From NCBI GenBank assembly GCA_017470505.1, contig JAFUYO010000016.1, positions 1 through 64,000 on the forward strand: a stretch of 64,000 nt of DNA, given 5' to 3'. Shown here one piece after another: positions 1 to 64,000 of the stretch. The stretch is from Butyrivibrio sp. GTDB lineage: Bacteria; Bacillota; Clostridia; Lachnospirales; Lachnospiraceae. The translations under genes were made by a program, and so were the position numbers. Position 1 is the stretch's first letter. Each line of letters starts with the position of its first letter. The notes under the pieces are model-generated. The model was given only the letters and a program-made list of their open reading frames with translations, was not told the origin of the DNA and did not search any database.

Positions 1-138
1 TAACTGAACATTTTACGCAGAATGATTTTTCAAAGGCAAGGAAGAAAACGCAGACAATGCGGGCATTGTTAAGGCTCTTGACGCAGCATTTGGGAAATCA
101 GGCAAGTAAAATGTTCAAGTTATTTCGCTACAGTTCCT
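1..138. repeat. MITE-like dispersed element, copy 1 (cut by window start)
   Basis: Aligns without gaps to positions 62819-62956 with four mismatches in 138 bases. The right end (about 106-138) is an imperfect inverted complement of the left end seen in the complete copy. An internal hairpin (acaatgc/gcattgt) lies near 55-70. No ORF is present. It sits downstream of the 3' end of the penicillin-binding protein gene. Confidence 0.85.
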
Positions 139-186
139 TATGCTGATATATTGAAAATCAGGGCTGAAAAAGTGCTCTAAAACAGG

Positions 187-207
187 GAAAAATCAAAAAG
201 ATTTTTC
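187..207 (-). terminator. possible weak terminator of the PBP gene
   Basis: An 8-bp A/T-rich stem (gaaaaatc / gatttttc) with a 5-nt loop lies about 120 bp past the PBP stop. The stem is AT-rich and the following T-run on the minus strand is short, so this is a weak call. Confidence 0.3.
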
Positions 208-240
208 AAAAATACAGCTATATTGAAAATGTTGTGTGAC

Positions 241-355
241 AGCTGCTCAGTTGCCTGCTGCTACGTTCCCGGGGGCAGAGCTGCTCATCTGCCTGCTGCC
301 ACGTTCTCAGAGACGGAGCTGCGTCAGTTGCCTGCTGCTACATTCTCGGGGACGG
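241..355. repeat. 38-bp tandem repeat, three units, covering the PBP gene's 3' end
   Basis: Units at 241-278, 279-316 and 317-355 share the cores ttgcctgctgctac and agctgc. On the minus strand the 317-355 unit encodes the last residues (PENVAAGN) and the stop of the PBP; the other two are imperfect copies downstream of the stop. The 38-39 bp period is not a multiple of three, so added units do not extend the protein in frame. Confidence 0.85.
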
Positions 356-3065
356 TGCTGACAACAGTTTCCTCTGCGGGCTGAGCTGCAGGCTGTGCTT
401 CACCTCCGGCAGCTGCCGCTGCTGCAGCCGCTGCTGCCGCGGCGGCCTGGTTCATCTGCTCCTGCTCGGCGGCGATTATGCCCTCAATGCCCTCCTGCGC
501 CATAAACTCTGCGGTGTGGTGGCAGGTGTTGAGAACTGTGACCGAGTTGCCGTTTTCATCTGTTACAGTCGTGTATGCCGAGTTAGTCGGCGTGTAGTTT
601 ACAAATCCTGACTGAAGCGCTGCCGGAACCTCAGGAGAGAGCTCATAGACTCCGCCGACTTTGAAGGGGCATCCTTCAGTTGCGGGCCTGTGGTCCATTG
701 CACACATGGTTCCTGCGTAGTGAACATCGCAGCTGACAGTTGGAATCGTTCCCTCCTCGAAGAACTCAGAGTGGAGCGTTCCGTCGCAGAGGCCTGCAAT
801 CGGCTGCTTTCCCGATCTTGCGCAGACGGTTCCGGAGACTATTCCGGCCGGCTGGGTGAAGGAGGAGTAGGGGAGATTTTCGTGAACTCTCTCCATTACC
901 TTTCTCCACATGGTTTTGGCAAGATTCTTTTCGGCGGAGACCGTCATCTTGGCGTTGTTGTCATATCCTGCCCAGGTTGTGGCTGTGTAGTAGTTGGTGT
1001 AACCTGCGAACCAGACATCGTTGTAATCGGATGTGGTTCCTGTCTTACCTGCGATTGCGGTTGTTCCGAAATTGACGGAGCCGCCGGTGCCGCTCGTTAC
1101 AACATCCTGCATTGCGCTTGTCAGAAGGAAAGCTGTTGTCTCCTTGATGATCCTTTTTGATTCAACCTGTGTGTTGTCGAGGACGACATTTCCGTCGTGG
1201 TCTACAACCTTGGTGTAAAGCTTGGGCTTTGTGTAGATACCGCCGTTTGCTATGGAAGCGTAGGCTGCGTTGAGCTCAATGTTCTTGACGCCGTAGGTCA
1301 GTCCTCCGAGTGCTGTTGACTGCTGGATGTCGGAGTACACCCGGCCGTTTATCGTCACATTCTCTGCAAGTGTAGTGAAACCGAAGTTCTTGAGGTAGTC
1401 AAAACCCAGCTGGGGAGTTATGAGTGTCAGTGCCTCGACGGCAATTACGTTCATCGAATCCCTGATGGCAGCTCTGACTGTGTTGAGTCCCCTGTAGGAC
1501 GAACCCCACCAGTTCCGGACGAGAGTGCCGTTTGAGTATGCGAAGGGCGCATCGTTGAAAACGGTTGCAAGTGTGAGACCTGCGCTGTCTATTCCGGGAG
1601 CATAGGTCGAGAGGACCTTGAATGTCGATCCGGGCTGACGGTAGGTGTCTGTTGCCCTGTTGAGAGTCCTGCTGGCTGTTTTCTGGCCCCTTCCGCCGAC
1701 CATGGCTACGATGTAGCCTGTGCTCTGCTCCTCAACTGTTATGGAAACCTGAGGCTGAGGGGTTATTGTTATGGTCTCTCCAAGCTCAGTGTCGTCTGTG
1801 TTCATGACAACGCCCTTGTACTCTGCGATGGCTTCGTCTATGGCGTCGTGTGAGTCGAACAGCATGTTAAAAGAGCTTTTTTGCTGCTTGAAGTAGCTCT
1901 GGAACATCTCCGAGCTGTGGTTTGTGACTGTCCCGTCAGGCGACTGGACAGAGAGCTCATAGGAGAGCAGGTACTTGGTGCCCTCGGGGTAGTTGCTCTC
2001 ATCCTGGAAGACCTCGTCACATATCCCCTGTATCTGAGGATTCTGAGTTGAGTATATCTTGAGTCCGCCGCTGTAGAGTAGAGTGTAGGCCTGTGTCTCA
2101 TTGTAGCCGGCTGCGATCAGATCGTCCAAAACATCGTTAGTCAGAGCGTCCACAAAGTAGGAGTTGATCGTTGTATCTCCGCCTGTCTCCTGGTTGATAT
2201 TCTGGATCCTCGAGTAGACATCGTCAGCCATTGCCGAGTCGTACTCCGCCTGACCTATATAGCCCTGTTCAAGCATGTTCCGAAGGACCTTGTCACGCCT
2301 CTCCGTGTTCTTGTCGGGGTGGGTGATAGGATTGAACTTGCTCGGGTTCTGGGTGATGCCTGCGATTACCGCACACTCAGAGAGCGTAAGGTCGCTGACC
2401 GGCTTGTTGAAGTATCTGAGGGAAGCAGCCTGAACGCCAAGGGTGTTTGACCCGAGGTTAATGGTGTTCATATAGTTCAGGAGTATCTCCTCTTTGCTCA
2501 TTGTCTTTTCGAGCTGGACTGCAAGGTACTGCTCCTGTATCTTACGCTTGACACTGTCGATGAATGACTCGTTGGTCCAGCCTGAGAAGACGTTGTTCTT
2601 CAGCAGCTGCTGGGTTATGGTGCTGGCACCTTCGGAGAAATTGCCGCTGGTTATACCTACAACGCCGGCACGGATGATACCCTGAATGTCGATTCCGTTG
2701 TGCTCATAGAACCTCGCATCCTCGACCGCAACAAAGGCGTGGGCTAGATTCTCGGGGATCATGTCCCAGGTCACCGGGATCCTGTTTGAATCCGTGGATA
2801 CGAGCTTGGCGATCTGATTGCCGTCAGTGTCGTACACAAAGGTCGAAAAACCGCTCGGTGTGACATCGATATTTGAGATGTCGGGCGCGTCGTCCTTGAT
2901 CCCGTTAAAGACTCCAATCCCGGCGCTTGCGCCGATGATGACCACTCCGATTATAAGAGAGAGCAGTATGTAAAACCCGAAAAGGGAGATCTTTTTCCCC
3001 CATTTATCAGTACCGGAGTTAAGGCTTCTTGCCTGCTGGACGATACCTCGTTTACCGTAGTTCAT
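324..3065 (-). CDS. class A penicillin-binding protein (PBP1A-like)
   Basis: Bifunctional peptidoglycan glycosyltransferase and D,D-transpeptidase anchored in the membrane. After about 27 cytoplasmic residues comes one membrane segment (28-52). A GT51 domain follows with Glu115 in VEDARFYEHNG and STITQQLLKN at 148-157. The transpeptidase domain has Ser480 in STFK, SMN at 537-539 and KTGT at 674-677, so both activities look intact. The C-terminus has a run of 14 alanines and a Pro/Glu tail of unknown role. The start is supported by an agagga site and a promoter in the divergent region shared with yigZ. At 913 residues it is within the normal size range for the family. The 3' end is tandemly repeated downstream. 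Confidence 0.95.
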   Translation of the reverse strand: MNYGKRGIVQQARSLNSGTDKWGKKISLFGFYILLSLIIGVVIIGASAGIGVFNGIKDDAPDISNIDVTPSGFSTFVYDTDGNQIAKLVSTDSNRIPVTWDMIPENLAHAFVAVEDARFYEHNGIDIQGIIRAGVVGITSGNFSEGASTITQQLLKNNVFSGWTNESFIDSVKRKIQEQYLAVQLEKTMSKEEILLNYMNTINLGSNTLGVQAASLRYFNKPVSDLTLSECAVIAGITQNPSKFNPITHPDKNTERRDKVLRNMLEQGYIGQAEYDSAMADDVYSRIQNINQETGGDTTINSYFVDALTNDVLDDLIAAGYNETQAYTLLYSGGLKIYSTQNPQIQGICDEVFQDESNYPEGTKYLLSYELSVQSPDGTVTNHSSEMFQSYFKQQKSSFNMLFDSHDAIDEAIAEYKGVVMNTDDTELGETITITPQPQVSITVEEQSTGYIVAMVGGRGQKTASRTLNRATDTYRQPGSTFKVLSTYAPGIDSAGLTLATVFNDAPFAYSNGTLVRNWWGSSYRGLNTVRAAIRDSMNVIAVEALTLITPQLGFDYLKNFGFTTLAENVTINGRVYSDIQQSTALGGLTYGVKNIELNAAYASIANGGIYTKPKLYTKVVDHDGNVVLDNTQVESKRIIKETTAFLLTSAMQDVVTSGTGGSVNFGTTAIAGKTGTTSDYNDVWFAGYTNYYTATTWAGYDNNAKMTVSAEKNLAKTMWRKVMERVHENLPYSSFTQPAGIVSGTVCARSGKQPIAGLCDGTLHSEFFEEGTIPTVSCDVHYAGTMCAMDHRPATEGCPFKVGGVYELSPEVPAALQSGFVNYTPTNSAYTTVTDENGNSVTVLNTCHHTAEFMAQEGIEGIIAAEQEQMNQAAAAAAAAAAAAAGGEAQPAAQPAEETVVSTVPENVAAGN

Positions 3066-3103
3066 AGTGTTTCCTCTTTCACAAAAATATCTAAAACTAT
3101 AAT

Positions 3104-3132
3104 ATTATACTTCTTTTTAAGCAATACTTCAA
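3104..3132 (-). promoter_or_regulatory. sigma-A-type promoter of the PBP gene
   Basis: On the minus strand TTGAAG (3132-3127) and TATAAT (3109-3104) are separated by exactly 17 bp. The predicted leader is about 30 nt with an AGAGGA ribosome site. It lies back to back with the yigZ promoter. Confidence 0.75.
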
Positions 3133-3140
3133 ATAGAAGG

Positions 3141-3165
3141 CATCTTGAATGTTTCATTCAAGATG
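3141..3165. promoter_or_regulatory. perfect inverted repeat between divergent promoters
   Basis: Ten-base arms catcttgaat (3141-3150) and attcaagatg (3156-3165) flank a 5-nt centre. The repeat contains the yigZ -35 hexamer and is next to the PBP -35, so it could be an operator that controls both. No regulator can be assigned. Confidence 0.5.
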
Positions 3166-3172
3166 TTATAGT
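3145..3172 (+). promoter_or_regulatory. extended -10 promoter directly before yigZ
   Basis: TTGAAT (3145-3150), a 16-bp spacer and TATAGT (3167-3172) preceded by TGt, the extended -10 form. The -10 ends 6 nt before the ATG at 3179, which places the expected transcription start at or within one or two bases of the start codon. Confidence 0.65.
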
Positions 3173-3178
3173 AACAGT

Positions 3179-3811
3179 ATGAATAAGAGAGAATCAATTA
3201 AGATCATAACTTCACAGGGAACGGGCGAGATCGTTGAAAAGAAATCCCGGTTTATCGCGAATGTATTTCCGGTTGAGACTGTTTCCGCAGCCGATGAAAA
3301 AATTGCAGAGATATCCAAAAAGTACTGGGATGCGAGGCACAACTGTTATGCCTATGTGATAGGTGAAAACGGCGAGATGACAAAGTGCAGCGACAACGGT
3401 GAACCCTCGGGAACAGCCGGCAAGCCCATTCTCGAGGTGATAACCGGAGCGGGTATCACCAACGTTCTCATCGTTGTCACCAGATACTTTGGAGGCGTCC
3501 TCCTTGGAACAGGAGGACTTGTCAGGGCTTACACCCAGGCAGCTCAGGCCGGGCTCTTTAGTGCTGTAGTCGGAGAACTTGTCTACGCCCAAAAGCTCAC
3601 CCTGACTGTGGACTACAGCAGAGTCAACACAATCCGGTACTACCTCGGCCAGAAGGGCATAAACATAAAAGACTCCCGCTACGCCGCAGATGTGCAGTTT
3701 GACATCACGGTGCGTGACTCTGATGTCTCCCTCATAAAGGAAGAACTCACTGGCAAATGCGACGGCAAAATTAAAATTGAAGATGGTGACGAAGGCTATT
3801 TCGTGCTATAA
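3179..3811 (+). CDS. yigZ: YigZ/IMPACT family protein
   Basis: A 210-residue member of the UPF0029/IMPACT family, whose bacterial members have an unsettled role, possibly linked to translation. The N-terminal domain has the family signature: DARHNCYAYVIG, then DNGEPSGTAGKP, then VVTRYFGG. The C-terminal part matches the EF-G domain IV-like DUF1949 region. An upstream in-frame ATG at 3149 exists, but it falls inside the -35/hairpin region, so I use ATG 3179. No Shine-Dalgarno site precedes it, consistent with a leaderless message. The gene converges on typA with 28 bp between them and no clear terminator. Confidence 0.9.
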   Translation: MNKRESIKIITSQGTGEIVEKKSRFIANVFPVETVSAADEKIAEISKKYWDARHNCYAYVIGENGEMTKCSDNGEPSGTAGKPILEVITGAGITNVLIVVTRYFGGVLLGTGGLVRAYTQAAQAGLFSAVVGELVYAQKLTLTVDYSRVNTIRYYLGQKGINIKDSRYAADVQFDITVRDSDVSLIKEELTGKCDGKIKIEDGDEGYFVL

Positions 3812-3839
3812 GAAGCGACCCTTTCTATCGTACGCTGCA

Positions 3840-5675
3840 TTACTGCTTTGCCTTAAAGCCGGCTCTCTTTCTGAGCGTGGGATCAAGTATCCTCTTGCGT
3901 ATACGAAGGCTTGTGGGAGTAACCTCCAAAAGCTCGTCGTTGTCGATAAATTCAATGCACTGCTCGAGTGACATGATCCTCGGAGGAACAAGGCGCAGTG
4001 CCTCGTCTGAGGCTGATGTTCTGGTGTTGGTCAGGTGCTTGGTCTTGCATACATTGACCTCCACGTCCTCGCTCTTTCCGCTGGTTCCGATCACCATTCC
4101 TGAGTATACCTTGTCGCCTGTCTTTATAAAGAGCTGTCCTCTGTCCTGCGCGTTGAACAGACCGTAGGCTGTAGCCTCACCTGCCTCAAATGCGATTACG
4201 GAGCCGGACTTTCTGTAGTTCATATCGCCCTTGTAGGGAGCGTAGCCCTCAAATATCGTGTTGAGGATTCCGTTGCCCTTGGTATCTGTCATAAATTCCC
4301 CTCTGTAACCGATAAGCCCTCTCGAGGGAATCAAAAACTCAATCCTGGTGTAGCCGCCGTTGCCGGCACCCATGTTTACAAGCTCGCCCTTTCTCTCGCC
4401 GAGCTTCTGGATAACGCTTCCTGAGAACTCGTCGGGCACGTCGATGTAGCATCTCTCCATAGGCTCAAGCTTGTGGCCGTTTTCATCTGTGTGGTAGATG
4501 ACCTCAGCCTTGCTGACTGCAAATTCATATCCCTCACGTCTCATGGTCTCGATGAGAACTGAGAGGTGAAGTTCACCTCTTCCCGATACCTTGAAGGTCT
4601 CGGTGGTGTCTGTGTCCTCAACCCTGAGCGAAACATCGGTGTTGAGCTCTCTGTAGAGCCTGTCGCGGATGTGGCGGCTCGTTACATATTTTCCCTCCTG
4701 ACCTGCAAGAGGAGAGTCGTTGACTATGAAGTTCATTGAGATGGTGGGCTCTGATATTTTCTGGAAGGGAATAGCCACCTGGTTGTCAACGGAGCAGAGT
4801 GTGTCACCGATCTTGAGGTCGTCGATACCTGAGATGGCGACGATGGATCCGATCCTGGCTTCCTGGACTTCGATCCTCTCAAGGCCGTCAAACTCGTAGA
4901 GCTTGCTGATCTTGGTCTTTACCTGTCTGTTTGGCTCGTGGTGGTTTACTACGACAACCTCCTGGTTCACCTTCACGGAGCCGTTGTCAACCTTACCTAC
5001 GCCGATCCTGCCTACGTACTCGTTGTAGTCGATGGTGCTGATGAGGACCTGTGTGCTCGCGTCGGGGTCACCCACAGGCGCGGGGATGTAGTTGATGATG
5101 GTATCAAGCAGAGGCTTCATGTCAGTTCCCGTTTCGTCGAGGGAAAGAGATGAGGTTCCTGCCTTGGCGGATGCAAAAACAAAAGGGCAGTCGAGCTGCT
5201 TGTCATCGGCGCCAAGATCCATCAGAAGCTCAAGTACTTCATCGATAACTTCGTTGGGGCGAGCCTCGGGTCTGTCAATCTTGTTGATGCAGACGATAAC
5301 GGGGAGCCCGAGATCCATAGCTTTTCCGAGAACGAACTTGGTCTGCGGCATGGGGCCTTCAAAGGCGTCTACAACCAGAATTACGCCGTTTACCATTTTC
5401 AGCACACGCTCAACCTCGCCGCCGAAATCAGCGTGGCCGGGAGTATCGATGATATTGATCTTGATATCCTTATAAGAAATAGCAGTATTTTTTGACATGA
5501 TCGTAATTCCACGTTCACGCTCGATGTCGCCTGAGTCCATAACACGCTCAACGACATCTGCGCCCTGACGGAAAACCCCGCTCTGGCGAAGAAGTCCGTC
5601 CACGAGGGTTGTCTTGCCGTGGTCAACATGGGCGATAATAGCTACGTTTCTTACATCATTTCTAGTCTGTCTCAT
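3840..5675 (-). CDS. typA: ribosome-associated translational GTPase TypA/BipA
   Basis: Elongation-factor-like GTPase that binds the ribosome and acts in 50S assembly and stress or cold growth. Domain order is the GTPase domain (G1 AHVDHGKT at 15-22, RGITI at 55-59, DTPGH at 77-81, NKID near 132-135), a beta-barrel domain, EF-G III- and V-like domains, and the BipA-specific C-terminal domain ending in [19 protein letters not shown]. At 611 residues it has the normal family length. It is a single-gene unit on the minus strand. No unusual residue was seen in the G motifs. Confidence 0.96.
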
Positions 5676-5780
5676 AGATTTTTTACCTCATATAATATGT
5701 AGAAAAAAGCGTCTCAAACTAACTGAGTATATCACGCGTCTTTTTATTGTTCAACCCAAAATTAGGGAAACACTGATATC

Positions 5781-5809
5781 TTGACAGTAAAGCGCTGCTG
5801 CGTTACTAT
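5781..5809 (+). promoter_or_regulatory. strong sigma-A promoter for dapA-dapB-hisA
   Basis: TTGACA (5781-5786), a 17-bp spacer and TACTAT (5804-5809). It gives a leader of about 85 nt before dapA, long enough to hold the terminator-like hairpin described next. Confidence 0.8.
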
Positions 5810-5847
5810 TTAAAACAATAAAAAATGGGTCAGAAGGCTTTGAAAAT

Positions 5848-5881
5848 GCGGCTGCAGTAAAATTGCCCAAGCCGCTTTTTT
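5848..5881 (+). terminator. terminator-like hairpin in the dapA leader (possible attenuator)
   Basis: Arms gcggct (5848-5853) and agccgc (5870-5875) are followed directly by six T. It lies between the promoter and the aggagg ribosome site of dapA. A short GC-rich stem followed by a T-run inside a leader is the form of an intrinsic terminator; read-through would have to be regulated or partial. No lysine riboswitch-like core was recognised. Confidence 0.5.
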
Positions 5882-5901
5882 GAAAAAATGAGGAGGATCA
5901 C

Positions 5902-6792
5902 ATGGCAATTTTCAAGGGAGCGGGTGTTGCGATCGCAACTCCTTTTTACGAAGACGGATCTGTTAATTACGATGAGTTCGGAAGGCTCATTGATTTTCAG
6001 GTTGAGAACGGAACAGACGCCATAATTGTCTGCGGCACAACAGGTGAAGCTGCTACCATGTCAGAGAAAGAGCACATGGAAGTGGTGAAGTACTGTATAG
6101 ATAAGGTAAATAAAAGGATTCCTGTAATTGCAGGAACAGGCTCAAACTGTACAGAGACAGCGATTGAGCTCACAAAGCTGGCCAAAGAGTATGGCGCCGA
6201 CGCAGTTTTGTCTGTGACTCCGTATTATAACAAGGCAACCCAGGGCGGCCTTGTTGCTCACTTTTCAGCTATCGCTGAGGCTGTGGACATACCGGTCATT
6301 CTCTACAATGTTCCCTCGAGGACGGGCTGCAATATCCTTCCTGAGACAGCAGTAAAACTTGCCAAAGAGAATAAGAACATCGTGGGGATCAAGGACGCGA
6401 CAGGCAATATCTCGCAGACGATCAAGATGATGTCACTCTCAGACGGATGCATAGATCTTTACTCAGGAGATGACGACCAGATAGTTCCCATCATGTCGGT
6501 TGGCGGACTTGGCGTTATCTCGGTTCTTTCAAATATTGCGCCCAGGCAGACACATGAGATCTGTCAGAAATGTCTGGACGGAGATTTTGCTGCTGCAAGG
6601 CTCCTTCAGTTCAAGGCATATCCGCTTGTAAAAGCTCTTTTCTCTGAGGTCAATCCTATCCCTGTTAAGGCAGCCCTCAACATGGTCGGATTCAGTGCAG
6701 GCCCGCTTCGCCTTCCCTTAACTGAGATGGAGGATGCGAACAAGGCGCATCTGAGGGAAGAGATGATCCGCTACGGACTGGAGGTTAAGTGA
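5902..6792 (+). CDS. dapA: 4-hydroxy-tetrahydrodipicolinate synthase
   Basis: Condenses pyruvate with aspartate semialdehyde, the first committed step to diaminopimelate and lysine. The TIM-barrel class I aldolase signature is present: CGTTGEA (44-50), Tyr135 in VILYNVPSR and the Schiff-base Lys164 in GIKDATGN. At 296 residues it is of normal length. The start is set by a clear AGGAGG site. It is first in an operon with dapB, whose ATG overlaps its TGA stop, and hisA. Confidence 0.97.
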   Translation: MAIFKGAGVAIATPFYEDGSVNYDEFGRLIDFQVENGTDAIIVCGTTGEAATMSEKEHMEVVKYCIDKVNKRIPVIAGTGSNCTETAIELTKLAKEYGADAVLSVTPYYNKATQGGLVAHFSAIAEAVDIPVILYNVPSRTGCNILPETAVKLAKENKNIVGIKDATGNISQTIKMMSLSDGCIDLYSGDDDQIVPIMSVGGLGVISVLSNIAPRQTHEICQKCLDGDFAAARLLQFKAYPLVKALFSEVNPIPVKAALNMVGFSAGPLRLPLTEMEDANKAHLREEMIRYGLEVK

Positions 6793-7547
6793 TGGTCAGA
6801 ATGATTATGCACGGCTGCAACGGCCGTATGGGACATGTTATCGCGAATCTCGCTTCAGAGGATGACGGAATTGAGATAGTTGCAGGAGTGGATGCATACG
6901 GGGAGGGGAACTTTTCTTTTCCTGTGTTTAAGTCGCTCTCTGAGTGCAATGTGAGCGCGGATGTGATCGTTGATTTCTCAAACGCATCGGCAGCGGACGG
7001 CCTTCTTGATTTCTGCCGGGAAAAGAGAATCCCGCTGGTTCTGTGCTCGACCGGACTTTCAGAGGAGCAGCTTGAAAAGGTCAGGGATGTGTCAAAGGAT
7101 GTCGCGATCCTGAAATCTGCCAACATGTCGGTCGGCATCAATGCACTTATAAAAGTTTTAAAAGAAGTATCCCCTCTGTTTGCAGAGGCGGGATTTGATA
7201 TCGAGATCGTTGAGAAACACCACAACCAGAAGCTGGATGCTCCGTCGGGAACAGCCATTGCACTGGCCGACAGCATAAATGAGTCGCTCGATGAGGCTTA
7301 TGAATACACATATGACAGGAGTCAGAGGCGTGAGAAGAGGCGCAGGCAGGAGATCGGTATCTCTGCTGTCCGCGGCGGAACAATAGTCGGGGACCACGAT
7401 GTGATCTTTGCAGGGCACGACGAGGTGGTAACTCTCTCTCACAGGGCATACTCGAGGGCCATCTTCGGAAAAGGCGCTATAGAGGCTGCCAAGTACCTCT
7501 CCGGCAAGGGACCCGGGCTCTACGACATGTCAGATGTCCTTGCCTGA
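6792..7547 (+). CDS. dapB: 4-hydroxy-tetrahydrodipicolinate reductase
   Basis: NAD(P)H-dependent reductase that follows DapA in the lysine/diaminopimelate pathway. The N-terminal Rossmann motif is GCNGRMG, and the catalytic and binding signature is EKHHNQKLDAPSGTA. I choose ATG 6792, which overlaps the dapA stop as TGATG and lies 7 nt after GGAGG; a GTG at 6789 is the alternative. The one-base overlap suggests translational coupling. The product is 251 residues, typical for clostridial DapB. Confidence 0.96.
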   Translation: MVRMIMHGCNGRMGHVIANLASEDDGIEIVAGVDAYGEGNFSFPVFKSLSECNVSADVIVDFSNASAADGLLDFCREKRIPLVLCSTGLSEEQLEKVRDVSKDVAILKSANMSVGINALIKVLKEVSPLFAEAGFDIEIVEKHHNQKLDAPSGTAIALADSINESLDEAYEYTYDRSQRREKRRRQEIGISAVRGGTIVGDHDVIFAGHDEVVTLSHRAYSRAIFGKGAIEAAKYLSGKGPGLYDMSDVLA

Positions 7548-7556
7548 GGACCCTGT

Positions 7557-8330
7557 ATGAGACTGAGACCGTGTATTGACATACATAATGGCAGGGTCAA
7601 GCAGATAGTGGGCGGGAGCCTTACAGATGAGGGCGACAGGGCGAGAGAGAACTTTATCTCTTTTTATGACGCCGATCACTTCGCAAAGCTCTATGAGTCA
7701 AAAGGGCTTAATGGAGGCCACATCATTTTGCTCAATCCTGCGACGAGCCCTTACTACAATGAGACCAAAAGGCAGGGGGTGCTTGCGCTTTCAGCTGCTC
7801 GGGGACTCATGCAGATAGGCGGCGGAATAAACGATGAGAACGCACCGGACTTTCTTGATGCGGGGGCATCCCATGTGATCGTCACTTCCTTTGTGTTCAG
7901 GGACGGGGCTGTGAACATGGAGAACCTTGAGAAGCTCGTCAGGGCAGTCGGGAAGGAGAGGATAGTCCTCGACTTATCCTGCAAAAAGGCAGGGGATGAC
8001 TACTATGTTGTCACCGACAGATGGCAGAAGATGACAGATGTCAGGCTGAGCCTTGAAACAATGGATGAGCTATCAGACTACTGCGACGAGTTTCTGGTCC
8101 ATGCTGCCGATGTTGAGGGACAGCAGAGAGGCATCGAGGAAGGAGTTGCAGATATTCTCTCCGGCTTTGGTAAAAGACCTGTGACTTATGCCGGTGGCAT
8201 CCGGAATGTGAGTGATATAAAAGAGCTTCGAAGGCTCGGGCAGGGCAGGATAGATGTCACGGTAGGCAGCAGCCTTGATATTTTCGGAGGGGAGCTTAGC
8301 CTTGATGATGCTATCGCAGCCTGCAACTAA
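7557..8330 (+). CDS. hisA: eukaryotic-type HisA (ProFAR isomerase)
   Basis: Isomerises ProFAR to PRFAR in histidine synthesis. The (beta-alpha)8 barrel starts RLRPCIDIHNGRVKQIVGGS with Asp8 in the catalytic position. The sequence follows the branch best known from yeast HIS6 and plants rather than bacterial HisA: note NFISFYDADHFAKLYES, LQIGGGIN-type MQIGGGIND, VDVEGQ-type HAADVEGQQ and TYAGGIRN. It is 9 nt downstream of dapB, with a GAGGA site, so it is co-transcribed with lysine genes, not histidine genes. hisC is 33 kb away in this window. The branch assignment is from memory of the family; the enzyme assignment is firm. Confidence 0.88.
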   Translation: MRLRPCIDIHNGRVKQIVGGSLTDEGDRARENFISFYDADHFAKLYESKGLNGGHIILLNPATSPYYNETKRQGVLALSAARGLMQIGGGINDENAPDFLDAGASHVIVTSFVFRDGAVNMENLEKLVRAVGKERIVLDLSCKKAGDDYYVVTDRWQKMTDVRLSLETMDELSDYCDEFLVHAADVEGQQRGIEEGVADILSGFGKRPVTYAGGIRNVSDIKELRRLGQGRIDVTVGSSLDIFGGELSLDDAIAACN

Positions 8331-8348
8331 GGAACTGTAACAGTTCCT
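8330..8348. repeat. end-only derivative of the MITE-like element
   Basis: A perfect palindrome, aggaactgt-a-acagttcct, equals the two outer ends of the 62802-62956 element joined with the middle missing. Its first base is the last base of the hisA stop codon. It could also be an independent short palindrome. Confidence 0.5.
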
Positions 8349-8357
8349 AACGTCAAA

Positions 8358-8387
8358 AGAGCCATCTGACTTTCGTCAGATGGCTCT
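8358..8387 (+). terminator. hairpin after the dapA-dapB-hisA operon
   Basis: A perfect 13-bp stem (agagccatctgac / gtcagatggctct) with a tttc loop. No strong T-run follows (catgattaatc), so it may act as a 3'-end stabiliser or a weak terminator. Confidence 0.6.
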
Positions 8388-8481
8388 CATGATTAATCAT
8401 TGTTACAATCTTGCAAATTCAAAAATTATATTTTAGAATAAGGCACTTTGTAGTCTGATTAAATGCTTTGTACCGTTGTTA

Positions 8482-8682
8482 TCAAAGCTTGGTTACGTTT
8501 ACGGCCTGAGGTCCCTTTGAGCCTTCAATTACATCGTACTCTACAGAAGCGCCCTCTTCGAGAGACTTGAAACCTTCCATGTTGAGTCCTGAATAATGTA
8601 CGAAAACATCATTGCCAGCCTCGTCTGAAATGAAGCCGTAACCCTTCTGGTTGTTGAACCACTTAACAGTACCTTTGTTCAT
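8482..8682 (-). CDS. cold-shock protein, CspA family
   Basis: A 66-residue single-stranded nucleic acid binder with the OB fold and both RNP motifs (KGYGFI and VFVHYS). A longer reading frame extends upstream, but the family start [17 protein letters not shown] and a GGAGGT site set the start at 8682. The upstream leader contains a 7-bp hairpin (8718-8734), as is common for thermosensing cold-shock leaders, although its role here is not shown. Confidence 0.95.
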
Positions 8683-8717
8683 TGTAATACCTCCAAAAAA
8701 TAAAAAAATAATCGTTA

Positions 8718-8734
8718 TGTTGTCTATGACAACA
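8718..8734 (-). promoter_or_regulatory. hairpin in the leader of the cold-shock gene
   Basis: Arms tgttgtc and gacaaca with a 3-nt loop, 36 nt upstream of the start codon. It might be a transcript feature or an operator. Confidence 0.35.
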
Positions 8735-8890
8735 CATTTACGATAGCACATAAAATACTAAAAGTAAAGCAAAATAAAACTATTTATTGACTTTACTTTA
8801 AAAATTTAGCGTGTTAAAATATTTAAGTATGAAAGCAATATTGACGAAATATTGTTCAAAAGAATACTAAAATTATTCGGAGGAGATGAG

Positions 8891-9178
8891 ATGAATAAGA
8901 AGATCAGAACAGAGGCTGTTGATCACTTGTTTGATGCGGTGCTCTGCCTTCAGAATAAAGAGGAGTGCTACAGCTTTTTTGAGGATCTGTGTACGGTGAA
9001 TGAGCTTTTGTCCCTCTCTCAGAGGTTTGAAGTGGCATCGATGCTCAGAGACAAGAAGACCTATCTCGAGATCGCAGAGAAGACCGGGGCATCCACGGCT
9101 ACCATCAGCAGGGTCAACAGGTCACTCAATTACGGCGACGACGGATACGAGCTTGTTTTTACGCGTATGCAGAAGTAG
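8891..9178 (+). CDS. YerC/YecD family TrpR-related DNA-binding protein
   Basis: A 95-residue helical protein of the TrpR/YerC-YecD family. The helix-turn-helix is in KTYLEIAEKTGASTATISRVNRSL, near residues 56-80. The family is widespread in Firmicutes and its ligand is generally unknown. An ATG at 8852 is in frame, but GGAGG just before 8891 sets the shorter start. A strong terminator follows at 9201-9241. It is a single-gene unit. Confidence 0.88.
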   Translation: MNKKIRTEAVDHLFDAVLCLQNKEECYSFFEDLCTVNELLSLSQRFEVASMLRDKKTYLEIAEKTGASTATISRVNRSLNYGDDGYELVFTRMQK

Positions 9179-9200
9179 ACAGAGCTTTTACAAAAACAAT

Positions 9201-9241
9201 AAAAAACAGAAGGATTCACTGCCGTGGTCCTTCTGTTTTTT
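9201..9241 (+). terminator. intrinsic terminator after the YerC-like gene
   Basis: A 14-bp stem (aaaaaacagaagga / tccttctgtttttt) with a 13-nt loop. The A and T flanks make it potentially bidirectional. The same stem core recurs at 13566-13628. Confidence 0.9.
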
Positions 9242-9251
9242 ATTTGTCTCC

Positions 9252-9301
9252 GTGTGAAACCTGCGGGCACGAAGTACCTCTTGGCTTCGCATTTGTGTGC
9301 A
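9252..9301. repeat. GGGCACGAAGT structured repeat, copy a
   Basis: Aligns with 13660-13709 at most positions: g-g-gaaa, gggcacgaagt, cc-ctt-tg, attt-tg-gca. Both copies lie shortly after a terminator with the acagaagga stem. It occupies the space between the YerC-like and bactofilin genes, which converge here. No ORF is evident. Confidence 0.55.
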
Positions 9302-9315
9302 CTTAGGTTCTGCTG

Positions 9316-9798
9316 TTACGACTCAGAGCTATTATCGGTGCTGCTCTCGGAACTTTTTTCTGATGAATCTGATGCATTTTCAGTGCCGGATTCAGCCTCT
9401 TTCTGCTCCGGTGCTGCACTTGCGGCGGGCTTTTCCACGCCTGTCATATCGCACTGCCCCTGAAATACTGCGTTCTCATCGATAATAATACTCTTGCAGG
9501 CAACGTCTCCTATAACCTTGCCGGTGTCGCTGATCTCAACCTTGCCCTGGGGAGATGAGATGTTTCCTGTGATCTCGCCTGCAATGTAGGCGTTGAGCGA
9601 AGAAACCGCTCCTGTGATCTTTCCCTCCTGGCCGACGATGAGAGAGCCTGTGACCGTGACGTCGCCATTGACTGTCCCGTCTATCCTTGTTGAGTCATTT
9701 GTCTTTAGCGGACCGTCCAGGACAGATCCGGGACCTAAAATGGTTCCAACCTGTTCAAGAGTGGGATCGACGTTTGTATCTTTTTTTACTCCAAACAT
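9316..9798 (-). CDS. bactofilin family cytoskeletal protein
   Basis: A 160-residue polymer-forming protein. Residues 15-115 carry the DUF583/bactofilin beta-helix with its short regular turns (LKTNDSTRIDGTVNGDVTVTG, then IGEV-like rungs), followed by an acidic Ser/Glu-rich tail of about 45 residues. Bactofilins form nucleotide-free filaments at the membrane that position cell-wall enzymes. It lies 10 bp downstream of a LytM-like membrane gene in the same orientation, the same pairing known for bactofilins and M23 peptidases in Proteobacteria and Helicobacter. A GGAGG site precedes the ATG. Confidence 0.9.
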   Translation of the reverse strand: MFGVKKDTNVDPTLEQVGTILGPGSVLDGPLKTNDSTRIDGTVNGDVTVTGSLIVGQEGKITGAVSSLNAYIAGEITGNISSPQGKVEISDTGKVIGDVACKSIIIDENAVFQGQCDMTGVEKPAASAAPEQKEAESGTENASDSSEKSSESSTDNSSES

Positions 9799-9808
9799 AT
9801 TTGTCCTC

Positions 9809-10591
9809 CTAACCGTTGATTTCTATGAGATCCTCGGGATCTATGTACTGCTGGTCCTTCTGTATCTGGTATCCCAAAGTCGTATTGTTCTCTGTGATGA
9901 CATACAGGATATCGCCCTTATCTATCTGAGCACCCTCTGTAACAAGGACGTCACCGGAATTTCTGTAAATTGACTGATAACCGTTGCCGTGATCAATAGT
10001 GACGAGGTTGCCGAACTTGACATCGGTCGTGACTGTCAGAACCTCTCCGGAGCCCGAAGCGATGACGCTGTTTCCGGGGGATGACTCAAGCAGAACGATT
10101 GGGTTGCCTGTGGCGGTATCCTGATTGTCCTCTGTAAGAACAGTGACCTTGGTCTCGTTCGGGTCATCCCTGGCAGGTGTCATGGAAGCAGTCCCCGTCA
10201 GAGGAAAGCCGGACGGCACCGCCTTTGACTCAGCCTCCTCAGCAGAAATCTGTTCATCCTCGAGTCTCTGATTGAGAGCTGCGCTGAGCTGCTGAACCTT
10301 GGTCTCGAGCTGGTCATTGGAAGCCTCGAGGGTGCTGCCGGAAGTTTTGAGCTCATCGATCTGTGCCTTCTGCCGCTGCTCGATCGATTTGAGACTGACT
10401 ATGGTGATGGCAGAGTACAGAATGTAACATATGAGGAGCAGCACAATGGCAAATGCTCCGTACGCTAAGATCTGCGCTCTCATGTGATCGAGGTGTACGC
10501 TCCTTGTAGCGCCGTCCGAATCCCCCGAGATCAGCATAAGAGTATAGTGTCTTTTGTGTCTGTGTTTTCTGGGCTTATTTTCTGTGCTCAT
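9809..10591 (-). CDS. membrane-anchored LytM/M23-like protein, probably catalytically inactive
   Basis: A 260-residue protein with a basic cytoplasmic N-terminus (1-40), one membrane segment (41-66), a coiled coil (about 66-118), a linker and a C-terminal LytM fold (165-260). The fold is shown by GNLVTIDHGNGYQSIY and VTEGAQIDKGDILY. The usual zinc ligands are absent: the HxxxD site is not present, the YxHL site reads YRNS, and the HxH site reads GYQIQ. It is therefore more like an EnvC-type activator or scaffold than a peptidase. It is first in a two-gene unit with bactofilin, suggesting a transmembrane partner for the filament. Confidence 0.82.
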   Translation of the reverse strand: MSTENKPRKHRHKRHYTLMLISGDSDGATRSVHLDHMRAQILAYGAFAIVLLLICYILYSAITIVSLKSIEQRQKAQIDELKTSGSTLEASNDQLETKVQQLSAALNQRLEDEQISAEEAESKAVPSGFPLTGTASMTPARDDPNETKVTVLTEDNQDTATGNPIVLLESSPGNSVIASGSGEVLTVTTDVKFGNLVTIDHGNGYQSIYRNSGDVLVTEGAQIDKGDILYVITENNTTLGYQIQKDQQYIDPEDLIEING

Positions 10592-10724
10592 AATACCCTC
10601 CGATTATCAATAAATTTTATCATAGATGATAAGAGTATTGCAAATTATGATATGATATACAGGGTGGTGAAGCGGAGCAATCCGTATGTCATAACATAAA
10701 TTGTAAGAAGGAGCACATGCACTT

Positions 10725-12038
10725 ATGAACATTATTCTGCTGTCGGGCGGTTCGGGCAAGCGCCTCTGGCCGCTCTCTAACGATGTGAGGAGCAAGCAGT
10801 TTATCAAGATATTCAAAAATGAGGATGGGACCTACGAGTCAATGGTGCAGAGGATTTTTGGCAGCATCAGAAGGGTGGATCCCGATGCGACAATAACGAT
10901 TGCGACCAGCAAGAGCCAGATCTCTGCAATACACAATCAGGTGGGAAACGATGTTGGGATCAGCGTTGAGCCCTGCCGAAGGGACACCTTCCCCGCTATA
11001 GCACTTGCGACGTGTTATCTTGTGGATGAGCTGGGTGTTGATGAAAGCGATCCTGTTGTAGTCTGCCCTGTTGATCCTTACGTGGAGGACGACTACTTTG
11101 AGGCTCTCAAAAAACTCTCCGACCAGGCGGCAAAGGGCGAGGCAAACCTGGTACTCATGGGGATTGAGCCCACCTATCCCAGCGAGAAGTACGGCTATAT
11201 CATCCCCGCCTCCAAGGACGAGACAGCGGAGGTTATAAGCTTTAAGGAGAAACCCTCTGCAGAGGTTGCAAAGGATTATATCAAAAGAGGCGCACTCTGG
11301 AACGGCGGAGTTTTCGCCTACAAGCTCTCCTACGTCATAAAAAGAGCTCACGAGCTCATAGACTTTACCGACTATCAGGATCTCTTTTCCAAATATGAGA
11401 CACTTAAGAAAATATCTTTTGACTACGCGGTTGTTGAGAAGGAGGACAGGATTCAGGTGCAGAGATTTTCCGGCGCCTGGAAGGACCTCGGAACCTGGAA
11501 TACGCTGACTGAGGCGATGACGGAGAACGTTGTCGGCAAGGGTGTCATGAATGACAACTGCAGCGGCGTCCATATACTGAATGAACTAAATGTTCCGATT
11601 ATTGCGATGGGGCTCTCTGATGTAGTCATTTCGGCCTCACCGGAGGGAATCCTCGTGTCTGACAAGGAGCAGAGCTCCTATATCAAGCCCTACGTAGACA
11701 GCCTGGATCAGCAGATCATGTTTGCTGAAAAGAGCTGGGGCAGATATCAGGTCATGGATGTTGAGCCCGATGCGATGACTATTAAGGTCATACTCAATCC
11801 GGGACACTCCATGAACTACCACAGCCACAAGCACAGAGACGAGGTCTGGGTCGTGCTGTCGGGAACAGGCAGAACTGTTGTAGACGGAATGGAGCAGAAT
11901 ATTAAGCCCGGTGATGTGATCACCATGAGCGCAGGCTGCAGACACACTGTTTTTGCCGACACGGAGCTTAAGCTTGTGGAGGTGCAGCTCGGAGAAGATA
12001 TCTCGGTTGAGGACAAGCAGAAGTATGAGCTCGAATAG
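10725..12038 (+). CDS. manC: mannose-1-phosphate guanylyltransferase with C-terminal cupin
   Basis: Makes GDP-mannose from mannose-1-phosphate and GTP for glycan synthesis. The N-terminal nucleotidyltransferase carries LLSGGSGKRLWPLS and the FKEKP motif near residue 178. The C-terminal cupin (about 335-437) has NPGHSMNYHSHKHRDEVWVVLSG, as in the ManC/AlgA two-domain family. At 437 residues it is slightly shorter than proteobacterial ManC (about 470). An AAGGAG site precedes ATG 10725. The downstream manA overlaps its 3' end. Confidence 0.92.
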   Translation: MNIILLSGGSGKRLWPLSNDVRSKQFIKIFKNEDGTYESMVQRIFGSIRRVDPDATITIATSKSQISAIHNQVGNDVGISVEPCRRDTFPAIALATCYLVDELGVDESDPVVVCPVDPYVEDDYFEALKKLSDQAAKGEANLVLMGIEPTYPSEKYGYIIPASKDETAEVISFKEKPSAEVAKDYIKRGALWNGGVFAYKLSYVIKRAHELIDFTDYQDLFSKYETLKKISFDYAVVEKEDRIQVQRFSGAWKDLGTWNTLTEAMTENVVGKGVMNDNCSGVHILNELNVPIIAMGLSDVVISASPEGILVSDKEQSSYIKPYVDSLDQQIMFAEKSWGRYQVMDVEPDAMTIKVILNPGHSMNYHSHKHRDEVWVVLSGTGRTVVDGMEQNIKPGDVITMSAGCRHTVFADTELKLVEVQLGEDISVEDKQKYELE

Positions 12039-13032
12039 CGATAATAAGCCCTTTATGCTGCGGCCTGCAGGTAAGGACTATCTGTGGGGCGGGCGCAGAC
12101 TTAAGGATGATTTTGGAAAAGAAATAGACATGGAACCTCTTGCTGAGACCTGGGAGTGCTCAACTCACCCCGACGGCTCCAGTACTGTTTTTGGCGGAGA
12201 ATTTGACGGCAGGTCTCTTCGGGATGTGCTCTCCGATCACCCTGAGTTTCTGGGAGAGCACTCAGCGCACCTTGGGCAGCTCCCTATCATGATCAAGTTC
12301 ATCGATGCGGCAGCAGATCTCTCGGTTCAGGTCCATCCAAGCGATGAGTATGCGGCAAAGTATGAGAACGGCCAGCTTGGAAAGAGCGAGATGTGGTACG
12401 TCTTAGATGCCGCCCCCGGAGCAAAACTTATCTACGGCCTTAGGAGTGACCACACCAGGAGCGAGGTGCTTGGGTTTATTGAGAGGGGAACACTCATCAG
12501 GCACCTTCAGTTTGTGCCGATCAAGAAGAACGATGTGTTTTTTGTTGAGTCGGGAACTATTCATGCAATCGGAGCGGGAGCACTCGTAGCCGAGATACAG
12601 GAGAGCAGCAACTTAACCTACAGACTTTACGATTACGACAGGATCGGGAGAGATGGCAGAAAGAGAGAGCTCCACATAGACAAGGCTCTTGATGTAGCCA
12701 ACCTAAAGAGCATGGCAGAGCCCAGGCAGGCCATACGGGTACTAAAGTACAGCCCGGGAGTAGCCAGAGAACTCCTCTCCAGATGTAAGTATTTTGAAGT
12801 GTACAGAATGCTGGTAAACACCGAGCGAAGGCAGATCGTGACCTATCAGACAGACGAGCTCTCCTTCAAGGTCCTTCTGACAATTGACGGGTGCGGCGCA
12901 ATCTCTTTTCAGAACGATGCCGGAGCACGCAGTTACATCGATGTATACAAAGGAGACTGCATCTTCGTCCCCGCCAACTCCCGGCAGCTCACCATCAGCG
13001 GCAAGCTCGAGTTCCTCGACGTAACCTGCTGA
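12025..13032 (+). CDS. manA: mannose-6-phosphate isomerase, class I
   Basis: Zinc enzyme that converts fructose-6-phosphate and mannose-6-phosphate. Visible motifs are FMLRPAGKDYLWGGRRLKDDFG at the start, the metal motif SVQVHPSDEYA, GKSEMWYVLDA, and HAIGAGALVAEIQESSNLTYRLYDY. I use ATG 12025, inside the end of manC and in a different frame; a later ATG at 12058 (MLRPAGK) is possible. With ManC it supplies GDP-mannose precursors; no phosphomannomutase gene is present here. The product is about 335 residues, similar to Bacillus ManA. Confidence 0.9.
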   Translation: MSSNSDNKPFMLRPAGKDYLWGGRRLKDDFGKEIDMEPLAETWECSTHPDGSSTVFGGEFDGRSLRDVLSDHPEFLGEHSAHLGQLPIMIKFIDAAADLSVQVHPSDEYAAKYENGQLGKSEMWYVLDAAPGAKLIYGLRSDHTRSEVLGFIERGTLIRHLQFVPIKKNDVFFVESGTIHAIGAGALVAEIQESSNLTYRLYDYDRIGRDGRKRELHIDKALDVANLKSMAEPRQAIRVLKYSPGVARELLSRCKYFEVYRMLVNTERRQIVTYQTDELSFKVLLTIDGCGAISFQNDAGARSYIDVYKGDCIFVPANSRQLTISGKLEFLDVTC

Positions 13033-13128
13033 GCGCCATTGATTTAAGTAAATGCAAAACAGATTAACGCTTTCTTGCACATGGATGGCAGCTGGCGAAT
13101 GGGGAGATTGAGCGTAGGAAGCATGAAA

Positions 13129-13490
13129 TTCTAGCAAACTAGGCCCAAAGTGCTGATATGACTGGAAAAAGAGATGGAAGCCAGTGTTAGGAAGGATGAA
13201 ATTCTAGCAAAACAGTCCAAAAGAGCTAATATGACTGGAAAAAAGAGATGGAGGCAGTGGAAGTCAACAGGAATTTCTAGCAAAACTCGCCCAAATGGCG
13301 AAGTTGACTGGAAAAAGAGGGGGATGGCAGTGGAAGTCAACGGGAATTTCTAGCAAAACTGGCGAAATAGTCGAATATGACTAGAAAAAAGATTTGTAAG
13401 GCAGTGACAGGAAACAGACAATTCTAACAAAACACGCCAAATAGCCGAAAATGACTTGAATTTGCGGCGAAATGCAAGAAGCAGGCTCTG
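13129..13490. repeat. 73-bp tandem repeat, five units
   Basis: Units begin at ttctagcaaa: 13129, 13202, 13275, 13348 and 13422 (periods 73, 73, 73, 74). Shared blocks are ttctagcaaaac, aatatgactggaaaaa and ggcagtgga; units diverge by roughly a quarter. A decayed partial unit precedes it (about 13082-13128). The period is not a multiple of three and no ribosome site is present, so it is not coding. The units have no constant-repeat/variable-spacer pattern, so it is not CRISPR. Confidence 0.88.
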
Positions 13491-13565
13491 CAGAAAGCAG
13501 ATGTATGCTGAGGCGGAAGAGTCAGAAGCAGCCGCCATAAGTATAGATGATTATAGTGTAAAATG

Positions 13566-13628
13566 AAAAAACAGAAGGATACCGATTTCTCAAAATAACA
13601 TGAAATGAGGTGTCCTTCTGTTTTTTTT
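13566..13628 (+). terminator. terminator with acagaagga stem and 33-nt loop
   Basis: Arms acagaagga (13571-13579) and tccttctgt (13613-13621) are followed by eight T in total. The stem matches the terminator at 9201-9241. The loop has an aataacatga...gagg block that also occurs in the apical loop of the 22202-22382 structure. It lies 530 bp past manA, with the tandem repeats between. Confidence 0.75.
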
Positions 13629-13657
13629 ATTTTAGGGAAGCACGGATTAAGTGTTTC

Positions 13658-13710
13658 CTGCGCGAAATCCGAGGGCACGAAGTGCCCTTCTGCTGCGGAT
13701 TTCTGCGCAT
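13658..13710. repeat. GGGCACGAAGT structured repeat, copy b
   Basis: Outer arms gcgcgaaatccg (13660-13671) and cggatttctgcgc (13696-13708) enclose the inner hairpin agggcac/gtgccct. The copy at 9252-9301 is similar but with weaker stems. A further 10-bp hairpin (gaaacgctga / tcagcgtttc) follows at about 13729-13753. Confidence 0.6.
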
Positions 13711-13788
13711 CCTCGCGGAGCGTCTGGGGAAACGCTGAATTAATCAGCGTTTCTTTAGCAAATCACGATGCATGCGCAGCGAGCAGCT

Positions 13789-13870
13789 ACACTTGCGTCG
13801 GCAGCCTCGCCCCGTTACGCGCACACACTTGCGTCGGCAGCCTCGCCCGTTACGCGTACACTTGCGTCGG
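13789..13870. repeat. short direct repeats acacttgcgtcgg
   Basis: Three copies of acacttgcgtcgg begin at 13789, 13825 and 13858. The first two continue with cagcctcgccc and gttacgcg. It lies directly after the 3' end of the cellobiose phosphorylase gene on the minus strand. Function is unknown. Confidence 0.75.
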
Positions 13871-13893
13871 CTCTATCTCACCTTTTTGCGCTA

Positions 13894-16332
13894 TCAGCCC
13901 ATCTGAGCCACAACTGTGTACTCAGATACGCCTTCCTCGTAAGGAATCACGTTGCCACTTACAGCCTTGCCGTTTACTGTGAGTTCCCTGACGCCCTTCT
14001 GTGCGCCGTTTGTTTTGACGCTGATTTTGTAGGTTGCACCACGGTACTTCCTGGTGAGCTCATAGTCTCCGAAGCCCTCAGGGATGCAGGGATTGATCAT
14101 GAGCCCCTTGTGAGTGGGGTAAACGCCCAGGATGTACTGTGAGATGTTTACGAAGGTCCATGCGGCTGTTCCGGTGAGCCAGCTGTTCTTGCCCTGTCCG
14201 AAGAACTTGGCGTCCTTGCCGGCAACCATCTGTGAGTAGACATATGGCTCTGTGCAGTGAACATCGCTGATATCTTCTATGTAAGCGGGGCAGGTCTTCT
14301 TGTAGATCTCAAAGGCCCTGTCGCCGTGGCCAAGTACTGTTTCAGCGATTGAAACCCAGGGGTTGTTGTGGCAGAAGATTCCGCCGTTCTCCTTGTATCC
14401 GGGCGGATAAGAGCTTATTTCGCCAAGCTCAAGGTGATACCTGGTATATGAGGGAGAGAGGATCATTACACCGTACCTGGTGTCGAGTCTCTCCTCGACG
14501 CTCTTAAGCGCCTTCTCTGCAAGACCCTCCTTGACACCGATGCCTGCGAGTACGCAGAAGCCCTGGGGTTCAATGTAGATCTGGCCCTCGTCGCACTCCT
14601 TGGAGCCGACCTTGTTTGACTTGGCATCGTAAGCTCTTACGAACCAGTCGCCATCCCAGCCTGCAGTGATCGCTGCATCATATACCTTCCTGACTTCATC
14701 GCGGGCCCTTTTCGCCTCAGCGTCATCTCCGAGAAGTTCAGATAGCTGTGCGTACTCCTCGCCGTACTTTACAAACATGCCTGCGATGAACACAGACTCC
14801 GCGACAGGTCCCTCTGAGGGGCCGAAGGTCTGGAATGACTCTCCGGGATGCTCTGAGAAGCAGTTGAGGTTTAAGCAGTCGTTCCAGTCAGCTCTTCCGA
14901 TGAGAGGAAGACCGTGAGGACCCTTGTGCGTTGCTGTAAAGTCGAAGGATCTCTTTAAGTGGTCCATAAGAGGCCGGGCTACCGACTCATCGTTGTCGAA
15001 GGGAACCATCTCATTTAATATGGAAAGATCGCCGCTCTCTCTGATGTACGCGCTTGTTCCTGCGATGAGCCACAGAGGGTCATCGTTAAAGCCTGAGCCG
15101 ATGTCGGAATTGCCCTTCTTGGTAAGGGGCTGGTACTGGTGATAAGCAGATCCGTCCTGGAACTGTGTTGACGCTATGTCGATGATCCTCTGCCTCGCCC
15201 TGTCGGGAATCAGGTGTACAAATCCGAGAAGGTCCTGACAGGAATCCCTGAAGCCCATTCCGCGGCCGATTCCTGACTCATAGTAGGAAGCGGATCTTGA
15301 CATATTGAATGTAACCATGCACTGGTACTGGTTCCAGATGTTTACCATGCGGTCAACCTTCTCATTGGAGGATGAGACATGGTAGATGGAGAGGAGATCC
15401 TTCCAGTAGTCCTTGAGCTCTGAAAGAGCCTTGTCAACTGCATCTTCGCTCTTATACCTTGCTAGCATCTCTTTTGCCGGCTCCTTGTTGATGACTGAAG
15501 GAGCTTCCCACTTCCTGTCCTCGGGGTTCTCGATGTAGCCGAGCACGAAGATGAAGGTCTGTGACTCTCCGGGTGCAAGGCTTACATTTATCTGATGTGA
15601 TGCGATGGGAGACCATCCGCTTGCAAGCTCGCCTGAGCACTTGCCTCTCTTAACAGCATCCGGGCTGTCGGGGCCGTTGTATGCGCCGAGGAAGGCATCT
15701 CTGCTGGTGTCAAAGCCGTTTACAGCCCTGTTCACAGCGTATACTGCGTAGTGGTTGCGTCTCTCCCTGTACTCTGTCTTGTGGTAGATAACGCTGCCGC
15801 CGTCTGTAACTTCAACCTCACCTGTTGAGAGGTTTCTCTGGAAGTTCTTCATATCGTCATCGGCATTCCACAGACACCACTCTACATATGAAAAGAGCTG
15901 TATGTCCGCCCTGGAAGATCTGTTGTTTGTGAGGGTGACTTTGGAAATCTCACAGTTGTCGTTCATGGGAACAAAGGTGAGGACCCTGGCCTGTATGTCA
16001 TTCTTGGATGAAGTCCATGTGCTGTATCCAAGGCCGTGCCTGCACTCATAGCTGTCGAGATCAGTCTTCACAGGCTGCCATCCGGGATTCCAGATAGTAT
16101 CTCCATCCTTAATATAGAAGTATTTGCCGTTGTTGTCATAGGGAACATTGTTGTAGCGATATCTGGTCAGACGCAGAAGCTTGGCATCCTTGTAAAAGGT
16201 GTAGCCTCCGCAGGTGTTTGATATCAGGGAAAAGAACTCGCGGTTCCCCAGATAGTTGATCCAGGGGAGCGGAGTTTTGGGCGTTGAAATAACGTATTCA
16301 AGCGCGCTGTCGTCAAAATTGCCGTACTTCAT
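13894..16332 (-). CDS. cbp: cellobiose phosphorylase (GH94)
   Basis: Cytoplasmic enzyme that splits cellobiose with phosphate into glucose-1-phosphate and glucose. At 812 residues it is close in length to, and reads along its whole length like, clostridial cellobiose phosphorylases: [14 protein letters not shown] (17-30), YRYNNVP (58-64), [13 protein letters not shown] (352-364) and the catalytic ADWNDCLNL with Asp485. The order is N-terminal beta-sandwich, helical linker, (alpha/alpha)6 barrel and C-terminal beta domain. The gene is divergent from a LacI-type regulator, with palindromic operators between them, and the sugar importer follows the regulator. This fits uptake of cellobiose or cellodextrin followed by energy-saving phosphorolysis. 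Confidence 0.95.
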
Positions 16333-16351
16333 AAATAACCTCCCGTCACTG

Positions 16352-16389
16352 GTCCTAAGGTGGACCGCTTGCTGCGGATCTCTTAGGAC
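16352..16389. repeat. GTCCTAAGG hairpin, copy 1
   Basis: Outer arms gtcctaag and cttaggac enclose accgc/gcgg. A second copy with the same outer arms and accgc...cgg core is at 23020-23052. Here it lies 20-57 nt upstream of the cbp start, in the leader on the minus strand. Confidence 0.65.
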
Positions 16390-16425
16390 GGTCTACAGTT
16401 TTCATAATATATTTTACACCTGTCA

Positions 16426-16439
16426 CTTAAACGTTTAAG
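16426..16439. promoter_or_regulatory. LacI-type operator, perfect 14-bp palindrome
   Basis: cttaaacgtttaag is a perfect palindrome with the central CG typical of LacI-family sites. It is on the cbp side of the divergent region, probably at the cbp promoter. Confidence 0.7.
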
Positions 16440-16587
16440 ATGTCTGTTAGGCATATTATATACGCTGACAGAACGATTTTCAACAGGAAATTTGATGCAA
16501 AAAAATCCCGAAAATATCAGCATTGTCACGAAAATAAAGGCGATGGTACACACATCTTTATTTTAGAAATGAAAAACAGCCTTATTT

Positions 16588-16601
16588 TGCGAAAACGTTT
16601 A
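16588..16601. promoter_or_regulatory. LacI/CcpA-like operator
   Basis: The aaaacgttt core in tgcgaaaacgttta resembles the palindromes at 16426 and 16752. It lies in the middle of the cbp-lacI intergenic region. Confidence 0.5.
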
Positions 16602-16751
16602 CTGAAAATATGAACAAAATGTAAATGCAATGAGAAAAATATATGAAATACCGATTTGAAATTTGTAAAAGACTAACAAAAAATATAAAAATGCACAAAA
16701 AAATGAAAAGCTGACTTGCATTTAAAGTAATTTCGTTGTATATTGAAAACA

Positions 16752-16765
16752 CGAAAACGATTAAG
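16752..16765 (+). promoter_or_regulatory. possible autoregulatory operator before the LacI gene
   Basis: cgaaaacgattaag shares both half-sites with the palindrome at 16426 and lies 13 nt before the regulator's ATG. The 445-bp gap between cbp and lacI holds these three sites, the hairpin at 16352 and otherwise AT-rich DNA. Confidence 0.5.
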
Positions 16766-16777
16766 TGAGAAAAAGCG

Positions 16778-17809
16778 ATGGCTAAGCGGATTGTTTCTTT
16801 GAAAGACATATCAAAGGCCTGTGGCGTTTCGATCGCGACGGTTTCCAAGGCGCTTAACGATCACAGTGACATAGGAAGAGAGACCAAGGAGAGGATTCGG
16901 ACGGTCGCCAGGCAGATGGGATATCATCCCAACGCAGCGGCCCAGGCACTCAAGACCAACAGGTCGAACAATATCGGAGTGCTCTTTGTCGATGAGGCCA
17001 ACAGCGGCCTGACCCATGACTATTTCTCCCACGTTCTCGACGCCTTCAAGAAGAAGGCTGAGAAGGAAGGCTTCGATATCACCTTTATAAATGGTGACAG
17101 ATCAGGCGGCAACAAGATGTCATATCTGTCACACGCTATCTACAGAGGCTTTGACGGGGTGGTGATAGCCTGTGTGGAGTTTTCGGACCCGGAGGTTGAC
17201 GAACTTATCAGGAGCAACATTCCGGTTGTGACCATAGATCATTCCTTTTATAACAGGATTTCCATCGTGTCCGCTAATATTAAGGGCATCAGGGATCTCG
17301 TTACCTACATATATGAACAGGGACACCGGAAGGTGGCCTATGTCCATGGATTTGAAAATACTGCGGTAACCCAGAGCAGAGTTGCTTCTTTTTACAAGAC
17401 GCTCCAGGATCTGGGAGTTTCGGTTCCGGATGAGTACATGATCTCAAGCCCGTACCGAAACATTGAGGAGGCCTTCAAGGCAACCAACAGGCTTTTGGAT
17501 CTTCCTGATCCGCCCACCTGCATCATGTATTCCGATGACTTTGCAGCCTTTGGTGGGTACAACGCCATAAGGGAGAGAGGGCTTCGAATCCCGGACGACA
17601 TATCAGTAGCGGGATATGACGGAATAGAGATTGCAAAGCGCATCTCACCGAAGATGACCACAATAGTTCAGGACACTGACAAGATTGGAAAGCTTGCAGC
17701 TGAGAAGCTCATTGACCTTATAAATAACCCGAAAGGGACACTGATTGAGCAGGTCGTAGTTGAGGGCAGGCTTGAGAAGGGCGAGTCAGTCGGCAGGATA
17801 AAGGTCTGA
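16778..17809 (+). CDS. LacI family transcriptional regulator
   Basis: A 343-residue sugar-responsive repressor. The N-terminal helix-turn-helix and hinge (SLKDISKACGVSIATVSKAL, then GYHPNAAAQALKT) occupy 1-60. The periplasmic-binding-like sensor follows, with IGVLF, the SVAGYDGIEIAKRISPKMTTI segment and the end EGRLEKGESV. It is divergent from cbp and upstream of the importer genes in the same orientation. Most likely it represses both in the absence of cellobiose or a related sugar, and itself through the site at 16752. The effector is inferred from context only. Confidence 0.9.
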   Translation: MAKRIVSLKDISKACGVSIATVSKALNDHSDIGRETKERIRTVARQMGYHPNAAAQALKTNRSNNIGVLFVDEANSGLTHDYFSHVLDAFKKKAEKEGFDITFINGDRSGGNKMSYLSHAIYRGFDGVVIACVEFSDPEVDELIRSNIPVVTIDHSFYNRISIVSANIKGIRDLVTYIYEQGHRKVAYVHGFENTAVTQSRVASFYKTLQDLGVSVPDEYMISSPYRNIEEAFKATNRLLDLPDPPTCIMYSDDFAAFGGYNAIRERGLRIPDDISVAGYDGIEIAKRISPKMTTIVQDTDKIGKLAAEKLIDLINNPKGTLIEQVVVEGRLEKGESVGRIKV

Positions 17810-17832
17810 CGCATTGGTACTCAGGGCATATC

Positions 17833-17842
17833 AAACCGGTTT
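17833..17842 (+). promoter_or_regulatory. possible LacI-type operator before the importer
   Basis: The palindrome aaaccggttt, followed by aag, resembles the operators near cbp but with a CCGG centre. It is 70 nt before the binding-protein ATG. Confidence 0.4.
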
Positions 17843-17912
17843 AAGACGGCCAGGGCCGTTTTAAATAAAAACTTCAAAATTCTTTTTAGAGAAAAGGGAG
17901 GTAATTTTAGTT

Positions 17913-19349
17913 ATGAAGAAGAAAGTACTCGGTTTATTACTTTCAACAACAATGGTAGCAGGAATGCTCACAGCTTGTGGCAGCACAGCCAGCAACGCAC
18001 CTGCATCAACAGAGACACCCGCAGCAGAGACACCTGCAGCAGATACAGCAGCAGAGTCACCTGCAGCTGACACCGCAGCAGAAGCACCTGCAGCAGACGT
18101 TTCAGCTGATGAGGGCAAGGTTCTCAACATCTCAGCTTGGAACGAGGAGTTCAAGAGCCGTCTTACAGACCACTATCCAGGATATGAGGTAGTTGACGGA
18201 ACAACAGGTAAGATCGGCGATGTTACAGTTAACTGGCTGATCACTCCCAATGAGGAGAACGCTTACCAGAACAGACTTGATGAGCTTTTACTTGCGCAGG
18301 ATGGCGCAGCAGCAGATGACAAGGTTGACCTTTTCCTTGTAGAGGCTGACTATGCAGTTAAGTACACAGATACTGATTACACACTTTCAGTTACAGACCT
18401 CGGTCTCACAGCTAATGATATGAAGGATCAGTACAAATATACACAGGACGTTGTTACAGATTCCAACGGCGTTATCAAGGGAACATCATGGCAGGGCTGC
18501 CCCGGCGTTATGATCTACAACAGAGCAATCGCTGAGGAAGTATTCGGTTCACAGGAACCTGAAGACATCCAGGCACACTTCTCAGACTGGAACAAGTTCG
18601 TTGAGTCAGCAGCAGAGCTCAAGAAGGCCGGCTACAACGTAATTTCTTCAACAGCTGATACCTTCCGTGTATATCAGAACAACGCTGAGCTTCCCTGGGT
18701 TAACGGAACTCAGATCCAGGTTGATGACAACTTAAAGAAGTGGGTTGAGGATTCAAAGGCTCTTGCAGATGCAGGATACTGCGGAACACACGGACAGTGG
18801 ACAGATGACTGGACAAAGGGCTTCTATCCTGAAGGAAAGGTATTTGCTTACTTTGGACCCGCCTGGCTGATCGACTTCTCAATGGCTAAAGACGTTGAGG
18901 GTTCAATCGCACACGATGGCGGCTGGGCTGCAACTGAGGGACCTCAGGGCTTCTACTGGGGCGGCACATGGATCTGCGCAGCAGCAGGAACAGACAACGC
19001 AGGACTTGTTGCAGATATCATGAAGAAGATGACATGCGATCCTGAAATCATGAAGGATATCGTTCTTAAGGACAATGACTTCGTAAACAACAGAACTGTC
19101 ATGGAAGAGCTTGCAAACGATCCTTCTTACTCAAACGAAGTTCTCGGCGGACAGAACCCTCTTAAGATGTTCTGCGCAGGTGCTGACAACATCGATATGG
19201 CTAACCTTACAGCTTATGACCAGGGTCTTCTTGGTGACTACCAGACAGCGATGGGCGACTACATCAACGGCAACTATGCTACATATGATGAGGCTCTTGA
19301 GCAGTTCTACACACTTGCACTTCAGAGATATCCTGAACTGACAAGATAA
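17913..19349 (+). CDS. sugar ABC transporter substrate-binding lipoprotein
   Basis: A 478-residue lipoprotein: a lysine-rich signal with lipobox LTAC (Cys22), then a 30-residue Ala/Pro/Thr linker made of PAADTAAE-like repeats, then a family-1-type carbohydrate binding fold. Motifs include LNISAWNEEF at the start of the domain and WICAAAGT. It captures an oligosaccharide, probably cellobiose or cellodextrin by context, and passes it to the two permeases that follow. The codon use is strongly biased (highly expressed pattern: aca, tca, gca). A hairpin at 19382-19408 separates it from the permeases. Confidence 0.9.
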   Translation: MKKKVLGLLLSTTMVAGMLTACGSTASNAPASTETPAAETPAADTAAESPAADTAAEAPAADVSADEGKVLNISAWNEEFKSRLTDHYPGYEVVDGTTGKIGDVTVNWLITPNEENAYQNRLDELLLAQDGAAADDKVDLFLVEADYAVKYTDTDYTLSVTDLGLTANDMKDQYKYTQDVVTDSNGVIKGTSWQGCPGVMIYNRAIAEEVFGSQEPEDIQAHFSDWNKFVESAAELKKAGYNVISSTADTFRVYQNNAELPWVNGTQIQVDDNLKKWVEDSKALADAGYCGTHGQWTDDWTKGFYPEGKVFAYFGPAWLIDFSMAKDVEGSIAHDGGWAATEGPQGFYWGGTWICAAAGTDNAGLVADIMKKMTCDPEIMKDIVLKDNDFVNNRTVMEELANDPSYSNEVLGGQNPLKMFCAGADNIDMANLTAYDQGLLGDYQTAMGDYINGNYATYDEALEQFYTLALQRYPELTR

Positions 19350-19381
19350 TAACAGTAGAACATCTTTACAAAAAAAATACT

Positions 19382-19408
19382 TGCCTGTCGGCCCTGCGCC
19401 GGCAGGCA
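19382..19408 (+). promoter_or_regulatory. intercistronic hairpin after the binding-protein gene
   Basis: Arms tgcctgtcgg and ccggcaggca, 10 bp with one G-T pair, and no T-run. Such hairpins often protect the upstream binding-protein message and keep the permeases at lower level; that role is inferred here. Confidence 0.6.
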
Positions 19409-19463
19409 GTTTACTAAAAACGCTTTGGGATTAGAGTGAATAGGGTTTTTTGGAGGTACTAAC

Positions 19464-20381
19464 ATGGGCGCAAAGAAGTCCAATCAGAACGTAGTAAAAT
19501 TTAATAGATGGGGTTACATCTTTCTGATACCCTTTTTTGTAACCTACATCATTTTCAGCTTTATTCCGCTGTGCTCAACAATTTACAACAGTTTCTTTGA
19601 AAACTATCGTTCAGGTCTTAAGCAGATTGGCCCTAACTTCATTGGAATCAACAACTACATCAATCTTCTTGGATCACCTGAAATCTGGAAATATTTAGTA
19701 AACACACTTATCATGTGGATCGGCGGTTTTATCCCGCAGATAGTTATAGCGCTTCTTTTGGCTTACTGGTTCTCAGATCCGAGTTTGAGGCTCAAGGGCC
19801 AGAGATTTTTCAAGACGGTTATTTATATGCCGAACCTTATCATGGCATCAGCTTTTTCAATGCTGTTCTTCGCTCTGTTTGCTGATAGCGGTCCTATCAA
19901 CCAGATACTTATGAACATCGGTGTCATAAGCGAGCCATTCAAGTTTTTCCAGTATGTTGCATCTTCGAGAATTCTCGTAATGTTCATGAACTTCCTCATG
20001 TGGTTTGGAAATACTACGATCCTCCTCATGGCAGGTATGCTCGGTATTGACTCCTCACTCTACGAGGCGGCTCAGGTGGACGGTGCGACAGCATCACAGA
20101 TTTTCTTTAAAATAACAATGCCTATTCTTCGTCCTATCTTTATATACGTGCTCATCACATCACTGATCGGTGGTCTGCAGATGTTCGATGTTCCTCAGAT
20201 TCTGACAAACGGCAGAGGAAATCCTACAGATTCCCTTACGACAGTGATCATGCTGCTGAACCGTTACCTCACCAGCAAGGATGTAGGTCGTGGCGGCGCT
20301 CTGTCAGTATTCCTGTTTATTGTTACAGGTATCCTGAGTCTGATCGTATTTAGGATGAACAGCTCAGAGGATAATAAGTGA
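19464..20381 (+). CDS. sugar ABC transporter permease (MalF/UgpA type)
   Basis: A 305-residue inner-membrane permease with six predicted membrane segments. The cytoplasmic EAA loop EAAQVDGATASQIFFKITMPIL contacts the ATPase. The start has a TGGAGG site. It pairs with the next gene to form the importer channel. No ATP-binding subunit is encoded in this cluster; a shared MsmX-type ATPase elsewhere is the usual solution in Firmicutes. Confidence 0.93.
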   Translation: MGAKKSNQNVVKFNRWGYIFLIPFFVTYIIFSFIPLCSTIYNSFFENYRSGLKQIGPNFIGINNYINLLGSPEIWKYLVNTLIMWIGGFIPQIVIALLLAYWFSDPSLRLKGQRFFKTVIYMPNLIMASAFSMLFFALFADSGPINQILMNIGVISEPFKFFQYVASSRILVMFMNFLMWFGNTTILLMAGMLGIDSSLYEAAQVDGATASQIFFKITMPILRPIFIYVLITSLIGGLQMFDVPQILTNGRGNPTDSLTTVIMLLNRYLTSKDVGRGGALSVFLFIVTGILSLIVFRMNSSEDNK

Positions 20382-20395
20382 GAGGAGAAAGAGGG

Positions 20396-21259
20396 ATGAA
20401 TAACGATACACAAGCAAGAACTCATGGTGTCCCGGTCGGAGTAAGAAGAACGATAGCTTACATAGTGTTGATATTCTTTTCAGTCCTTTGCCTTATCTGG
20501 TTCTACATACTGCTTATCAACTCGACCAGGTCACACGCAGAGATGACGAGAGGCTTTACGCTCCTTCCGAGCACAAATCTGGTTAACAACTGGATAAGCC
20601 TTATAAACGGAACCATTCCGATCGCCAGAGGCTTTATAAACAGTATTATAGTTTCGGTGTGCACGGCAGTTTTGACGACTTATTTTTCGGCAATGACTGC
20701 ATACGCGATAAACACCTACAGGTTTAAGGGAAGAACAGCGATAGCGACATTTATCCTCGCTATCATGATGATCCCCGGACAGGTTACAGCACTTGGTTTC
20801 TTACAGCTCATCAACAGAATGGGACTTGACGATTCCATTATCCCGCTGATCATACCTGCCATTGCTTCACCTGTTACATATTTCTATCTCAAGCAGTACA
20901 TGGAGAGCAACCTCCCCCTGTCACTGGTTGAGGCTGCAAGAATCGATGGCTCGGGTGAGTTCAGGACATTCAACACCATAATCCTTCCGCTCATCAAGCC
21001 CGCTATAAGTGTTCAGATGATCTTCGCATTTGTGGGAAGCTGGAACAACTACTTCACACCTGCCCTGATCCTGCACACAGATACAAAGAAGACACTTCCC
21101 GTTCTGATCGCTCAGCTGCGTGGTGCAGACTGGCTGCGTTTCGACATGGGACAGGTTTACATCATGATCGCCGCTTCTATTTTCCCGGTTATCGTGATCT
21201 ACCTCATCCTCTCCAAGTACATCGTTGGCGGTGTATCTGCGGGTGCGGTAAAAGGATAA
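20396..21259 (+). CDS. sugar ABC transporter permease (MalG/UgpE type)
   Basis: The second permease, 287 residues with six membrane segments. The EAA loop is EAARIDGSGEFRTFNTIILPLIKPAI. A GTG overlapping the previous stop (20378) is in frame, but the GAGGAG site fits ATG 20396. The C-terminus SKYIVGGVSAGAVKG is the usual ending of this family. It is the last gene of the importer unit, followed by a terminator. Confidence 0.93.
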   Translation: MNNDTQARTHGVPVGVRRTIAYIVLIFFSVLCLIWFYILLINSTRSHAEMTRGFTLLPSTNLVNNWISLINGTIPIARGFINSIIVSVCTAVLTTYFSAMTAYAINTYRFKGRTAIATFILAIMMIPGQVTALGFLQLINRMGLDDSIIPLIIPAIASPVTYFYLKQYMESNLPLSLVEAARIDGSGEFRTFNTIILPLIKPAISVQMIFAFVGSWNNYFTPALILHTDTKKTLPVLIAQLRGADWLRFDMGQVYIMIAASIFPVIVIYLILSKYIVGGVSAGAVKG

Positions 21260-21310
21260 AACAAGGAAGTCCTCCTATTTTTTACTCTTTCCTTTTATAA
21301 GCGTTTTTTG

Positions 21311-21342
21311 GAAAGCCACGGCGTGCTCTGCCGTGGCTTTTC
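21311..21342 (+). terminator. intrinsic terminator of the importer operon
   Basis: Stem gaaagccacggc / gccgtggctttt with a 7-nt loop and a short T-run. Confidence 0.8.
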
Positions 21343-21450
21343 AAGTGTTTTGTAAATAAAAAATACTTGTTAGTTGTGTGTAACGTGATAGAATGAAGAT
21401 AAAGTTAATATAGTTGAGGTTTTTACATCATTGAGGTAGACGAAGAAGAG

Positions 21451-22131
21451 ATGAGAAAAAGATTTTTTACAAGGATAATGGCACTTGCTCTGGGTACAAT
21501 TGTTTCGGTGACTTCACTGTGGGTTTCATCCCCGGTTATCTCTCACGCTGAGACTGAGAGCGAAGAGAAAGAAGAGGAGACAGACGAGGAAGAGACTCAG
21601 GAGAAGTCTGAGGAAGAAATCGCCAAAGAAAAGAAGGCGCTTCAGAACGACCCTGACCACGCACACCACTTTAAGTGGATCGCGATCATGAACGAGAGCG
21701 AGTCGGCGGAAGGCACGATGAATTACATGTGCGAGGAGTGCGGCAAGGTATGGTACTTCAGACCGATCAGCGCATACTACGCCTTCCAGGGAGATGTGGC
21801 GCACAGGATAGAGACGGCCAAAGAGGGCGATACGGTCAGGGTTAAGACATCTCTTTTCATAAACTTTAACAGGACCGTAATGAAGGCTCTTTCAGAAAGA
21901 CCTGACGTGTCAGTATATGTCAGCTTCCTCGACCAGGAGTACAAGGGAAACCGCGTGAGCTTCACTATTCCTGCCGGGCAGGATGCAATGTCACTTCTGG
22001 ATGAGAACGGATACAGCGGCTTTATCTATCTTGGAGGCATCTACGGCCTGACCCTGGAGGAGCCAATGGCAGACGATTCCGCGGAAGCGGACGAAAAACC
22101 TGACGAAAATAAAGAATCTTCTCAAAACTGA
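21451..22131 (+). CDS. secreted protein with one CxxC pair, function unknown
   Basis: A 226-residue protein with a Sec signal (charged MRKRFFTR, hydrophobic core, HAE cleavage site near residue 33). An acidic Glu/Thr-rich stretch follows (34-60), then a domain of about 140 residues with HAHHF near 67 and MCEECGKVWYF near 93, which together could bind a metal. The end is again acidic and Lys-rich. It is not recognised. It is a single-gene unit; the 181-bp nested hairpin follows and contains a terminator-like inner stem. Confidence 0.7.
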   Translation: MRKRFFTRIMALALGTIVSVTSLWVSSPVISHAETESEEKEEETDEEETQEKSEEEIAKEKKALQNDPDHAHHFKWIAIMNESESAEGTMNYMCEECGKVWYFRPISAYYAFQGDVAHRIETAKEGDTVRVKTSLFINFNRTVMKALSERPDVSVYVSFLDQEYKGNRVSFTIPAGQDAMSLLDENGYSGFIYLGGIYGLTLEEPMADDSAEADEKPDENKESSQN

Positions 22132-22201
22132 TTAAGAAATATCGCTTATTATATAAAAAAATGCGCTTGAAAGGTCAAAAATAATCCGGTACAACCAGTC
22201 A

Positions 22202-22382
22202 GGTCAGGGCAGACAAAAATCCCTCTGCGAATCATGTCGACGAGGAGATGATTTATCGGATGAAAAAAAGAATGGTTCACGACTGTTTCGAATAACATGA
22301 GAGGAGTGAACCATTCTTTTTTGAATCCTGATAAATCACGACACAGTCGAAGTGAGCAGAGGGATTTTTGTCTGCCCTGACC
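22202..22382. repeat. 181-bp nested long inverted repeat
   Basis: Outer arms 22202-22228 and 22356-22382 are a perfect 27-bp inverted repeat. A second stem (22249-22260 / 22326-22338, one bulge) and a perfect inner stem (22264-22280 / 22306-22322, 17 bp) continue it. The inner stem ends in six T and looks like a terminator for the gene upstream. The apical loop is 25 nt. No ORF is present. The surrounding 395-bp gap between genes also holds the promoter at 22447. Confidence 0.92.
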
Positions 22383-22446
22383 GTCCCTTGCGCAATATTG
22401 TACAAAGAAAAGTGCATAAAGCGTGAATATTTTGCTGAAATTGTGC

Positions 22447-22475
22447 TTGTCTTCACGTCTTTACTGTGCTAAAAT
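22447..22475 (+). promoter_or_regulatory. promoter of the ACT-hom-lysC unit
   Basis: TTGTCT (22447-22452), a 17-bp spacer and TAAAAT (22470-22475). The start codon is 52 nt downstream. Confidence 0.6.
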
Positions 22476-22526
22476 CTTCCCAGTGCATACAAATGTCCGC
22501 GGTAGGAAAACAGAGGAGGCGGAAAA

Positions 22527-22982
22527 GTGCAGCAGGATACAGGTTACTATGTTATCAGAAAGCAGGCTGTCCCCGAGGTGCTCCTTAAGGTAGTGGAGGC
22601 CAAGAAGCTCCTTGAGTCGGGAAAGGCCAGGACGGTAAACGAGGCAGCTTCAAGGCTTGGTATCAGCAGGAGCTCTTTTTACAAGTACAAGGAAGATATA
22701 TATGAGTTCCACGACTCGCTTCAGGGGACGACACTGACGCTGACATTTCAGATGAACGATGAGGTTGGACTGTTGTCCTATGTGCTCAATCTGATTGCAG
22801 AATTTGGAGCCAACATTCTGACGATACACCAGTCGATACCGCTGAACGGAGTGGCATCAATATCAATCACGATCCAGGTTTTGTCTACAACGCGGGACAT
22901 ACCCGAGATGATATCAATAATGGAAAAGAAAGAGGGCGTCCACAAGGTGCACATCACCGGGCGCAGCGCAGCACTCACATAG
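22527..22982 (+). CDS. ACT domain protein (PheB/UPF0735 family)
   Basis: A 151-residue regulatory protein. The N-terminal helical part (VPEVLLKVVEAKKLLESGKARTVNEAASRLGISRSSFYKYKEDI) looks like a helix-turn-helix, and the C-terminal ACT domain (about 70-147) binds small molecules, usually amino acids. The start is GTG with a GGAGG site; no ATG fits. This family is often beside hom in clostridia, and here it lies first in an ACT-hom-lysC unit, so a role in sensing threonine or a related amino acid is likely but inferred. Confidence 0.88.
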   Translation: MQQDTGYYVIRKQAVPEVLLKVVEAKKLLESGKARTVNEAASRLGISRSSFYKYKEDIYEFHDSLQGTTLTLTFQMNDEVGLLSYVLNLIAEFGANILTIHQSIPLNGVASISITIQVLSTTRDIPEMISIMEKKEGVHKVHITGRSAALT

Positions 22983-23019
22983 ACATACGAAAAGTGAAAA
23001 AATTTGAAAACTAAAGACA

Positions 23020-23052
23020 GTCCTAAGGAACCGCAAACGGTACTCTTAGGAC
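23020..23052. repeat. GTCCTAAGG hairpin, copy 2
   Basis: gtcctaag and cttaggac arms enclose accg/cggt with a caaa loop. It sits between the ACT gene and hom, 20 nt before the hom ATG and just ahead of its ribosome site. The related copy is at 16352-16389. Confidence 0.65.
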
Positions 23053-23071
23053 CGGCATTGGAGGCTAAGAA

Positions 23072-24280
23072 ATGGCAAAAGTAGCAGTATTGGGATACGG
23101 AACAGTAGGAAGCGGCGTGGTCGAGGTTCTGGACGTCAATGCAAAAGAGGTATCTGAGAGCGCAGGAGAGAAGATCGAGGTCAAGTACATCTTGGACCTC
23201 CGCGACTTTCCCGGAGACAAGCACGAGACGCAGGTCGTTCATGACATAAACATCATTCTCGACGACCCTGAGATAGAGGTCATCTGCGAGACCATGGGCG
23301 GCATCGAGCCTGCTTTTTCATTTGAAAAGAGCGCCCTCGAGAGGGGGAAGAGCGTTTGCACCTCCAACAAGGAGCTCGTGGCAAAGTGCGGGCCTGAGCT
23401 TGTGGAGCTTGCCAAAAAGAACGGAGCGAGCTTTTTGTTTGAGGCCAGTGTCGGCGGCGGAATCCCGCTTTTGCGGACGATAAACGATTCGATGAAGCAC
23501 GAGAAGATCGATTCCATAACAGGAATTTTAAACGGAACAACAAACTACATCCTGACCAAGATGGACCGCGAGGGCATGGGTTTTGCGACAGTCCTAAAGG
23601 CTGCGCAGGACAAGGGCTATGCCGAGAAGAACCCCGAGGCCGATGTGGAGGGGTACGATGCCTGCCGCAAGATAGCGATTCTTTCGAGTCTCATGAGCGG
23701 CAAGCATGTGAACTATGAGGATATTTACACCGAGGGCATCTCCAGGATAAGCATAGAGGACTTTGACTACGCGAGGGCGCTCAACATGTCGATTAAGCTT
23801 CTTGGAATCTGCAAAAGAGGTGAGAGCGGCTATTCGTCTATCGTATCTCCCTTCCTCATCCCGAACGAAAACCCTCTCGCCAACGTAAACGGCGTTTTCA
23901 ATGCGGTAAATGTACATGGCAATATGCTCGGTGATGTGATGTTCTACGGCAAAGGCGCAGGCAAGAATGCAACGGCGAGCGCAGTTGTGGCCGACGTTAT
24001 AGACATAATAAAGCACAGGGGAAGGCACATAGACGTGAACCTGAAATCCGAGGAGCTTACTCTTTCGCCAAAGGATAACACGGTGAGGCAGTTCTTTGTG
24101 CGCGTTCAGGAGGATGTCAGAAACCAGGCAGTGGAAGTGTTCGGCTCTGGCATCGAAGAGGTAAAAGGAGAGAACGTTCACGGCGAGTTTGCTTTTCTGA
24201 CCGGCGACCTCTCTGAGAAGGACTTTTGGGAAAGACTCCGGAAGCTTGACAGCGTCAAGGGATACCTCAGATTATACTGA
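23072..24280 (+). CDS. hom: homoserine dehydrogenase
   Basis: Reduces aspartate semialdehyde to homoserine at the branch to threonine and methionine. The NAD(P) site is AVLGYGTVGSGVVEVL at 4-19; the catalytic core shows GILNGTTNYILTKM and the Lys/Asp residues in GYAEKNPEADVEGYDACRKIAIL. At 402 residues it is shorter than the 430-residue forms that carry a C-terminal ACT domain, so regulation may rest on the separate ACT protein encoded upstream. It is 43 nt before lysC. Confidence 0.95.
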   Translation: MAKVAVLGYGTVGSGVVEVLDVNAKEVSESAGEKIEVKYILDLRDFPGDKHETQVVHDINIILDDPEIEVICETMGGIEPAFSFEKSALERGKSVCTSNKELVAKCGPELVELAKKNGASFLFEASVGGGIPLLRTINDSMKHEKIDSITGILNGTTNYILTKMDREGMGFATVLKAAQDKGYAEKNPEADVEGYDACRKIAILSSLMSGKHVNYEDIYTEGISRISIEDFDYARALNMSIKLLGICKRGESGYSSIVSPFLIPNENPLANVNGVFNAVNVHGNMLGDVMFYGKGAGKNATASAVVADVIDIIKHRGRHIDVNLKSEELTLSPKDNTVRQFFVRVQEDVRNQAVEVFGSGIEEVKGENVHGEFAFLTGDLSEKDFWERLRKLDSVKGYLRLY

Positions 24281-24323
24281 TTAATTCATCAAAAAAATAA
24301 ATGCAAAAGGAAGATTTTCAGAC

Positions 24324-25643
24324 ATGAAGAAGGTAGTTAAATTTGGCGGAAGTTCTCTGGCTAGCTCAGAGCAGTTTAAGAAGGTGTCGGAGATAATAAA
24401 GTCCGACCCCGACAGGGTTTACGTGGTGCCGTCCGCACCCGGAAAGAGAAGCTCCAAGGATACAAAGGTCACGGATATGCTCTACAAGACCTATGCTCTC
24501 GCAGAGGAGGGGGAAGACTTCGAAAAACACCTTTTGGACATAAAGGAAAGGTATGATGAGATCATCTCGGGGCTGGGGCTGTCGCTTGATCTTACGCCTG
24601 AATTTAAGACCATTGAAAAGAACTTTAAGGAGAAGGCTGGGAGCGACTACGCAGCCAGCCGCGGAGAGTATTTAAACGGTATCATAATGGCGGAGTATCT
24701 CGGATACGAGTTTGTCGATTCCGCAACGGTTGTGTTTTTTGACAAGAACGGCGAGTTTGACGCCGAGAAGACCAACAAGGCCATGGCCAAAAAGCTTGAG
24801 AGGACAAAGCGCGCGGTCATCCCGGGGTTCTACGGAGCATACGCTGACGGCAGGATAAAGACCTTCTCAAGGGGCGGATCTGATATCACGGGCTCGATCG
24901 TATCTCGCGCCATAAAGGCTGACGTCTACGAGAACTGGACCGACGTATCGGGATTTCTTGTGGCAGACCCCAGGATAATCGACAGGCCTCCATATATCGA
25001 GACGATCACCTATACGGAGCTGAGGGAGCTTGCCTACATGGGCGCATCAGTCCTTCACGAGGATGCCATCTTCCCCGTGAGAAAAGAGGGAATCCCCATC
25101 AATATCAGAAATACAAATAAGCCGGATGACCCGGGAACATGGATCGTTGAGTCAACAGCCAAGAAATCCAAGTATGTCATAACCGGTATCGCCGGCAAAA
25201 AAGGTTTCTGTTGTGTGAACGTATTAAAGGATCAGATGAATTCCGAGGTCGGATTTGTGAGAAAGGTTCTGCAGGCGTTCGAAGATCAGAACGTGTCCAT
25301 CGAGCACATTCCTTCCGGAATAGACACGATGACCGTCTTTGTGCAGCAGGACGAATTCATAGAAAAAGAGCAGTCCATAGTATCAGAGATACACAGGCTC
25401 GCTCATCCGGATATGCTTGAGATAGAATCGGATCTCGCGCTCATAGCTGTTGTGGGCCGCGGCATGAAATCAACAAGAGGTACAGCCGGAAGGATCTTCT
25501 CGGCACTCGCCCATGCGAGCGTAAATGTGCGCATGATCGATCAGGGATCGTCAGAGCTGAACATAATCATCGGCGTCGAGACCAGGGACTTTGAGAAGGC
25601 CATCGCCGCCATCTACGACATATTCGTAACAACACAGATGTGA
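24324..25643 (+). CDS. lysC: aspartate kinase
   Basis: Phosphorylates aspartate, the entry step for lysine, threonine, methionine and diaminopimelate. The kinase domain starts VVKFGGSSLASSEQF and has the aspartate-binding FSRGGSDITGS near 188. Two ACT domains follow (about 300-439) with GRGMKSTRGTAGRIF and VNVRMIDQGSSELNI, so it is a feedback-controlled monofunctional form of 439 residues. It closes the ACT-hom-lysC unit and is followed by a strong terminator. Confidence 0.95.
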   Translation: MKKVVKFGGSSLASSEQFKKVSEIIKSDPDRVYVVPSAPGKRSSKDTKVTDMLYKTYALAEEGEDFEKHLLDIKERYDEIISGLGLSLDLTPEFKTIEKNFKEKAGSDYAASRGEYLNGIIMAEYLGYEFVDSATVVFFDKNGEFDAEKTNKAMAKKLERTKRAVIPGFYGAYADGRIKTFSRGGSDITGSIVSRAIKADVYENWTDVSGFLVADPRIIDRPPYIETITYTELRELAYMGASVLHEDAIFPVRKEGIPINIRNTNKPDDPGTWIVESTAKKSKYVITGIAGKKGFCCVNVLKDQMNSEVGFVRKVLQAFEDQNVSIEHIPSGIDTMTVFVQQDEFIEKEQSIVSEIHRLAHPDMLEIESDLALIAVVGRGMKSTRGTAGRIFSALAHASVNVRMIDQGSSELNIIIGVETRDFEKAIAAIYDIFVTTQM

Positions 25644-25652
25644 TAAGGAAAA

Positions 25653-25692
25653 TCCGGCGCTTTGAGATCACTTAAGGCGCCGGACTTTTTTG
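25653..25692 (+). terminator. intrinsic terminator after lysC
   Basis: Stem tccggcgc (25653-25660) / gcgccgga (25677-25684), then c and six T. Confidence 0.9.
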
Positions 25693-25702
25693 CTTGTTTT
25701 CT

Positions 25703-26500
25703 TCATTTAAAGAGGTAATTCAGAAACTCTTTTGCCCTTTCGGGGCGCTGAGAGCCTGTCACGATGCAGGCTATGGGCACGGCATCCGGGAAGGCTTCGC
25801 ACTCTTTAAGCGCAGAGGAAGCATCAAGGACTATTCCTACAGGAACGGGATCTGTCATCTCAGATTTGTCCATGCGCCCGTATATGAGCGTCTCGTTGTA
25901 CTTCGCCGCCATGACCGCATACGGGTTTGACGTATCGTACTTTCCTGTTGTGAGATAGTCTGAGTATTCATCTGATGCAAGGAACTGTGCGTAGGCGCTG
26001 TCGACGTAGAACACCTTGTCGCCAAAACTCTCAAGTTCAGCGTCTGTGAAGATATCCCGAAGGTCCGAAAACGTCCCCTGCGATGCGTAGTGGTAGGATA
26101 TGTTTTCGTCCGTTACCATGACGTCCAGCTCTTTGGCTGCGATTAGCGCAAGTATCTTCTCGCTCGTTGCTACGGCTGTCTGGTCGATGGAAGATGAGAG
26201 GTAGTTTGACGCCGTATCCACAAGTACGGTCTCGGATTTTGGATCGATTCCCGCGTACTCATAAAACCCATCCTGCAGCACACTTTGCGTCTCTGCGCCC
26301 ATGTTGTTGATGAATATGGCATAGAGGGCGTAGGGCTTTTTGTTTGCAACATCCCTTATGAGGGTTATCGCCATGATGATGACAAATATGACTACAATTG
26401 TATGTATCTTGTAATAATCCCAGAAGTAGGCCGCCTTTTCTTTAAAGGGCTTCCCCTCCAACTTTTTCTGCTGCTGCCTGATCTCCTCATTTACTGACAT
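25703..26500 (-). CDS. single-pass membrane protein, function unknown
   Basis: A 265-residue protein with a charged cytoplasmic N-terminus (EEIRQQQKKLEGKPFKEKAAYFWDYYKIH), one membrane segment (33-50) and a large outer domain. The longer reading frame starts upstream, but AAGGAGA before ATG 26500 sets the start. The outer domain has a weak resemblance to solute-binding folds (ELDVMVTDENISYHYASQGTFSDLRDIF). Not assigned to a family. It converges on lysC across its terminator. Confidence 0.75.
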   Translation of the reverse strand: MSVNEEIRQQQKKLEGKPFKEKAAYFWDYYKIHTIVVIFVIIMAITLIRDVANKKPYALYAIFINNMGAETQSVLQDGFYEYAGIDPKSETVLVDTASNYLSSSIDQTAVATSEKILALIAAKELDVMVTDENISYHYASQGTFSDLRDIFTDAELESFGDKVFYVDSAYAQFLASDEYSDYLTTGKYDTSNPYAVMAAKYNETLIYGRMDKSEMTDPVPVGIVLDASSALKECEAFPDAVPIACIVTGSQRPERAKEFLNYLFK

Positions 26501-26664
26501 TGTTTCTCCTTTTTTTACAATTTCAGAAATATAATACTCATTTTCCGGTAAAACATATATAATGTTATAGGAGCTTTTTTTAAAGGTCAATAAAAAAACT
26601 TGAAAGATTTGCCAAGTTAATATAAGATAATCGTTAAAAATCATTAAGGAGGAGTGGTTCTGTA

Positions 26665-27177
26665 ATGGTGAGCGATAACAGTTATGTGGAGTACCTTATA
26701 GAGAGCAAGGCATCGCCCATTGTCAAGGCGGGAAGCTATATTGCACTCGTTCTGGCGGTTGTTTTCTTTCTTTCCTCGATCCTGACGCCGCTTGGGATCG
26801 CGGGTCTTATCCTGTGCGTGCTTTTCGGAGCGCTGTACTATTTCCTTACACTGAACGCGAATATCGAGTTTGAGTATCAGTACTGTGACAGGGAGATCAC
26901 GATCGACAAGATCCTCAACAAGTCAAGGCGCAAGAACGTCGCGAAGTATGATGTGAACAAGATCGAGGTCTTTGCTCCGTCGCGTTCCTATCATCTTGAC
27001 GAGTACAGGAACAAAACCCTCAAGGTGCTGGATTTTTCCGCAAGGGAAAAGGACCGTCAGCCCGATCCCACATACACATTTATATATGATGGAAAAGAGA
27101 GAGTTATAATTGAACCTGATCAGGAGTTTGTTGCAGCAGTTAAGAGCGTAGCACCGAGAAAAGTTTTCACAGATTAA
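26665..27177 (+). CDS. small two-pass membrane protein (DUF6106-like)
   Basis: A 170-residue protein with two adjacent membrane segments (about 22-42 and 43-61) and a cytoplasmic domain with EYQYCDREITIDKILNKSRRKNVAKYDVNKIEVFAPS. I match it from memory to DUF6106, a family found in clostridia without known function; this is tentative. It lies 12 bp upstream of guaB with the same orientation and probably shares its transcript. AAGGAGG is before ATG 26665. Confidence 0.75.
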   Translation: MVSDNSYVEYLIESKASPIVKAGSYIALVLAVVFFLSSILTPLGIAGLILCVLFGALYYFLTLNANIEFEYQYCDREITIDKILNKSRRKNVAKYDVNKIEVFAPSRSYHLDEYRNKTLKVLDFSAREKDRQPDPTYTFIYDGKERVIIEPDQEFVAAVKSVAPRKVFTD

Positions 27178-28650
<1,473 letters not shown>

Positions 28651-28672
28651 TACTCCCATGTTGAGGTGAAAA

Positions 28673-31402
28673 TTGCAGCAGGATAAGGCAAAAACATCGG
28701 AGATAATTGAAAATATTGATGCCAAGGGCTTGGCTGATACTATTGGCTCAGTCCCTGGTTCTTTTGCGTTCAAAAATATACCCACCCTTCAGAAGTGGCA
28801 GGATATGCTGTGCGACACGGCTTTGGTTTATGCTATGTGCCTTACGCCGGATGGGACGCCCGTGACCGGGTTTTCGGGCAACCAGCACGAGGTCGGGATC
28901 ATCAGAAAACATGTGACTCCCATGAGGATACACAACATCTATGCCCGCGTGACGGAGAGTGATCTTGAGGATCAGGCGGTGGAGGTCACGGAGGTTCCGA
29001 ACCTGCGTCTTGCCGCTCTGACGATCAGAAACGAGGATGGAATCCAGGGAGTATGGATAGTGTGCGGCATCTTCACGGACGTGAAGTTTGACCAGAGCTT
29101 TTTCAAGTATCCGCCCATTGACAACTTCCAGTATCAGATAACAGAAAGCCGCTTTTACAAGACTCTGGACTTTTTGAGGGAGACCCTTAAGGTCCTCATC
29201 CAGACAGAGTACTCAAGGAATAAGGCCGTCGCCATCAGCGAGGGCAGCAGGCAGAAGGAGCTTGAGATGACGAGCTCTTTTCACAGGGCGGAGACGATGA
29301 CGGAGATCGTCTCACTCCTTGACAGCGACGAGAGGATTGAGGAGGTCATGGTAGACGTCCTCACGAAGCTCTGCGGATATCTTAATATCAGCAACGGCTT
29401 TACCTGCAGGATACATCACGAGAGACTGATGGATATCGTCGTGCAGTGGACTCACCCCGGAGTCGAAAAGCTCTTTCCGGAGACGACAGATCAGGAGGTC
29501 TGCTGGTTTCTGGGCTCCCAGAAGGCCATCGCGATATCCGGCGACACGCAGATGAATCCCGGAGAGAGGGAGCAGCTGGAGAACCTCGGCATAAAGGCGC
29601 TTGTCTCAATGCCCGTTATCATAAACGGTGTTCCCATGTTTTATGCATGCCTTACGGAAAACAGGGAGAGCCGCATCTGGTCTATAGGAGACATAAAGTT
29701 TATAAACGACGCTATCAGGATCCTTCAGAGCATCATCACCAAGAGGCTGCAGACCAACTCTCTCGCAAGCTCTTTTGCATCGCTCGAAGCTGTCCTTGAC
29801 AACGTGGGAAGTTCCATCTATGTGAGGGATACCTCGACGGGGATACTTCTTTTTGCGAACAGGAGCTTCAAAAAGAACTTTGACAGGGAGCTTCAGGAGA
29901 ACAGGATCGCCGAGCTCTTTGAGACCAATATACCCGCAAGGAGCCACAGCGGGAACTATGAGGTTCACAGCAAGGACAGGGGAAAGTGGTACGACGTCTA
30001 CTACACCAGGATAAAGTGGGTGGACGGAAGGAATGTGTCACTTTGCGCCATCTATGACGTCACCGAAAAGAATCTCTATCAGAAGAGGATCGAGCAGCAG
30101 GCCTACACGGATTTCCTCACAGGTCTTTTCAACAGGATGTGCTGCGAAAAGGATCTGGCAAAGTATGTGGACGAAGCCAGAAACACAGGAACGCGCGGTG
30201 CTCTTATGTATCTCGACCTCGATGATTTCAAGCATATCAACGACAGTTTGGGGCACCAGTACGGAGACGCCCTTTTACAGGATATCTCCAAGGCCATCAG
30301 CAGGATTGAGGGCATAAGTTCATCCTGCTACAGGATGGGCGGAGATGAGTTCGTCATAATCGTTCCGCCAAAGAGCTACTACAGGATAGACAAGATCATG
30401 GAGGAGATAAAGAACACCTTTGCTACTCCGTGGTATCTAAAGGACAGCGACTACTACTGCACCATGAGTATGGGTGTCGTGAAGTTCCCTGACGACGGGG
30501 ACAGCGTATCGGAGCTGATCAGGAAGTCGGATGTCGCCATGTACGAGGCCAAGAAGTCAGGAAAGAACAGGATTGCCGAGTACTCTGACAACATCGACTC
30601 ATCGTCCATACACAGGCTTGACCTGGAGAAAAACATGTACGATGCCATCAGCAAGCAGTGCGAGGAATTCGAGGTCTACTTCCAGCCGATCGTCAGAAAC
30701 AACAGGGACGGAAGCCGTGACGAGGATCACATCGGAGCGGAGGCGCTTGTTCGCTGGAACAGCGATATGCTGGGCTTTTTGAGCCCTGACGAGTTTGTGC
30801 CTCTGGCTGAGTACTTAGGACTCATAAATCCTATCGGAAACCATGTCCTTCGTAAGGCGTGTGAGTGCTGCAGGCAGTGGAACGAGGACGGGAAGAAAAA
30901 CTTTGTTATAAGCGTAAATCTCTCCGTAGTTCAGATCATGCAGACGGATATAGTCGATATCATAAAGAGCAGCATCGAGGAGAACGGTATCGACCCGTCG
31001 TGTATCGTACTTGAGCTCACTGAGAGGCTTGCGATAAACGACCTTGCAAGGACCAAGCAGACACTCCTCGACATAAAGGCTCTCGGAGTGAGGCTCGCCC
31101 TTGACGACTTCGGAACAGGATACTCTGCGCTATCGAGTATACGCGCCCTTCCCTTTGACATCATCAAGATCGACAAGGACTTTGTGAAGGATATCGCGGA
31201 GGATGAATACTCACAGGCCTTTGTCAGGTCAATGGTTGACATGGGAGAGAGTATCGGTGCCGAGATATGCATAGAGGGTATCGAGACAAAGGAGCAGCTA
31301 AATGCGCTAAAAGGGATGGGAGTCAGGTACATACAGGGCTTTTACTACGACAAGCCCATGAGGCGCGCAGCCTTCGAGGAAAAATACGTATATAACGCTT
31401 AG
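28673..31402 (+). CDS. GAF-PAS-GGDEF-EAL cyclic-di-GMP enzyme
   Basis: A 909-residue soluble signalling protein. An N-terminal region of about 200 residues matches no family I know; it includes CGIFTDVKFD and has two Cys-rich patches (MLCDTALVYAMC). A GAF-like region (about 200-350), a PAS-like domain (365-465), GGDEF (470-635) and EAL (650-905) follow. GGDEF is intact (RMGGDEF near 556). The EAL domain keeps EALVRW, ELTE, DDFGTGYS and EGIETKEQL, so both synthesis and hydrolysis of c-di-GMP are possible. The start is TTG with GAGGTG 4 nt before it. No membrane segment is seen. Confidence 0.92.
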   Translation: MQQDKAKTSEIIENIDAKGLADTIGSVPGSFAFKNIPTLQKWQDMLCDTALVYAMCLTPDGTPVTGFSGNQHEVGIIRKHVTPMRIHNIYARVTESDLEDQAVEVTEVPNLRLAALTIRNEDGIQGVWIVCGIFTDVKFDQSFFKYPPIDNFQYQITESRFYKTLDFLRETLKVLIQTEYSRNKAVAISEGSRQKELEMTSSFHRAETMTEIVSLLDSDERIEEVMVDVLTKLCGYLNISNGFTCRIHHERLMDIVVQWTHPGVEKLFPETTDQEVCWFLGSQKAIAISGDTQMNPGEREQLENLGIKALVSMPVIINGVPMFYACLTENRESRIWSIGDIKFINDAIRILQSIITKRLQTNSLASSFASLEAVLDNVGSSIYVRDTSTGILLFANRSFKKNFDRELQENRIAELFETNIPARSHSGNYEVHSKDRGKWYDVYYTRIKWVDGRNVSLCAIYDVTEKNLYQKRIEQQAYTDFLTGLFNRMCCEKDLAKYVDEARNTGTRGALMYLDLDDFKHINDSLGHQYGDALLQDISKAISRIEGISSSCYRMGGDEFVIIVPPKSYYRIDKIMEEIKNTFATPWYLKDSDYYCTMSMGVVKFPDDGDSVSELIRKSDVAMYEAKKSGKNRIAEYSDNIDSSSIHRLDLEKNMYDAISKQCEEFEVYFQPIVRNNRDGSRDEDHIGAEALVRWNSDMLGFLSPDEFVPLAEYLGLINPIGNHVLRKACECCRQWNEDGKKNFVISVNLSVVQIMQTDIVDIIKSSIEENGIDPSCIVLELTERLAINDLARTKQTLLDIKALGVRLALDDFGTGYSALSSIRALPFDIIKIDKDFVKDIAEDEYSQAFVRSMVDMGESIGAEICIEGIETKEQLNALKGMGVRYIQGFYYDKPMRRAAFEEKYVYNA

Positions 31403-31407
31403 AATTG

Positions 31408-31416
31408 TGGTATACT
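31408..31416 (+). promoter_or_regulatory. extended -10 promoter of glnS
   Basis: TGgTATACT gives a leader of about 35 nt that includes an aggaaag site. A second AT-rich -10-like block (TATATT, 31447-31452) lies nearer to the start, so leaderless starts are not excluded. Confidence 0.5.
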
Positions 31417-31457
31417 GAAAATGATTGATTATTTAGGAAAGTTGGTTATATTTTAAG

Positions 31458-33134
31458 ATGGCAGAAGAAATTACAAATGCAAGCGGAAGACATTTTATTG
31501 AGCAGGCAATCGACAAGGATTTAAAGGACGGAGTTTACGATCACGTCCACACCAGATTCCCGCCTGAGCCCAATGGCTTTCTTCACATAGGACACGCCAA
31601 GAGCATACTCCTCAACTACGGGATGGCACAGGAGTACGGCGGCAAGTTCAACATGAGATTTGACGACACCAATCCCACCAAGGAGAAGTCCGAGTTTATG
31701 GACGCCATAATCGAGGATGTGAGGTGGCTTGGTGCCGATTATGAGGACAGGCTCTTTTACGCCTCGGATTACTTCGAGGAGATGTACGAGGACGCGGTGA
31801 AGCTCATCAAAAAGGGCAAGGCCTACGTCTCGACCCTCTCGGCAGATGAGATGAGGCAGTACCGCGGGACGCTTACTGAGCCCGGCAGGAATGACCCCGA
31901 CAGGGACAGGAGTATCGAGGAGAACCTGCGTCTGTTTGAGGAGATGAAGAGCGGGAAGGTCGAGGACGGAGCCATGACGCTCCGCGCCAAAATCGATATG
32001 TCATCACCCAATATCAACATGAGGGATCCCATCATCTACCGCGTTGCCCACATGAGTCACGCGCGCACAGGTGATAAGTGGTGCATCTATCCGATGTACG
32101 ACTTCGCGCACCCTATTGAGGATGCGATAGAGGGCATCACCCATTCGCTCTGCACACTTGAATTTGAAGATCACAGACCTCTCTACGACTGGGTCAAGAA
32201 TGAATGTGGATACAAAAACCCTCCGAGGCAGATCGAGTTTGCCAAGATGTATTTGAACAACGTCGTTACGGGTAAGAGATACATCAAGAAGCTCGTTGAG
32301 GATGGAATAGTTGACGGGTGGGATGACCCGAGGCTCGTCACTATAGCGTCCCTCCGCAGAAGGGGCTTCACGCCTGAGTCGATAAAGATGTTTGTCGATA
32401 TGTGCGGCATCAGCAAGGCCCAGTCAACTGCCGAATATGCGATGCTCGAGTACTGCATCAGGGAGGACTTGAAGCTCAAGGCGCCGAGGATGCTCGCAAT
32501 CTTAAACCCTCTGAAGCTCATAATAGACAACTATCCGGAGGGTGAGACAGAGTACCTCGACATAGAGAACAACAAGGAAGTTCCCGAGATGGGAACGAGG
32601 AAGATACCCTTCGGAAAAGAGCTTTACATCGAGAGGGAGGACTTCTACGAGGACCCGCCCAGGAAGTATTTCAGGCTCTTCCCCGGCAATGAGGTCAGGC
32701 TCATGAACGCCTACTTTGTAACCTGCACGGGATGTGACAAGGACGAGGACGGAAACGTTATTGCCGTCCACTGCACATACGACCCCGAGACCAGGTCAGG
32801 GAGCGGCTTTAATGCCAGGAAGGTAAAGGGCACCATCCACTGGGTATCAGCAAAAGAGGCTCTGACAGCAGAGGTCAGACTCTACGAGAACATCATCGAT
32901 GAGGAGAAGGGCGTTTACAACGAGGATGGAAGCCTTAACTTAAATCCCAACTCCGTGACAGTCATAAAGAATGCCAAATTAGAGCCTGAGCTTGCGGCCG
33001 CAAAGCCCATAGACAGATTCCAGTTTGTCAGGAACGGGTTCTTTGCCGTCGACAGCAAGGATTCCAAGGAAGGCGCACCGGTATTTAACAGAATTGTTTC
33101 ACTTAAGAGTTCGTTTGTTTTACCTAAAAATTAA
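31458..33134 (+). CDS. glnS: glutaminyl-tRNA synthetase
   Basis: Class I synthetase that charges tRNA-Gln directly. HIGH is in [16 protein letters not shown] (about 36-51) and the DDTNP motif follows. At the usual KMSKS site (near 268) the sequence is [11 protein letters not shown], with T-G-K-R in place of M-S-K-R. The anticodon-binding beta barrels occupy the last 210 residues. At 558 residues it is normal. Many Gram-positive bacteria make Gln-tRNA through GatCAB instead, so a true GlnRS marks the clostridial groups that gained it. Confidence 0.94.
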
Positions 33135-33154
33135 GAGATGAGAGGGATATAAAG

Positions 33155-34003
33155 ATGGGTATTTTTTCCGGATTTGACAAACTTGGACTTGGAAACATTG
33201 AAAATGAGGAGCTCTTTGAGGACCCCAAGAAGAAGGTCAGGGAGATCAAAAAAGAGGAGCCCAAAAAGAAACTGCAGCTCATAAACGAGGAGGACTACCT
33301 CTTCGACAAGAAGTATAAGTGTCCTGTGTGCGACTCCGACTTTGACGCCAAGACAGTCAGGACCGGCAAGGTGAAGATGAAGGGCGTTGATATCGACCTT
33401 CGTCCCGACTACGACGAGCTTGATCAGAACAAGTACGACGTCATAGCCTGCCCCGCCTGCGGATATGCCGCACTTGGAAGATATTTCCCCAATCTGAACA
33501 AGTACCAGATCGACGATATCAGGGTCAAGATCTGCATGAACTACAAGCATGAGCCGAACAGAGGCCCCATATATACCTATGAGTACGCCAAAAGGCTCTA
33601 TCAGCTGGCTCTTGCCAACGCCGTGGTCAAGAAGGCCAAGAACAGCGAGAAGGCTTACCTGTGTATGAAATCCGCATGGGTTATAAGGGGCGAGACCCAG
33701 AGAATGGATCCCGACGAGGAGGGATACGCAGCAAAGAAAAAGGAGAACGACGAGCAGGAGAAGGAGCTTCTCACAAACGCGCTAAACGGCTTTGTGATGG
33801 CGCGCCAGACAGAGGAGTTTCCGATTGCAGGCATGGACTCGACAACTCTTGACTACCTGATCGCTGCCCTTGCAACTGAGACAGGGCAGAAGGACATCGT
33901 GACCAAGATGATAGGAGATATCCTCGCATCCCGCTCAGCCAACAGCCGCATCAAGGACAAGGCAAGAGTATTAAAAGAGATGCTCGGAGAGACAACTGCC
34001 TGA
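33155..34003 (+). CDS. DUF2225 family protein
   Basis: A 282-residue cytoplasmic protein. A charged N-terminus is followed by a zinc-ribbon pair, CPVC near 56 and CPACGYA near 94, then a helical domain with TPR-like pattern. The family is common in Firmicutes and has no settled role. It follows glnS by 20 bp and is probably co-transcribed. A strong terminator follows. Confidence 0.88.
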   Translation: MGIFSGFDKLGLGNIENEELFEDPKKKVREIKKEEPKKKLQLINEEDYLFDKKYKCPVCDSDFDAKTVRTGKVKMKGVDIDLRPDYDELDQNKYDVIACPACGYAALGRYFPNLNKYQIDDIRVKICMNYKHEPNRGPIYTYEYAKRLYQLALANAVVKKAKNSEKAYLCMKSAWVIRGETQRMDPDEEGYAAKKKENDEQEKELLTNALNGFVMARQTEEFPIAGMDSTTLDYLIAALATETGQKDIVTKMIGDILASRSANSRIKDKARVLKEMLGETTA

Positions 34004-34024
34004 AAATAAAAACATTGCGCAAAA

Positions 34025-34053
34025 AAAGACCAGCCCGTGGGGCTGGTCTTTTA
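34025..34053 (+). terminator. intrinsic terminator after the DUF2225 gene
   Basis: Stem aaagaccagccc / gggctggtcttt with a 3-nt loop and T-run; A/T flanks allow action on both strands, serving the convergent acidic protein gene too. Confidence 0.9.
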
Positions 34054-34140
34054 TTATCACATAACTGCCGATCAGAAAATGTCAGATGACGCAAAGATGC
34101 GGCTATCTTGCGGGCGGGAGCAGGCTCCATACCCGGTATA

Positions 34141-34617
34141 TCAGTCTTTGTCGTCGAAGAAAACATCGGTTTCGGAGTCATTTGAAGGATCGTCCTCTTC
34201 ATCGAAGGCATCATCTTCGACGGGTTCAGGATCCCCCACTTCAACCTTCCCGGAAGGCTCATCCGAAGGGGCTTCATCGGCTTTCTCTACAGGTTCATCC
34301 CCGGGGGCTTGCTCTGCCCTTTCTTCGCTCTTTACTTCAGCTTTTTCAGGCTCTTTCTGTTCGGGCGCCGGCTCCCTTTCGTCCTTCGCCTCTTCAGCTC
34401 CCGCCGTGATATCTACATACTTGCGTGAGGATGCACTTCCGTCTGAACTGATGTCATCCTCATCATCGAAGTCATCAAAATCATCAAAATCGTCATCGTC
34501 GAAACTGTCGGCGATTTCTTCCTCTCTCTTGGTGAGATAGTAGTACGCTCCTGCAGCTGCTGCACCTGCAGCCAGGCAGAATAAAACAAACTTTCCAAAT
34601 GCATTATTCTTGGACAT
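34141..34617 (-). CDS. short membrane-anchored, highly acidic protein
   Basis: A 158-residue protein. One membrane segment near 10-27 (FVLFCLAAGAAAAGAYYYL) is followed by a run of Asp (DDDDFDDFDDFDDEDD, 39-54) and a Glu/Pro/Lys low-complexity tail. The N-terminal layout resembles YtxH-type small membrane proteins, but there is no sequence proof. AGGAGG before ATG 34617 supports translation. Function is unknown. Confidence 0.7.
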   Translation of the reverse strand: MSKNNAFGKFVLFCLAAGAAAAGAYYYLTKREEEIADSFDDDDFDDFDDFDDEDDISSDGSASSRKYVDITAGAEEAKDEREPAPEQKEPEKAEVKSEERAEQAPGDEPVEKADEAPSDEPSGKVEVGDPEPVEDDAFDEEDDPSNDSETDVFFDDKD

Positions 34618-34757
34618 ATCAGTTCCTCCTGATTTTAAACGGTTATAACAATTTTAATACAATTTAAAACCAATTAAAAGACCTGAGTATTAAAATTTAA
34701 TAAAGAACGATAAATCGTTTGAAGTAGGTATATGGAAATGATAAACTTAATTTGGAC

Positions 34758-34768
34758 TGACATGGTCA
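34758..34768 (+). promoter_or_regulatory. possible TetR operator
   Basis: tgac-atg-gtca, an 11-bp palindrome, 15 nt before the TetR start. The TATGGT block at 34772-34777 could be a -10. Confidence 0.35.
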
Positions 34769-34783
34769 ACATATGGTGCTGAG

Positions 34784-35395
34784 ATGAACGATAGATTTTG
34801 GGAACTGAAAAAAGAAAAGCAGGACAGGATGATAAACGCAGCCCTGAAGGTCTTTGCCCGGTACGGGTACAAGCACTCAAGTACGGATGAGATAATCAGG
34901 GAGGCGGGGATCAGCAAGGGGCTCTTGTTTCACTACTTCGAGAGCAAGATCGGGCTCTATTCATTTCTGTATGACTATGTCACAAGGTTTGTGGCGCTGG
35001 AACTGGCACAGAATGTTGAATCGGGCGAGAACGGCTTTTTTGAGCTGTACAGACAGATACTTGTGGCGAAGGCCAATTCCATATCGCAGTACCCTTATGT
35101 CTTTCTTTTTCTGGACAAGGCTGATGAGGAGACGGACCCCGCCGCCACAGTGGAGATAGCCGTGAGAAGGGAGAAGTACAAAAGGATCATGGACGCGCTG
35201 CGGGATAGGGCAGACGTCACCGTCCTCGGAAGCGGAATTGACTATGAGAAGATCTGGAACCTCATGGATTTTGCGGTCGATGGGATGATCAGAAAGAGCG
35301 TGAGGGGTGAGAACTTCAGAGCCGATATTTTCCTCGATGAAGCTGGAGAATACGTTGAGATAATAAAATCTTTGACAATAAGGAGGCAGTTATGA
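34784..35395 (+). CDS. TetR family transcriptional regulator
   Basis: A 203-residue repressor-type protein. The N-terminal HTH is INAALKVFARYGYKHSSTDEIIREAGISKGLLFHYFESK (about 16-54). The C-terminal ligand domain resembles no named group. Its TGA overlaps the ATG of the next gene (ATGA), so both are translationally coupled. There is no strong ribosome site before 34784. The target is probably its own operon. Confidence 0.9.
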   Translation: MNDRFWELKKEKQDRMINAALKVFARYGYKHSSTDEIIREAGISKGLLFHYFESKIGLYSFLYDYVTRFVALELAQNVESGENGFFELYRQILVAKANSISQYPYVFLFLDKADEETDPAATVEIAVRREKYKRIMDALRDRADVTVLGSGIDYEKIWNLMDFAVDGMIRKSVRGENFRADIFLDEAGEYVEIIKSLTIRRQL

Positions 35396-36327
35396 GCAAA
35401 TTTTTAGTCGCAGGTGTAACACAGATTGAGACCATTGTAAGAGTGGACAAGATTCCTGTAAGCTATGCTCCCCTTACAAGCGTAACGGATTCAATCTTTA
35501 CGGCAATGGGAGGGGATGCATACAATGAGTCGCTGGCTTTGAAGTGGCTGGGCGATGAAGTTTGCTTCATGTCAATCGTCGGGAGGAATCAGGACCTCAG
35601 TCTTATCAATCCCCCTGACAGGAAGATAACCCTCTCGACCGAATACATCATCCAGCAGATGAAGGAGACGCCGACAGAGGTTGTCCTGTACGACAGGGAC
35701 AGAAGGCAGCAGACCTTTGAGGACATCAAGGACCTCAGGGAAAATGTCTACGATATGTCGATGGTCGCCCCGATCGCAGAGAGCTGTGATATGATGGTAC
35801 TTGCAAATGCCAATTTCTGCAGGCCTTTTGCCAAGGCGGCTGTGGAGCACAAAAAGCCCATCGCTGTTAATATCAGAAATTACAACCCTGACAAGGAAGT
35901 GTACAACGAGGACTTCCTAAAGCCCGCCAAGGTTTTATATTTCTCGGATGATACACTCACTGAGGACCCCTATGAATTTATAGAGAGGATCGCAAAGACC
36001 TACGGGACAGAGATCATCATCCTCGGACAGGGCAGTGAGGGACTGATCCTCTACGACAAAACCCAGGACCTGAGGGTTCATTACAAGACGGTCAAGACCA
36101 ATGAGGTTGTAAATACGATAGGCGCAGGAAATGCTCTTTTCGCGTGCTTTTTGCACTACTACATGGAGACGGGAGACAGCGTCAACGCCATCAAGAATGC
36201 ACTTCTTTTTGCCTCCTACAAGATCGGATACATGGGAACGTCGAACGGCTTCATGACTACCGATCAGCTTGAGCAGTGGAGAAACCTGATCTGGGGAATC
36301 AAAAAGAATGCATTTGATGGGACATGA
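35392..36327 (+). CDS. PfkB-like sugar kinase with altered catalytic base
   Basis: A 311-residue ribokinase-fold protein. The N-terminal substrate part has GGDAYNESLALKWLG (40-54). The C-terminal motif, normally DTxGAGD, reads NTIGAGN: the catalytic Asp is Asn247, and the preceding Asp is Asn241. The remaining ATP-site residues (LGQGSEGLILY) are normal. It might be a weak kinase, a binder, or a regulator paired with the TetR protein upstream. It is not clear which sugar it binds. Confidence 0.85.
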   Translation: MSKFLVAGVTQIETIVRVDKIPVSYAPLTSVTDSIFTAMGGDAYNESLALKWLGDEVCFMSIVGRNQDLSLINPPDRKITLSTEYIIQQMKETPTEVVLYDRDRRQQTFEDIKDLRENVYDMSMVAPIAESCDMMVLANANFCRPFAKAAVEHKKPIAVNIRNYNPDKEVYNEDFLKPAKVLYFSDDTLTEDPYEFIERIAKTYGTEIIILGQGSEGLILYDKTQDLRVHYKTVKTNEVVNTIGAGNALFACFLHYYMETGDSVNAIKNALLFASYKIGYMGTSNGFMTTDQLEQWRNLIWGIKKNAFDGT

Positions 36328-36364
36328 TTTCATTCAGGATGTCAGATAATCAGAGGAGATAGGT

Positions 36365-37885
36365 ATGGCTAAAAAAAGCGTAGGATCAAACAGAAAAAGC
36401 GGGATATTGCTCCCGATCTTTTCGCTCTCATCGGAGTATGGAATAGGTGCTTTCTCGAAGGAAGCCTATGAGTTTGTGGATTTTCTGGAAAAGGCAGGAC
36501 AGAGCTACTGGCAGATACTTCCGCTTGGCCCGACCAGCTACGGAGATTCGCCCTATCAGTCGTTTTCTACTTTTGCGGGCAATCCGTATTTTATCGACCT
36601 GTGTGAGCTCATCGACATGGGGCTCATTACAAGGGCAGAGGCGGACAAGTGTGATTTTGGCGGATCGGAGGAGTACATCGACTATGAGAAGATGTACCGG
36701 TCGAGATTTGTCATTCTGAAAAAAGCCTATGACAGGATAGATTCGATAGATGACGGCGGAGACCTGAAAAAGAGATTTGAGGCGTTTAAGAAGGCGCCTG
36801 AGAACGACTGGCTTTTTGACTATTCTCTTTTCATGGCGCTCAAAAACGCCAACGACGGAAGAGCGTGGATCACCTGGGAGGACGGAGTCAGGCTTCGCAA
36901 AAAGACAGCTCTCAAAGAGGCAGCGGAAAAGTACAAAGAGGAGATAGATTTTTACAGTTTCCTTCAGTTTATGTTTTCTGACCAGTGGAAGAGGCTCAAG
37001 AAATATGCCAACGACAAGGGTATAGAGATAATAGGAGACATCCCGATCTATGTAGCCTTTGACAGCTCTGACACCTGGGCCAATCCGGAGCTCTTTTACC
37101 TTGACAAGGACAATGTGCCGATCGAGGTTGCAGGCTGCCCTCCTGATTCATTCAGCGCCACGGGCCAGCTCTGGGGCAATCCCCTCTACAGATGGGACTA
37201 CCACAAACAGACGGGCTTCAAGTGGTGGCTTAAGAGAATTGAGAAATGCTACAATCTATATGACGTTGTGAGGATAGACCACTTCAGAGGTTTTGATGAG
37301 TACTATGCAATTCCCTACGGCGACCGCACTGCTGAGAACGGCAAGTGGAAGAAGGGTCCGGGGTACGACCTCTTCAAGGTCATAAAGAGTGAGCTCGGAG
37401 AGAAGAAGATCATTGCTGAGGATCTGGGATTTTTGACGCCCACAGTCATAAAGCTTGTTGAAAAGACGGGCTACCCGGGGATGAAGATCCTTCAGTTCGC
37501 CTTTGATTCAAGGGAGGAGAGCGACTACCTTCCTCACAATTACAAGAAAAACAGCGTTGTCTATACGGGAACTCACGACAATGAAACCAGCCGCAGCTGG
37601 TTTGACCATCTTCCGAGGCAGGACAAGACCTTTGCCAAGGAGTACCTCGGGATTAAAAATGCCAGGGACGCTGTCTGGTCGATGATAAGAGCGTGCTTTG
37701 CCTGTGTATCCGACACAGTCATAATACCGATGCAGGACTACTTAGAGCTGCCCGAGTACGCAAGGTGCAACACACCATCTACCCTCGGCGGAAACTGGGT
37801 GTGGAGAATGAAGAAGGATGCACTCTCAGACAAGCTCTGCGAAAAGATTCACGATTTCACAAGGATTTATAAGAGACTGAGGTAA
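36365..37885 (+). CDS. malQ: 4-alpha-glucanotransferase (GH77)
   Basis: Amylomaltase that moves alpha-1,4-glucan segments in maltodextrin or glycogen use. GH77 motifs are present: PLGPTSYGDSPYQSFS (52-67), the nucleophile Asp in VRIDHFRGF (about 300-308), the acid/base Glu in IIAEDLGFLTP, and TGTHDNET. At 506 residues it is typical for bacterial MalQ. GAGGAGAT precedes the ATG at 36365. It is followed by a terminator. Confidence 0.96.
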   Translation: MAKKSVGSNRKSGILLPIFSLSSEYGIGAFSKEAYEFVDFLEKAGQSYWQILPLGPTSYGDSPYQSFSTFAGNPYFIDLCELIDMGLITRAEADKCDFGGSEEYIDYEKMYRSRFVILKKAYDRIDSIDDGGDLKKRFEAFKKAPENDWLFDYSLFMALKNANDGRAWITWEDGVRLRKKTALKEAAEKYKEEIDFYSFLQFMFSDQWKRLKKYANDKGIEIIGDIPIYVAFDSSDTWANPELFYLDKDNVPIEVAGCPPDSFSATGQLWGNPLYRWDYHKQTGFKWWLKRIEKCYNLYDVVRIDHFRGFDEYYAIPYGDRTAENGKWKKGPGYDLFKVIKSELGEKKIIAEDLGFLTPTVIKLVEKTGYPGMKILQFAFDSREESDYLPHNYKKNSVVYTGTHDNETSRSWFDHLPRQDKTFAKEYLGIKNARDAVWSMIRACFACVSDTVIIPMQDYLELPEYARCNTPSTLGGNWVWRMKKDALSDKLCEKIHDFTRIYKRLR

Positions 37886-37887
37886 TA

Positions 37888-37923
37888 ATCAGGGGCAGGG
37901 ATTTTTTCTGCCCCTGATTTTAT
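37888..37923 (+). terminator. intrinsic terminator after malQ
   Basis: Stem atcaggggcag / ctgcccctgat with a 9-nt loop, then tttta. Confidence 0.9.
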
Positions 37924-37997
37924 TAGTGAAACTATTGATTAAATATGGTATACTTGCAAAGTATTTGCTCTGAATAAAATTAGTTTGAGGGAGAAAG

Positions 37998-38795
37998 ATG
38001 ACCGGAGATACCGTAAAGGAAATATTTTCTGCTTTTCTTAAGTATGTGCTGCCGTTTCTGGCGGCTTATATTTTGAATATGCTGCTCAACAGGTATCTGA
38101 GCAAGCAGTTTTTGAGAGGCAAGATACATCTTGTATTTTTGAAGGGTCTGATAATAGCCTTCATATGGTCGGTGGCGGCACTGACTGCGCTGAGCGGAAT
38201 CCCGGCTTTTTCAAAGACCTGGGAGACGGCGATCGCATCGTCCGGAATCGCTGCTGTTGTACTGGGTCTTGCAGCACAGTCGACACTGGCAAATGTCTTT
38301 GCGGGAATCGCCCTGTCTGCAGCTCATTCAAGGCCCTTTGACATCGGGGACAGGATCAGGATCGACAACTATGAACCGGGGTATGTGGAGGATATTACGC
38401 TCCGCCACACTGTCATCAAGACATATCAGAATGAGATCATCTACATTCCAAACTCGATCGTAGGCTCAGCGACCATAATCAACTACACTCAGGAAAAATC
38501 TTTTTCCTACCCTGTGAGGGTTTCTGTTGCGTATGGAACAGACATGGAAAAGGCGATGGATGTGATGGCGGATGTTATCTATAATCACCCCAAGCACTAC
38601 GGTCCAAGACCCGCGGTTTTGTGCAAGAGCTGTGACGACAGCGGGGTCCTCCTTCAGGCGCTCGTCGAGACCAGAGACTTCAAGGACAACCCGGTGTCAT
38701 GCTCTGATATTCTCGTTGAGATAATGAAGAGATTCGATGAAGAGGGAATAGAGATCCCTTACAACAAACTGGTAGTTTATAGAGGAGAGAAATGA
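37998..38795 (+). CDS. small-conductance mechanosensitive channel (MscS family)
   Basis: A 265-residue membrane channel with three predicted membrane segments (about 10-28, 45-65, 72-97); the pore helix is Ala/Gly-rich (GIAAVVLGLAAQSTLANVFAGIALSA). The MscS beta domain follows (FDIGDRIRIDNYEPGYVEDITLRHTVIKTYQNEIIYIPNS), then a C-terminal alpha/beta part. It releases solutes on hypo-osmotic shock. GAGGGAG precedes the ATG. The stop overlaps the next start. Confidence 0.93.
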   Translation: MTGDTVKEIFSAFLKYVLPFLAAYILNMLLNRYLSKQFLRGKIHLVFLKGLIIAFIWSVAALTALSGIPAFSKTWETAIASSGIAAVVLGLAAQSTLANVFAGIALSAAHSRPFDIGDRIRIDNYEPGYVEDITLRHTVIKTYQNEIIYIPNSIVGSATIINYTQEKSFSYPVRVSVAYGTDMEKAMDVMADVIYNHPKHYGPRPAVLCKSCDDSGVLLQALVETRDFKDNPVSCSDILVEIMKRFDEEGIEIPYNKLVVYRGEK

Positions 38796-39322
38796 AAATG
38801 GAATCAAACAGAAAACAGATATTATTCATTATGCACGCAGCTGTGATAGCAGCTCTTTACGTGGTGCTGACCGTTCTGGCAGCGGGATTTGACCTTGCAA
38901 GCGGTGCGATACAGGTCAGGTTTTCGGAGTGCCTTACGGTGCTGCCTTTCTTTACACCGGCTGCAATCCCCGGAGTTACTATAGGATGCTTTCTTGCAAA
39001 CATCATAACAGGAGGAATGCCGCAGGATGTCATCTTCGGAACGCTTGCGACACTTATCGGGGCACTTGGAACATATCTGCTTCGGGGCAACAGGTTTGTC
39101 TGTACACTTCCGCCTGTTGTTTCAAACGCTGTCATCATCCCTTTTATTCTTAAGTATGCATACGGGCTTGACGGCGCACTGTGGTTCTTTGCACTGACAG
39201 TGGGTATCGGCGAGATAATAACCTGCGTGATCTTCGGACAGATACTGATTACGGCTCTTATGCCCATAAGGCACAGGATATTCGGAGACGTAACAGAGGC
39301 AGTAAAAAAAGCAGTGAACTAA
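38792..39322 (+). CDS. queT: QueT family transporter (putative queuosine precursor uptake)
   Basis: A 176-residue membrane protein with about five membrane segments. Family features are ALYVVLTVLAAGFDLASGAIQVRFSECLTVLPFF and a GxxIANIxxG-like IGCFLANIITGGMPQDVIFGTLATLIGAL. QueT proteins are thought to be ECF-type substrate subunits for queuosine precursors. The start is ATG 38792 (ATGA overlap with mscS) or ATG 38798. No preQ1 riboswitch can be upstream, because the region is coding. Confidence 0.85.
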   Translation: MKMESNRKQILFIMHAAVIAALYVVLTVLAAGFDLASGAIQVRFSECLTVLPFFTPAAIPGVTIGCFLANIITGGMPQDVIFGTLATLIGALGTYLLRGNRFVCTLPPVVSNAVIIPFILKYAYGLDGALWFFALTVGIGEIITCVIFGQILITALMPIRHRIFGDVTEAVKKAVN

Positions 39323-39345
39323 GGAAACACTTAATCAGTGTTTCC
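39323..39345 (+). terminator. hairpin after queT
   Basis: Perfect 9-bp stem ggaaacact / agtgtttcc with a 5-nt loop and no T-run; related in sequence to hairpins near 13636-13657 and 13729-13753. It begins immediately after the queT stop. Confidence 0.45.
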
Positions 39346-39368
39346 CTGAAGATTTTCAGGAGAAGGTT

Positions 39369-39980
39369 ATGGGAAAACTATATTTCAGGTACGGGGCTAT
39401 GGGGAGCTCCAAGACAGCGAATGCTCTGATGGTGCGCTACAACTACATGGAAAAGGGACAGAACTGCATTCTGTTAAAGCCCATGACAGAGGACCGGGAC
39501 GGGGCAAAGAAAGTGCGCTCAAGGATGGGGCTTGAGGCGGACTGCATATTTGTGGAGGACTTTCTAGACGAGGTTGTAAATGAGTGGTTTACGAAAAAGT
39601 CCGACTCCTGGAAAAAGCTGGACTGCGTTCTCGTGGATGAAGCCCAGTTTCTGACAGAAGAGCAGGTCGACCTTCTTGCAGAGGTTGTGGACAGATATGA
39701 TCTGCCCGTTATCTGCTACGGTCTTAGGACTGACTTTACAAGCCACCTCTTTACGGGCTCAAAGCGCCTCATGGAGATCGCCAACTACATCGAGGAGGTT
39801 CCGACAGTCTGCTGGTGCGGAAGGAGAGCAAATTTCAACGCCCGGGTATCCGGCGGAAAGGTTGTCCGAAACGGCGAGCAGATCATGATGGGCGGCAATG
39901 AGTCCTACGTATCTGTGTGCAGGCGCCACTTCCTCTCAGGAGAGGTTGACGGAAAGCGCGAGCGTGACGTAAAAGAGTAA
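39369..39980 (+). CDS. tdk: thymidine kinase, type II
   Basis: Salvages thymidine to dTMP. The P-loop is YFRYGAMGSSKTANAL (4-19), the Walker B-like VLVDEAQFL near 92 and the lasso/zinc region CWCGRRANFNARV with a later Cys in VCRRHF. At 203 residues it is normal for this family. It is preceded by AGGAGA. Start is clear. Confidence 0.94.
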   Translation: MGKLYFRYGAMGSSKTANALMVRYNYMEKGQNCILLKPMTEDRDGAKKVRSRMGLEADCIFVEDFLDEVVNEWFTKKSDSWKKLDCVLVDEAQFLTEEQVDLLAEVVDRYDLPVICYGLRTDFTSHLFTGSKRLMEIANYIEEVPTVCWCGRRANFNARVSGGKVVRNGEQIMMGGNESYVSVCRRHFLSGEVDGKRERDVKE

Positions 39981-39999
39981 AAAAGTCCGGCAAGAGGCC

Positions 40000-40105
40000 G
40001 GTGGAAAGGAGAATTTCGCCCAAGGTGTGCAGCTTCTCCATTCCACCCGGTGCAACCATCAATATGGACGGCACCTGCATTGCGCTTGGATTTGAAAATG
40101 TATAA
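40000..40105 (+). other. hairpin enclosing a ribosome-like site and a 26-34 codon reading frame
   Basis: Arms GGTGGAAAGGAGAA (40000-40013) and TTCTCCATTCCACC (40034-40047), one mismatch, with a 20-nt loop. From GTG 40001 (or GTG 40025) a reading frame runs to TAA 40105 and ends in IPPGATINMDGTCIALGFENV. The AAGGAG at 40006 would be inside the stem, 13 nt before GTG 40025. It may be a small regulated gene or only a structured 3' region of tdk; coding is weakly supported. Confidence 0.3.
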
Positions 40106-40119
40106 CAGCTAAAAAAGAT

Positions 40120-41172
40120 TTACATGGCGGCGAGGTCGACCTGTTGCAGGGTTCCGACTCCGCCGCTTTCTTTCAGGAATACTCCCGTTGATCGCGTCTG
40201 TGCTGCCTTCATGAAACCCGCGCCAAGGTGAGTGAACTCTGTACCAGCGCTTCCGAGGTATATTGCGCCGACGTCCGCTTCTTTGAGGTCCATAAGGGTG
40301 TCAGTGCCGTCCTCGTTCCTCAGCCATACTCTGAGCTTGTCATAGACTTCGTCGTTTTCGTCTATCCATCCGTTTCCGTCTTTGTCGTAGAAAGAAAGGT
40401 CCTTAAAGCCGTCGCCCGATTTTGTGCCGAAGAGTTCAGACCCGTCGCCAATCCTGCCGTCGCCGTTTTTGTCGAGGGCAAGGAATCCCGAGCCTTTTTC
40501 AAATTCCGAAATCTTATCGTCCTTCCCGTCGCAGTCGAGGTCGAAGTAGAAGGACTGATCGCTGATGTGTGTGACATCTGATCCCACGTTTATTACGAGC
40601 GGATCGATGAAGTTTGCTGATCTGGCATAGCTTATGCCTGCCTGCTCCGTAAGGATCCGTGACATGGCAAAGTCGACGTTAAAATCAATTTCCCTGCCGT
40701 CCTCTGTAAGAGCCATTCCCGTTCCTGAAAACGTTGTGCTCTCCTCCTCGGTGTGAGTCATGGTCACGGTCGTGACCTTCAGAAATGAACCGGCGCTCAG
40801 CTCGTTTGCGGCGCTGCTCAGGGTCTGAGAAAAGCTTCGGCTCTCCCTGCCTTCTCCAAAGCTCTGAAGGAGCCTTAGTATCCTCTCGAGGAGATTTGCT
40901 CTTATCTGCGCGATCTGCTCCTCTAAAGAAGCTGCAGCTGGTGAGAGGTAGTCGCTCTTTTGCGGGCGAAGCGATGAGTAGCTCTCGCTCGTAAGGGCAG
41001 TTTCACTGCCCGCATCACCACTCAGGGTCAGCTCATCCATTTTCTTCTCCTGACCTTTCAGGCTCTCGAGAAAAGACTGCCGCGTTGCAATCCCGGACTG
41101 GACAGTGATGCTGCTCTCCTCGTGATAGTGGTGGTTGGAAATAAGGTTTACGTTACTCTGTGCAATTTTCAT
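40120..41172 (-). CDS. protein with dockerin/EF-hand-like calcium loops
   Basis: A 350-residue protein without signal peptide. The N-terminal 130 residues are Ser/Glu-rich, with a helical segment EEQIAQIRANLLERILRLLQSF. The C-terminal half has three Asp-rich loops, at 211-219 (DLDCDGKDD), 234-240 (DKNGDGR) and 263-272 (DKDGNGWIDE), in the spacing of calcium-binding loops. The domain between 150 and 205 has FNVDFAMSRI. Similar proteins occur in flagellated and environmental bacteria without known role. A GGAGG site is before ATG 41172. It converges on tdk. Confidence 0.78.
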   Translation of the reverse strand: MKIAQSNVNLISNHHYHEESSITVQSGIATRQSFLESLKGQEKKMDELTLSGDAGSETALTSESYSSLRPQKSDYLSPAAASLEEQIAQIRANLLERILRLLQSFGEGRESRSFSQTLSSAANELSAGSFLKVTTVTMTHTEEESTTFSGTGMALTEDGREIDFNVDFAMSRILTEQAGISYARSANFIDPLVINVGSDVTHISDQSFYFDLDCDGKDDKISEFEKGSGFLALDKNGDGRIGDGSELFGTKSGDGFKDLSFYDKDGNGWIDENDEVYDKLRVWLRNEDGTDTLMDLKEADVGAIYLGSAGTEFTHLGAGFMKAAQTRSTGVFLKESGGVGTLQQVDLAAM

Positions 41173-41374
41173 GGTACCTCCTTTGTTCAGTGGGGATTCA
41201 TTTTTGGGTACAAAAAATGAACCTCCATCATGATGAAGTGTCTGTCATCCCTGAAGATCCATGCTTTCCTTAGCTTTTATATATATCGGCAGGGTGCTTC
41301 TTTTTCATGATAGCATGATAGCAAAAACACAACTTTCCTTGATTTTAGCCTTATGTGTCCGTATAATGCTATAT

Positions 41375-41523
41375 GATGACTATTCAGAGCCAAGCGAACG
41401 CATTTAAAAATGCAGATGCCGGGCTTGCTCGGGCAGATGCATTTTTTAATGTGTTCATTTGGCGGATATCCGCCAACGAGGAAACGTTTACGTTTCCGAG
41501 TCTTGGCTATGAATAGTTACACA
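41375..41523. other. multi-branched inverted-repeat structure before hisC
   Basis: Closing stem 41380-41394 / 41502-41516 (ctattcagagccaag / cttggctatgaatag, one mismatch) encloses three hairpins: 41396-41456 (gaacgcatt... / ...aatgtgttc, about 20 paired bases), 41461-41474 (ggcggatatccgcc) and 41480-41497 (ggaaacg-ttta-cgtttcc). It looks like a four-way junction. No ORF, T-box motif or terminator T-run follows. The 375-bp gap also has an AT-rich upstream part with possible promoters. Confidence 0.75.
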
Positions 41524-41547
41524 TCCTGCAAACTTTAAGGAGACAGT

Positions 41548-42600
41548 ATGAGCTGGGAAGATAATGTAAGGCGCGTTGTTCCGTACACACCGGGAGAGCA
41601 GCCGAGGATCAAAAATCTGATAAAGCTGAACACCAACGAGTGTCCGTACCCGCCCGCACCGCAGGTTGCGGAGAAGTTAAAGTCGATAAACTACGAGGAT
41701 CTGCGGCTTTACCCGGATCCCCAGGCCAGCGCCCTTGCGTCGGCAATCTCCGGATATTACCACGTGCCGATGGATCAGGTCTTTGTCGGAGTTGGTTCGG
41801 ATGATGTCATCTCAATGGCGTTCATGGCTTTCTTTAATTCGGACAGGCCCATTCTTTTCCCCGATGTCACATATTCTTTTTATGATGTCTGGGCAAATCT
41901 CCACGGGATTCCGTTTGAGAGGGTTCCGCTTGATTGCGATTTCAAACTGGTCAGGGAAGGCTTTCTTAAAGAGAACGGCGGAATAATCTTCCCCAATCCA
42001 AACGCGCCCACAGGCATATACGAGGACATCTCCTTCGTCGAGGACATAGTAAAGAATAATCCGGACGTTGTTGTCATCGTCGATGAGGCGTATATCGATT
42101 TTGGCGGAAAGAGCGCCCTTCCTCTTATAGATAAGTATGAAAATCTCTTAATTGTCCAGACCTTTTCAAAGTCGAGGGCAATGGCAGGGATGCGCATAGG
42201 CTACGCCTTCGGCTCCAAAAAGCTGATCGGGTACCTTCAGGATGTCAAGTTCTCCTTTAACTCATATACGATGAACAGGCCGTCTCTCGAGGTCGGTGCC
42301 GCAGCACTTCAGGACGATGAGTACTTTAAGGATGTGTGCGGAAAGATCATAAAGACGAGGGAGAGGGTAAAGGGAAGACTGCGTGAACTTGGGTTTGACT
42401 TCACGGATTCCATGGCAAACTTCATTTTCGCAAGGCACAGGACGATCCCCGGAAAAGATATAGCGGGTGACCTGCGCCTCAAGGGCATAATTGTAAGGCG
42501 CTGGGACGCAGACAGGATATCCGATTACCTCAGGATCAGCATAGGCACTGATGAGGAGATGGACAAACTTCTTATTGCCCTTAAGGAAATCGTAGCATGA
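41548..42600 (+). CDS. hisC: histidinol-phosphate aminotransferase
   Basis: PLP enzyme that converts imidazole acetol phosphate to histidinol phosphate. The fold-type I sequence starts KLNTNECPYPPAP and has the PLP lysine in TFSKSRAMAGMRIGYAFGS (near 213-221), NPNAPTGIYED and RISIGTDEEMDKLL. At 350 residues it is of family length. AAGGAG precedes ATG 41548. It is alone, away from hisA and other his genes in this window; some HisC enzymes also serve aromatic amino acids. Confidence 0.9.
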   Translation: MSWEDNVRRVVPYTPGEQPRIKNLIKLNTNECPYPPAPQVAEKLKSINYEDLRLYPDPQASALASAISGYYHVPMDQVFVGVGSDDVISMAFMAFFNSDRPILFPDVTYSFYDVWANLHGIPFERVPLDCDFKLVREGFLKENGGIIFPNPNAPTGIYEDISFVEDIVKNNPDVVVIVDEAYIDFGGKSALPLIDKYENLLIVQTFSKSRAMAGMRIGYAFGSKKLIGYLQDVKFSFNSYTMNRPSLEVGAAALQDDEYFKDVCGKIIKTRERVKGRLRELGFDFTDSMANFIFARHRTIPGKDIAGDLRLKGIIVRRWDADRISDYLRISIGTDEEMDKLLIALKEIVA

Positions 42601-42679
42601 GCAGAAATTGTGCGTTTTGCCTTGCCTTTCTCCTAGTCGTACTTTTTTATTCGCTTTATTTTTTACGAGGAGTTTTATT

Positions 42680-43153
42680 ATGTTTAAAAAATATATGATT
42701 GTTTTTCTGATCTCGATGGTACCTCTTATTGAGCTGAGGGGGGCTGTTCCATACGCGATAGCCATGGGGCTTCCCGTGCTTCCTAGCTACATTATCGCTA
42801 TCATCGGAAATATGGTACCCGTGCCATTCATCTTTTTCTTTGCGAGGAAGGTCCTTGAGTGGGGCAAGGATAAGCCACTCATCGGTCCGTTTTTCAGGTT
42901 CTGCCTTGAGAAAGGCCACAAGGGAGGAGAAAAGCTCAAGGAGAAGGCCGGAAAGGGACTTTACTGGGCGCTTTTCCTGTTCGTGGGAATCCCGCTCCCG
43001 GGAACAGGGGCATGGACCGGAACGCTCGCTGCATCAATCCTCGATATGGATTTTAAGAAGTCTGTAAGGGCTATTGTATGCGGTGTCATCCTCGCAGGTA
43101 TCATCATGGGGACGGGCACGAAGGTCATTATGATGATATCACAGATCTTCTGA
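42680..43153 (+). CDS. COG2426 small multidrug export family membrane protein
   Basis: A 157-residue integral membrane protein with four or five membrane segments. Family features: MVPLIELRGAVPYAIAMGLP and the GIPLPGTGAWTGTLAASIL block. The family is named small multidrug export protein, but its transport role is little tested. The longer frame begins upstream; ACGAGGAG before ATG 42680 is decisive. It follows hisC by 79 bp. Confidence 0.85.
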   Translation: MFKKYMIVFLISMVPLIELRGAVPYAIAMGLPVLPSYIIAIIGNMVPVPFIFFFARKVLEWGKDKPLIGPFFRFCLEKGHKGGEKLKEKAGKGLYWALFLFVGIPLPGTGAWTGTLAASILDMDFKKSVRAIVCGVILAGIIMGTGTKVIMMISQIF

Positions 43154-43208
43154 CGCAGCATTTTAAAAACCAGGAAAGATAATTGTTCAGGTTATGACAG
43201 GAGTGCAA

Positions 43209-44072
43209 ATGGAAGCTTATACCGATTTTGCAGCAGTCTATGACACTTTTATGGATGAGACCCCATACGATGTATGGGGTAATTTTGTTGCGGGACTGAT
43301 AGAAAAATACGGGATTTCGGAGCCTGTTAAAAAGGATGAGGGAGTGAAATCCGGTGCAGGAAAAGAAGCGCATGAAGCTGAAAGCGCTGCAGAGGAGAAC
43401 TCTGAGGAAGCTCTCCTTGAGGAGAAGAACCTCGTTGTAGAGCTCGGGTGCGGGACAGGCGCCTTTACCAGAGTGATGAGAGGACTCGGGTATGACATCT
43501 GCGGGATTGATATATCCCCTGAGATGCTCAACATCGCGAGGAGCAGAAACGAAGAGTCAGGGCTTGACATCATGTACCTTGAGCAGGACATGAGGGAGCT
43601 TGACCTTTACTGCACCGCGGGAACGATTATCAGTGTCTGCGACAGCATAAATTATATTCTTGAAGATAAAGAGATGATCGACACCTTTAAGCTTGTCAAC
43701 AATTTCCTCTTTCCAAAGGGAATCTTCATATTTGATTTTAATACCATCTACAAGTACGCTGTGGTCATCGGCGATGCGACAATAGCCGAGAGCAGGGATG
43801 ACTGCAGCTTTATCTGGGACAACTACTACCATGAGGAGAGTCACATCAACGAGTATGACCTGACTATCTTTGCGCGCGCATCAGAGAGCGAAGACCTCTT
43901 TACAAGGTCGGTTGAGACGCACTTCCAGAGGGGATATACGCTTTCTGAGATGAAGAAGTTTGTAGACCTTGCAGGAATGGAGTTTGTAGCTGCCTTTGAT
44001 GCAGACACATGGAAGGACCCTTCCGAAATTTCTGAGCGCATATACATTGTTGCGCGGGAGAATAGCAAATAA
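43209..44072 (+). CDS. class I SAM-dependent methyltransferase
   Basis: A 287-residue methyltransferase with motif I VVELGCGTGAFTRVM (near 80) and motif II-like MYLEQDMRELDL. Between the first helix and motif I is an unusual acidic insert of about 35 residues (KDEGVKSGAGKEAHEAESAAEENSEE). The substrate is unknown. AGGAG fits ATG 43209 better than the upstream ATG at 43194. The next gene starts 10 bp later, so a shared transcript is likely. Confidence 0.88.
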   Translation: MEAYTDFAAVYDTFMDETPYDVWGNFVAGLIEKYGISEPVKKDEGVKSGAGKEAHEAESAAEENSEEALLEEKNLVVELGCGTGAFTRVMRGLGYDICGIDISPEMLNIARSRNEESGLDIMYLEQDMRELDLYCTAGTIISVCDSINYILEDKEMIDTFKLVNNFLFPKGIFIFDFNTIYKYAVVIGDATIAESRDDCSFIWDNYYHEESHINEYDLTIFARASESEDLFTRSVETHFQRGYTLSEMKKFVDLAGMEFVAAFDADTWKDPSEISERIYIVARENSK

Positions 44073-44082
44073 GGAGTATTAA

Positions 44083-45792
44083 ATGCTGATAGTCCTGTTT
44101 AGTTTTGCGTATATTTTTGCGGTGAGCCTGTGCACAGGTTTTCTTGTAAACACCCTTTTAAAAAAGCTGATCCCGGTGCCCGATAGCGGGAGCCTTGGCA
44201 TTACTGGCTTTGTTGTCACGGGGCTGGTCACGATGTCTGTGTACGCGGAAGTTTTCAGCATTTTTTATAGGATAGGTTTCCTGTGCCATCTTATCATGCT
44301 CGCAGTTGCCGTATTTGGGGCAGTATACTGCAGAACCCGGATAAAGAGCCTTCTTTCGGATGCTTTAAGCAGCCTGTCAAGGGAGGGGACAAAAGCGGCT
44401 GTTTTTGCAGCTGTCATCATTGCGGCAGCTTTTTTCACATCGAGGGGGAGCTTCCACACGGACACGGGGATTTATCACGCCCAGGCGATAAGGATCCTCG
44501 AGGAGGTCGGAGTGCTAAGGGGGCTTGGAAATCTTCAGCTCCACTTTGCCTACAACTCTGCCTACCTTCCTCTCTGCGCCCTCTTTACCATGAGCTTTTT
44601 GGGGATAGATGCGCTTCACACGATGACGGGTTTTTTTATGGCGCTTTTCTGCATCTACGCTTCAGGCGGACTCTGGGAGTTTGGGCGCCATGAGAGGCAC
44701 GGCGGCGATTTTTCGAGGATCGCCATCCTGATCTACGCGCTCACCAATATGACGGGGCTTCAGTCGCCGGCTACGGACTACGGGACCATGTTCATGACGC
44801 TCTACATACTGAGCGCCTTTATCTGCTACGCTGAGGAGAAAATAGTCCTTATGAAGGACTCAGATAAGGACATAGCCTTTTACGGATACCTTGCGGTCCT
44901 CTCAATCTTTACTGTCAGCATGAAGCTCTCTGCGGCGGCGCTGGTTCTCATCTCGCTCCTCCCGCTTGTGATGCTCGTTCGCACAAAGAAGTGGAAGGAG
45001 CTCTCTCTTTTTCTTCTCATCGGATTTCTGTCCTTTCTTCCGTATATGGTCAGAAACGTGATAATATCGGGATATCTCTTTTACCCGGTTGGGGCGATCG
45101 ATATCTTTGACGTCGTGTGGAAGATCCCGGCAGAGTATATGAAGAACGACGCCGACCAGATAAAGGTCTGGGGGAGGTGCCTGTATGACGTTGGCCGGGC
45201 AGATGATGCAATATCGTCATGGCTCCCGCTTTGGTGGGATGAGAAGCAGCACTACGAGAAGATGCTGATATACTCGCAGTTTGTGGGCTTTATCCTTGTC
45301 TTAATCAATCTGTTTTACAGGATCAGGGAAAAGAAAATTAAAGCTCCTGTTGTACTCTTTTACGCGACGATTTTCTTAAACCTTGCGATGTGGTTTTTTA
45401 CGGCGCCGTTTATCAGGTACGGGCTTGCGTTCCTGCTCCTGCTTCCGCTGTGTGCGATTGGGGATACCTGTGATATTCTTGTGAGGAAAAAGAGCATTGC
45501 CATCGCGGTGTTGTCAGCTCTTATCCTGATAAATTTCTGCAGCTGGATCGACGACTATTTCATGGACAGCGCAGTGTTTGTAAAGCACTATCTAGCAGGA
45601 AACTACGTTTTTCCTCTCCCTTTCGAGCGCGGGAACATGTACGAGTACGACATGGACTCCCTTACGGTCTACGTCGCGGGGCCTGATGAAGTTAACAGCT
45701 ACTACTCATTCCCGGGGAGCTGCTACGGCGACATGGTTGAAAAAACGGAGCTCATAGGTGATGACCTCAAAGGCGGATTTAAGGCAAAATAA
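44083..45792 (+). CDS. polytopic membrane protein, GT-C glycosyltransferase-like
   Basis: A 569-residue protein with about eleven membrane segments. The first outer loop (FHTDTGIYHAQAIRILEEVGVLRGL) has the Asp and the HxQ/E pattern often seen in lipid-linked sugar transferases; no family can be firmly named. A similar arrangement is in the genes at 49419 and 57430. AAGGAG precedes ATG. It lies 9 bp upstream of dapF and is probably co-transcribed with it. Confidence 0.72.
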   Translation: MLIVLFSFAYIFAVSLCTGFLVNTLLKKLIPVPDSGSLGITGFVVTGLVTMSVYAEVFSIFYRIGFLCHLIMLAVAVFGAVYCRTRIKSLLSDALSSLSREGTKAAVFAAVIIAAAFFTSRGSFHTDTGIYHAQAIRILEEVGVLRGLGNLQLHFAYNSAYLPLCALFTMSFLGIDALHTMTGFFMALFCIYASGGLWEFGRHERHGGDFSRIAILIYALTNMTGLQSPATDYGTMFMTLYILSAFICYAEEKIVLMKDSDKDIAFYGYLAVLSIFTVSMKLSAAALVLISLLPLVMLVRTKKWKELSLFLLIGFLSFLPYMVRNVIISGYLFYPVGAIDIFDVVWKIPAEYMKNDADQIKVWGRCLYDVGRADDAISSWLPLWWDEKQHYEKMLIYSQFVGFILVLINLFYRIREKKIKAPVVLFYATIFLNLAMWFFTAPFIRYGLAFLLLLPLCAIGDTCDILVRKKSIAIAVLSALILINFCSWIDDYFMDSAVFVKHYLAGNYVFPLPFERGNMYEYDMDSLTVYVAGPDEVNSYYSFPGSCYGDMVEKTELIGDDLKGGFKAK

Positions 45793-45801
45793 GGAGGCAA
45801 T

Positions 45802-46725
45802 ATGAAGATACAATTTACTAAGATGCATGGCTGCGGAAACGATTACGTGTACATCGACGGCGGAAAGGTTAATGTCCCTGACGATAAAAAGAAAGAGCTC
45901 GCAATCAGGCTCTCTGACAGACATTTCGGCGTCGGCTCCGACGGACTCATCTTCATAAATCCCGTGGAGGATGAGAATGTTGACTTTGAGATGGAGATGT
46001 ACAACGCTGACGGGTCGCGCTCTGAGATGTGCGGAAACGGCATAAGGTGCGTCGCAAAGTATGTATACGACAAGCGCCTTGCGGACAAAAAGAAACTAAC
46101 AATAGTAAGCGCCGGCAAAAACAAGTACATTGACCTGACTGTAGGGGAGGATGATCTTGTTGAGAGCGTCAGGGTTGATATGGGATCTCCGATTCTCTCA
46201 TCGCCCCTGATACCTGTTACTGTATCCGGTATCCCGGAAGGGTTTGGAAATAAGGATAATCTTTTAAACATCCCGTCCGATGCCTGTATCATGAGGAGCA
46301 TGGAGGCAGCAGGCAGAGAGTGGAAGGTGACATGCGTATCCATGGGAAATCCCCATGCGGTTGTCTTCCTGCCTGACGACATTGATCTTGATACCTTTGA
46401 TATTGAGAGGACAGGACCACAGTTTGAAAACCATGCCTTTTTCCCAAAGCGTGTCAACACCGAGTTTGTGAAGGTTGACGATCGGGGCAGTGTCCACATG
46501 AGAGTGTGGGAGAGGGGAACGGGAGAGACCCTTGCCTGTGGAACAGGGTGCTGCGCGACAACGGTTGCCTGTGTTCTTAACGGCTTCACCGGGACGCGCG
46601 TTGCAGTACACGTTCTCGGCGGGATAGTTACCTGCACCTGGGATGGAGACGCTGCCCACTCCGTGATCATGGAGGGACCCGCCACCACAGTGTTTGAAGG
46701 AGAGACAGAGTATCAGGAACAGTAG
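45802..46725 (+). CDS. dapF: diaminopimelate epimerase
   Basis: Interconverts LL- and meso-diaminopimelate for lysine and cell-wall synthesis. The two catalytic cysteines are in SEMCGNGIRCVAKYVYD (near residue 76) and ETLACGTGCCATTVAC (near 252). Start MKIQFTKMHGCGNDYVYID follows AAGGAGG. At 307 residues it is a little longer than the usual 275. The stop codon TAG lies within the end-derived repeat at 46715-46752. Confidence 0.95.
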   Translation: MKIQFTKMHGCGNDYVYIDGGKVNVPDDKKKELAIRLSDRHFGVGSDGLIFINPVEDENVDFEMEMYNADGSRSEMCGNGIRCVAKYVYDKRLADKKKLTIVSAGKNKYIDLTVGEDDLVESVRVDMGSPILSSPLIPVTVSGIPEGFGNKDNLLNIPSDACIMRSMEAAGREWKVTCVSMGNPHAVVFLPDDIDLDTFDIERTGPQFENHAFFPKRVNTEFVKVDDRGSVHMRVWERGTGETLACGTGCCATTVACVLNGFTGTRVAVHVLGGIVTCTWDGDAAHSVIMEGPATTVFEGETEYQEQ

Positions 46726-46752
46726 CAGAATGACTGATTCACTACAGTTCCT
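46715..46752. repeat. end-only derivative of the MITE-like element over the dapF stop
   Basis: aggaacagtagcagaatgac matches the left end of the 62802 element (aggaactgtagcagaaataac), followed after 9 nt by its right end, ctacagttcct. The middle 110 bp is missing. The ends pair with one mismatch. Confidence 0.55.
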
Positions 46753-46881
46753 TAAGTCAGCAAACAAAGCAGTAAACAAAGCAGTAATAAGTTTGAGGGT
46801 GTACAAATCCGTGATGATATATTAAAATAAGCTTTGTATGTGTTTATGATAAAAACATTTTAAGAAACAGGAGTAACGAAT

Positions 46882-47382
46882 ATGGCATTATTAGATAACT
46901 GGCGTGGTATGGCATACTCTGAGACAGCCAATAAGGGTGATCTTCAGAGACTTTGGACAGAGTATTTCCAGAAGGAACGTGACATTTATGCAGAGCTCCT
47001 CAAGAACCCCGACGAAGTTGTTAAGGGTACTGTCAGGGAACTCGCTGACAAATATGGCGTCGACCTCATGACAATGGTTGGCTTTTTGGATGGTATCAAC
47101 GATTCCCTCAAGGAGAAGAACCCTATCGAGGAGATGGAAGAGGACACAGAGGTCAACCTTGGCTTTGACAAGGAGTCTCTGTACAAGAACATGGTAAATG
47201 CAGGTGCGGACTGGCTCTACAACCTTCCCGAGTGGGAGGCTATTTTCGATGAGGACAAGAGGAGAGAGCTCTACAAGGAGGAGAAGGCTTCTCACACCAT
47301 CAGGAAAGAGAACAAGGTCTATCCAAACGATCCCTGCCCCTGCGGAAGCGGCAAGAAGTATAAAAAGTGCCACGGCAGGTAA
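46882..47382 (+). CDS. SEC-C metal-binding domain protein
   Basis: A 166-residue protein. A helical N-terminal domain of about 140 residues ([46 protein letters not shown]) is followed by a SEC-C zinc motif [19 protein letters not shown] (148-166), the same as the SecA tail that binds SecB or ribosomes. The role is unknown. AGGAG precedes the ATG. The upstream 156-bp gap has two short acaaagcagtaa repeats. Confidence 0.85.
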
Positions 47383-47455
47383 AAGCCGCGCACTCTTTTG
47401 TAAAATCATAAAAAGTGGCTGTACCCGGTAGGTATAGCTGGAAAGGAAAACTAAA

Positions 47456-49339
47456 ATGGAAAAAGAACAGTTTTTAGAAGTGTACCGTCACTCACTGGCG
47501 CACATACTTGCCAAGGCGGTCATAGAGCTCTACGGCAGTGAGGTTCAGTACGCCATAGGACCTCAGATCGACGACGGATGTTACTACGATTTCGTACTTC
47601 CAAGAGCCATCACCCAGGATGAGTTCAAGACCATCGAGGACAAGATGCGCGAGATCATAAAAAGGCGCGAGGACTGGACCAGAAAGGAAGTTACGAGGCA
47701 GGAGGCTCTTGAGATTTTCAAGGGTCAGAAGTTCAAGACTGAGCTCATCAACGACCTTCCTGAGGATGAGGTTATCACCATCTACAACACAGGCGATGAC
47801 TTTGTGGACCTGTGCAGAGGACCTCACGTAGACAACTCACAGGAGCTTATGAACGTCTCCTACCAGATAAAGAGCGTCTCAGGCGCGTACTGGAGAGGCG
47901 ATGAAAAGAGAGAGAGGCTCTCAAGAATATATGTATATGCTTTCCCGAGCAAGGATGAGCTCAAGCAGCACATCAAAATGATAAAAGAGGCGCTCGAGAG
48001 AGACCACAAGAAACTCGGCGCACAGCTCGATCTCTTTATGTTTGATGAGACTGCACCCGGAATGCCCTACTGGCTTCCGAGAGGCTGGAAGATGTATCAG
48101 GCTCTTCTCAAGTACTCGAGGGAGGTTCAGGAGAGACACGGCTACACTGAGATAGCAGCGCCGCTTATCAACAACAAAAAGCTCTGGCTCATAAGCGGGC
48201 ACTGGGCACACTATGTGAACAATATGTTCATGGTTCCGGGACTTGAGGGCATGGTCAAAGCTGATGCCGAGATACCGGAGGTCTATGAGAACTACAACGA
48301 CTCATCTGAGGAGCCGAAGCCTGTTAAGATAGTTGCGGGGTCCATGATCTACAACCGTGAGCTTGACGACACCATGGCTGCAAAGCCCATGAACTGTCCG
48401 AATGCCATGATGACCTACAAGAGGACGAACCACTCCTACAAGGAGCTCCCCATCAGATACAGCGAGTACGATGTGCTCCACCGCAAGGAGAAGTCGGGAC
48501 AGATGAACGGTCTTTTCCGTGTGCAGGAGTTCAGGCAGGACGACGATCACACCTTCGTTATGGAGTCTCAGATCAAGGAGGAGATCGCAGACGTCATCGC
48601 GATTGCAGACGAGATCTACTCGACCTTCGGAGTTACCTACAGGGCAGAGTTCTCAACAAGGCCCGAGGACTTCATGGGAGATATCGAGGTGTGGAACAGA
48701 GCCGAGAAGGCACTCAAGGAGATCCTCGACGAGAAGTACGGCGAGGGCGGCTATGAGATAAACGAGGGCGACGGAGCTTTCTACGGTCCCAAGATCGACC
48801 TTCAGATCAAGGATGCGCTAGGAAGAGAGTGGCAGTGCGGGACAGTACAGCTCGACTTCCAGCTTCCTCACAACTTTGGACTCACATATCAGGCTCAGGA
48901 CGGCTCAATGCAGATGCCTGTTGTAATTCACAGGGCTATATACGGCTCACTTGAGAGATTCATCGGTATCATCATCGAGAACTTCAAGGGAGTGTTCCCG
49001 TTCTGGCTCAGCCCCTACCAGGTAGGCATTGTTCCCATCAGACTTGAGCACAACGAGTATGCCGGGAAGGTTGAGAAAGCCTTAAGGGATGCGGGAATCC
49101 GTGTTGAGTGCGACTACTCCGACAACAACATGAAGGAGAAGATCAAGAAATTCAAGAATTACAAGGATCCGTACATTCTTGTGCTCGGCGACAGAGAGGC
49201 CGCTGAGAATACGGTATCCATAAATGTCCGCTCATCCAACAAGCAGATTCAGAATGTTCCTCTCGATGAGCTTGTAAAGATGTGCAAAAAGATGAACGAG
49301 GAGCACACATTAGAGCTCATCGATTCATACGAAGCTTAA
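47456..49339 (+). CDS. thrS: threonyl-tRNA synthetase lacking the TGS domain
   Basis: Class II synthetase that charges tRNA-Thr. It starts directly in the editing N2 domain (RHSLAHILAKA with His12 and His16), so the ubiquitin-like TGS domain of about 60 residues usual in bacterial ThrRS is missing. The catalytic core has the zinc Cys in MNCPNAMM, motif 2 GLFRVQEFRQDDDHTF and motif 3 RAIYGSLERFIGIIIENF. An insert of about 35 residues (VPGLEGMVKADAEIPEVYENYNDSSEEPK) precedes the active-site region. Length is 627. AAAGGA supports ATG 47456, and no upstream extension in frame was seen. Confidence 0.93.
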   Translation: MEKEQFLEVYRHSLAHILAKAVIELYGSEVQYAIGPQIDDGCYYDFVLPRAITQDEFKTIEDKMREIIKRREDWTRKEVTRQEALEIFKGQKFKTELINDLPEDEVITIYNTGDDFVDLCRGPHVDNSQELMNVSYQIKSVSGAYWRGDEKRERLSRIYVYAFPSKDELKQHIKMIKEALERDHKKLGAQLDLFMFDETAPGMPYWLPRGWKMYQALLKYSREVQERHGYTEIAAPLINNKKLWLISGHWAHYVNNMFMVPGLEGMVKADAEIPEVYENYNDSSEEPKPVKIVAGSMIYNRELDDTMAAKPMNCPNAMMTYKRTNHSYKELPIRYSEYDVLHRKEKSGQMNGLFRVQEFRQDDDHTFVMESQIKEEIADVIAIADEIYSTFGVTYRAEFSTRPEDFMGDIEVWNRAEKALKEILDEKYGEGGYEINEGDGAFYGPKIDLQIKDALGREWQCGTVQLDFQLPHNFGLTYQAQDGSMQMPVVIHRAIYGSLERFIGIIIENFKGVFPFWLSPYQVGIVPIRLEHNEYAGKVEKALRDAGIRVECDYSDNNMKEKIKKFKNYKDPYILVLGDREAAENTVSINVRSSNKQIQNVPLDELVKMCKKMNEEHTLELIDSYEA

Positions 49340-49350
49340 AAACGCATTTA

Positions 49351-49382
49351 AAAAGGCACAGCAACAAAGGCTGTGCCTTTTA
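49351..49382 (+). terminator. intrinsic terminator after thrS
   Basis: Stem aaaaggcacagc / gctgtgcctttt, 7-nt loop, T-run. Confidence 0.9.
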
Positions 49383-49418
49383 GACATCATTCAGATTTTG
49401 GAATATGAGGAGCCTGAT

Positions 49419-51065
49419 ATGACGAAGAAAAGTCAGAAAATCATATATATGACCCTTGGCGGAGTATTTTTTCTTTTGACAGTTTACTGTCTTGTCAGGT
49501 CCTTTACCCTGTCCTTTTCGATAAATATATGGTATGACGAGCTCTTTTCCATGGAGTTTGCAAAGCGCCCGATAAGTGAACTCATTTCACTGACGGCAAG
49601 GGATGTGCATCCGCCTATGTACTACATTGTATTAAGGCTATTTCTCCTTGCGGGGGAGAGCATCCGGCTTGTCGGAGATATACCGGGGCAGCTGTCACCC
49701 GAGATCATGGCCAAGATTACCAGTATAGTTCCCTTTGTTATCCTCACGATCTACGCGCTCACGACCATCAGAAAGCACTTCGGCTTTCTGTGCGCGGGGA
49801 TGTTCTCTTTTGCCCTGATGGCGATGCCTCAGATGCCTGAGTACACGATAGAGATCAGGATGTACAGCTGGGGGCTTTTGTTTGTCACGGGGATGCTCCT
49901 TCACTCCTTTGCCCTTATCAGGAATATGTTAAATGGGGAAAAGAAGAGGTGGGATATTCCAAACGCCATTGCGATACTCATCTACTCGGTCGCTGCGGCC
50001 TACACGCACTACTACGCCGCTTTTTGCGTATTCATCATCTATGCGGTCCTGTTTGTGTGGACCCTTTTTGAATTTGTGAAAAACATGAAAAAGGGCGGAT
50101 CGAGCAGGATCAACATCAGGACCTTTGCAACTGTCCTCATCTGCATCAATCTCACTATAGCTGCGTACATACCGTGGATGGGATCGCTGATCGATCAGAT
50201 AACCCGTGTCGACGAGGAGTACTGGATACTTCCCGCCGGGATCAAGGACTTTGGAAGCGCAGCCAAGCATCTTTTCATGGGATATTTTGACAGCTACGCT
50301 CTGCAGGTTTTTACCGCCATACTCTTTTTGGTGCTGTCGATAATCCTGTTTGTAAGGACCTTTGTGAGAGCTTATAAAAAGCGGGAGCTGTCGGATATTC
50401 TGCTTCTCTTTGGAGGCATGATACTTCCGCTTGTCGTGACCTTCGGAGTTGTCGCATCGATCATAATAAGGCCTGTTTTCCTGACAAGGTACATGATCCC
50501 TTCCTACGGAGCCTTCTGGCTCTCGGTCTGCGCCATGGCTTCAAGGGAAATTGAAGAGCTGCTCTGTAAAGAGAGCTGTGAGAAATCTGCCGGTATCTTC
50601 TGGAAAGCCGTGTCCGTGTGCTTTGTGCTTCTCATGATAGCTGTAGGGATAGCGGATTACAGGAATTTCACCGGCAATGAAAAATACAGGAAAGTTACCA
50701 TGGATGATACACTTGGTTTGTTAGAGTCCATATCTTCTGATACAATTATTATCAGTAATTTCAATCAGGTTCAGGGTATGCTCGGCTATTATCTGCAAAA
50801 AGTGGATGTGGAGGCTGATGTGTACCTCTATCAGGAGGAACCTGAGGTACTGATAAAAGAGATGGTGCCGCACCTCAAGAGTATGTACGATCCGATCGAT
50901 ATCAGAAACTACCTTGACTCAGGAAAGCAGGTTTTATTCCTCGGAAGCTTTAGAAGCAGGGAGGACCTTCTTAAAGACTGGGAGGAGGAGATCGGAATCA
51001 CCTGCGAAAACCACGGGAGCTATCTGATGGAGCGCTACTGGTTTGATGTCTTTGAGCTGCAGTAA
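49419..51065 (+). CDS. GT39/PMT-like integral membrane glycosyltransferase
   Basis: A 548-residue polytopic protein. The first outer loop has the family signature: INIWYDELFSMEFAKRPISE, with the catalytic Asp-Glu, then DVHPPMYYIVLRLF. About eleven membrane segments follow, and a soluble C-terminal domain of about 110 residues with SDTIIISNFNQVQGMLGYYL. It likely transfers a sugar from a polyprenyl-phosphate donor on the outer face of the membrane. The TTG-led longer frame (49398) is less likely; GAGGAG points to ATG 49419. Confidence 0.85.
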   Translation: MTKKSQKIIYMTLGGVFFLLTVYCLVRSFTLSFSINIWYDELFSMEFAKRPISELISLTARDVHPPMYYIVLRLFLLAGESIRLVGDIPGQLSPEIMAKITSIVPFVILTIYALTTIRKHFGFLCAGMFSFALMAMPQMPEYTIEIRMYSWGLLFVTGMLLHSFALIRNMLNGEKKRWDIPNAIAILIYSVAAAYTHYYAAFCVFIIYAVLFVWTLFEFVKNMKKGGSSRINIRTFATVLICINLTIAAYIPWMGSLIDQITRVDEEYWILPAGIKDFGSAAKHLFMGYFDSYALQVFTAILFLVLSIILFVRTFVRAYKKRELSDILLLFGGMILPLVVTFGVVASIIIRPVFLTRYMIPSYGAFWLSVCAMASREIEELLCKESCEKSAGIFWKAVSVCFVLLMIAVGIADYRNFTGNEKYRKVTMDDTLGLLESISSDTIIISNFNQVQGMLGYYLQKVDVEADVYLYQEEPEVLIKEMVPHLKSMYDPIDIRNYLDSGKQVLFLGSFRSREDLLKDWEEEIGITCENHGSYLMERYWFDVFELQ

Positions 51066-51086
51066 TGATCTGTATTTGGAGAAGTG

Positions 51087-51689
51087 ATGAAGAAGATAAA
51101 AAATATTTTCCTGCTTATACCGGTTCTTTGTATGCCGCTTTTTATGTGCCTTTTTGCACTTGGAAATATGGATATCAGCCATGCTGCGCCTGATCTCAAG
51201 GAAGCTGACTACTGCAGCTTTGTGATTCCGTCTGACTTTGTCCCCTGCGACAGAAGAGGCCTTTTTATCAACAAAAACTACCCCATGGAGTCATCGAGCA
51301 TAGGCTACAGCTATTATTACAACGGTGAGGATGTGCTCCTGACCAACAGAGAGAAGCTGAATATGCAGGATACTTTAGAGACTCCTGCCGACGATTCCCG
51401 GGACCTTTCAAAGAGCGGGTATGAGAGTACAGTGTCCGCCGCCTACAACAAGTCATTTGGCAGGGATGTCGCCTTTTCGGTCACCTCTTTTGAGGACATA
51501 AATATCGACGGGTATCAGGGATACCGGATTGAGTCAAGCTACATGGCCGAGGATGACCAGATGGTGTACCAGACGGTCTATATGCTTCTGTCCAGATACA
51601 AGACCTTCACCATCACAATGCAGCGCGCCGCTGACGACGACTGTCAGGAGCTCTTCGATGAGTGCGCTTCGTCCATACATGTGCATTAA
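51087..51689 (+). CDS. secreted protein, function unknown
   Basis: A 200-residue protein with a Sec signal (MKKIKNIFLLIPVLCMPLFMCLFALGN, cleavage near SHA-AP at 33). The remaining domain (FVIPSDFVPCDRRGLFINKNYPMESSSIGYSYYYNGED... TFTITMQRA) has the pattern of an outer-face beta protein. No family is recognised. It is 21 bp after the GT39-like gene and is probably in the same unit. GGAGAAG precedes the start; GTG at 51084 is an alternative. Confidence 0.78.
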   Translation: MKKIKNIFLLIPVLCMPLFMCLFALGNMDISHAAPDLKEADYCSFVIPSDFVPCDRRGLFINKNYPMESSSIGYSYYYNGEDVLLTNREKLNMQDTLETPADDSRDLSKSGYESTVSAAYNKSFGRDVAFSVTSFEDINIDGYQGYRIESSYMAEDDQMVYQTVYMLLSRYKTFTITMQRAADDDCQELFDECASSIHVH

Positions 51690-51698
51690 CGGTTATTG

Positions 51699-51707
51699 TG
51701 GTACAAT
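51699..51707 (+). promoter_or_regulatory. extended -10 promoter before the GT2 gene
   Basis: TGgTACAAT, with the hexamer ending 6 nt before ATG 51714 and no ribosome site between. No good -35 is visible, as is usual for extended -10 promoters. Confidence 0.55.
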
Positions 51708-51713
51708 ATAGTT

Positions 51714-53258
51714 ATGTACGACAAGCTCACTGAACTGATATCAAACGGCGAACTTAATGAGGCGTTATATGAATTTCAGGAGGAGTTTCTCCATATCGAC
51801 GAGAGGAGCCCGAAGGATGCTGCAAGACTCTGCGTCCTTGAGGGAACGCTCTGGGAGATGCTCTGTGACCCTGTCTCTGAGTTTGATGCCATAACAAGGG
51901 GCCTTGGGTACGATCCGGACAACTATGAGCTTTACTATATGCTCTGCCTCTACTACAGGAACCTCAACCTTAACAAGGCGTATCTGTGCGGAGAAATGGC
52001 GCTGTTTTGCTGCAACGAGCCCGCGGACAAAAAGGTCATAGAGGGTGACCTCTTTTCCATTTCTGAGGATCCTGCCTGCACTGTCAGAAATACCAGCATC
52101 GTAATTCTCTCATACAACGACTACGAGCTTTTGCAGAAAAACCTTGAGGCCATCGAGGCGACACTTCCAAAGGGGAGCTTTGAGGTCGTGGTCGTCGACA
52201 ACGCATCCACAGATGAGAGGGTTATTCCGTTTCTTAGAAAAAAACAAAGCACGGCACCTTACCCGTTTAAGCTTATAGAAAACAGTGAAAACCTGGGCTT
52301 CTCAAAGGGCTGCAACATAGGCGCCATGGAAGCTGAGCCCGATAATGACATATTCTTTTTAAATAACGACGCGGTTCTTTTAAAGGGGTCATTGTTCTAT
52401 CTAAGACTCGCTCTCTACGACAGCAGGAGAGTCGGAGCGGCGGGCGCCATGTCAAACAGCGCATCCCTCCAGGAGATAGATGAAAAAGACATCCTGACTT
52501 TTGCAGGAAGGCAGGACCTTGTGCGAAAAAGCGAGGGAGAACCCATGTGGCACAAAAAGACTGATCCGGGGACTGCGATCGAGATATTCAGCTCTTTTGC
52601 CGGGACCAGGAACGTGCCTCGTAAAAATCCGTATATCAAGACCTTCAGGCTGACCGGATTTGCGCTTTTATTATCTAGAGAGGCTGTGAAGGCGGTTGCG
52701 CCCGATATGCAGGTCTTTGATGAAAGCTTTTCACCTGCGTATTTCGAGGACGACGACCTCGGAATCAGGGTGGCGCGCGCGGGCTTCGATCAGTATATCT
52801 GCACCAACAGCCTTATATATCACAACGGCGGCGGAACCTTCGGGAAGAATGACCAGATGGAGGAAAGCCGCAGAAAGTTTATCGACAAGTGGGGCTTTGA
52901 CATCTGGGGTTACAGCCTTCCCAGGACTGTCTCAGCAGACAGAGCCATGGACTTTGCAAGAAAGAGCGGTCAGAAGCTAAGGGTAATTGATTTTACCTGC
53001 GGCTTTGGCGCTACAGCCGCATACATTAAGAACAGGATGCCTGATGCCTTTGTGGCAGGTGTGTGCGCTACAGCCTTTGAGGCGGGGATAGCAGCGCATA
53101 TAGCCGACGATGTTTCCTTCGGCGATATGAATACCATGAAGCTTCCGTGGAAGAGACACACGTTTGATGTGGTGCTCACGGAAGAAGGGCTTATCTCAAG
53201 AGGCAGGATTTCGGAGTGCCTCAGGGCTGGCGGAATATGTATTGAGGAGGATTTTTGA
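51714..53258 (+). CDS. GT2 glycosyltransferase fused to a short methyltransferase-like domain
   Basis: A 514-residue cytoplasmic protein in three parts. Residues 1-115 are helical and TPR-like (LNEALYEFQEEFLHIDERSPKDAARLCVLE). A family 2 glycosyltransferase core follows (about 127-400), with SIVILSYNDYE, VVVVDNASTD and FFLNNDAVLL for the nucleotide-sugar and metal site. The end (about 421-514) reads LRVIDFTCGFGATAAYIKNR... DVVLTEEGLISRGRISECLRAGG, a Rossmann methyltransferase pattern that stops after about 95 residues, so it is truncated. It may make a cell-surface glycan. A GTG at 51696 is in frame but lies in the -10. Confidence 0.82.
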   Translation: MYDKLTELISNGELNEALYEFQEEFLHIDERSPKDAARLCVLEGTLWEMLCDPVSEFDAITRGLGYDPDNYELYYMLCLYYRNLNLNKAYLCGEMALFCCNEPADKKVIEGDLFSISEDPACTVRNTSIVILSYNDYELLQKNLEAIEATLPKGSFEVVVVDNASTDERVIPFLRKKQSTAPYPFKLIENSENLGFSKGCNIGAMEAEPDNDIFFLNNDAVLLKGSLFYLRLALYDSRRVGAAGAMSNSASLQEIDEKDILTFAGRQDLVRKSEGEPMWHKKTDPGTAIEIFSSFAGTRNVPRKNPYIKTFRLTGFALLLSREAVKAVAPDMQVFDESFSPAYFEDDDLGIRVARAGFDQYICTNSLIYHNGGGTFGKNDQMEESRRKFIDKWGFDIWGYSLPRTVSADRAMDFARKSGQKLRVIDFTCGFGATAAYIKNRMPDAFVAGVCATAFEAGIAAHIADDVSFGDMNTMKLPWKRHTFDVVLTEEGLISRGRISECLRAGGICIEEDF

Positions 53259-54001
53259 TGGTCTGTCCAAAGTGTGGCAGGATGCTGCCGGACAATATTA
53301 ACATCAGGATTAATTTCTGCCCTCTGTGCGGGGAAAAGATCTTTGACGAAGGCAGGAAATATCTTATGGAAATCCAATGCACAGGTCAACGGGACGATGA
53401 GGAGAGACCGATGATGGTCTTTTTGGATGACCGCCAGATGTACGAGGTTAAGCCCGGAGACAATATCTGCTTTCCGTGCAGCGCAGGATTCCACAATCTC
53501 AAGTTCAAGTACAAGATAAGGAGCAGGGCTATATCCCTTCTCGTATCCTCGGGATTTGTCATCAAGACAAGCTTCAACAGCGTATCCGGCCTTATTGAGA
53601 CCAATATCAGCAAGGTGCCCAACACCTCCGGGGGGCTCTCGGACGAGGAGCTTTCCGAGAAAAATTTAACCCAGCCTGTCATGGTGTCGCCTGACGGGCG
53701 GAGAAGCTTTGACATCCTCCTTGGTGAGGACGAGCCGAGTTTTGAGTTTAAGTCCAGCAGCGGACTCTCTCATGGAACCATGAGGATTTATGCTGAGAGA
53801 TGCGAGTTCAGCCAGGAGGGCCAGCTCAAAAAGGACATCACCGGTTACAAGAGCGTGTCCGCTGTCAAAAAGAGAATGGGCGCCATAGAATTGCAACTTG
53901 ATGGAAATGTTCGTAAAGTTTATAGTATTCCGAAAGATATCTACAATGAAGTTTTGTCATATTTGACCAATAGAGTTGAGACGGTCAGAAGTAAAGGCTG
54001 A
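53258..54001 (+). CDS. zinc-ribbon protein, function unknown
   Basis: A 247-residue protein. An N-terminal zinc ribbon, MVCPKCGRMLPDN then FCPLCGEK (3-27), is followed by a beta-rich domain of about 100 residues with IRSRAISLLVSSGFVIKTSFNSVSG and a C-terminal domain that resembles a PH/GRAM-like fold (GTMRIYAERCEFSQ... IELQLDGNVRKVYSIPKDI). Start ATG overlaps the upstream stop (TGATG) and has a GAGGAGGA site. No family is certain. Confidence 0.75.
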   Translation: MVCPKCGRMLPDNINIRINFCPLCGEKIFDEGRKYLMEIQCTGQRDDEERPMMVFLDDRQMYEVKPGDNICFPCSAGFHNLKFKYKIRSRAISLLVSSGFVIKTSFNSVSGLIETNISKVPNTSGGLSDEELSEKNLTQPVMVSPDGRRSFDILLGEDEPSFEFKSSSGLSHGTMRIYAERCEFSQEGQLKKDITGYKSVSAVKKRMGAIELQLDGNVRKVYSIPKDIYNEVLSYLTNRVETVRSKG

Positions 54002-54032
54002 AAATCAGATATTTGCATATGAAATACAGAAG

Positions 54033-54062
54033 ACAAACAGCAGAAAATGCTGTTTGTTTTTT
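54033..54062 (+). terminator. intrinsic terminator after the zinc-ribbon gene
   Basis: Stem acaaacagca / tgctgtttgt with a 5-nt loop, then T6. The 290 bp that follow are AT-rich and gene-free; they include the palindrome aaaagtgtgaacactttt (54159-54176) and a possible -10, TATTCT, near 54293. Confidence 0.88.
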
Positions 54063-54355
54063 CGTTAATATTCCAAAAATTTATAAACCTCAGTGCTCAT
54101 CTGGGGTTTGAGACGTTATCGTTAAAAAGTCTTTTATTGTAACAACGAATTGTGAAAAAAGTGTGAACACTTTTGCAAATTATTGTGGGGCAGTGGATTT
54201 TCGTTAAAATGCCAAATTTCAGTGGGCAAACTTCCTAAAAATTTATTAGAAAATTCCCTGAAAAAGTGAATGACGAAAAAACGTCTATGTGTTATTCTAG
54301 TTGGTGCAAAAGAATGATTTTTTTCACGGGAATAATAAAGAAAAGGAGGACAAAC

Positions 54356-54691
54356 ATGACAAAGGCTGAAATATTAAAGAGAGAAATCCTTTCACAGTAC
54401 AAAAGTGTAAGGCAGTTTGCAATAGATATGTCTATTCCGTACAGCACACTTGTCACAGCTTTGGACAGGGGCATCGAAGGCATGGCTTACGGAACGGTTA
54501 TCAAGATGTGTGATCGTTTGAATCTCAATCCTGTAGATTTTTCAACACTTGAGCAGGGCTCTGATCTGGGCAAGAAGATAGTTGAGAACAGGGTGATGCA
54601 ACAGTATGTGAAGCTCAACAAGGCGGGACGCAAGAAGATCCTCGACATGATGGGGGATTTCTCACAGCTCGACAAGTATCAGGCAGATTGA
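54356..54691 (+). CDS. XRE-type helix-turn-helix protein
   Basis: A 111-residue DNA-binding protein. The helix-turn-helix is VRQFAIDMSIPYSTLVTALDRGIEGMAYGTVIKMCDRL (about 17-54) and the C-terminal part is helical with no known motif. The AGGAGG site at 54342 places the start at ATG 54356 instead of the longer frame from 54266. The gene overlaps nothing, but glf starts 2 nt after its stop, so a link to surface glycan genes is likely. Confidence 0.85.
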   Translation: MTKAEILKREILSQYKSVRQFAIDMSIPYSTLVTALDRGIEGMAYGTVIKMCDRLNLNPVDFSTLEQGSDLGKKIVENRVMQQYVKLNKAGRKKILDMMGDFSQLDKYQAD

Positions 54692-54693
54692 AC

Positions 54694-55857
54694 ATGAAAT
54701 ATGATTATCTTATAGTCGGGGCGGGACTGTTTGGGGCGGTCTTTGCCAGGCAGATGAAAAGTAGGGGCAAAAGCGTCCTTGTGATAGATAAGAGGGACCA
54801 TATCGGCGGCAATATTTATACCGAGAACCGCATGGGTATAAATGTTCACAGGTACGGCGCGCACATTTTCCACACGTCCGACAAAGAGGTGTGGGATTAT
54901 GTAAATTCCTTCGCTGAGTTCAACAATTATATCAACTCTCCTGTGGCTCTCTACGGGGACGAACTCTACAACCTTCCCTTCAACATGAATACCTTCAGCA
55001 GGATGTGGGGTATAAAGACCCCGAAGGAGGCTTCTGACATCATACAGAAGCAGGCTGACATAGAGAAGAAGAGGATCATGAAGGAGAGGGGGACAGATTT
55101 CTTTGAGCCCCTAAACCTCGAGGAACAGGCTCTTTCTCTTGCCGGCAGGGATATATATGAGAAGCTGGTAAAGGGCTATACGGAGAAACAGTGGGGAAGG
55201 GACTGCACAGAGCTTCCCGCGTTTATAATACGGCGTCTCCCCATGAGATACACCTACGACAACAACTACTTCAACGACAGATACCAGGGGATTCCGATGG
55301 GCGGCTACACTGCCATGGTTTTAAGGATGCTTGATGGTATCACGGTTAAGACTGAAACTGACTTTTACGAGTACATCAATATGGACGGCGATCTTCCAAA
55401 GCGCCCCTTTGAGTCAAAAGAGGGAGATGAGTTTGGAAAGATCCTGTTCACCGGAATGATAGATGAGTTCTTCGGCTACAGGCTCGGAACCTTAGAATAC
55501 AGGTCACTCAGGTTTGAGACCGAGGACCTTGAGGATGTGGACAACTATCAGGGAAATGCAGTTGTAAACTACACTGAGAGGGAGGTTCCTTTTACCAGGA
55601 TCATCGAGCACAAGCACTTTGAGTACGGAACGGGTAAGGGGACGATAATTACAAGAGAGTACCCCGCAAGCTGGGAGAGAGGCGATGAGCCCTACTATCC
55701 GGTGAACAACGACAGGAATAATGATCTGTATGAGAAGTACAGAGAACTCTCCGCTGATTTTGGAGGCGTTTATTTCGGAGGAAGGCTCGGACAGTACAAG
55801 TATTACAACATGGACCAGGTGATAAGAGATGCCCTCGACATGAGCGGCCTGGAATAA
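54694..55857 (+). CDS. glf: UDP-galactopyranose mutase
   Basis: FAD enzyme that makes UDP-galactofuranose for surface glycans. The Rossmann motif is YDYLIVGAGLFGAVFARQ (3-20) and the FAD/substrate signature RYGAHIFHT (near 52). It also has RRLPMRYTYDNNYFNDRYQGIPMGGYT, a UGM hallmark. At 387 residues it is normal. A TTG at 54688 is in frame, but ATG 54694 is preferred by coupling with the upstream gene. It is followed by a terminator. Confidence 0.95.
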   Translation: MKYDYLIVGAGLFGAVFARQMKSRGKSVLVIDKRDHIGGNIYTENRMGINVHRYGAHIFHTSDKEVWDYVNSFAEFNNYINSPVALYGDELYNLPFNMNTFSRMWGIKTPKEASDIIQKQADIEKKRIMKERGTDFFEPLNLEEQALSLAGRDIYEKLVKGYTEKQWGRDCTELPAFIIRRLPMRYTYDNNYFNDRYQGIPMGGYTAMVLRMLDGITVKTETDFYEYINMDGDLPKRPFESKEGDEFGKILFTGMIDEFFGYRLGTLEYRSLRFETEDLEDVDNYQGNAVVNYTEREVPFTRIIEHKHFEYGTGKGTIITREYPASWERGDEPYYPVNNDRNNDLYEKYRELSADFGGVYFGGRLGQYKYYNMDQVIRDALDMSGLE

Positions 55858-55864
55858 ACAAAGC

Positions 55865-55905
55865 AAAAAGGTTCTGCGCAGATAATTGATGCGTAGAACC
55901 TTTTT
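55865..55905. terminator. bidirectional terminator between glf and the FliD-like gene
   Basis: Stem aaaaaggttctgcgc / gcgtagaaccttttt with one mismatch and an 11-nt loop. A-run and T-run on both sides let it serve the convergent genes; the stop of the minus-strand gene overlaps its end. Confidence 0.9.
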
Positions 55906-57206
55906 TAACAGTAATTATTGAACATCATGCCGGAGTACTCGCTCGTGATGTAGGGAGATGAGTAGTCGCGGCTGTCAGGGTTCTTGTAGTTTACCACCGG
56001 CCTGTCGACATATTTCATCGGGTCTACCGAGATCTCCTTGGTCTTGTCTATGAGGCTGTCGGCAAATCTGTTGACCGGCTGGAGAGCCTCGCGGGAGCTT
56101 GAACTGGAAATAGCCTGCTTGAGGAGCTCCTCATCTATTGAAAGGCTTCCGTCGCCCTGAAGTGTTATGCCTATATCCTGGGAGTTTGCCAGATTGCTCT
56201 GGGCGATTCCTATCATCTCGGACTTTAACTTGCTGCTCTTAAATTTGGAGTCCTCTATCCCGGATGCGTCCCTGATGAAGCTGTTGTAGTTGTCGACAAG
56301 GGCCGTAACGTGATTTATCAGCGCCTCGTTGTCCCTCTTGACTCCTACATGGATAGGAGAGCTTTCATCGGTTATTGCGTTTATGTTTATGTCGAACTTG
56401 CCGCCGACGGTGAAGTGGTTGGAGACTGCAACCCTCTCCTCGCCGTTTAGAGTAAAGTGGGCGTTGGATGCGGGAGCTGCTACCTGGTCAAGTCCCATGT
56501 AGGAGACAGCGCCGTTTGCGAGTCCCCCTGATGATTCAAAGATCTCAAACTGGCTTATCTCACCGGGCTTAAGTCCTGTGTGGGTGGAGGTTATCTCGAG
56601 TGCGCTCCTTGCGCCGTCCTCGATGATGCCTGCGCTTAGTCCGATATTTGCCTTGTTAATCAGCTTCTGTAGTTTCTGCTGAACATCGATGTTCTTGTCA
56701 CCTGAGTAGATGCTGAACTGGAATTCGTACTCCTGACTGTCTATCCTGACGTCAAAAGCGTAGTTGTCAGGAGGAAGAGAGGTGGAGTCCTTGGGCAGGA
56801 ACTTGCCGCGGTTGACCTGACTGCTGGCGAGCTGCGACACCTCTATGTCAAAGCCTGTATTGTCGATATCCTGCTCGGGAGTCTTGCCGATGTAGGATGC
56901 GAGAACCTTGTCCTCGTCTGAAGTGTAGGCAGAGGAGTGGTTCAGGGACGATTTGTCTTCGTGATCAGAGAGCTTTTTGATGCTGCCCTGAAGCTGCCTT
57001 GCCTTTTCTTTTATCTCTATTGCGTCGTTTCTGGATGCGTCATCATTGGTCAAAAGATAGAGAGGGGATTTTTTGTTGATTTTGGCAATAGATTTATAGA
57101 CATCCCGCAGCTCATCCTTGCGATGTGCATCAGCCTGCGAAACATCTTTGGAAACATAATCCTGTATGAAATGGTTGTAAGCGCCATTTAAAGAAATGCC
57201 AGCCAT
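55905..57206 (-). CDS. FliD-like flagellar filament cap protein
   Basis: A 433-residue protein resembling FliD/HAP2. The C-terminal part has DIEVSQLASSQVNRGKFL, then DVQQKLQKLINKANIGLSAGII, then SALEITSTHTG, the pattern of the FliD N region, and HVTALVDNYNSFI as in the C region. Coiled ends at both sides are seen (DAHRKDELRDVYKSIAKIN and ALQPVNRFADSLIDKTKE). A longer frame exists, but GGAGGGG just before ATG 57206 is decisive. It is a single gene away from other flagellar genes, so a second FliD-like protein is possible. It has a sigma-A-like promoter. Confidence 0.7.
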   Translation of the reverse strand: MAGISLNGAYNHFIQDYVSKDVSQADAHRKDELRDVYKSIAKINKKSPLYLLTNDDASRNDAIEIKEKARQLQGSIKKLSDHEDKSSLNHSSAYTSDEDKVLASYIGKTPEQDIDNTGFDIEVSQLASSQVNRGKFLPKDSTSLPPDNYAFDVRIDSQEYEFQFSIYSGDKNIDVQQKLQKLINKANIGLSAGIIEDGARSALEITSTHTGLKPGEISQFEIFESSGGLANGAVSYMGLDQVAAPASNAHFTLNGEERVAVSNHFTVGGKFDININAITDESSPIHVGVKRDNEALINHVTALVDNYNSFIRDASGIEDSKFKSSKLKSEMIGIAQSNLANSQDIGITLQGDGSLSIDEELLKQAISSSSSREALQPVNRFADSLIDKTKEISVDPMKYVDRPVVNYKNPDSRDYSSPYITSEYSGMMFNNYC

Positions 57207-57309
57207 AATGCCCCTCCTTTCTTCCATGATGTACGTACGAGTCCTTTTCTCTACCAATCCATTGGTATCAATCGCACGAGGGCATATTCAGCCACGTTTA
57301 GTTACTTTC

Positions 57310-57337
57310 ATACTAACAAAAAACAGTCAAATGTCAA
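57310..57337 (-). promoter_or_regulatory. promoter of the FliD-like gene
   Basis: On the minus strand TTGACA (57337-57332), 16 bp and TAGTAT (57315-57310). No sigma-D flagellar promoter was seen. Confidence 0.5.
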
Positions 57338-57429
57338 CATATAATTCCGCTATTTTCATGATTTTAATACAAAATTAATAATTATTGTATTATGATGGTA
57401 AAATAATACTCAGATTAAGGCGGTAAGCT

Positions 57430-59301
57430 ATGTTTTTGCTAACAATAAGTGCGGCACTATTTGTATCCGCGAGGATATCAGTAAGATATAAAAAGAATAT
57501 TCTTGATACGACACCACTGTGCTTTGGGATTTTGATACTGTGTATGTACGTGCTCGCTTTTTTCAGGGAGCTTAAGATTCTTCCTGTGCTATCCGCTTTC
57601 GTTATTTTGGCTGTTTTTGTCAGGCTTTTTCTGGAAGAGAAGTCTGTGCCGCAAGCTGCAAAGAGAGCCGCTTCCTATATAAAAGAGCTCCTGAATCCGG
57701 TAGTTGTTACAGTACTGATCTGCTCAGTAATTATCGGAATTGCGACAAAGGATATGTTGTTTACCTGGTGGGATGACATCAATTTCTGGGCATCGGATGC
57801 GAAACAGCTTTTTTTTCTGAACGGGTTTCCCGGGAAATACGGAAACGTCTCACCGGAATTTGGGGATTATCCGCCGCTTACGAGCCTCTTTAAATATCTT
57901 TTCCTGAATATCCGCCCGGACAGTTACACTGAGAGCCTTCAGTTTACCGGATACTTCTCACTGTACGCCATCTTTCTGATGCCGCTTCTTGCAAGGATCA
58001 GGGACTGCGCGGATGACCTCAGGGTAAGTGCGTTTTTTGGGTGGGTGATCCTGGTCGTTGCAAGTGTGTCCGTGCTCGCTCTTCCCGGCGTTTTCTGCGG
58101 CATCATATACTATGGAACTCCTGCGGACGTCATCATGGCGATAATCTACGGAGTGCTCCTCCTTGCAATCTTTGAACAGGCGGGGCACGGCGACCTGTTT
58201 TACTTCGGTCGGATCGGCGTGTACACGGCACTTCTCTTTCTGAGTAAGTCGATAGGCTTTGAGTGGGCGCTTTTTGCCCTTATCTTCTACATGCTTGTGG
58301 GGAGAAAAAAGCGCGCGATCTTTGGAAGCATCTTTTTTGCGGGAGCCTTTTACGGAAGCTGGCTTGTCTTCTGCCTATTAATGAGGAGAGTTGCCAAGCT
58401 AACCGGAGAGGGACTCAGGCTTGCGGCATCCGGAAGATTTGAAGCGCCCGACAACACCCTCCAAAAGATAAGATATTTTGCTGAAGGCTTCCTCATCCAG
58501 CCGATGCATTCTGACAACAACCCTACGCTTGACATTTCGGGTGCGGGCATCGTTGTTTTGCTTGCGCTTTTGATATTTGCTCTTCACAGGGCGGGGCTTC
58601 TTGGCAAAAACGAGAACAGGAGGATATCACTCTTTTTTGCTTTGACTTTAGTTCTCTCCTATGGGATAGTATTTCTTGCACACATATCGATTTTCAGGGC
58701 GGAGGATCAGTACCTTGACGCTTTTGCAATGGGAATATCGATGTCGAGGTACTGCGCACCGTTTACGCTTGGTATGACAATCCTTCTTTTGGGCATCATG
58801 TTCCTGAGGATAAGGGCCAAAAACGTCAGAAGGTATTTTGCTGTCGCGGGATCTCTCAGTCTTGCCTTTGTCCTGCTATCAGCGGACTACCGGGGAATTA
58901 GTGATTACCTTTGGAGGTACAGGGATGACCTTCTAGATGATGCCACTTATATAGAAGATATGGTGGGAGATAAGGGAAGGAAAATTGTCCTGAAGATGTG
59001 CGATGAAAAGTACTGGGGAAAGAGGGTTCTGATCCTTCGGGACGGGCGAAAGTACTACTGGGTGCACGATGCCTACATCAGTAAACAGGCATCGCCCACG
59101 GCTCTTGTGTACGACACTTTTATTGATACCGAGGAAACTGCCGAAAGTCTGAGGGAGAAGATAAGAAAAAGCCACGCTTCATATTTTTATGTTGAGGAAA
59201 AAGAGGGAATCTCATTTGATGCTTTTTCCGACCTGATGCCGGATGGTGCATTTGAGCCGGGAAGAGTCTATGAGACAGATGTGATATTAAATAATGGATA
59301 A
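57430..59301 (+). CDS. polytopic membrane protein, GT-C-like
   Basis: A 623-residue protein with about thirteen membrane segments. The first loop has FTWWDDINFWASDAKQLFFLNGFPGKYGNVSPEFGDYPPLTSLFKY, with WDD in place of the DE motif and the PPL pattern seen in oligosaccharyl or mannosyl transferases. The C-terminal domain (about 515-623) is soluble. The gene overlaps the next one by 8 bp, so both are probably one unit. AAGGCGG is before ATG 57430. Confidence 0.75.
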   Translation: MFLLTISAALFVSARISVRYKKNILDTTPLCFGILILCMYVLAFFRELKILPVLSAFVILAVFVRLFLEEKSVPQAAKRAASYIKELLNPVVVTVLICSVIIGIATKDMLFTWWDDINFWASDAKQLFFLNGFPGKYGNVSPEFGDYPPLTSLFKYLFLNIRPDSYTESLQFTGYFSLYAIFLMPLLARIRDCADDLRVSAFFGWVILVVASVSVLALPGVFCGIIYYGTPADVIMAIIYGVLLLAIFEQAGHGDLFYFGRIGVYTALLFLSKSIGFEWALFALIFYMLVGRKKRAIFGSIFFAGAFYGSWLVFCLLMRRVAKLTGEGLRLAASGRFEAPDNTLQKIRYFAEGFLIQPMHSDNNPTLDISGAGIVVLLALLIFALHRAGLLGKNENRRISLFFALTLVLSYGIVFLAHISIFRAEDQYLDAFAMGISMSRYCAPFTLGMTILLLGIMFLRIRAKNVRRYFAVAGSLSLAFVLLSADYRGISDYLWRYRDDLLDDATYIEDMVGDKGRKIVLKMCDEKYWGKRVLILRDGRKYYWVHDAYISKQASPTALVYDTFIDTEETAESLREKIRKSHASYFYVEEKEGISFDAFSDLMPDGAFEPGRVYETDVILNNG

Positions 59302-60346
59302 ACTTATACCTGTTATCATTCCGGCCTACGAGCCGGACGAAAAGTTAATAGATCTGATGGATGAACTTAAGAAGGCGGGGATATCTCCGGTGGTTGTTGT
59401 AAATGACGGCTCCGATAACAAGACCTACGGCAGTATCTTTTCAGAGGTGAAAAAGAGGGGCGCCGTAGTCCTTACTCATGCCGTGAACATGGGGAAGGGC
59501 AGGGCACTAAAGAGTGCCTTTAACTACTGCCTGAATGAGTATGAGTTCATGGCAGGAGTTGTGACCGCCGACTCCGACGGGCAGCACAGGCCGGAGGATA
59601 TAAAAAAGTGCATGGACGCCCTGATAAAAGACGACAGGGCGCTTGTGCTCGGAGTCAGAAACTTTGATGAATCGGGGATTCCTGCAAGGTCCGTCTTCGG
59701 AAACAAACTGACAAGCCGCGTCATGAAGGTTCTAAGTGGCGTATCGATCAGCGATACCCAGACGGGACTAAGAGGGATTTCTGCGGATTTTTGCAGATTT
59801 CTTTTGACGGAAAAAGGTGAGAGATTTGAGTTTGAGACCAACATGCTCCTTGACGCCAAAGACATTGGCATAAAGATTATCGAGGTCCCCATCAGCACAA
59901 TTTACCTCGAGGAGAACAGATCGAGCCACTTTAACCCGATAGTTGACTCTGTCAGAATCTACGCTATTTTCCTTAAGTTCCTGTTTTCCTCGCTCTCATC
60001 GAGTCTTGTGGATATAGTGCTCTTTAGCATCTTCTGCATATTATTAAAGAACGTGCAGCTCCCGATCGGATACATCATGCTCTCGACAATCCTTGCGAGG
60101 GTCATTTCCGCCGCCTGCAACTTCCTCATAAACTACAAGGTGGTGTTTAAGAGCAGAGGAAATACCGCATCTTCAGCTGTAAAATACGTGGCGCTTGCAA
60201 TCTGCATCATGCTCCTCTCAGGCTTTTTTGTGAGCACCCTCCACGGCATGGCTCCCGGTCTGCCCGAATTTATAGTCAAGATTCCTGTCGACTGCATACT
60301 CTTTCTCCTTGGCTTTTTCATCCAGAGAGAGTTTGTCTACAAGTAA
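59294..60346 (+). CDS. GT2 glycosyltransferase with C-terminal GtrA domain
   Basis: A 350-residue protein. The N-terminal DPM-type GT2 domain (1-215) starts IPVIIPAYEPDEKLIDLMDELK and has VVVNDGSDN, TADSDGQH and GVRNFDESGIPARSVFGN. The C-terminal GtrA-like domain (about 225-350) has four membrane segments and ends in GFFIQREFVYK. Together these make and flip polyprenyl-phosphate sugars, the donor for the GT-C proteins nearby. The start overlaps the upstream gene. Confidence 0.92.
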   Translation: MDKLIPVIIPAYEPDEKLIDLMDELKKAGISPVVVVNDGSDNKTYGSIFSEVKKRGAVVLTHAVNMGKGRALKSAFNYCLNEYEFMAGVVTADSDGQHRPEDIKKCMDALIKDDRALVLGVRNFDESGIPARSVFGNKLTSRVMKVLSGVSISDTQTGLRGISADFCRFLLTEKGERFEFETNMLLDAKDIGIKIIEVPISTIYLEENRSSHFNPIVDSVRIYAIFLKFLFSSLSSSLVDIVLFSIFCILLKNVQLPIGYIMLSTILARVISAACNFLINYKVVFKSRGNTASSAVKYVALAICIMLLSGFFVSTLHGMAPGLPEFIVKIPVDCILFLLGFFIQREFVYK

Positions 60347-60358
60347 AAAAACATGTTG

Positions 60359-60387
60359 ACGCGGGAAACTGACTATGATATATTAGA
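60359..60387 (+). promoter_or_regulatory. promoter of rpmG-secE-nusG
   Basis: TTGACG (60359-60364), 17-bp spacer, TATATT (60382-60387). Confidence 0.8.
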
Positions 60388-60458
60388 CAAGCGACAAGAA
60401 ATTTATGTCTTTTTTTTATGCGCAAAATCAATTATATCAGACGCGCGGAGGTGGAATA

Positions 60459-60608
60459 ATGCGTACAAGAATTACATTAGCATGCACAGATTGCAAGAAT
60501 CGTAACTACGACACAACCAAGGACAAGAAGACTCATCCCGACAGAGTAGAGATGAAGAAGTACTGCCCTTTCTGCAAGAAGCATACATTACATAAAGAGA
60601 CCAAATAA
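60459..60608 (+). CDS. rpmG: 50S ribosomal protein L33
   Basis: A 49-residue large-subunit protein of the zinc-binding (C+) type: CTDCKNRN at 9-16 and CPFCKKH at 36-42. GGAGGTGG sets ATG 60459; a longer frame from 60405 has no ribosome site. It is first of the rpmG-secE-nusG unit, the normal Firmicutes order. Confidence 0.96.
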
Positions 60609-60637
60609 TTCGTCCTTTCGGAAGGGAGACAAAGGCA

Positions 60638-60853
60638 ATGGAAAAAACAGAGAACACCGGCGCTTCTTCCAAGATCGGCACCTTCTTTAAGGGAGTAAAG
60701 GCAGAGTTTGGAAAGATCATATGGCCCACAAGGGATGACATTATCAAGCAGACAACTGCAGTTGTTGTGGTTTCAGCTATTTGTTGCGCCCTGATCGCAG
60801 TGCTGGATTATGTATTTGAATATGGAATGAATTGGATCACATCCATTTTCTAA
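60638..60853 (+). CDS. secE: preprotein translocase subunit SecE
   Basis: A 71-residue single-pass form, with KGVKAEFGKIIWPTRDDIIKQTTAVVVVSA as the conserved amphipathic and membrane region. It stabilises SecY in the Sec channel. GAAGGGAG precedes ATG 60638. It lies 17 bp before nusG. Confidence 0.95.
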   Translation: MEKTENTGASSKIGTFFKGVKAEFGKIIWPTRDDIIKQTTAVVVVSAICCALIAVLDYVFEYGMNWITSIF

Positions 60854-60870
60854 CTTTAAAAGGAGATAAT

Positions 60871-61539
60871 ATGTCAGAAGAAATGGAAAAGAATCTCGAG
60901 GAAACTCCTGAGAATTCTGCCGAAGCTGTATCTGATGAGGTATTATCAGATACCGGTGAGCAGCCGGAAGAGGGCAGCGCTGAGGCAGCGCAGCAGGAAA
61001 CTTCAGAGACTGCAGAGAATGAGAACATTCACTGGTATGTTGTTCATACGTATTCCGGATATGAGAACAAGGTCCAGGCCAATCTCAAGAAGACCATAGA
61101 GAACAGACATCTTCAGGACAAGATCCTCGAAGTCAAGGTTCCGCTCCAGGACGTGGTCGAGGTAAAGAACGGCACACGCAAGAATGTCTCGAGGAAGATG
61201 TTCCCGGGATATGTCCTTGTCAACATGGAAATGAATGATGAGACCTGGTACGTTGTCCGCAACACACGTGGTGTTACAGGCTTCGTGGGACCCGGATCCA
61301 AACCGGTTCCTCTTACAGATGCTGAGATCAAGCCTCTCGGCATCAAGACAGATACAGTATCAGTCAACTTTGGTGTTGGCGATGAGATCGCTGTAATTGC
61401 AGGCGTCTGGAAGGATACTGCAGGCGTCGTTCAGAGAATGGATTTCGGCAAGCAGACCGCAACTATCAATGTAGATCTGTTCGGCCGTGAGACACCTGTA
61501 GAGATCAGTTTTGCAGAGGTCCGCAAGATAGATTCATAA
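60871..61539 (+). CDS. nusG: transcription factor NusG with acidic N-terminal extension
   Basis: RNA polymerase elongation and pausing factor. The NGN domain begins at HWYVVHTYSGYENKVQ (about 54) and the KOW domain lies at the end (about 165-222, IAVIAGVWKDTAGVV). The first 53 residues form an extension with about 20 Glu/Asp and no Lys or Arg after residue 7; the whole protein is 222 residues compared with about 175 for Bacillus NusG. AAAGGAG supports ATG 60871; the longer frame from 60832 is less likely. Confidence 0.94.
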   Translation: MSEEMEKNLEETPENSAEAVSDEVLSDTGEQPEEGSAEAAQQETSETAENENIHWYVVHTYSGYENKVQANLKKTIENRHLQDKILEVKVPLQDVVEVKNGTRKNVSRKMFPGYVLVNMEMNDETWYVVRNTRGVTGFVGPGSKPVPLTDAEIKPLGIKTDTVSVNFGVGDEIAVIAGVWKDTAGVVQRMDFGKQTATINVDLFGRETPVEISFAEVRKIDS

Positions 61540-61574
61540 GGTATTTATACGCTTTGGCGTGTGGATATATAGTA

Positions 61575-61640
61575 ACAATCTACTGGAGTGGGAGCAACTC
61601 CCGCCGGGCATAATCTGCCGGGTGAAGGATTTGCGCCGAC
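61575..61640 (+). promoter_or_regulatory. structured leader of rplK (possible L1 autoregulation site)
   Basis: gggag-caa-ctccc and ggca-taatc-tgcc hairpins lie about 25-90 nt upstream of rplK. In other bacteria L1 binds a 23S-like hairpin in this leader and represses its own operon; that match is inferred only from position. Confidence 0.4.
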
Positions 61641-61664
61641 CACATATTTTCAGGAGGTGCCAAA

Positions 61665-62090
61665 ATGGCAAAGAAAGTCGAAGGATACATTAAGTTACAG
61701 ATCCAGGCTGGTAAAGCAACACCAGCACCACCTGTTGGCCCGGCACTCGGTCAGCATGGTGTAAACATCGTTGAATTCACAAAGCAGTTCAACGCACAGA
61801 CAGCAGATAAGGGTGACGTTATCATCCCTGTTGTTATCACAGTTTATGCAGACAGAAGTTTCACATTCATCACCAAGACTCCCCCTGCTGCAGTTCTTCT
61901 CAAGAAGGCAGCCAAGATCCAGAAGGGATCAGGAGTACCTAACAAGACTAAGGTTGCAACCGTTTCCAAGGAAGATGTCAGAAAGATTGCAGAGACCAAG
62001 ATGCCTGACCTCAACGCTGTTGATATCGAGGGTGCTATGAGCATGATCGCAGGAACAGCCCGCAGCATGGGTATCGTAGTAGAAGACTGA
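61665..62090 (+). CDS. rplK: 50S ribosomal protein L11
   Basis: A 141-residue protein of the GTPase centre. The N-terminal domain has [29 protein letters not shown], where thiostrepton-type drugs bind with 23S rRNA. The C-terminal RNA-binding part ends in [20 protein letters not shown] precedes the start. It is followed by rplA with a 13-bp gap. Confidence 0.97.
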
Positions 62091-62103
62091 TGGAGGGTGA
62101 GAA

Positions 62104-62793
62104 ATGAAACACGGAAAGAAATACGTAGAAGCTGCTAAGCTTGTTGACAAGACTCAGCAGTATGAGGCTGCAGAAGCTATTTCTCTTGTTAAGAAGACAG
62201 CTACTGCAAAGTTTGATGAGACAGTAGAGTTACACATCAAGACCGGTTGTGATTCACGTCACGCTGATCAGCAGATCAGAGGCGCTGTTGTTCTTCCCAA
62301 CGGTACAGGTAAGACTGTAAAGGTTCTTGTATTCGCAAAGGGAACCAAGCTTGACGAGGCTCAGGCAGCAGGCGCTGATCACGTTGGTGGCGAGGAGCTC
62401 ATTCCCAAGATCCAGAACGATGGATGGCTTGATTTCGATGTTGTAGTTGCAACACCTGATATGATGGGCGTTGTAGGTCGTCTCGGTAAGGTACTCGGAC
62501 CTAAGGGTCTCATGCCTAACCCCAAGGCCGGAACTGTAACAATGGACGTGGCCAAGGCTATCGCTGATATCAAAGCAGGTAAGATCGAGTACAGACTTGA
62601 CAAGGCTAACATCATCCATGTTCCTGTAGGAAAGGTTTCTTTTTCTGAGGAGCAGCTTCAGCAGAACTTCAATGCTCTTATGGATGCCATCACAAAGGCA
62701 AGACCTTCATCAGTTAAGGGTCAGTTCTTAAAGAGCATCACACTTGCTACAACAATGGGCCCCGGTGTCAGGATTGTTTCCAACAGGTATTGA
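62104..62793 (+). CDS. rplA: 50S ribosomal protein L1
   Basis: A 229-residue protein of the L1 stalk, which binds 23S rRNA and, in many species, its own messenger RNA leader. [14 protein letters not shown] starts it and the signature [18 protein letters not shown] is present near 132-149. Its 3' untranslated region holds the MITE-like element copy 2. No rplJ-rplL follows within the window. Confidence 0.97.
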
Positions 62794-62801
62794 TTTGCAT
62801 A

Positions 62802-62956
62802 AGGAACTGTAGCAGAAATAACTGAACATTTTACACAGAATGGTTTTTCAAAGGCAAGGAAGAAAACTCAGACAATGCGGGCATTGTTTAGGCTCTTGAC
62901 GCAGCATTTGGGAAATCAGGCAAGTAAAATGTTCAAGTTATTTCGCTACAGTTCCT
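62802..62956. repeat. MITE-like dispersed element, copy 2 (complete)
   Basis: 155 bp with imperfect terminal inverted repeats of about 32 bp: aggaactgtagcagaaataac at the left and gttatttcgctacagttcct at the right. Between them is a hairpin acaatgc/gcattgt. No transposase is encoded. No clear target duplication was seen. Copy 1 is at the window start. It is inserted in the 3' region of rplA, between the stop and its terminator. Confidence 0.88.
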
Positions 62957-62971
62957 AAGCATTATATTAAG

Positions 62972-62998
62972 CGGATCGCCAAAAAGCGGTCCGTTTTT
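62972..62998 (+). terminator. intrinsic terminator downstream of rplA
   Basis: Stem cggatcgc / gcggtccg (one G-T pair) with a 6-nt loop and T5. Confidence 0.8.
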
Positions 62999-63024
62999 GC
63001 ATATATACATCTTGTTATAAAAGG

Positions 63025-63054
63025 CTGACAAGATACTAGATATTGTGCTATATT
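63025..63054 (+). promoter_or_regulatory. extended -10 promoter directly before the CapA-like gene
   Basis: CTGACA (63025-63030), an 18-bp spacer and TGcTATATT with the hexamer at 63049-63054. The hexamer ends 6 nt before ATG 63061, and no ribosome site is present. Confidence 0.65.
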
Positions 63055-63060
63055 ATTGAT

Positions 63061-64000
63061 ATGGGAAACAGAGATTATTATGATCAGGACAGCCGGACTG
63101 ACAGGGTCAGCATAAAGAGTATCTTTGGAAAGCCGCAGGTAGTGGCTTTTTTGATGACTTTTACTCTTGTTCTGGCGGTAGGCGTTCCGGCCCTTTTTAT
63201 CTTTAAGAGCATCGCGGACAGGCCGCTGAAGGAGCCGGAAGCTTTTTTTGCGAGCAGGTTTGAGGTAATCCCGGAGGCGAACGTGGCAGAAAACGCCGCG
63301 GTAACCGATGAGGAGTCTGCACACAGAGCCGCAGTTACCTACGAAGGCGACGAGGATTACACCCATGTGGTCGGAGTCTCTGACGAAGAGGTAGTGACAT
63401 TAGGATTTGCAGGCGACATACTGTTTGACACGAACTACGCCGTAGGCGACGCCTTCTTAAAGGCGGGGAATACCGCAGAGGGCGTCATCGGGCAGAGCCT
63501 TCTTGAGAAGATGCGCGGAGTCGACATCATGATGGTCAACAATGAGTTTCCGTACTCTGACGGGGGAACTCCCCTGGAGGGCAAGACCTACACCTTCAGG
63601 GCGCGCCCTGAGAGCGCATCCATACTGGGCACAATGGGCGTCGATATCGTGGGACTTGCCAACAATCACGCCTACGACTACGGGCAGCAGGCATTTCTTG
63701 ATACCATGACGGCACTTGACAATGCAGGTGTCGCCTATGCCGGAGGCGGCAGGAACATAGACCAGGCGTCACACCCTGTCTACTATCTGACCAGCAACGG
63801 GATGAAGATAGCGATCATCTGCGCTACGCAGATCGAGAGGCTTGGAAATCCGGACACAAAGGGCGCAACAGAAGACAGCCCGGGAGTGTTCAGGTGCCTC
63901 GACGATGCGCTGCTTCTTGAGAAGGTCAGGGAGGCGAGAGAGAAGAATGCCTACGTGGTTGTCTTTATCCACTGGGGAACCGAGAGCACCAGGGAGATAG
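63061..64000 (+). CDS. CapA family (PGA_cap) protein, partial
   Basis: At least 313 residues; the gene runs past the window end. A basic N-terminus with one membrane segment (about 29-50, VVAFLMTFTLVLAVGVPALFIF) places the rest outside. The metallophosphoesterase-like CapA domain shows GFAGDILFDTNY (near 119), MMVNNEFPYSD, and GLANNHAYDYG (near 200). CapA proteins act in poly-gamma-glutamate or other capsule export; many are of unknown substrate. It follows the rplA terminator and is not expected in the ribosomal operon. Confidence 0.88.
   Translation, partial: MGNRDYYDQDSRTDRVSIKSIFGKPQVVAFLMTFTLVLAVGVPALFIFKSIADRPLKEPEAFFASRFEVIPEANVAENAAVTDEESAHRAAVTYEGDEDYTHVVGVSDEEVVTLGFAGDILFDTNYAVGDAFLKAGNTAEGVIGQSLLEKMRGVDIMMVNNEFPYSDGGTPLEGKTYTFRARPESASILGTMGVDIVGLANNHAYDYGQQAFLDTMTALDNAGVAYAGGGRNIDQASHPVYYLTSNGMKIAIICATQIERLGNPDTKGATEDSPGVFRCLDDALLLEKVREAREKNAYVVVFIHWGTESTREI

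Follow-up and report, generated by a model that had tools for sequence, protein, structure and literature searches.

The window analysed here, a stretch of 64,000 nucleotides that corresponds to C43:1-64000 of the host genome, carries a short segment near its right end and a nearly identical one at its very start. The question that they raise is whether such a segment is a mobile repeat or a conserved untranslated region. The earlier note had opted for the first, a miniature inverted-repeat transposable element (MITE) or an RNA-structured mobile repeat, recently active. The pairwise comparison on which it relied is reproduced: the two copies align without gaps and agree at 134 of 138 bases (1-138 against 62802-62956). 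The incomplete state of the first copy is explained by the window beginning where contig C43 itself begins. The completeness of the other copy was confirmed, but its size of 155 bp had to be corrected to 153 bp (62803-62955, forward strand), because one base of the duplicated target had been counted on each side.

This complete copy, assigned to subfamily A and lying in the left-to-right orientation, is indeed short, non-coding and bounded by terminal inverted repeats: a left terminal arm (62803-62834, forward strand) pairs with a right one (62924-62955, forward strand). It begins with GGAAC and stands between matched TWA flanks, i.e. a target-site duplication reading TAA at 62800-62802 and again at 62956-62958. 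An apical hairpin (62871-62888, forward strand), with a CAATG/CATTG stem showing compensatory changes and a CGGG loop at 62878-62881, occupies its middle; the position equivalent to 62882 is where some half copies start elsewhere. The second copy (1-137, forward strand) is cut by the contig start to element positions 17-153 and is followed by a TWA flank, TTA, at 138-140. As to the neighbours, the ribosomal protein L1 gene, rplA, lies upstream of the complete copy as had been stated, the terminator after the copy being a by-eye reading, and the gene adjoining the copy at 1-137 does code for a transglycosylase/transpeptidase (PBP).

Two much shorter forms occur in the window, each at the end of a gene, where one sits on the stop codon and the other provides it. 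The first is a minimal palindrome of 17 bp, GGAACTGTAACAGTTCC, at 8331-8347, between two TAA, the left of which is the stop codon of ORF 7557-8330, a histidine-biosynthesis gene. With its flanks (8328-8350) it ranks among the smallest forms of the family and may be a remnant. The second is a 36-bp hairpin at 46716-46751 (46713-46754 with its flanks), with element-like ends and unequal flanks (TCA and TTA), whose TAG is the stop codon of ORF 45802-46725, coding for diaminopimelate (DAP) epimerase.

A BLASTN search of the host genome (G000; 2.75 Mb in 56 contigs, 84% complete), as proposed in the earlier note, revealed at least 40 copies in the forward sense, 85-100% identical, from the 40 of 121 candidates that were scored, i.e. 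a multi-copy sequence far beyond two places. A restriction to one or two places in the same genes, set beforehand as the outcome speaking against mobility, was not seen. Since 15 of the 40 copies, among the matches listed, are at contig ends, the assembly breaks at these elements, which thereby also shape the fragmentation of metagenome bins. Exact matches to the end pattern TNAGGAACTGTAGC number 123 in the host, 55 of them forward and 68 reverse; the reversed control has 0.

The fetched loci were also scanned with loose end patterns, with no flank required (these patterns missed the 31-bp forms), and this gave 57 rows for the host and 18 for other genomes. Flanks are equal in 40 of the 57 and 16 of the 18, respectively; among rows with TWA on both sides the flanks match in 55 of 58 (host 39/42, elsewhere 16/16), and in 38 of 40 host rows once five nested, composite or non-member rows are left out. 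A length of 153 or 154 bp was found for 31 of the 57 host rows, one of which (L115:5599-5752) is not a member and was excluded from the alignments. Shorter forms that keep both ends measure 17, 36, 39-41, 45, 51, 59, 60, 66, 68, 87 and 97 bp; the exact pattern GGAACTGT-N(1-31)-ACAGTTCC is present at 9 places of the host genome, against 0 for its reverse, and two identical 31-bp forms, on C1 and C41, each lie between two TTA. None of 45 full-length copies (33 from the host, 12 from other genomes) interrupts an ORF of 90 amino acids or more. The element is thus a dispersed, multi-copy insertion with terminal inverted repeats at many intergenic sites.

Comparison within the genus provides an empty site at one locus. 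We located rplA in 61 of 79 genomes, host included, and read the best 30 loci, 29 from relatives and that of the host; the element was absent within 300 bp after rplA in 29/29 congeners, in line with the check for empty sites that had been suggested. In two of these loci (L215 and L224) there is a single, unpaired 8-base near match to an end, and in six (L211, L213, L222, L224, L225 and L226) the region after rplA opens with TTTGCATAA, the sequence also flanking the host copy. The claimed mobility is therefore backed by the many unrelated sites, the matched TWA flanks and the absence at rplA, and the claimed recent activity by near-identical copies, not only in the host: copies 96-100% identical to each other but with unrelated flanks occur in the genomes G369, G312, G284 and G110. 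BLAST of the element against another sample, of 61 genomes without G096 and G084, gave weak or partial matches in just three genomes other than the host, G026, G027 and G046; paired members were subsequently found in G096 and G084. The end pattern TNAGGAACTGTAGC is present in 40 of the 79 genomes, host included, and in 20 loci read for this pattern no paired end was seen, one coding-like stretch being recurrent. No match to the element was found in plasmids, none to the window copy in phages, and none in viral contigs for the one end pattern searched; one relative did match two fecal phage records without annotation, close to the end of the record. Two observations concern other repeats. In G106, a water deer rumen MAG (RGIG9278), ends of yet another type, TWA-GGAACTGTTAC, are numerous, and several lie about 130 bp from a contig start, which suggests another amplified subfamily; and in L151 (about 2650-2800) an array of a different palindromic repeat (GTCAAGGGGACGGTTCTTTTGTCTGG) adjoins a left-arm half copy.

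What distinguishes this element is its fold. The window strand at 62796-62962 is predicted to fold with -69.4 kcal/mol (z -11.0), and the opposite strand with -58.2 kcal/mol (z -9.9). Copies of the window's own kind were aligned in a set, A1, comprising 34 of the 45 full copies; these had been gathered by BLAST and end pattern, with no structure model, and are thus free of the selection bias of a pairing model. A1 folds into a single full-length hairpin of 51 pairs, 16 of which show compensatory change on both sides. Paired cells amount to 97.6%, against 87.8% in shuffled and at most 41.9% in slid alignments, and covariation scores 0.304, compared with 0.136 and at most 0.064, respectively. 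Two of the five measures are unremarkable: both-side changes were reached by 31 of 500 shuffles and further pair types by 348 of 500. The idea of an RNA-like structured repeat is thus borne out as far as conservation of structure is concerned. Since the reverse strand folds as well (38 of the 51 pairs are shared; 19 G-U and 10 A-C), A1 decides neither between RNA and DNA nor between strands.

One possible reason for such complementarity is that it is kept by DNA processes, namely template switching that corrects quasi-palindromes, rather than by selection for a fold. Both the sharing of pairs between the two strands and the fact that the two arms are near complements of each other would agree with this. 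The internal loops, however, stay imperfect and are conserved in sequence, instead of being corrected, and we consider this explanation unlikely, if worth keeping in mind.

Relatives of the element extend well beyond the genus, to many members of the family from gut and rumen. A covariance model, R1, was run on 397 Lachnospiraceae genomes, with at most seven candidates scored per genome, and found matches in 66 of them (the host among these), which represent 60 of 334 genera; a handful of the matches listed are incomplete. From these, 109 loci were taken (L231-L339) and 100 were searched with R1, which gave 125 matches, all spanning model positions 1-154; 105 are non-overlapping and 146-163 bp long, and only 2 of these 105 lie inside an ORF of 90 amino acids or more. 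The relatives keep the core hairpin, with the persistent motifs CGCAGnAT, GGCGTAGCGGGCTACG and AGACAAG, while ends and targets vary (TWA, CTAG and others). Besides the type of the window, TWA-GGAACTG, we found CTAG-TACAYCG and CTAG-TGTACTG, which are the commonest, and the further types ATTACTCCGGCGG, TATAGCAATCC and CTAGTATGACC. An automatic rule, applied to 104 of the 105 relatives, found the duplication CTAG/CTAG in 50 and TAA or TTA in 6, with no duplication in 29; 16 more are palindromic end pieces and were not counted. Asymmetric targets are directly duplicated as well, ATAG/ATAG, CTGG/CTGG and CCAG/CCAG in one relative each. The duplication is thus of fixed length, 3 bp (TWA) for the element of the window and 4 bp (CTAG-like) in many relatives. 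In one locus (L260 1695-3011, from G369), two identical, inverted copies of a relative, about 1 kb apart, enclose a short ORF, which we take to resemble TnpV, and might form a composite mobile unit.

For the relatives, covariation was assessed on A3, a realigned non-redundant set of 67 of 112 sequences with less than 85% mutual identity (mean about 51%). Both-side changes were observed in 55 of 58 pairs; paired cells reach 85.9%, against 63.2% when shuffled and at most 42.8% when slid, and the score is 0.596, against 0.203 and at most 0.153, none of 500 shuffles having reached any of the measures, a count that is tilted towards structure because the fold was predicted on A3 itself and the relatives had been collected by means of a pairing-aware model. 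Taken with A1, this means that the hairpin core is preserved by compensatory changes while the outer ends turn over. Rfam 15 offers no counterpart at its gathering score: no match passes this score in the window, nor is there any up to an E-value of 1 at the element, and in 15 loci of relatives nothing but tRNA and SRP RNA exceeds it. Two sub-threshold overlaps, mir-5014 in L237 (35 of 101 bits, E 0.0012) and BSnc120 in L245 (26 of 114 bits, E 0.086), are taken as chance hairpin matches. In pairs common to the folds of both strands, A3 has 163 G-U against 90 A-C cells, an excess that is a mild sign in favour of the left-to-right strand.

Incomplete copies give another view of the hairpin, as many of the unpaired ends turned out to be single right arms. 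In six half copies the first base is exactly the one following the apical loop (position 80; L031 is counted here in the reverse sense, subfamily C being inverted), and in a seventh it is position 79. All seven are directly preceded by TAA or TTA, which equals the outer flank in 5 of the 7. Other starts are at 75-77, in L100, L185, L187 and L198, the last being a 97-bp form with its own left end. A by-eye count over places on C1-C43, among the matches listed, gives 8 right against 1 left single arm, leaving out a 28-base right end on C34 and several right arms from the right-end search. Cleavage of a DNA hairpin at its tip with loss of one arm, or insertion of half a molecule, would both fit these half copies; random deletion does not explain the exact TWA at the junction.

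Half copies of this kind would also be expected from an RNA-mediated, SINE-like process, in which the left-to-right RNA folds, is reverse transcribed from its right (3′) end and is inserted, so that half copies are 5′-truncated insertions ending at the loop. Several of the above findings would be in keeping with it: the RNA-like conservation of structure, the G-U excess on the left-to-right strand in the shared pairs of A3, the TWA-preceded starts at the loop edge and the predominance of right arms. But the strand signal in A1 is weak, deletion can likewise yield half copies, and fixed 3- or 4-bp duplications at TWA or CTAG together with terminal inverted repeats, the usual signature of DDE transposition, point to a DDE enzyme. 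We therefore hold this process to be improbable. The same doubt applies to the broader proposal of a bacterial counterpart of SINEs, that is, a family-wide lineage of structured RNA or hairpins that keeps its folded core for its own propagation, swaps ends and targets between enzymes and leaves truncated copies cut at the tip, for which the chances appear low.

The orientation of the copies bears on a third possibility. Between co-directional neighbours, 46 of the 105 relatives are antisense and 14 sense (p 4e-5); the corresponding numbers for the 45 copies of the window's kind are 19 and 11 (p 0.20). All six copies in G210 are oriented against replication, as judged from GC skew sampled at 20 places, whose sign switches between 1.64 and 1.74 Mb. 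For 40 further regions of 20 kb, picked from the covariance-model places by genome and contig size before the skew was computed, the element runs against the skew direction in 33; by genome this is 18 of 21, with 2 the opposite way and 1 tie. Two genomes are near random, G369 with 3 same and 2 opposite and G284 with 2 same and 5 opposite, each including one copy of a different type; in the remaining 19 genomes 26 of 28 are opposite to the skew (p 3e-6). Local skew over 2-3 kb loci yields 69 opposite, 16 same and 12 unclear for the relatives, 9 opposite and 3 same for other rumen MAGs, and 12 opposite, 10 same and 8 unclear for the host copies. Because the host, G369 and G284, where orientation is near random, have near-identical copies, the bias seems to have arisen once the copies were in place, orientation probably being random when they insert and sorted afterwards. 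The directions of replication and of genes are largely confounded, replication being the better predictor in the few discordant places (3 of 4 regions, and the copy of G210 at 1552 kb).

A preference for one direction of replication is shown by single-strand transposons, and the bias seen in the 40 regions and in G210 would thus suit a REP/BIME-like element moved as single-stranded DNA by a hairpin-recognising Y1 (RAYT) transposase. Yet matched target duplications are not expected from such a mechanism and orientation is near random in the genomes with near-identical copies (5 same and 7 opposite in G369 and G284 together), which makes it very unlikely. Finally, a conserved, non-mobile cis-regulatory RNA or untranslated region, which the conserved structure and the intergenic position might have evoked, has practically no chance of being the answer and is ruled out at rplA, being contradicted by the 29 congeners lacking the element at this site, by near-identical copies with unrelated flanks and by the occurrence of both orientations.

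We are left with the reading that we consider probable, albeit with ample room for doubt: a non-autonomous, MITE-like lineage of about 155 bp, mobilised by a DDE transposase, with a selected hairpin core and switching ends. The way in which the hairpin relatives move is something that we infer, the fixed short duplications favouring a DDE transposase that acts in trans. Groups of the IS5 superfamily typically use TNA or CTAR targets, and the TWA and CTAG targets fit a MITE derived from it, no transposase with the same ends being found in the families searched. The enzyme would probably belong to this superfamily and act on the outer ends; a candidate mobilising insertion sequence would carry the ends GGAACTGTAGC or CTAG-TACAYCG, and different lineages may have acquired ends for different transposases. 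The core could have been selected for its own spread or for being tolerated by the host, i.e. it may be needed for movement or for host tolerance. The hairpin probably has a strand-dependent cost, by which copies in one orientation would be lost over time and some be broken at the tip.

Several points speak against a DDE-mobilised MITE. The longer element with matching ends and a transposase, which the earlier note had recommended to look for, was not found among three transposase families or in the stretches examined, a negative result weakened by the incomplete host genome (84%), by collapsed repeats and by the small number of families searched. The profile PF01609 gave one match in the host, IS1634-like (L099), with no element ends nearby, PF13340 none in 7 genomes, and PF13359 a match in 1 of 9. 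The latter is an intact-looking DDE_Tnp_4 insertion sequence (L199 1111-1980) of G096, the second genome of the genus with several copies of the element; it was rejected as a partner, its ends (GACAAGTTTCCTAAC, by-eye reading) differing from those of the element. Paired ends 600-3200 bp apart in the fetched DNA amounted to 7 pairs, all between small copies; the two identical copies of L260 likewise belong to the pairs that joined small copies when large elements were looked for. Besides, a plain MITE needs its ends alone, so that covariation throughout the core would not be expected; half copies missing one terminal repeat and yet bounded by TWA are not simple DDE products; many relatives have no duplication under the automatic rule, the palindromic pieces being uncounted; and two of the A1 measures are unremarkable.

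Bacterial MITEs are usually viewed as passive leftovers of a single insertion sequence. That compensatory change conserves the core in 60 of 334 sampled genera, with ends and targets turning over, suggests that the core serves a role in its own right, and three old questions become testable: what a small bacterial repeat requires for movement, whether the core acts as RNA or as DNA, and why orientation follows replication. Our search of open-licence papers found no report of this hairpin family. It could be among the 250 palindromic candidate RNAs found on both strands in human microbiomes, of which examples from Bacteroidetes are named (PMC8040213).

How does the element compare with known small repeats? 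REP/BIME sequences with their RAYT are, like the element, short intergenic palindromes in many copies, but differ from it in that it has matched duplications. In the portion of a review that covers the Correia, ERIC and RUP repeats and others, small bacterial repeats are described as shorter than 200 bp, mostly with TA ends, with transcripts forming stable stems and with transposases that are proposed rather than shown (PMC2229807). The element works like them, yet lacks TA at its termini. According to the same excerpt (PMC2229807), RUP of Streptococcus pneumoniae is a 107-bp repeat thought to be mobilised in trans via its ends, with IS630-Spn1 as proposed partner and TA targets, whereas no partner was found here. 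ERIC (IRU) of enterobacteria, as described there, shares with the element the short size (127 bp), target duplication, stable stem transcripts and a mobilising enzyme that has not been shown; compared by description, it differs in having TA at its termini, and covariation and end switching are absent from the account given of it in that excerpt (PMC2229807). The Correia elements (CREE/NEMIS) of Neisseria are likewise non-coding, of about 107 or 155 bp, with terminal inverted repeats, target duplication and long-stem transcripts, and again, on the basis of the description in the excerpt, have TA at their termini, in contrast to the TWA and CTAG-like targets found here (PMC2229807). They differ from the present element also in that its relatives are spread over 60 of the 334 sampled genera, with changed ends.
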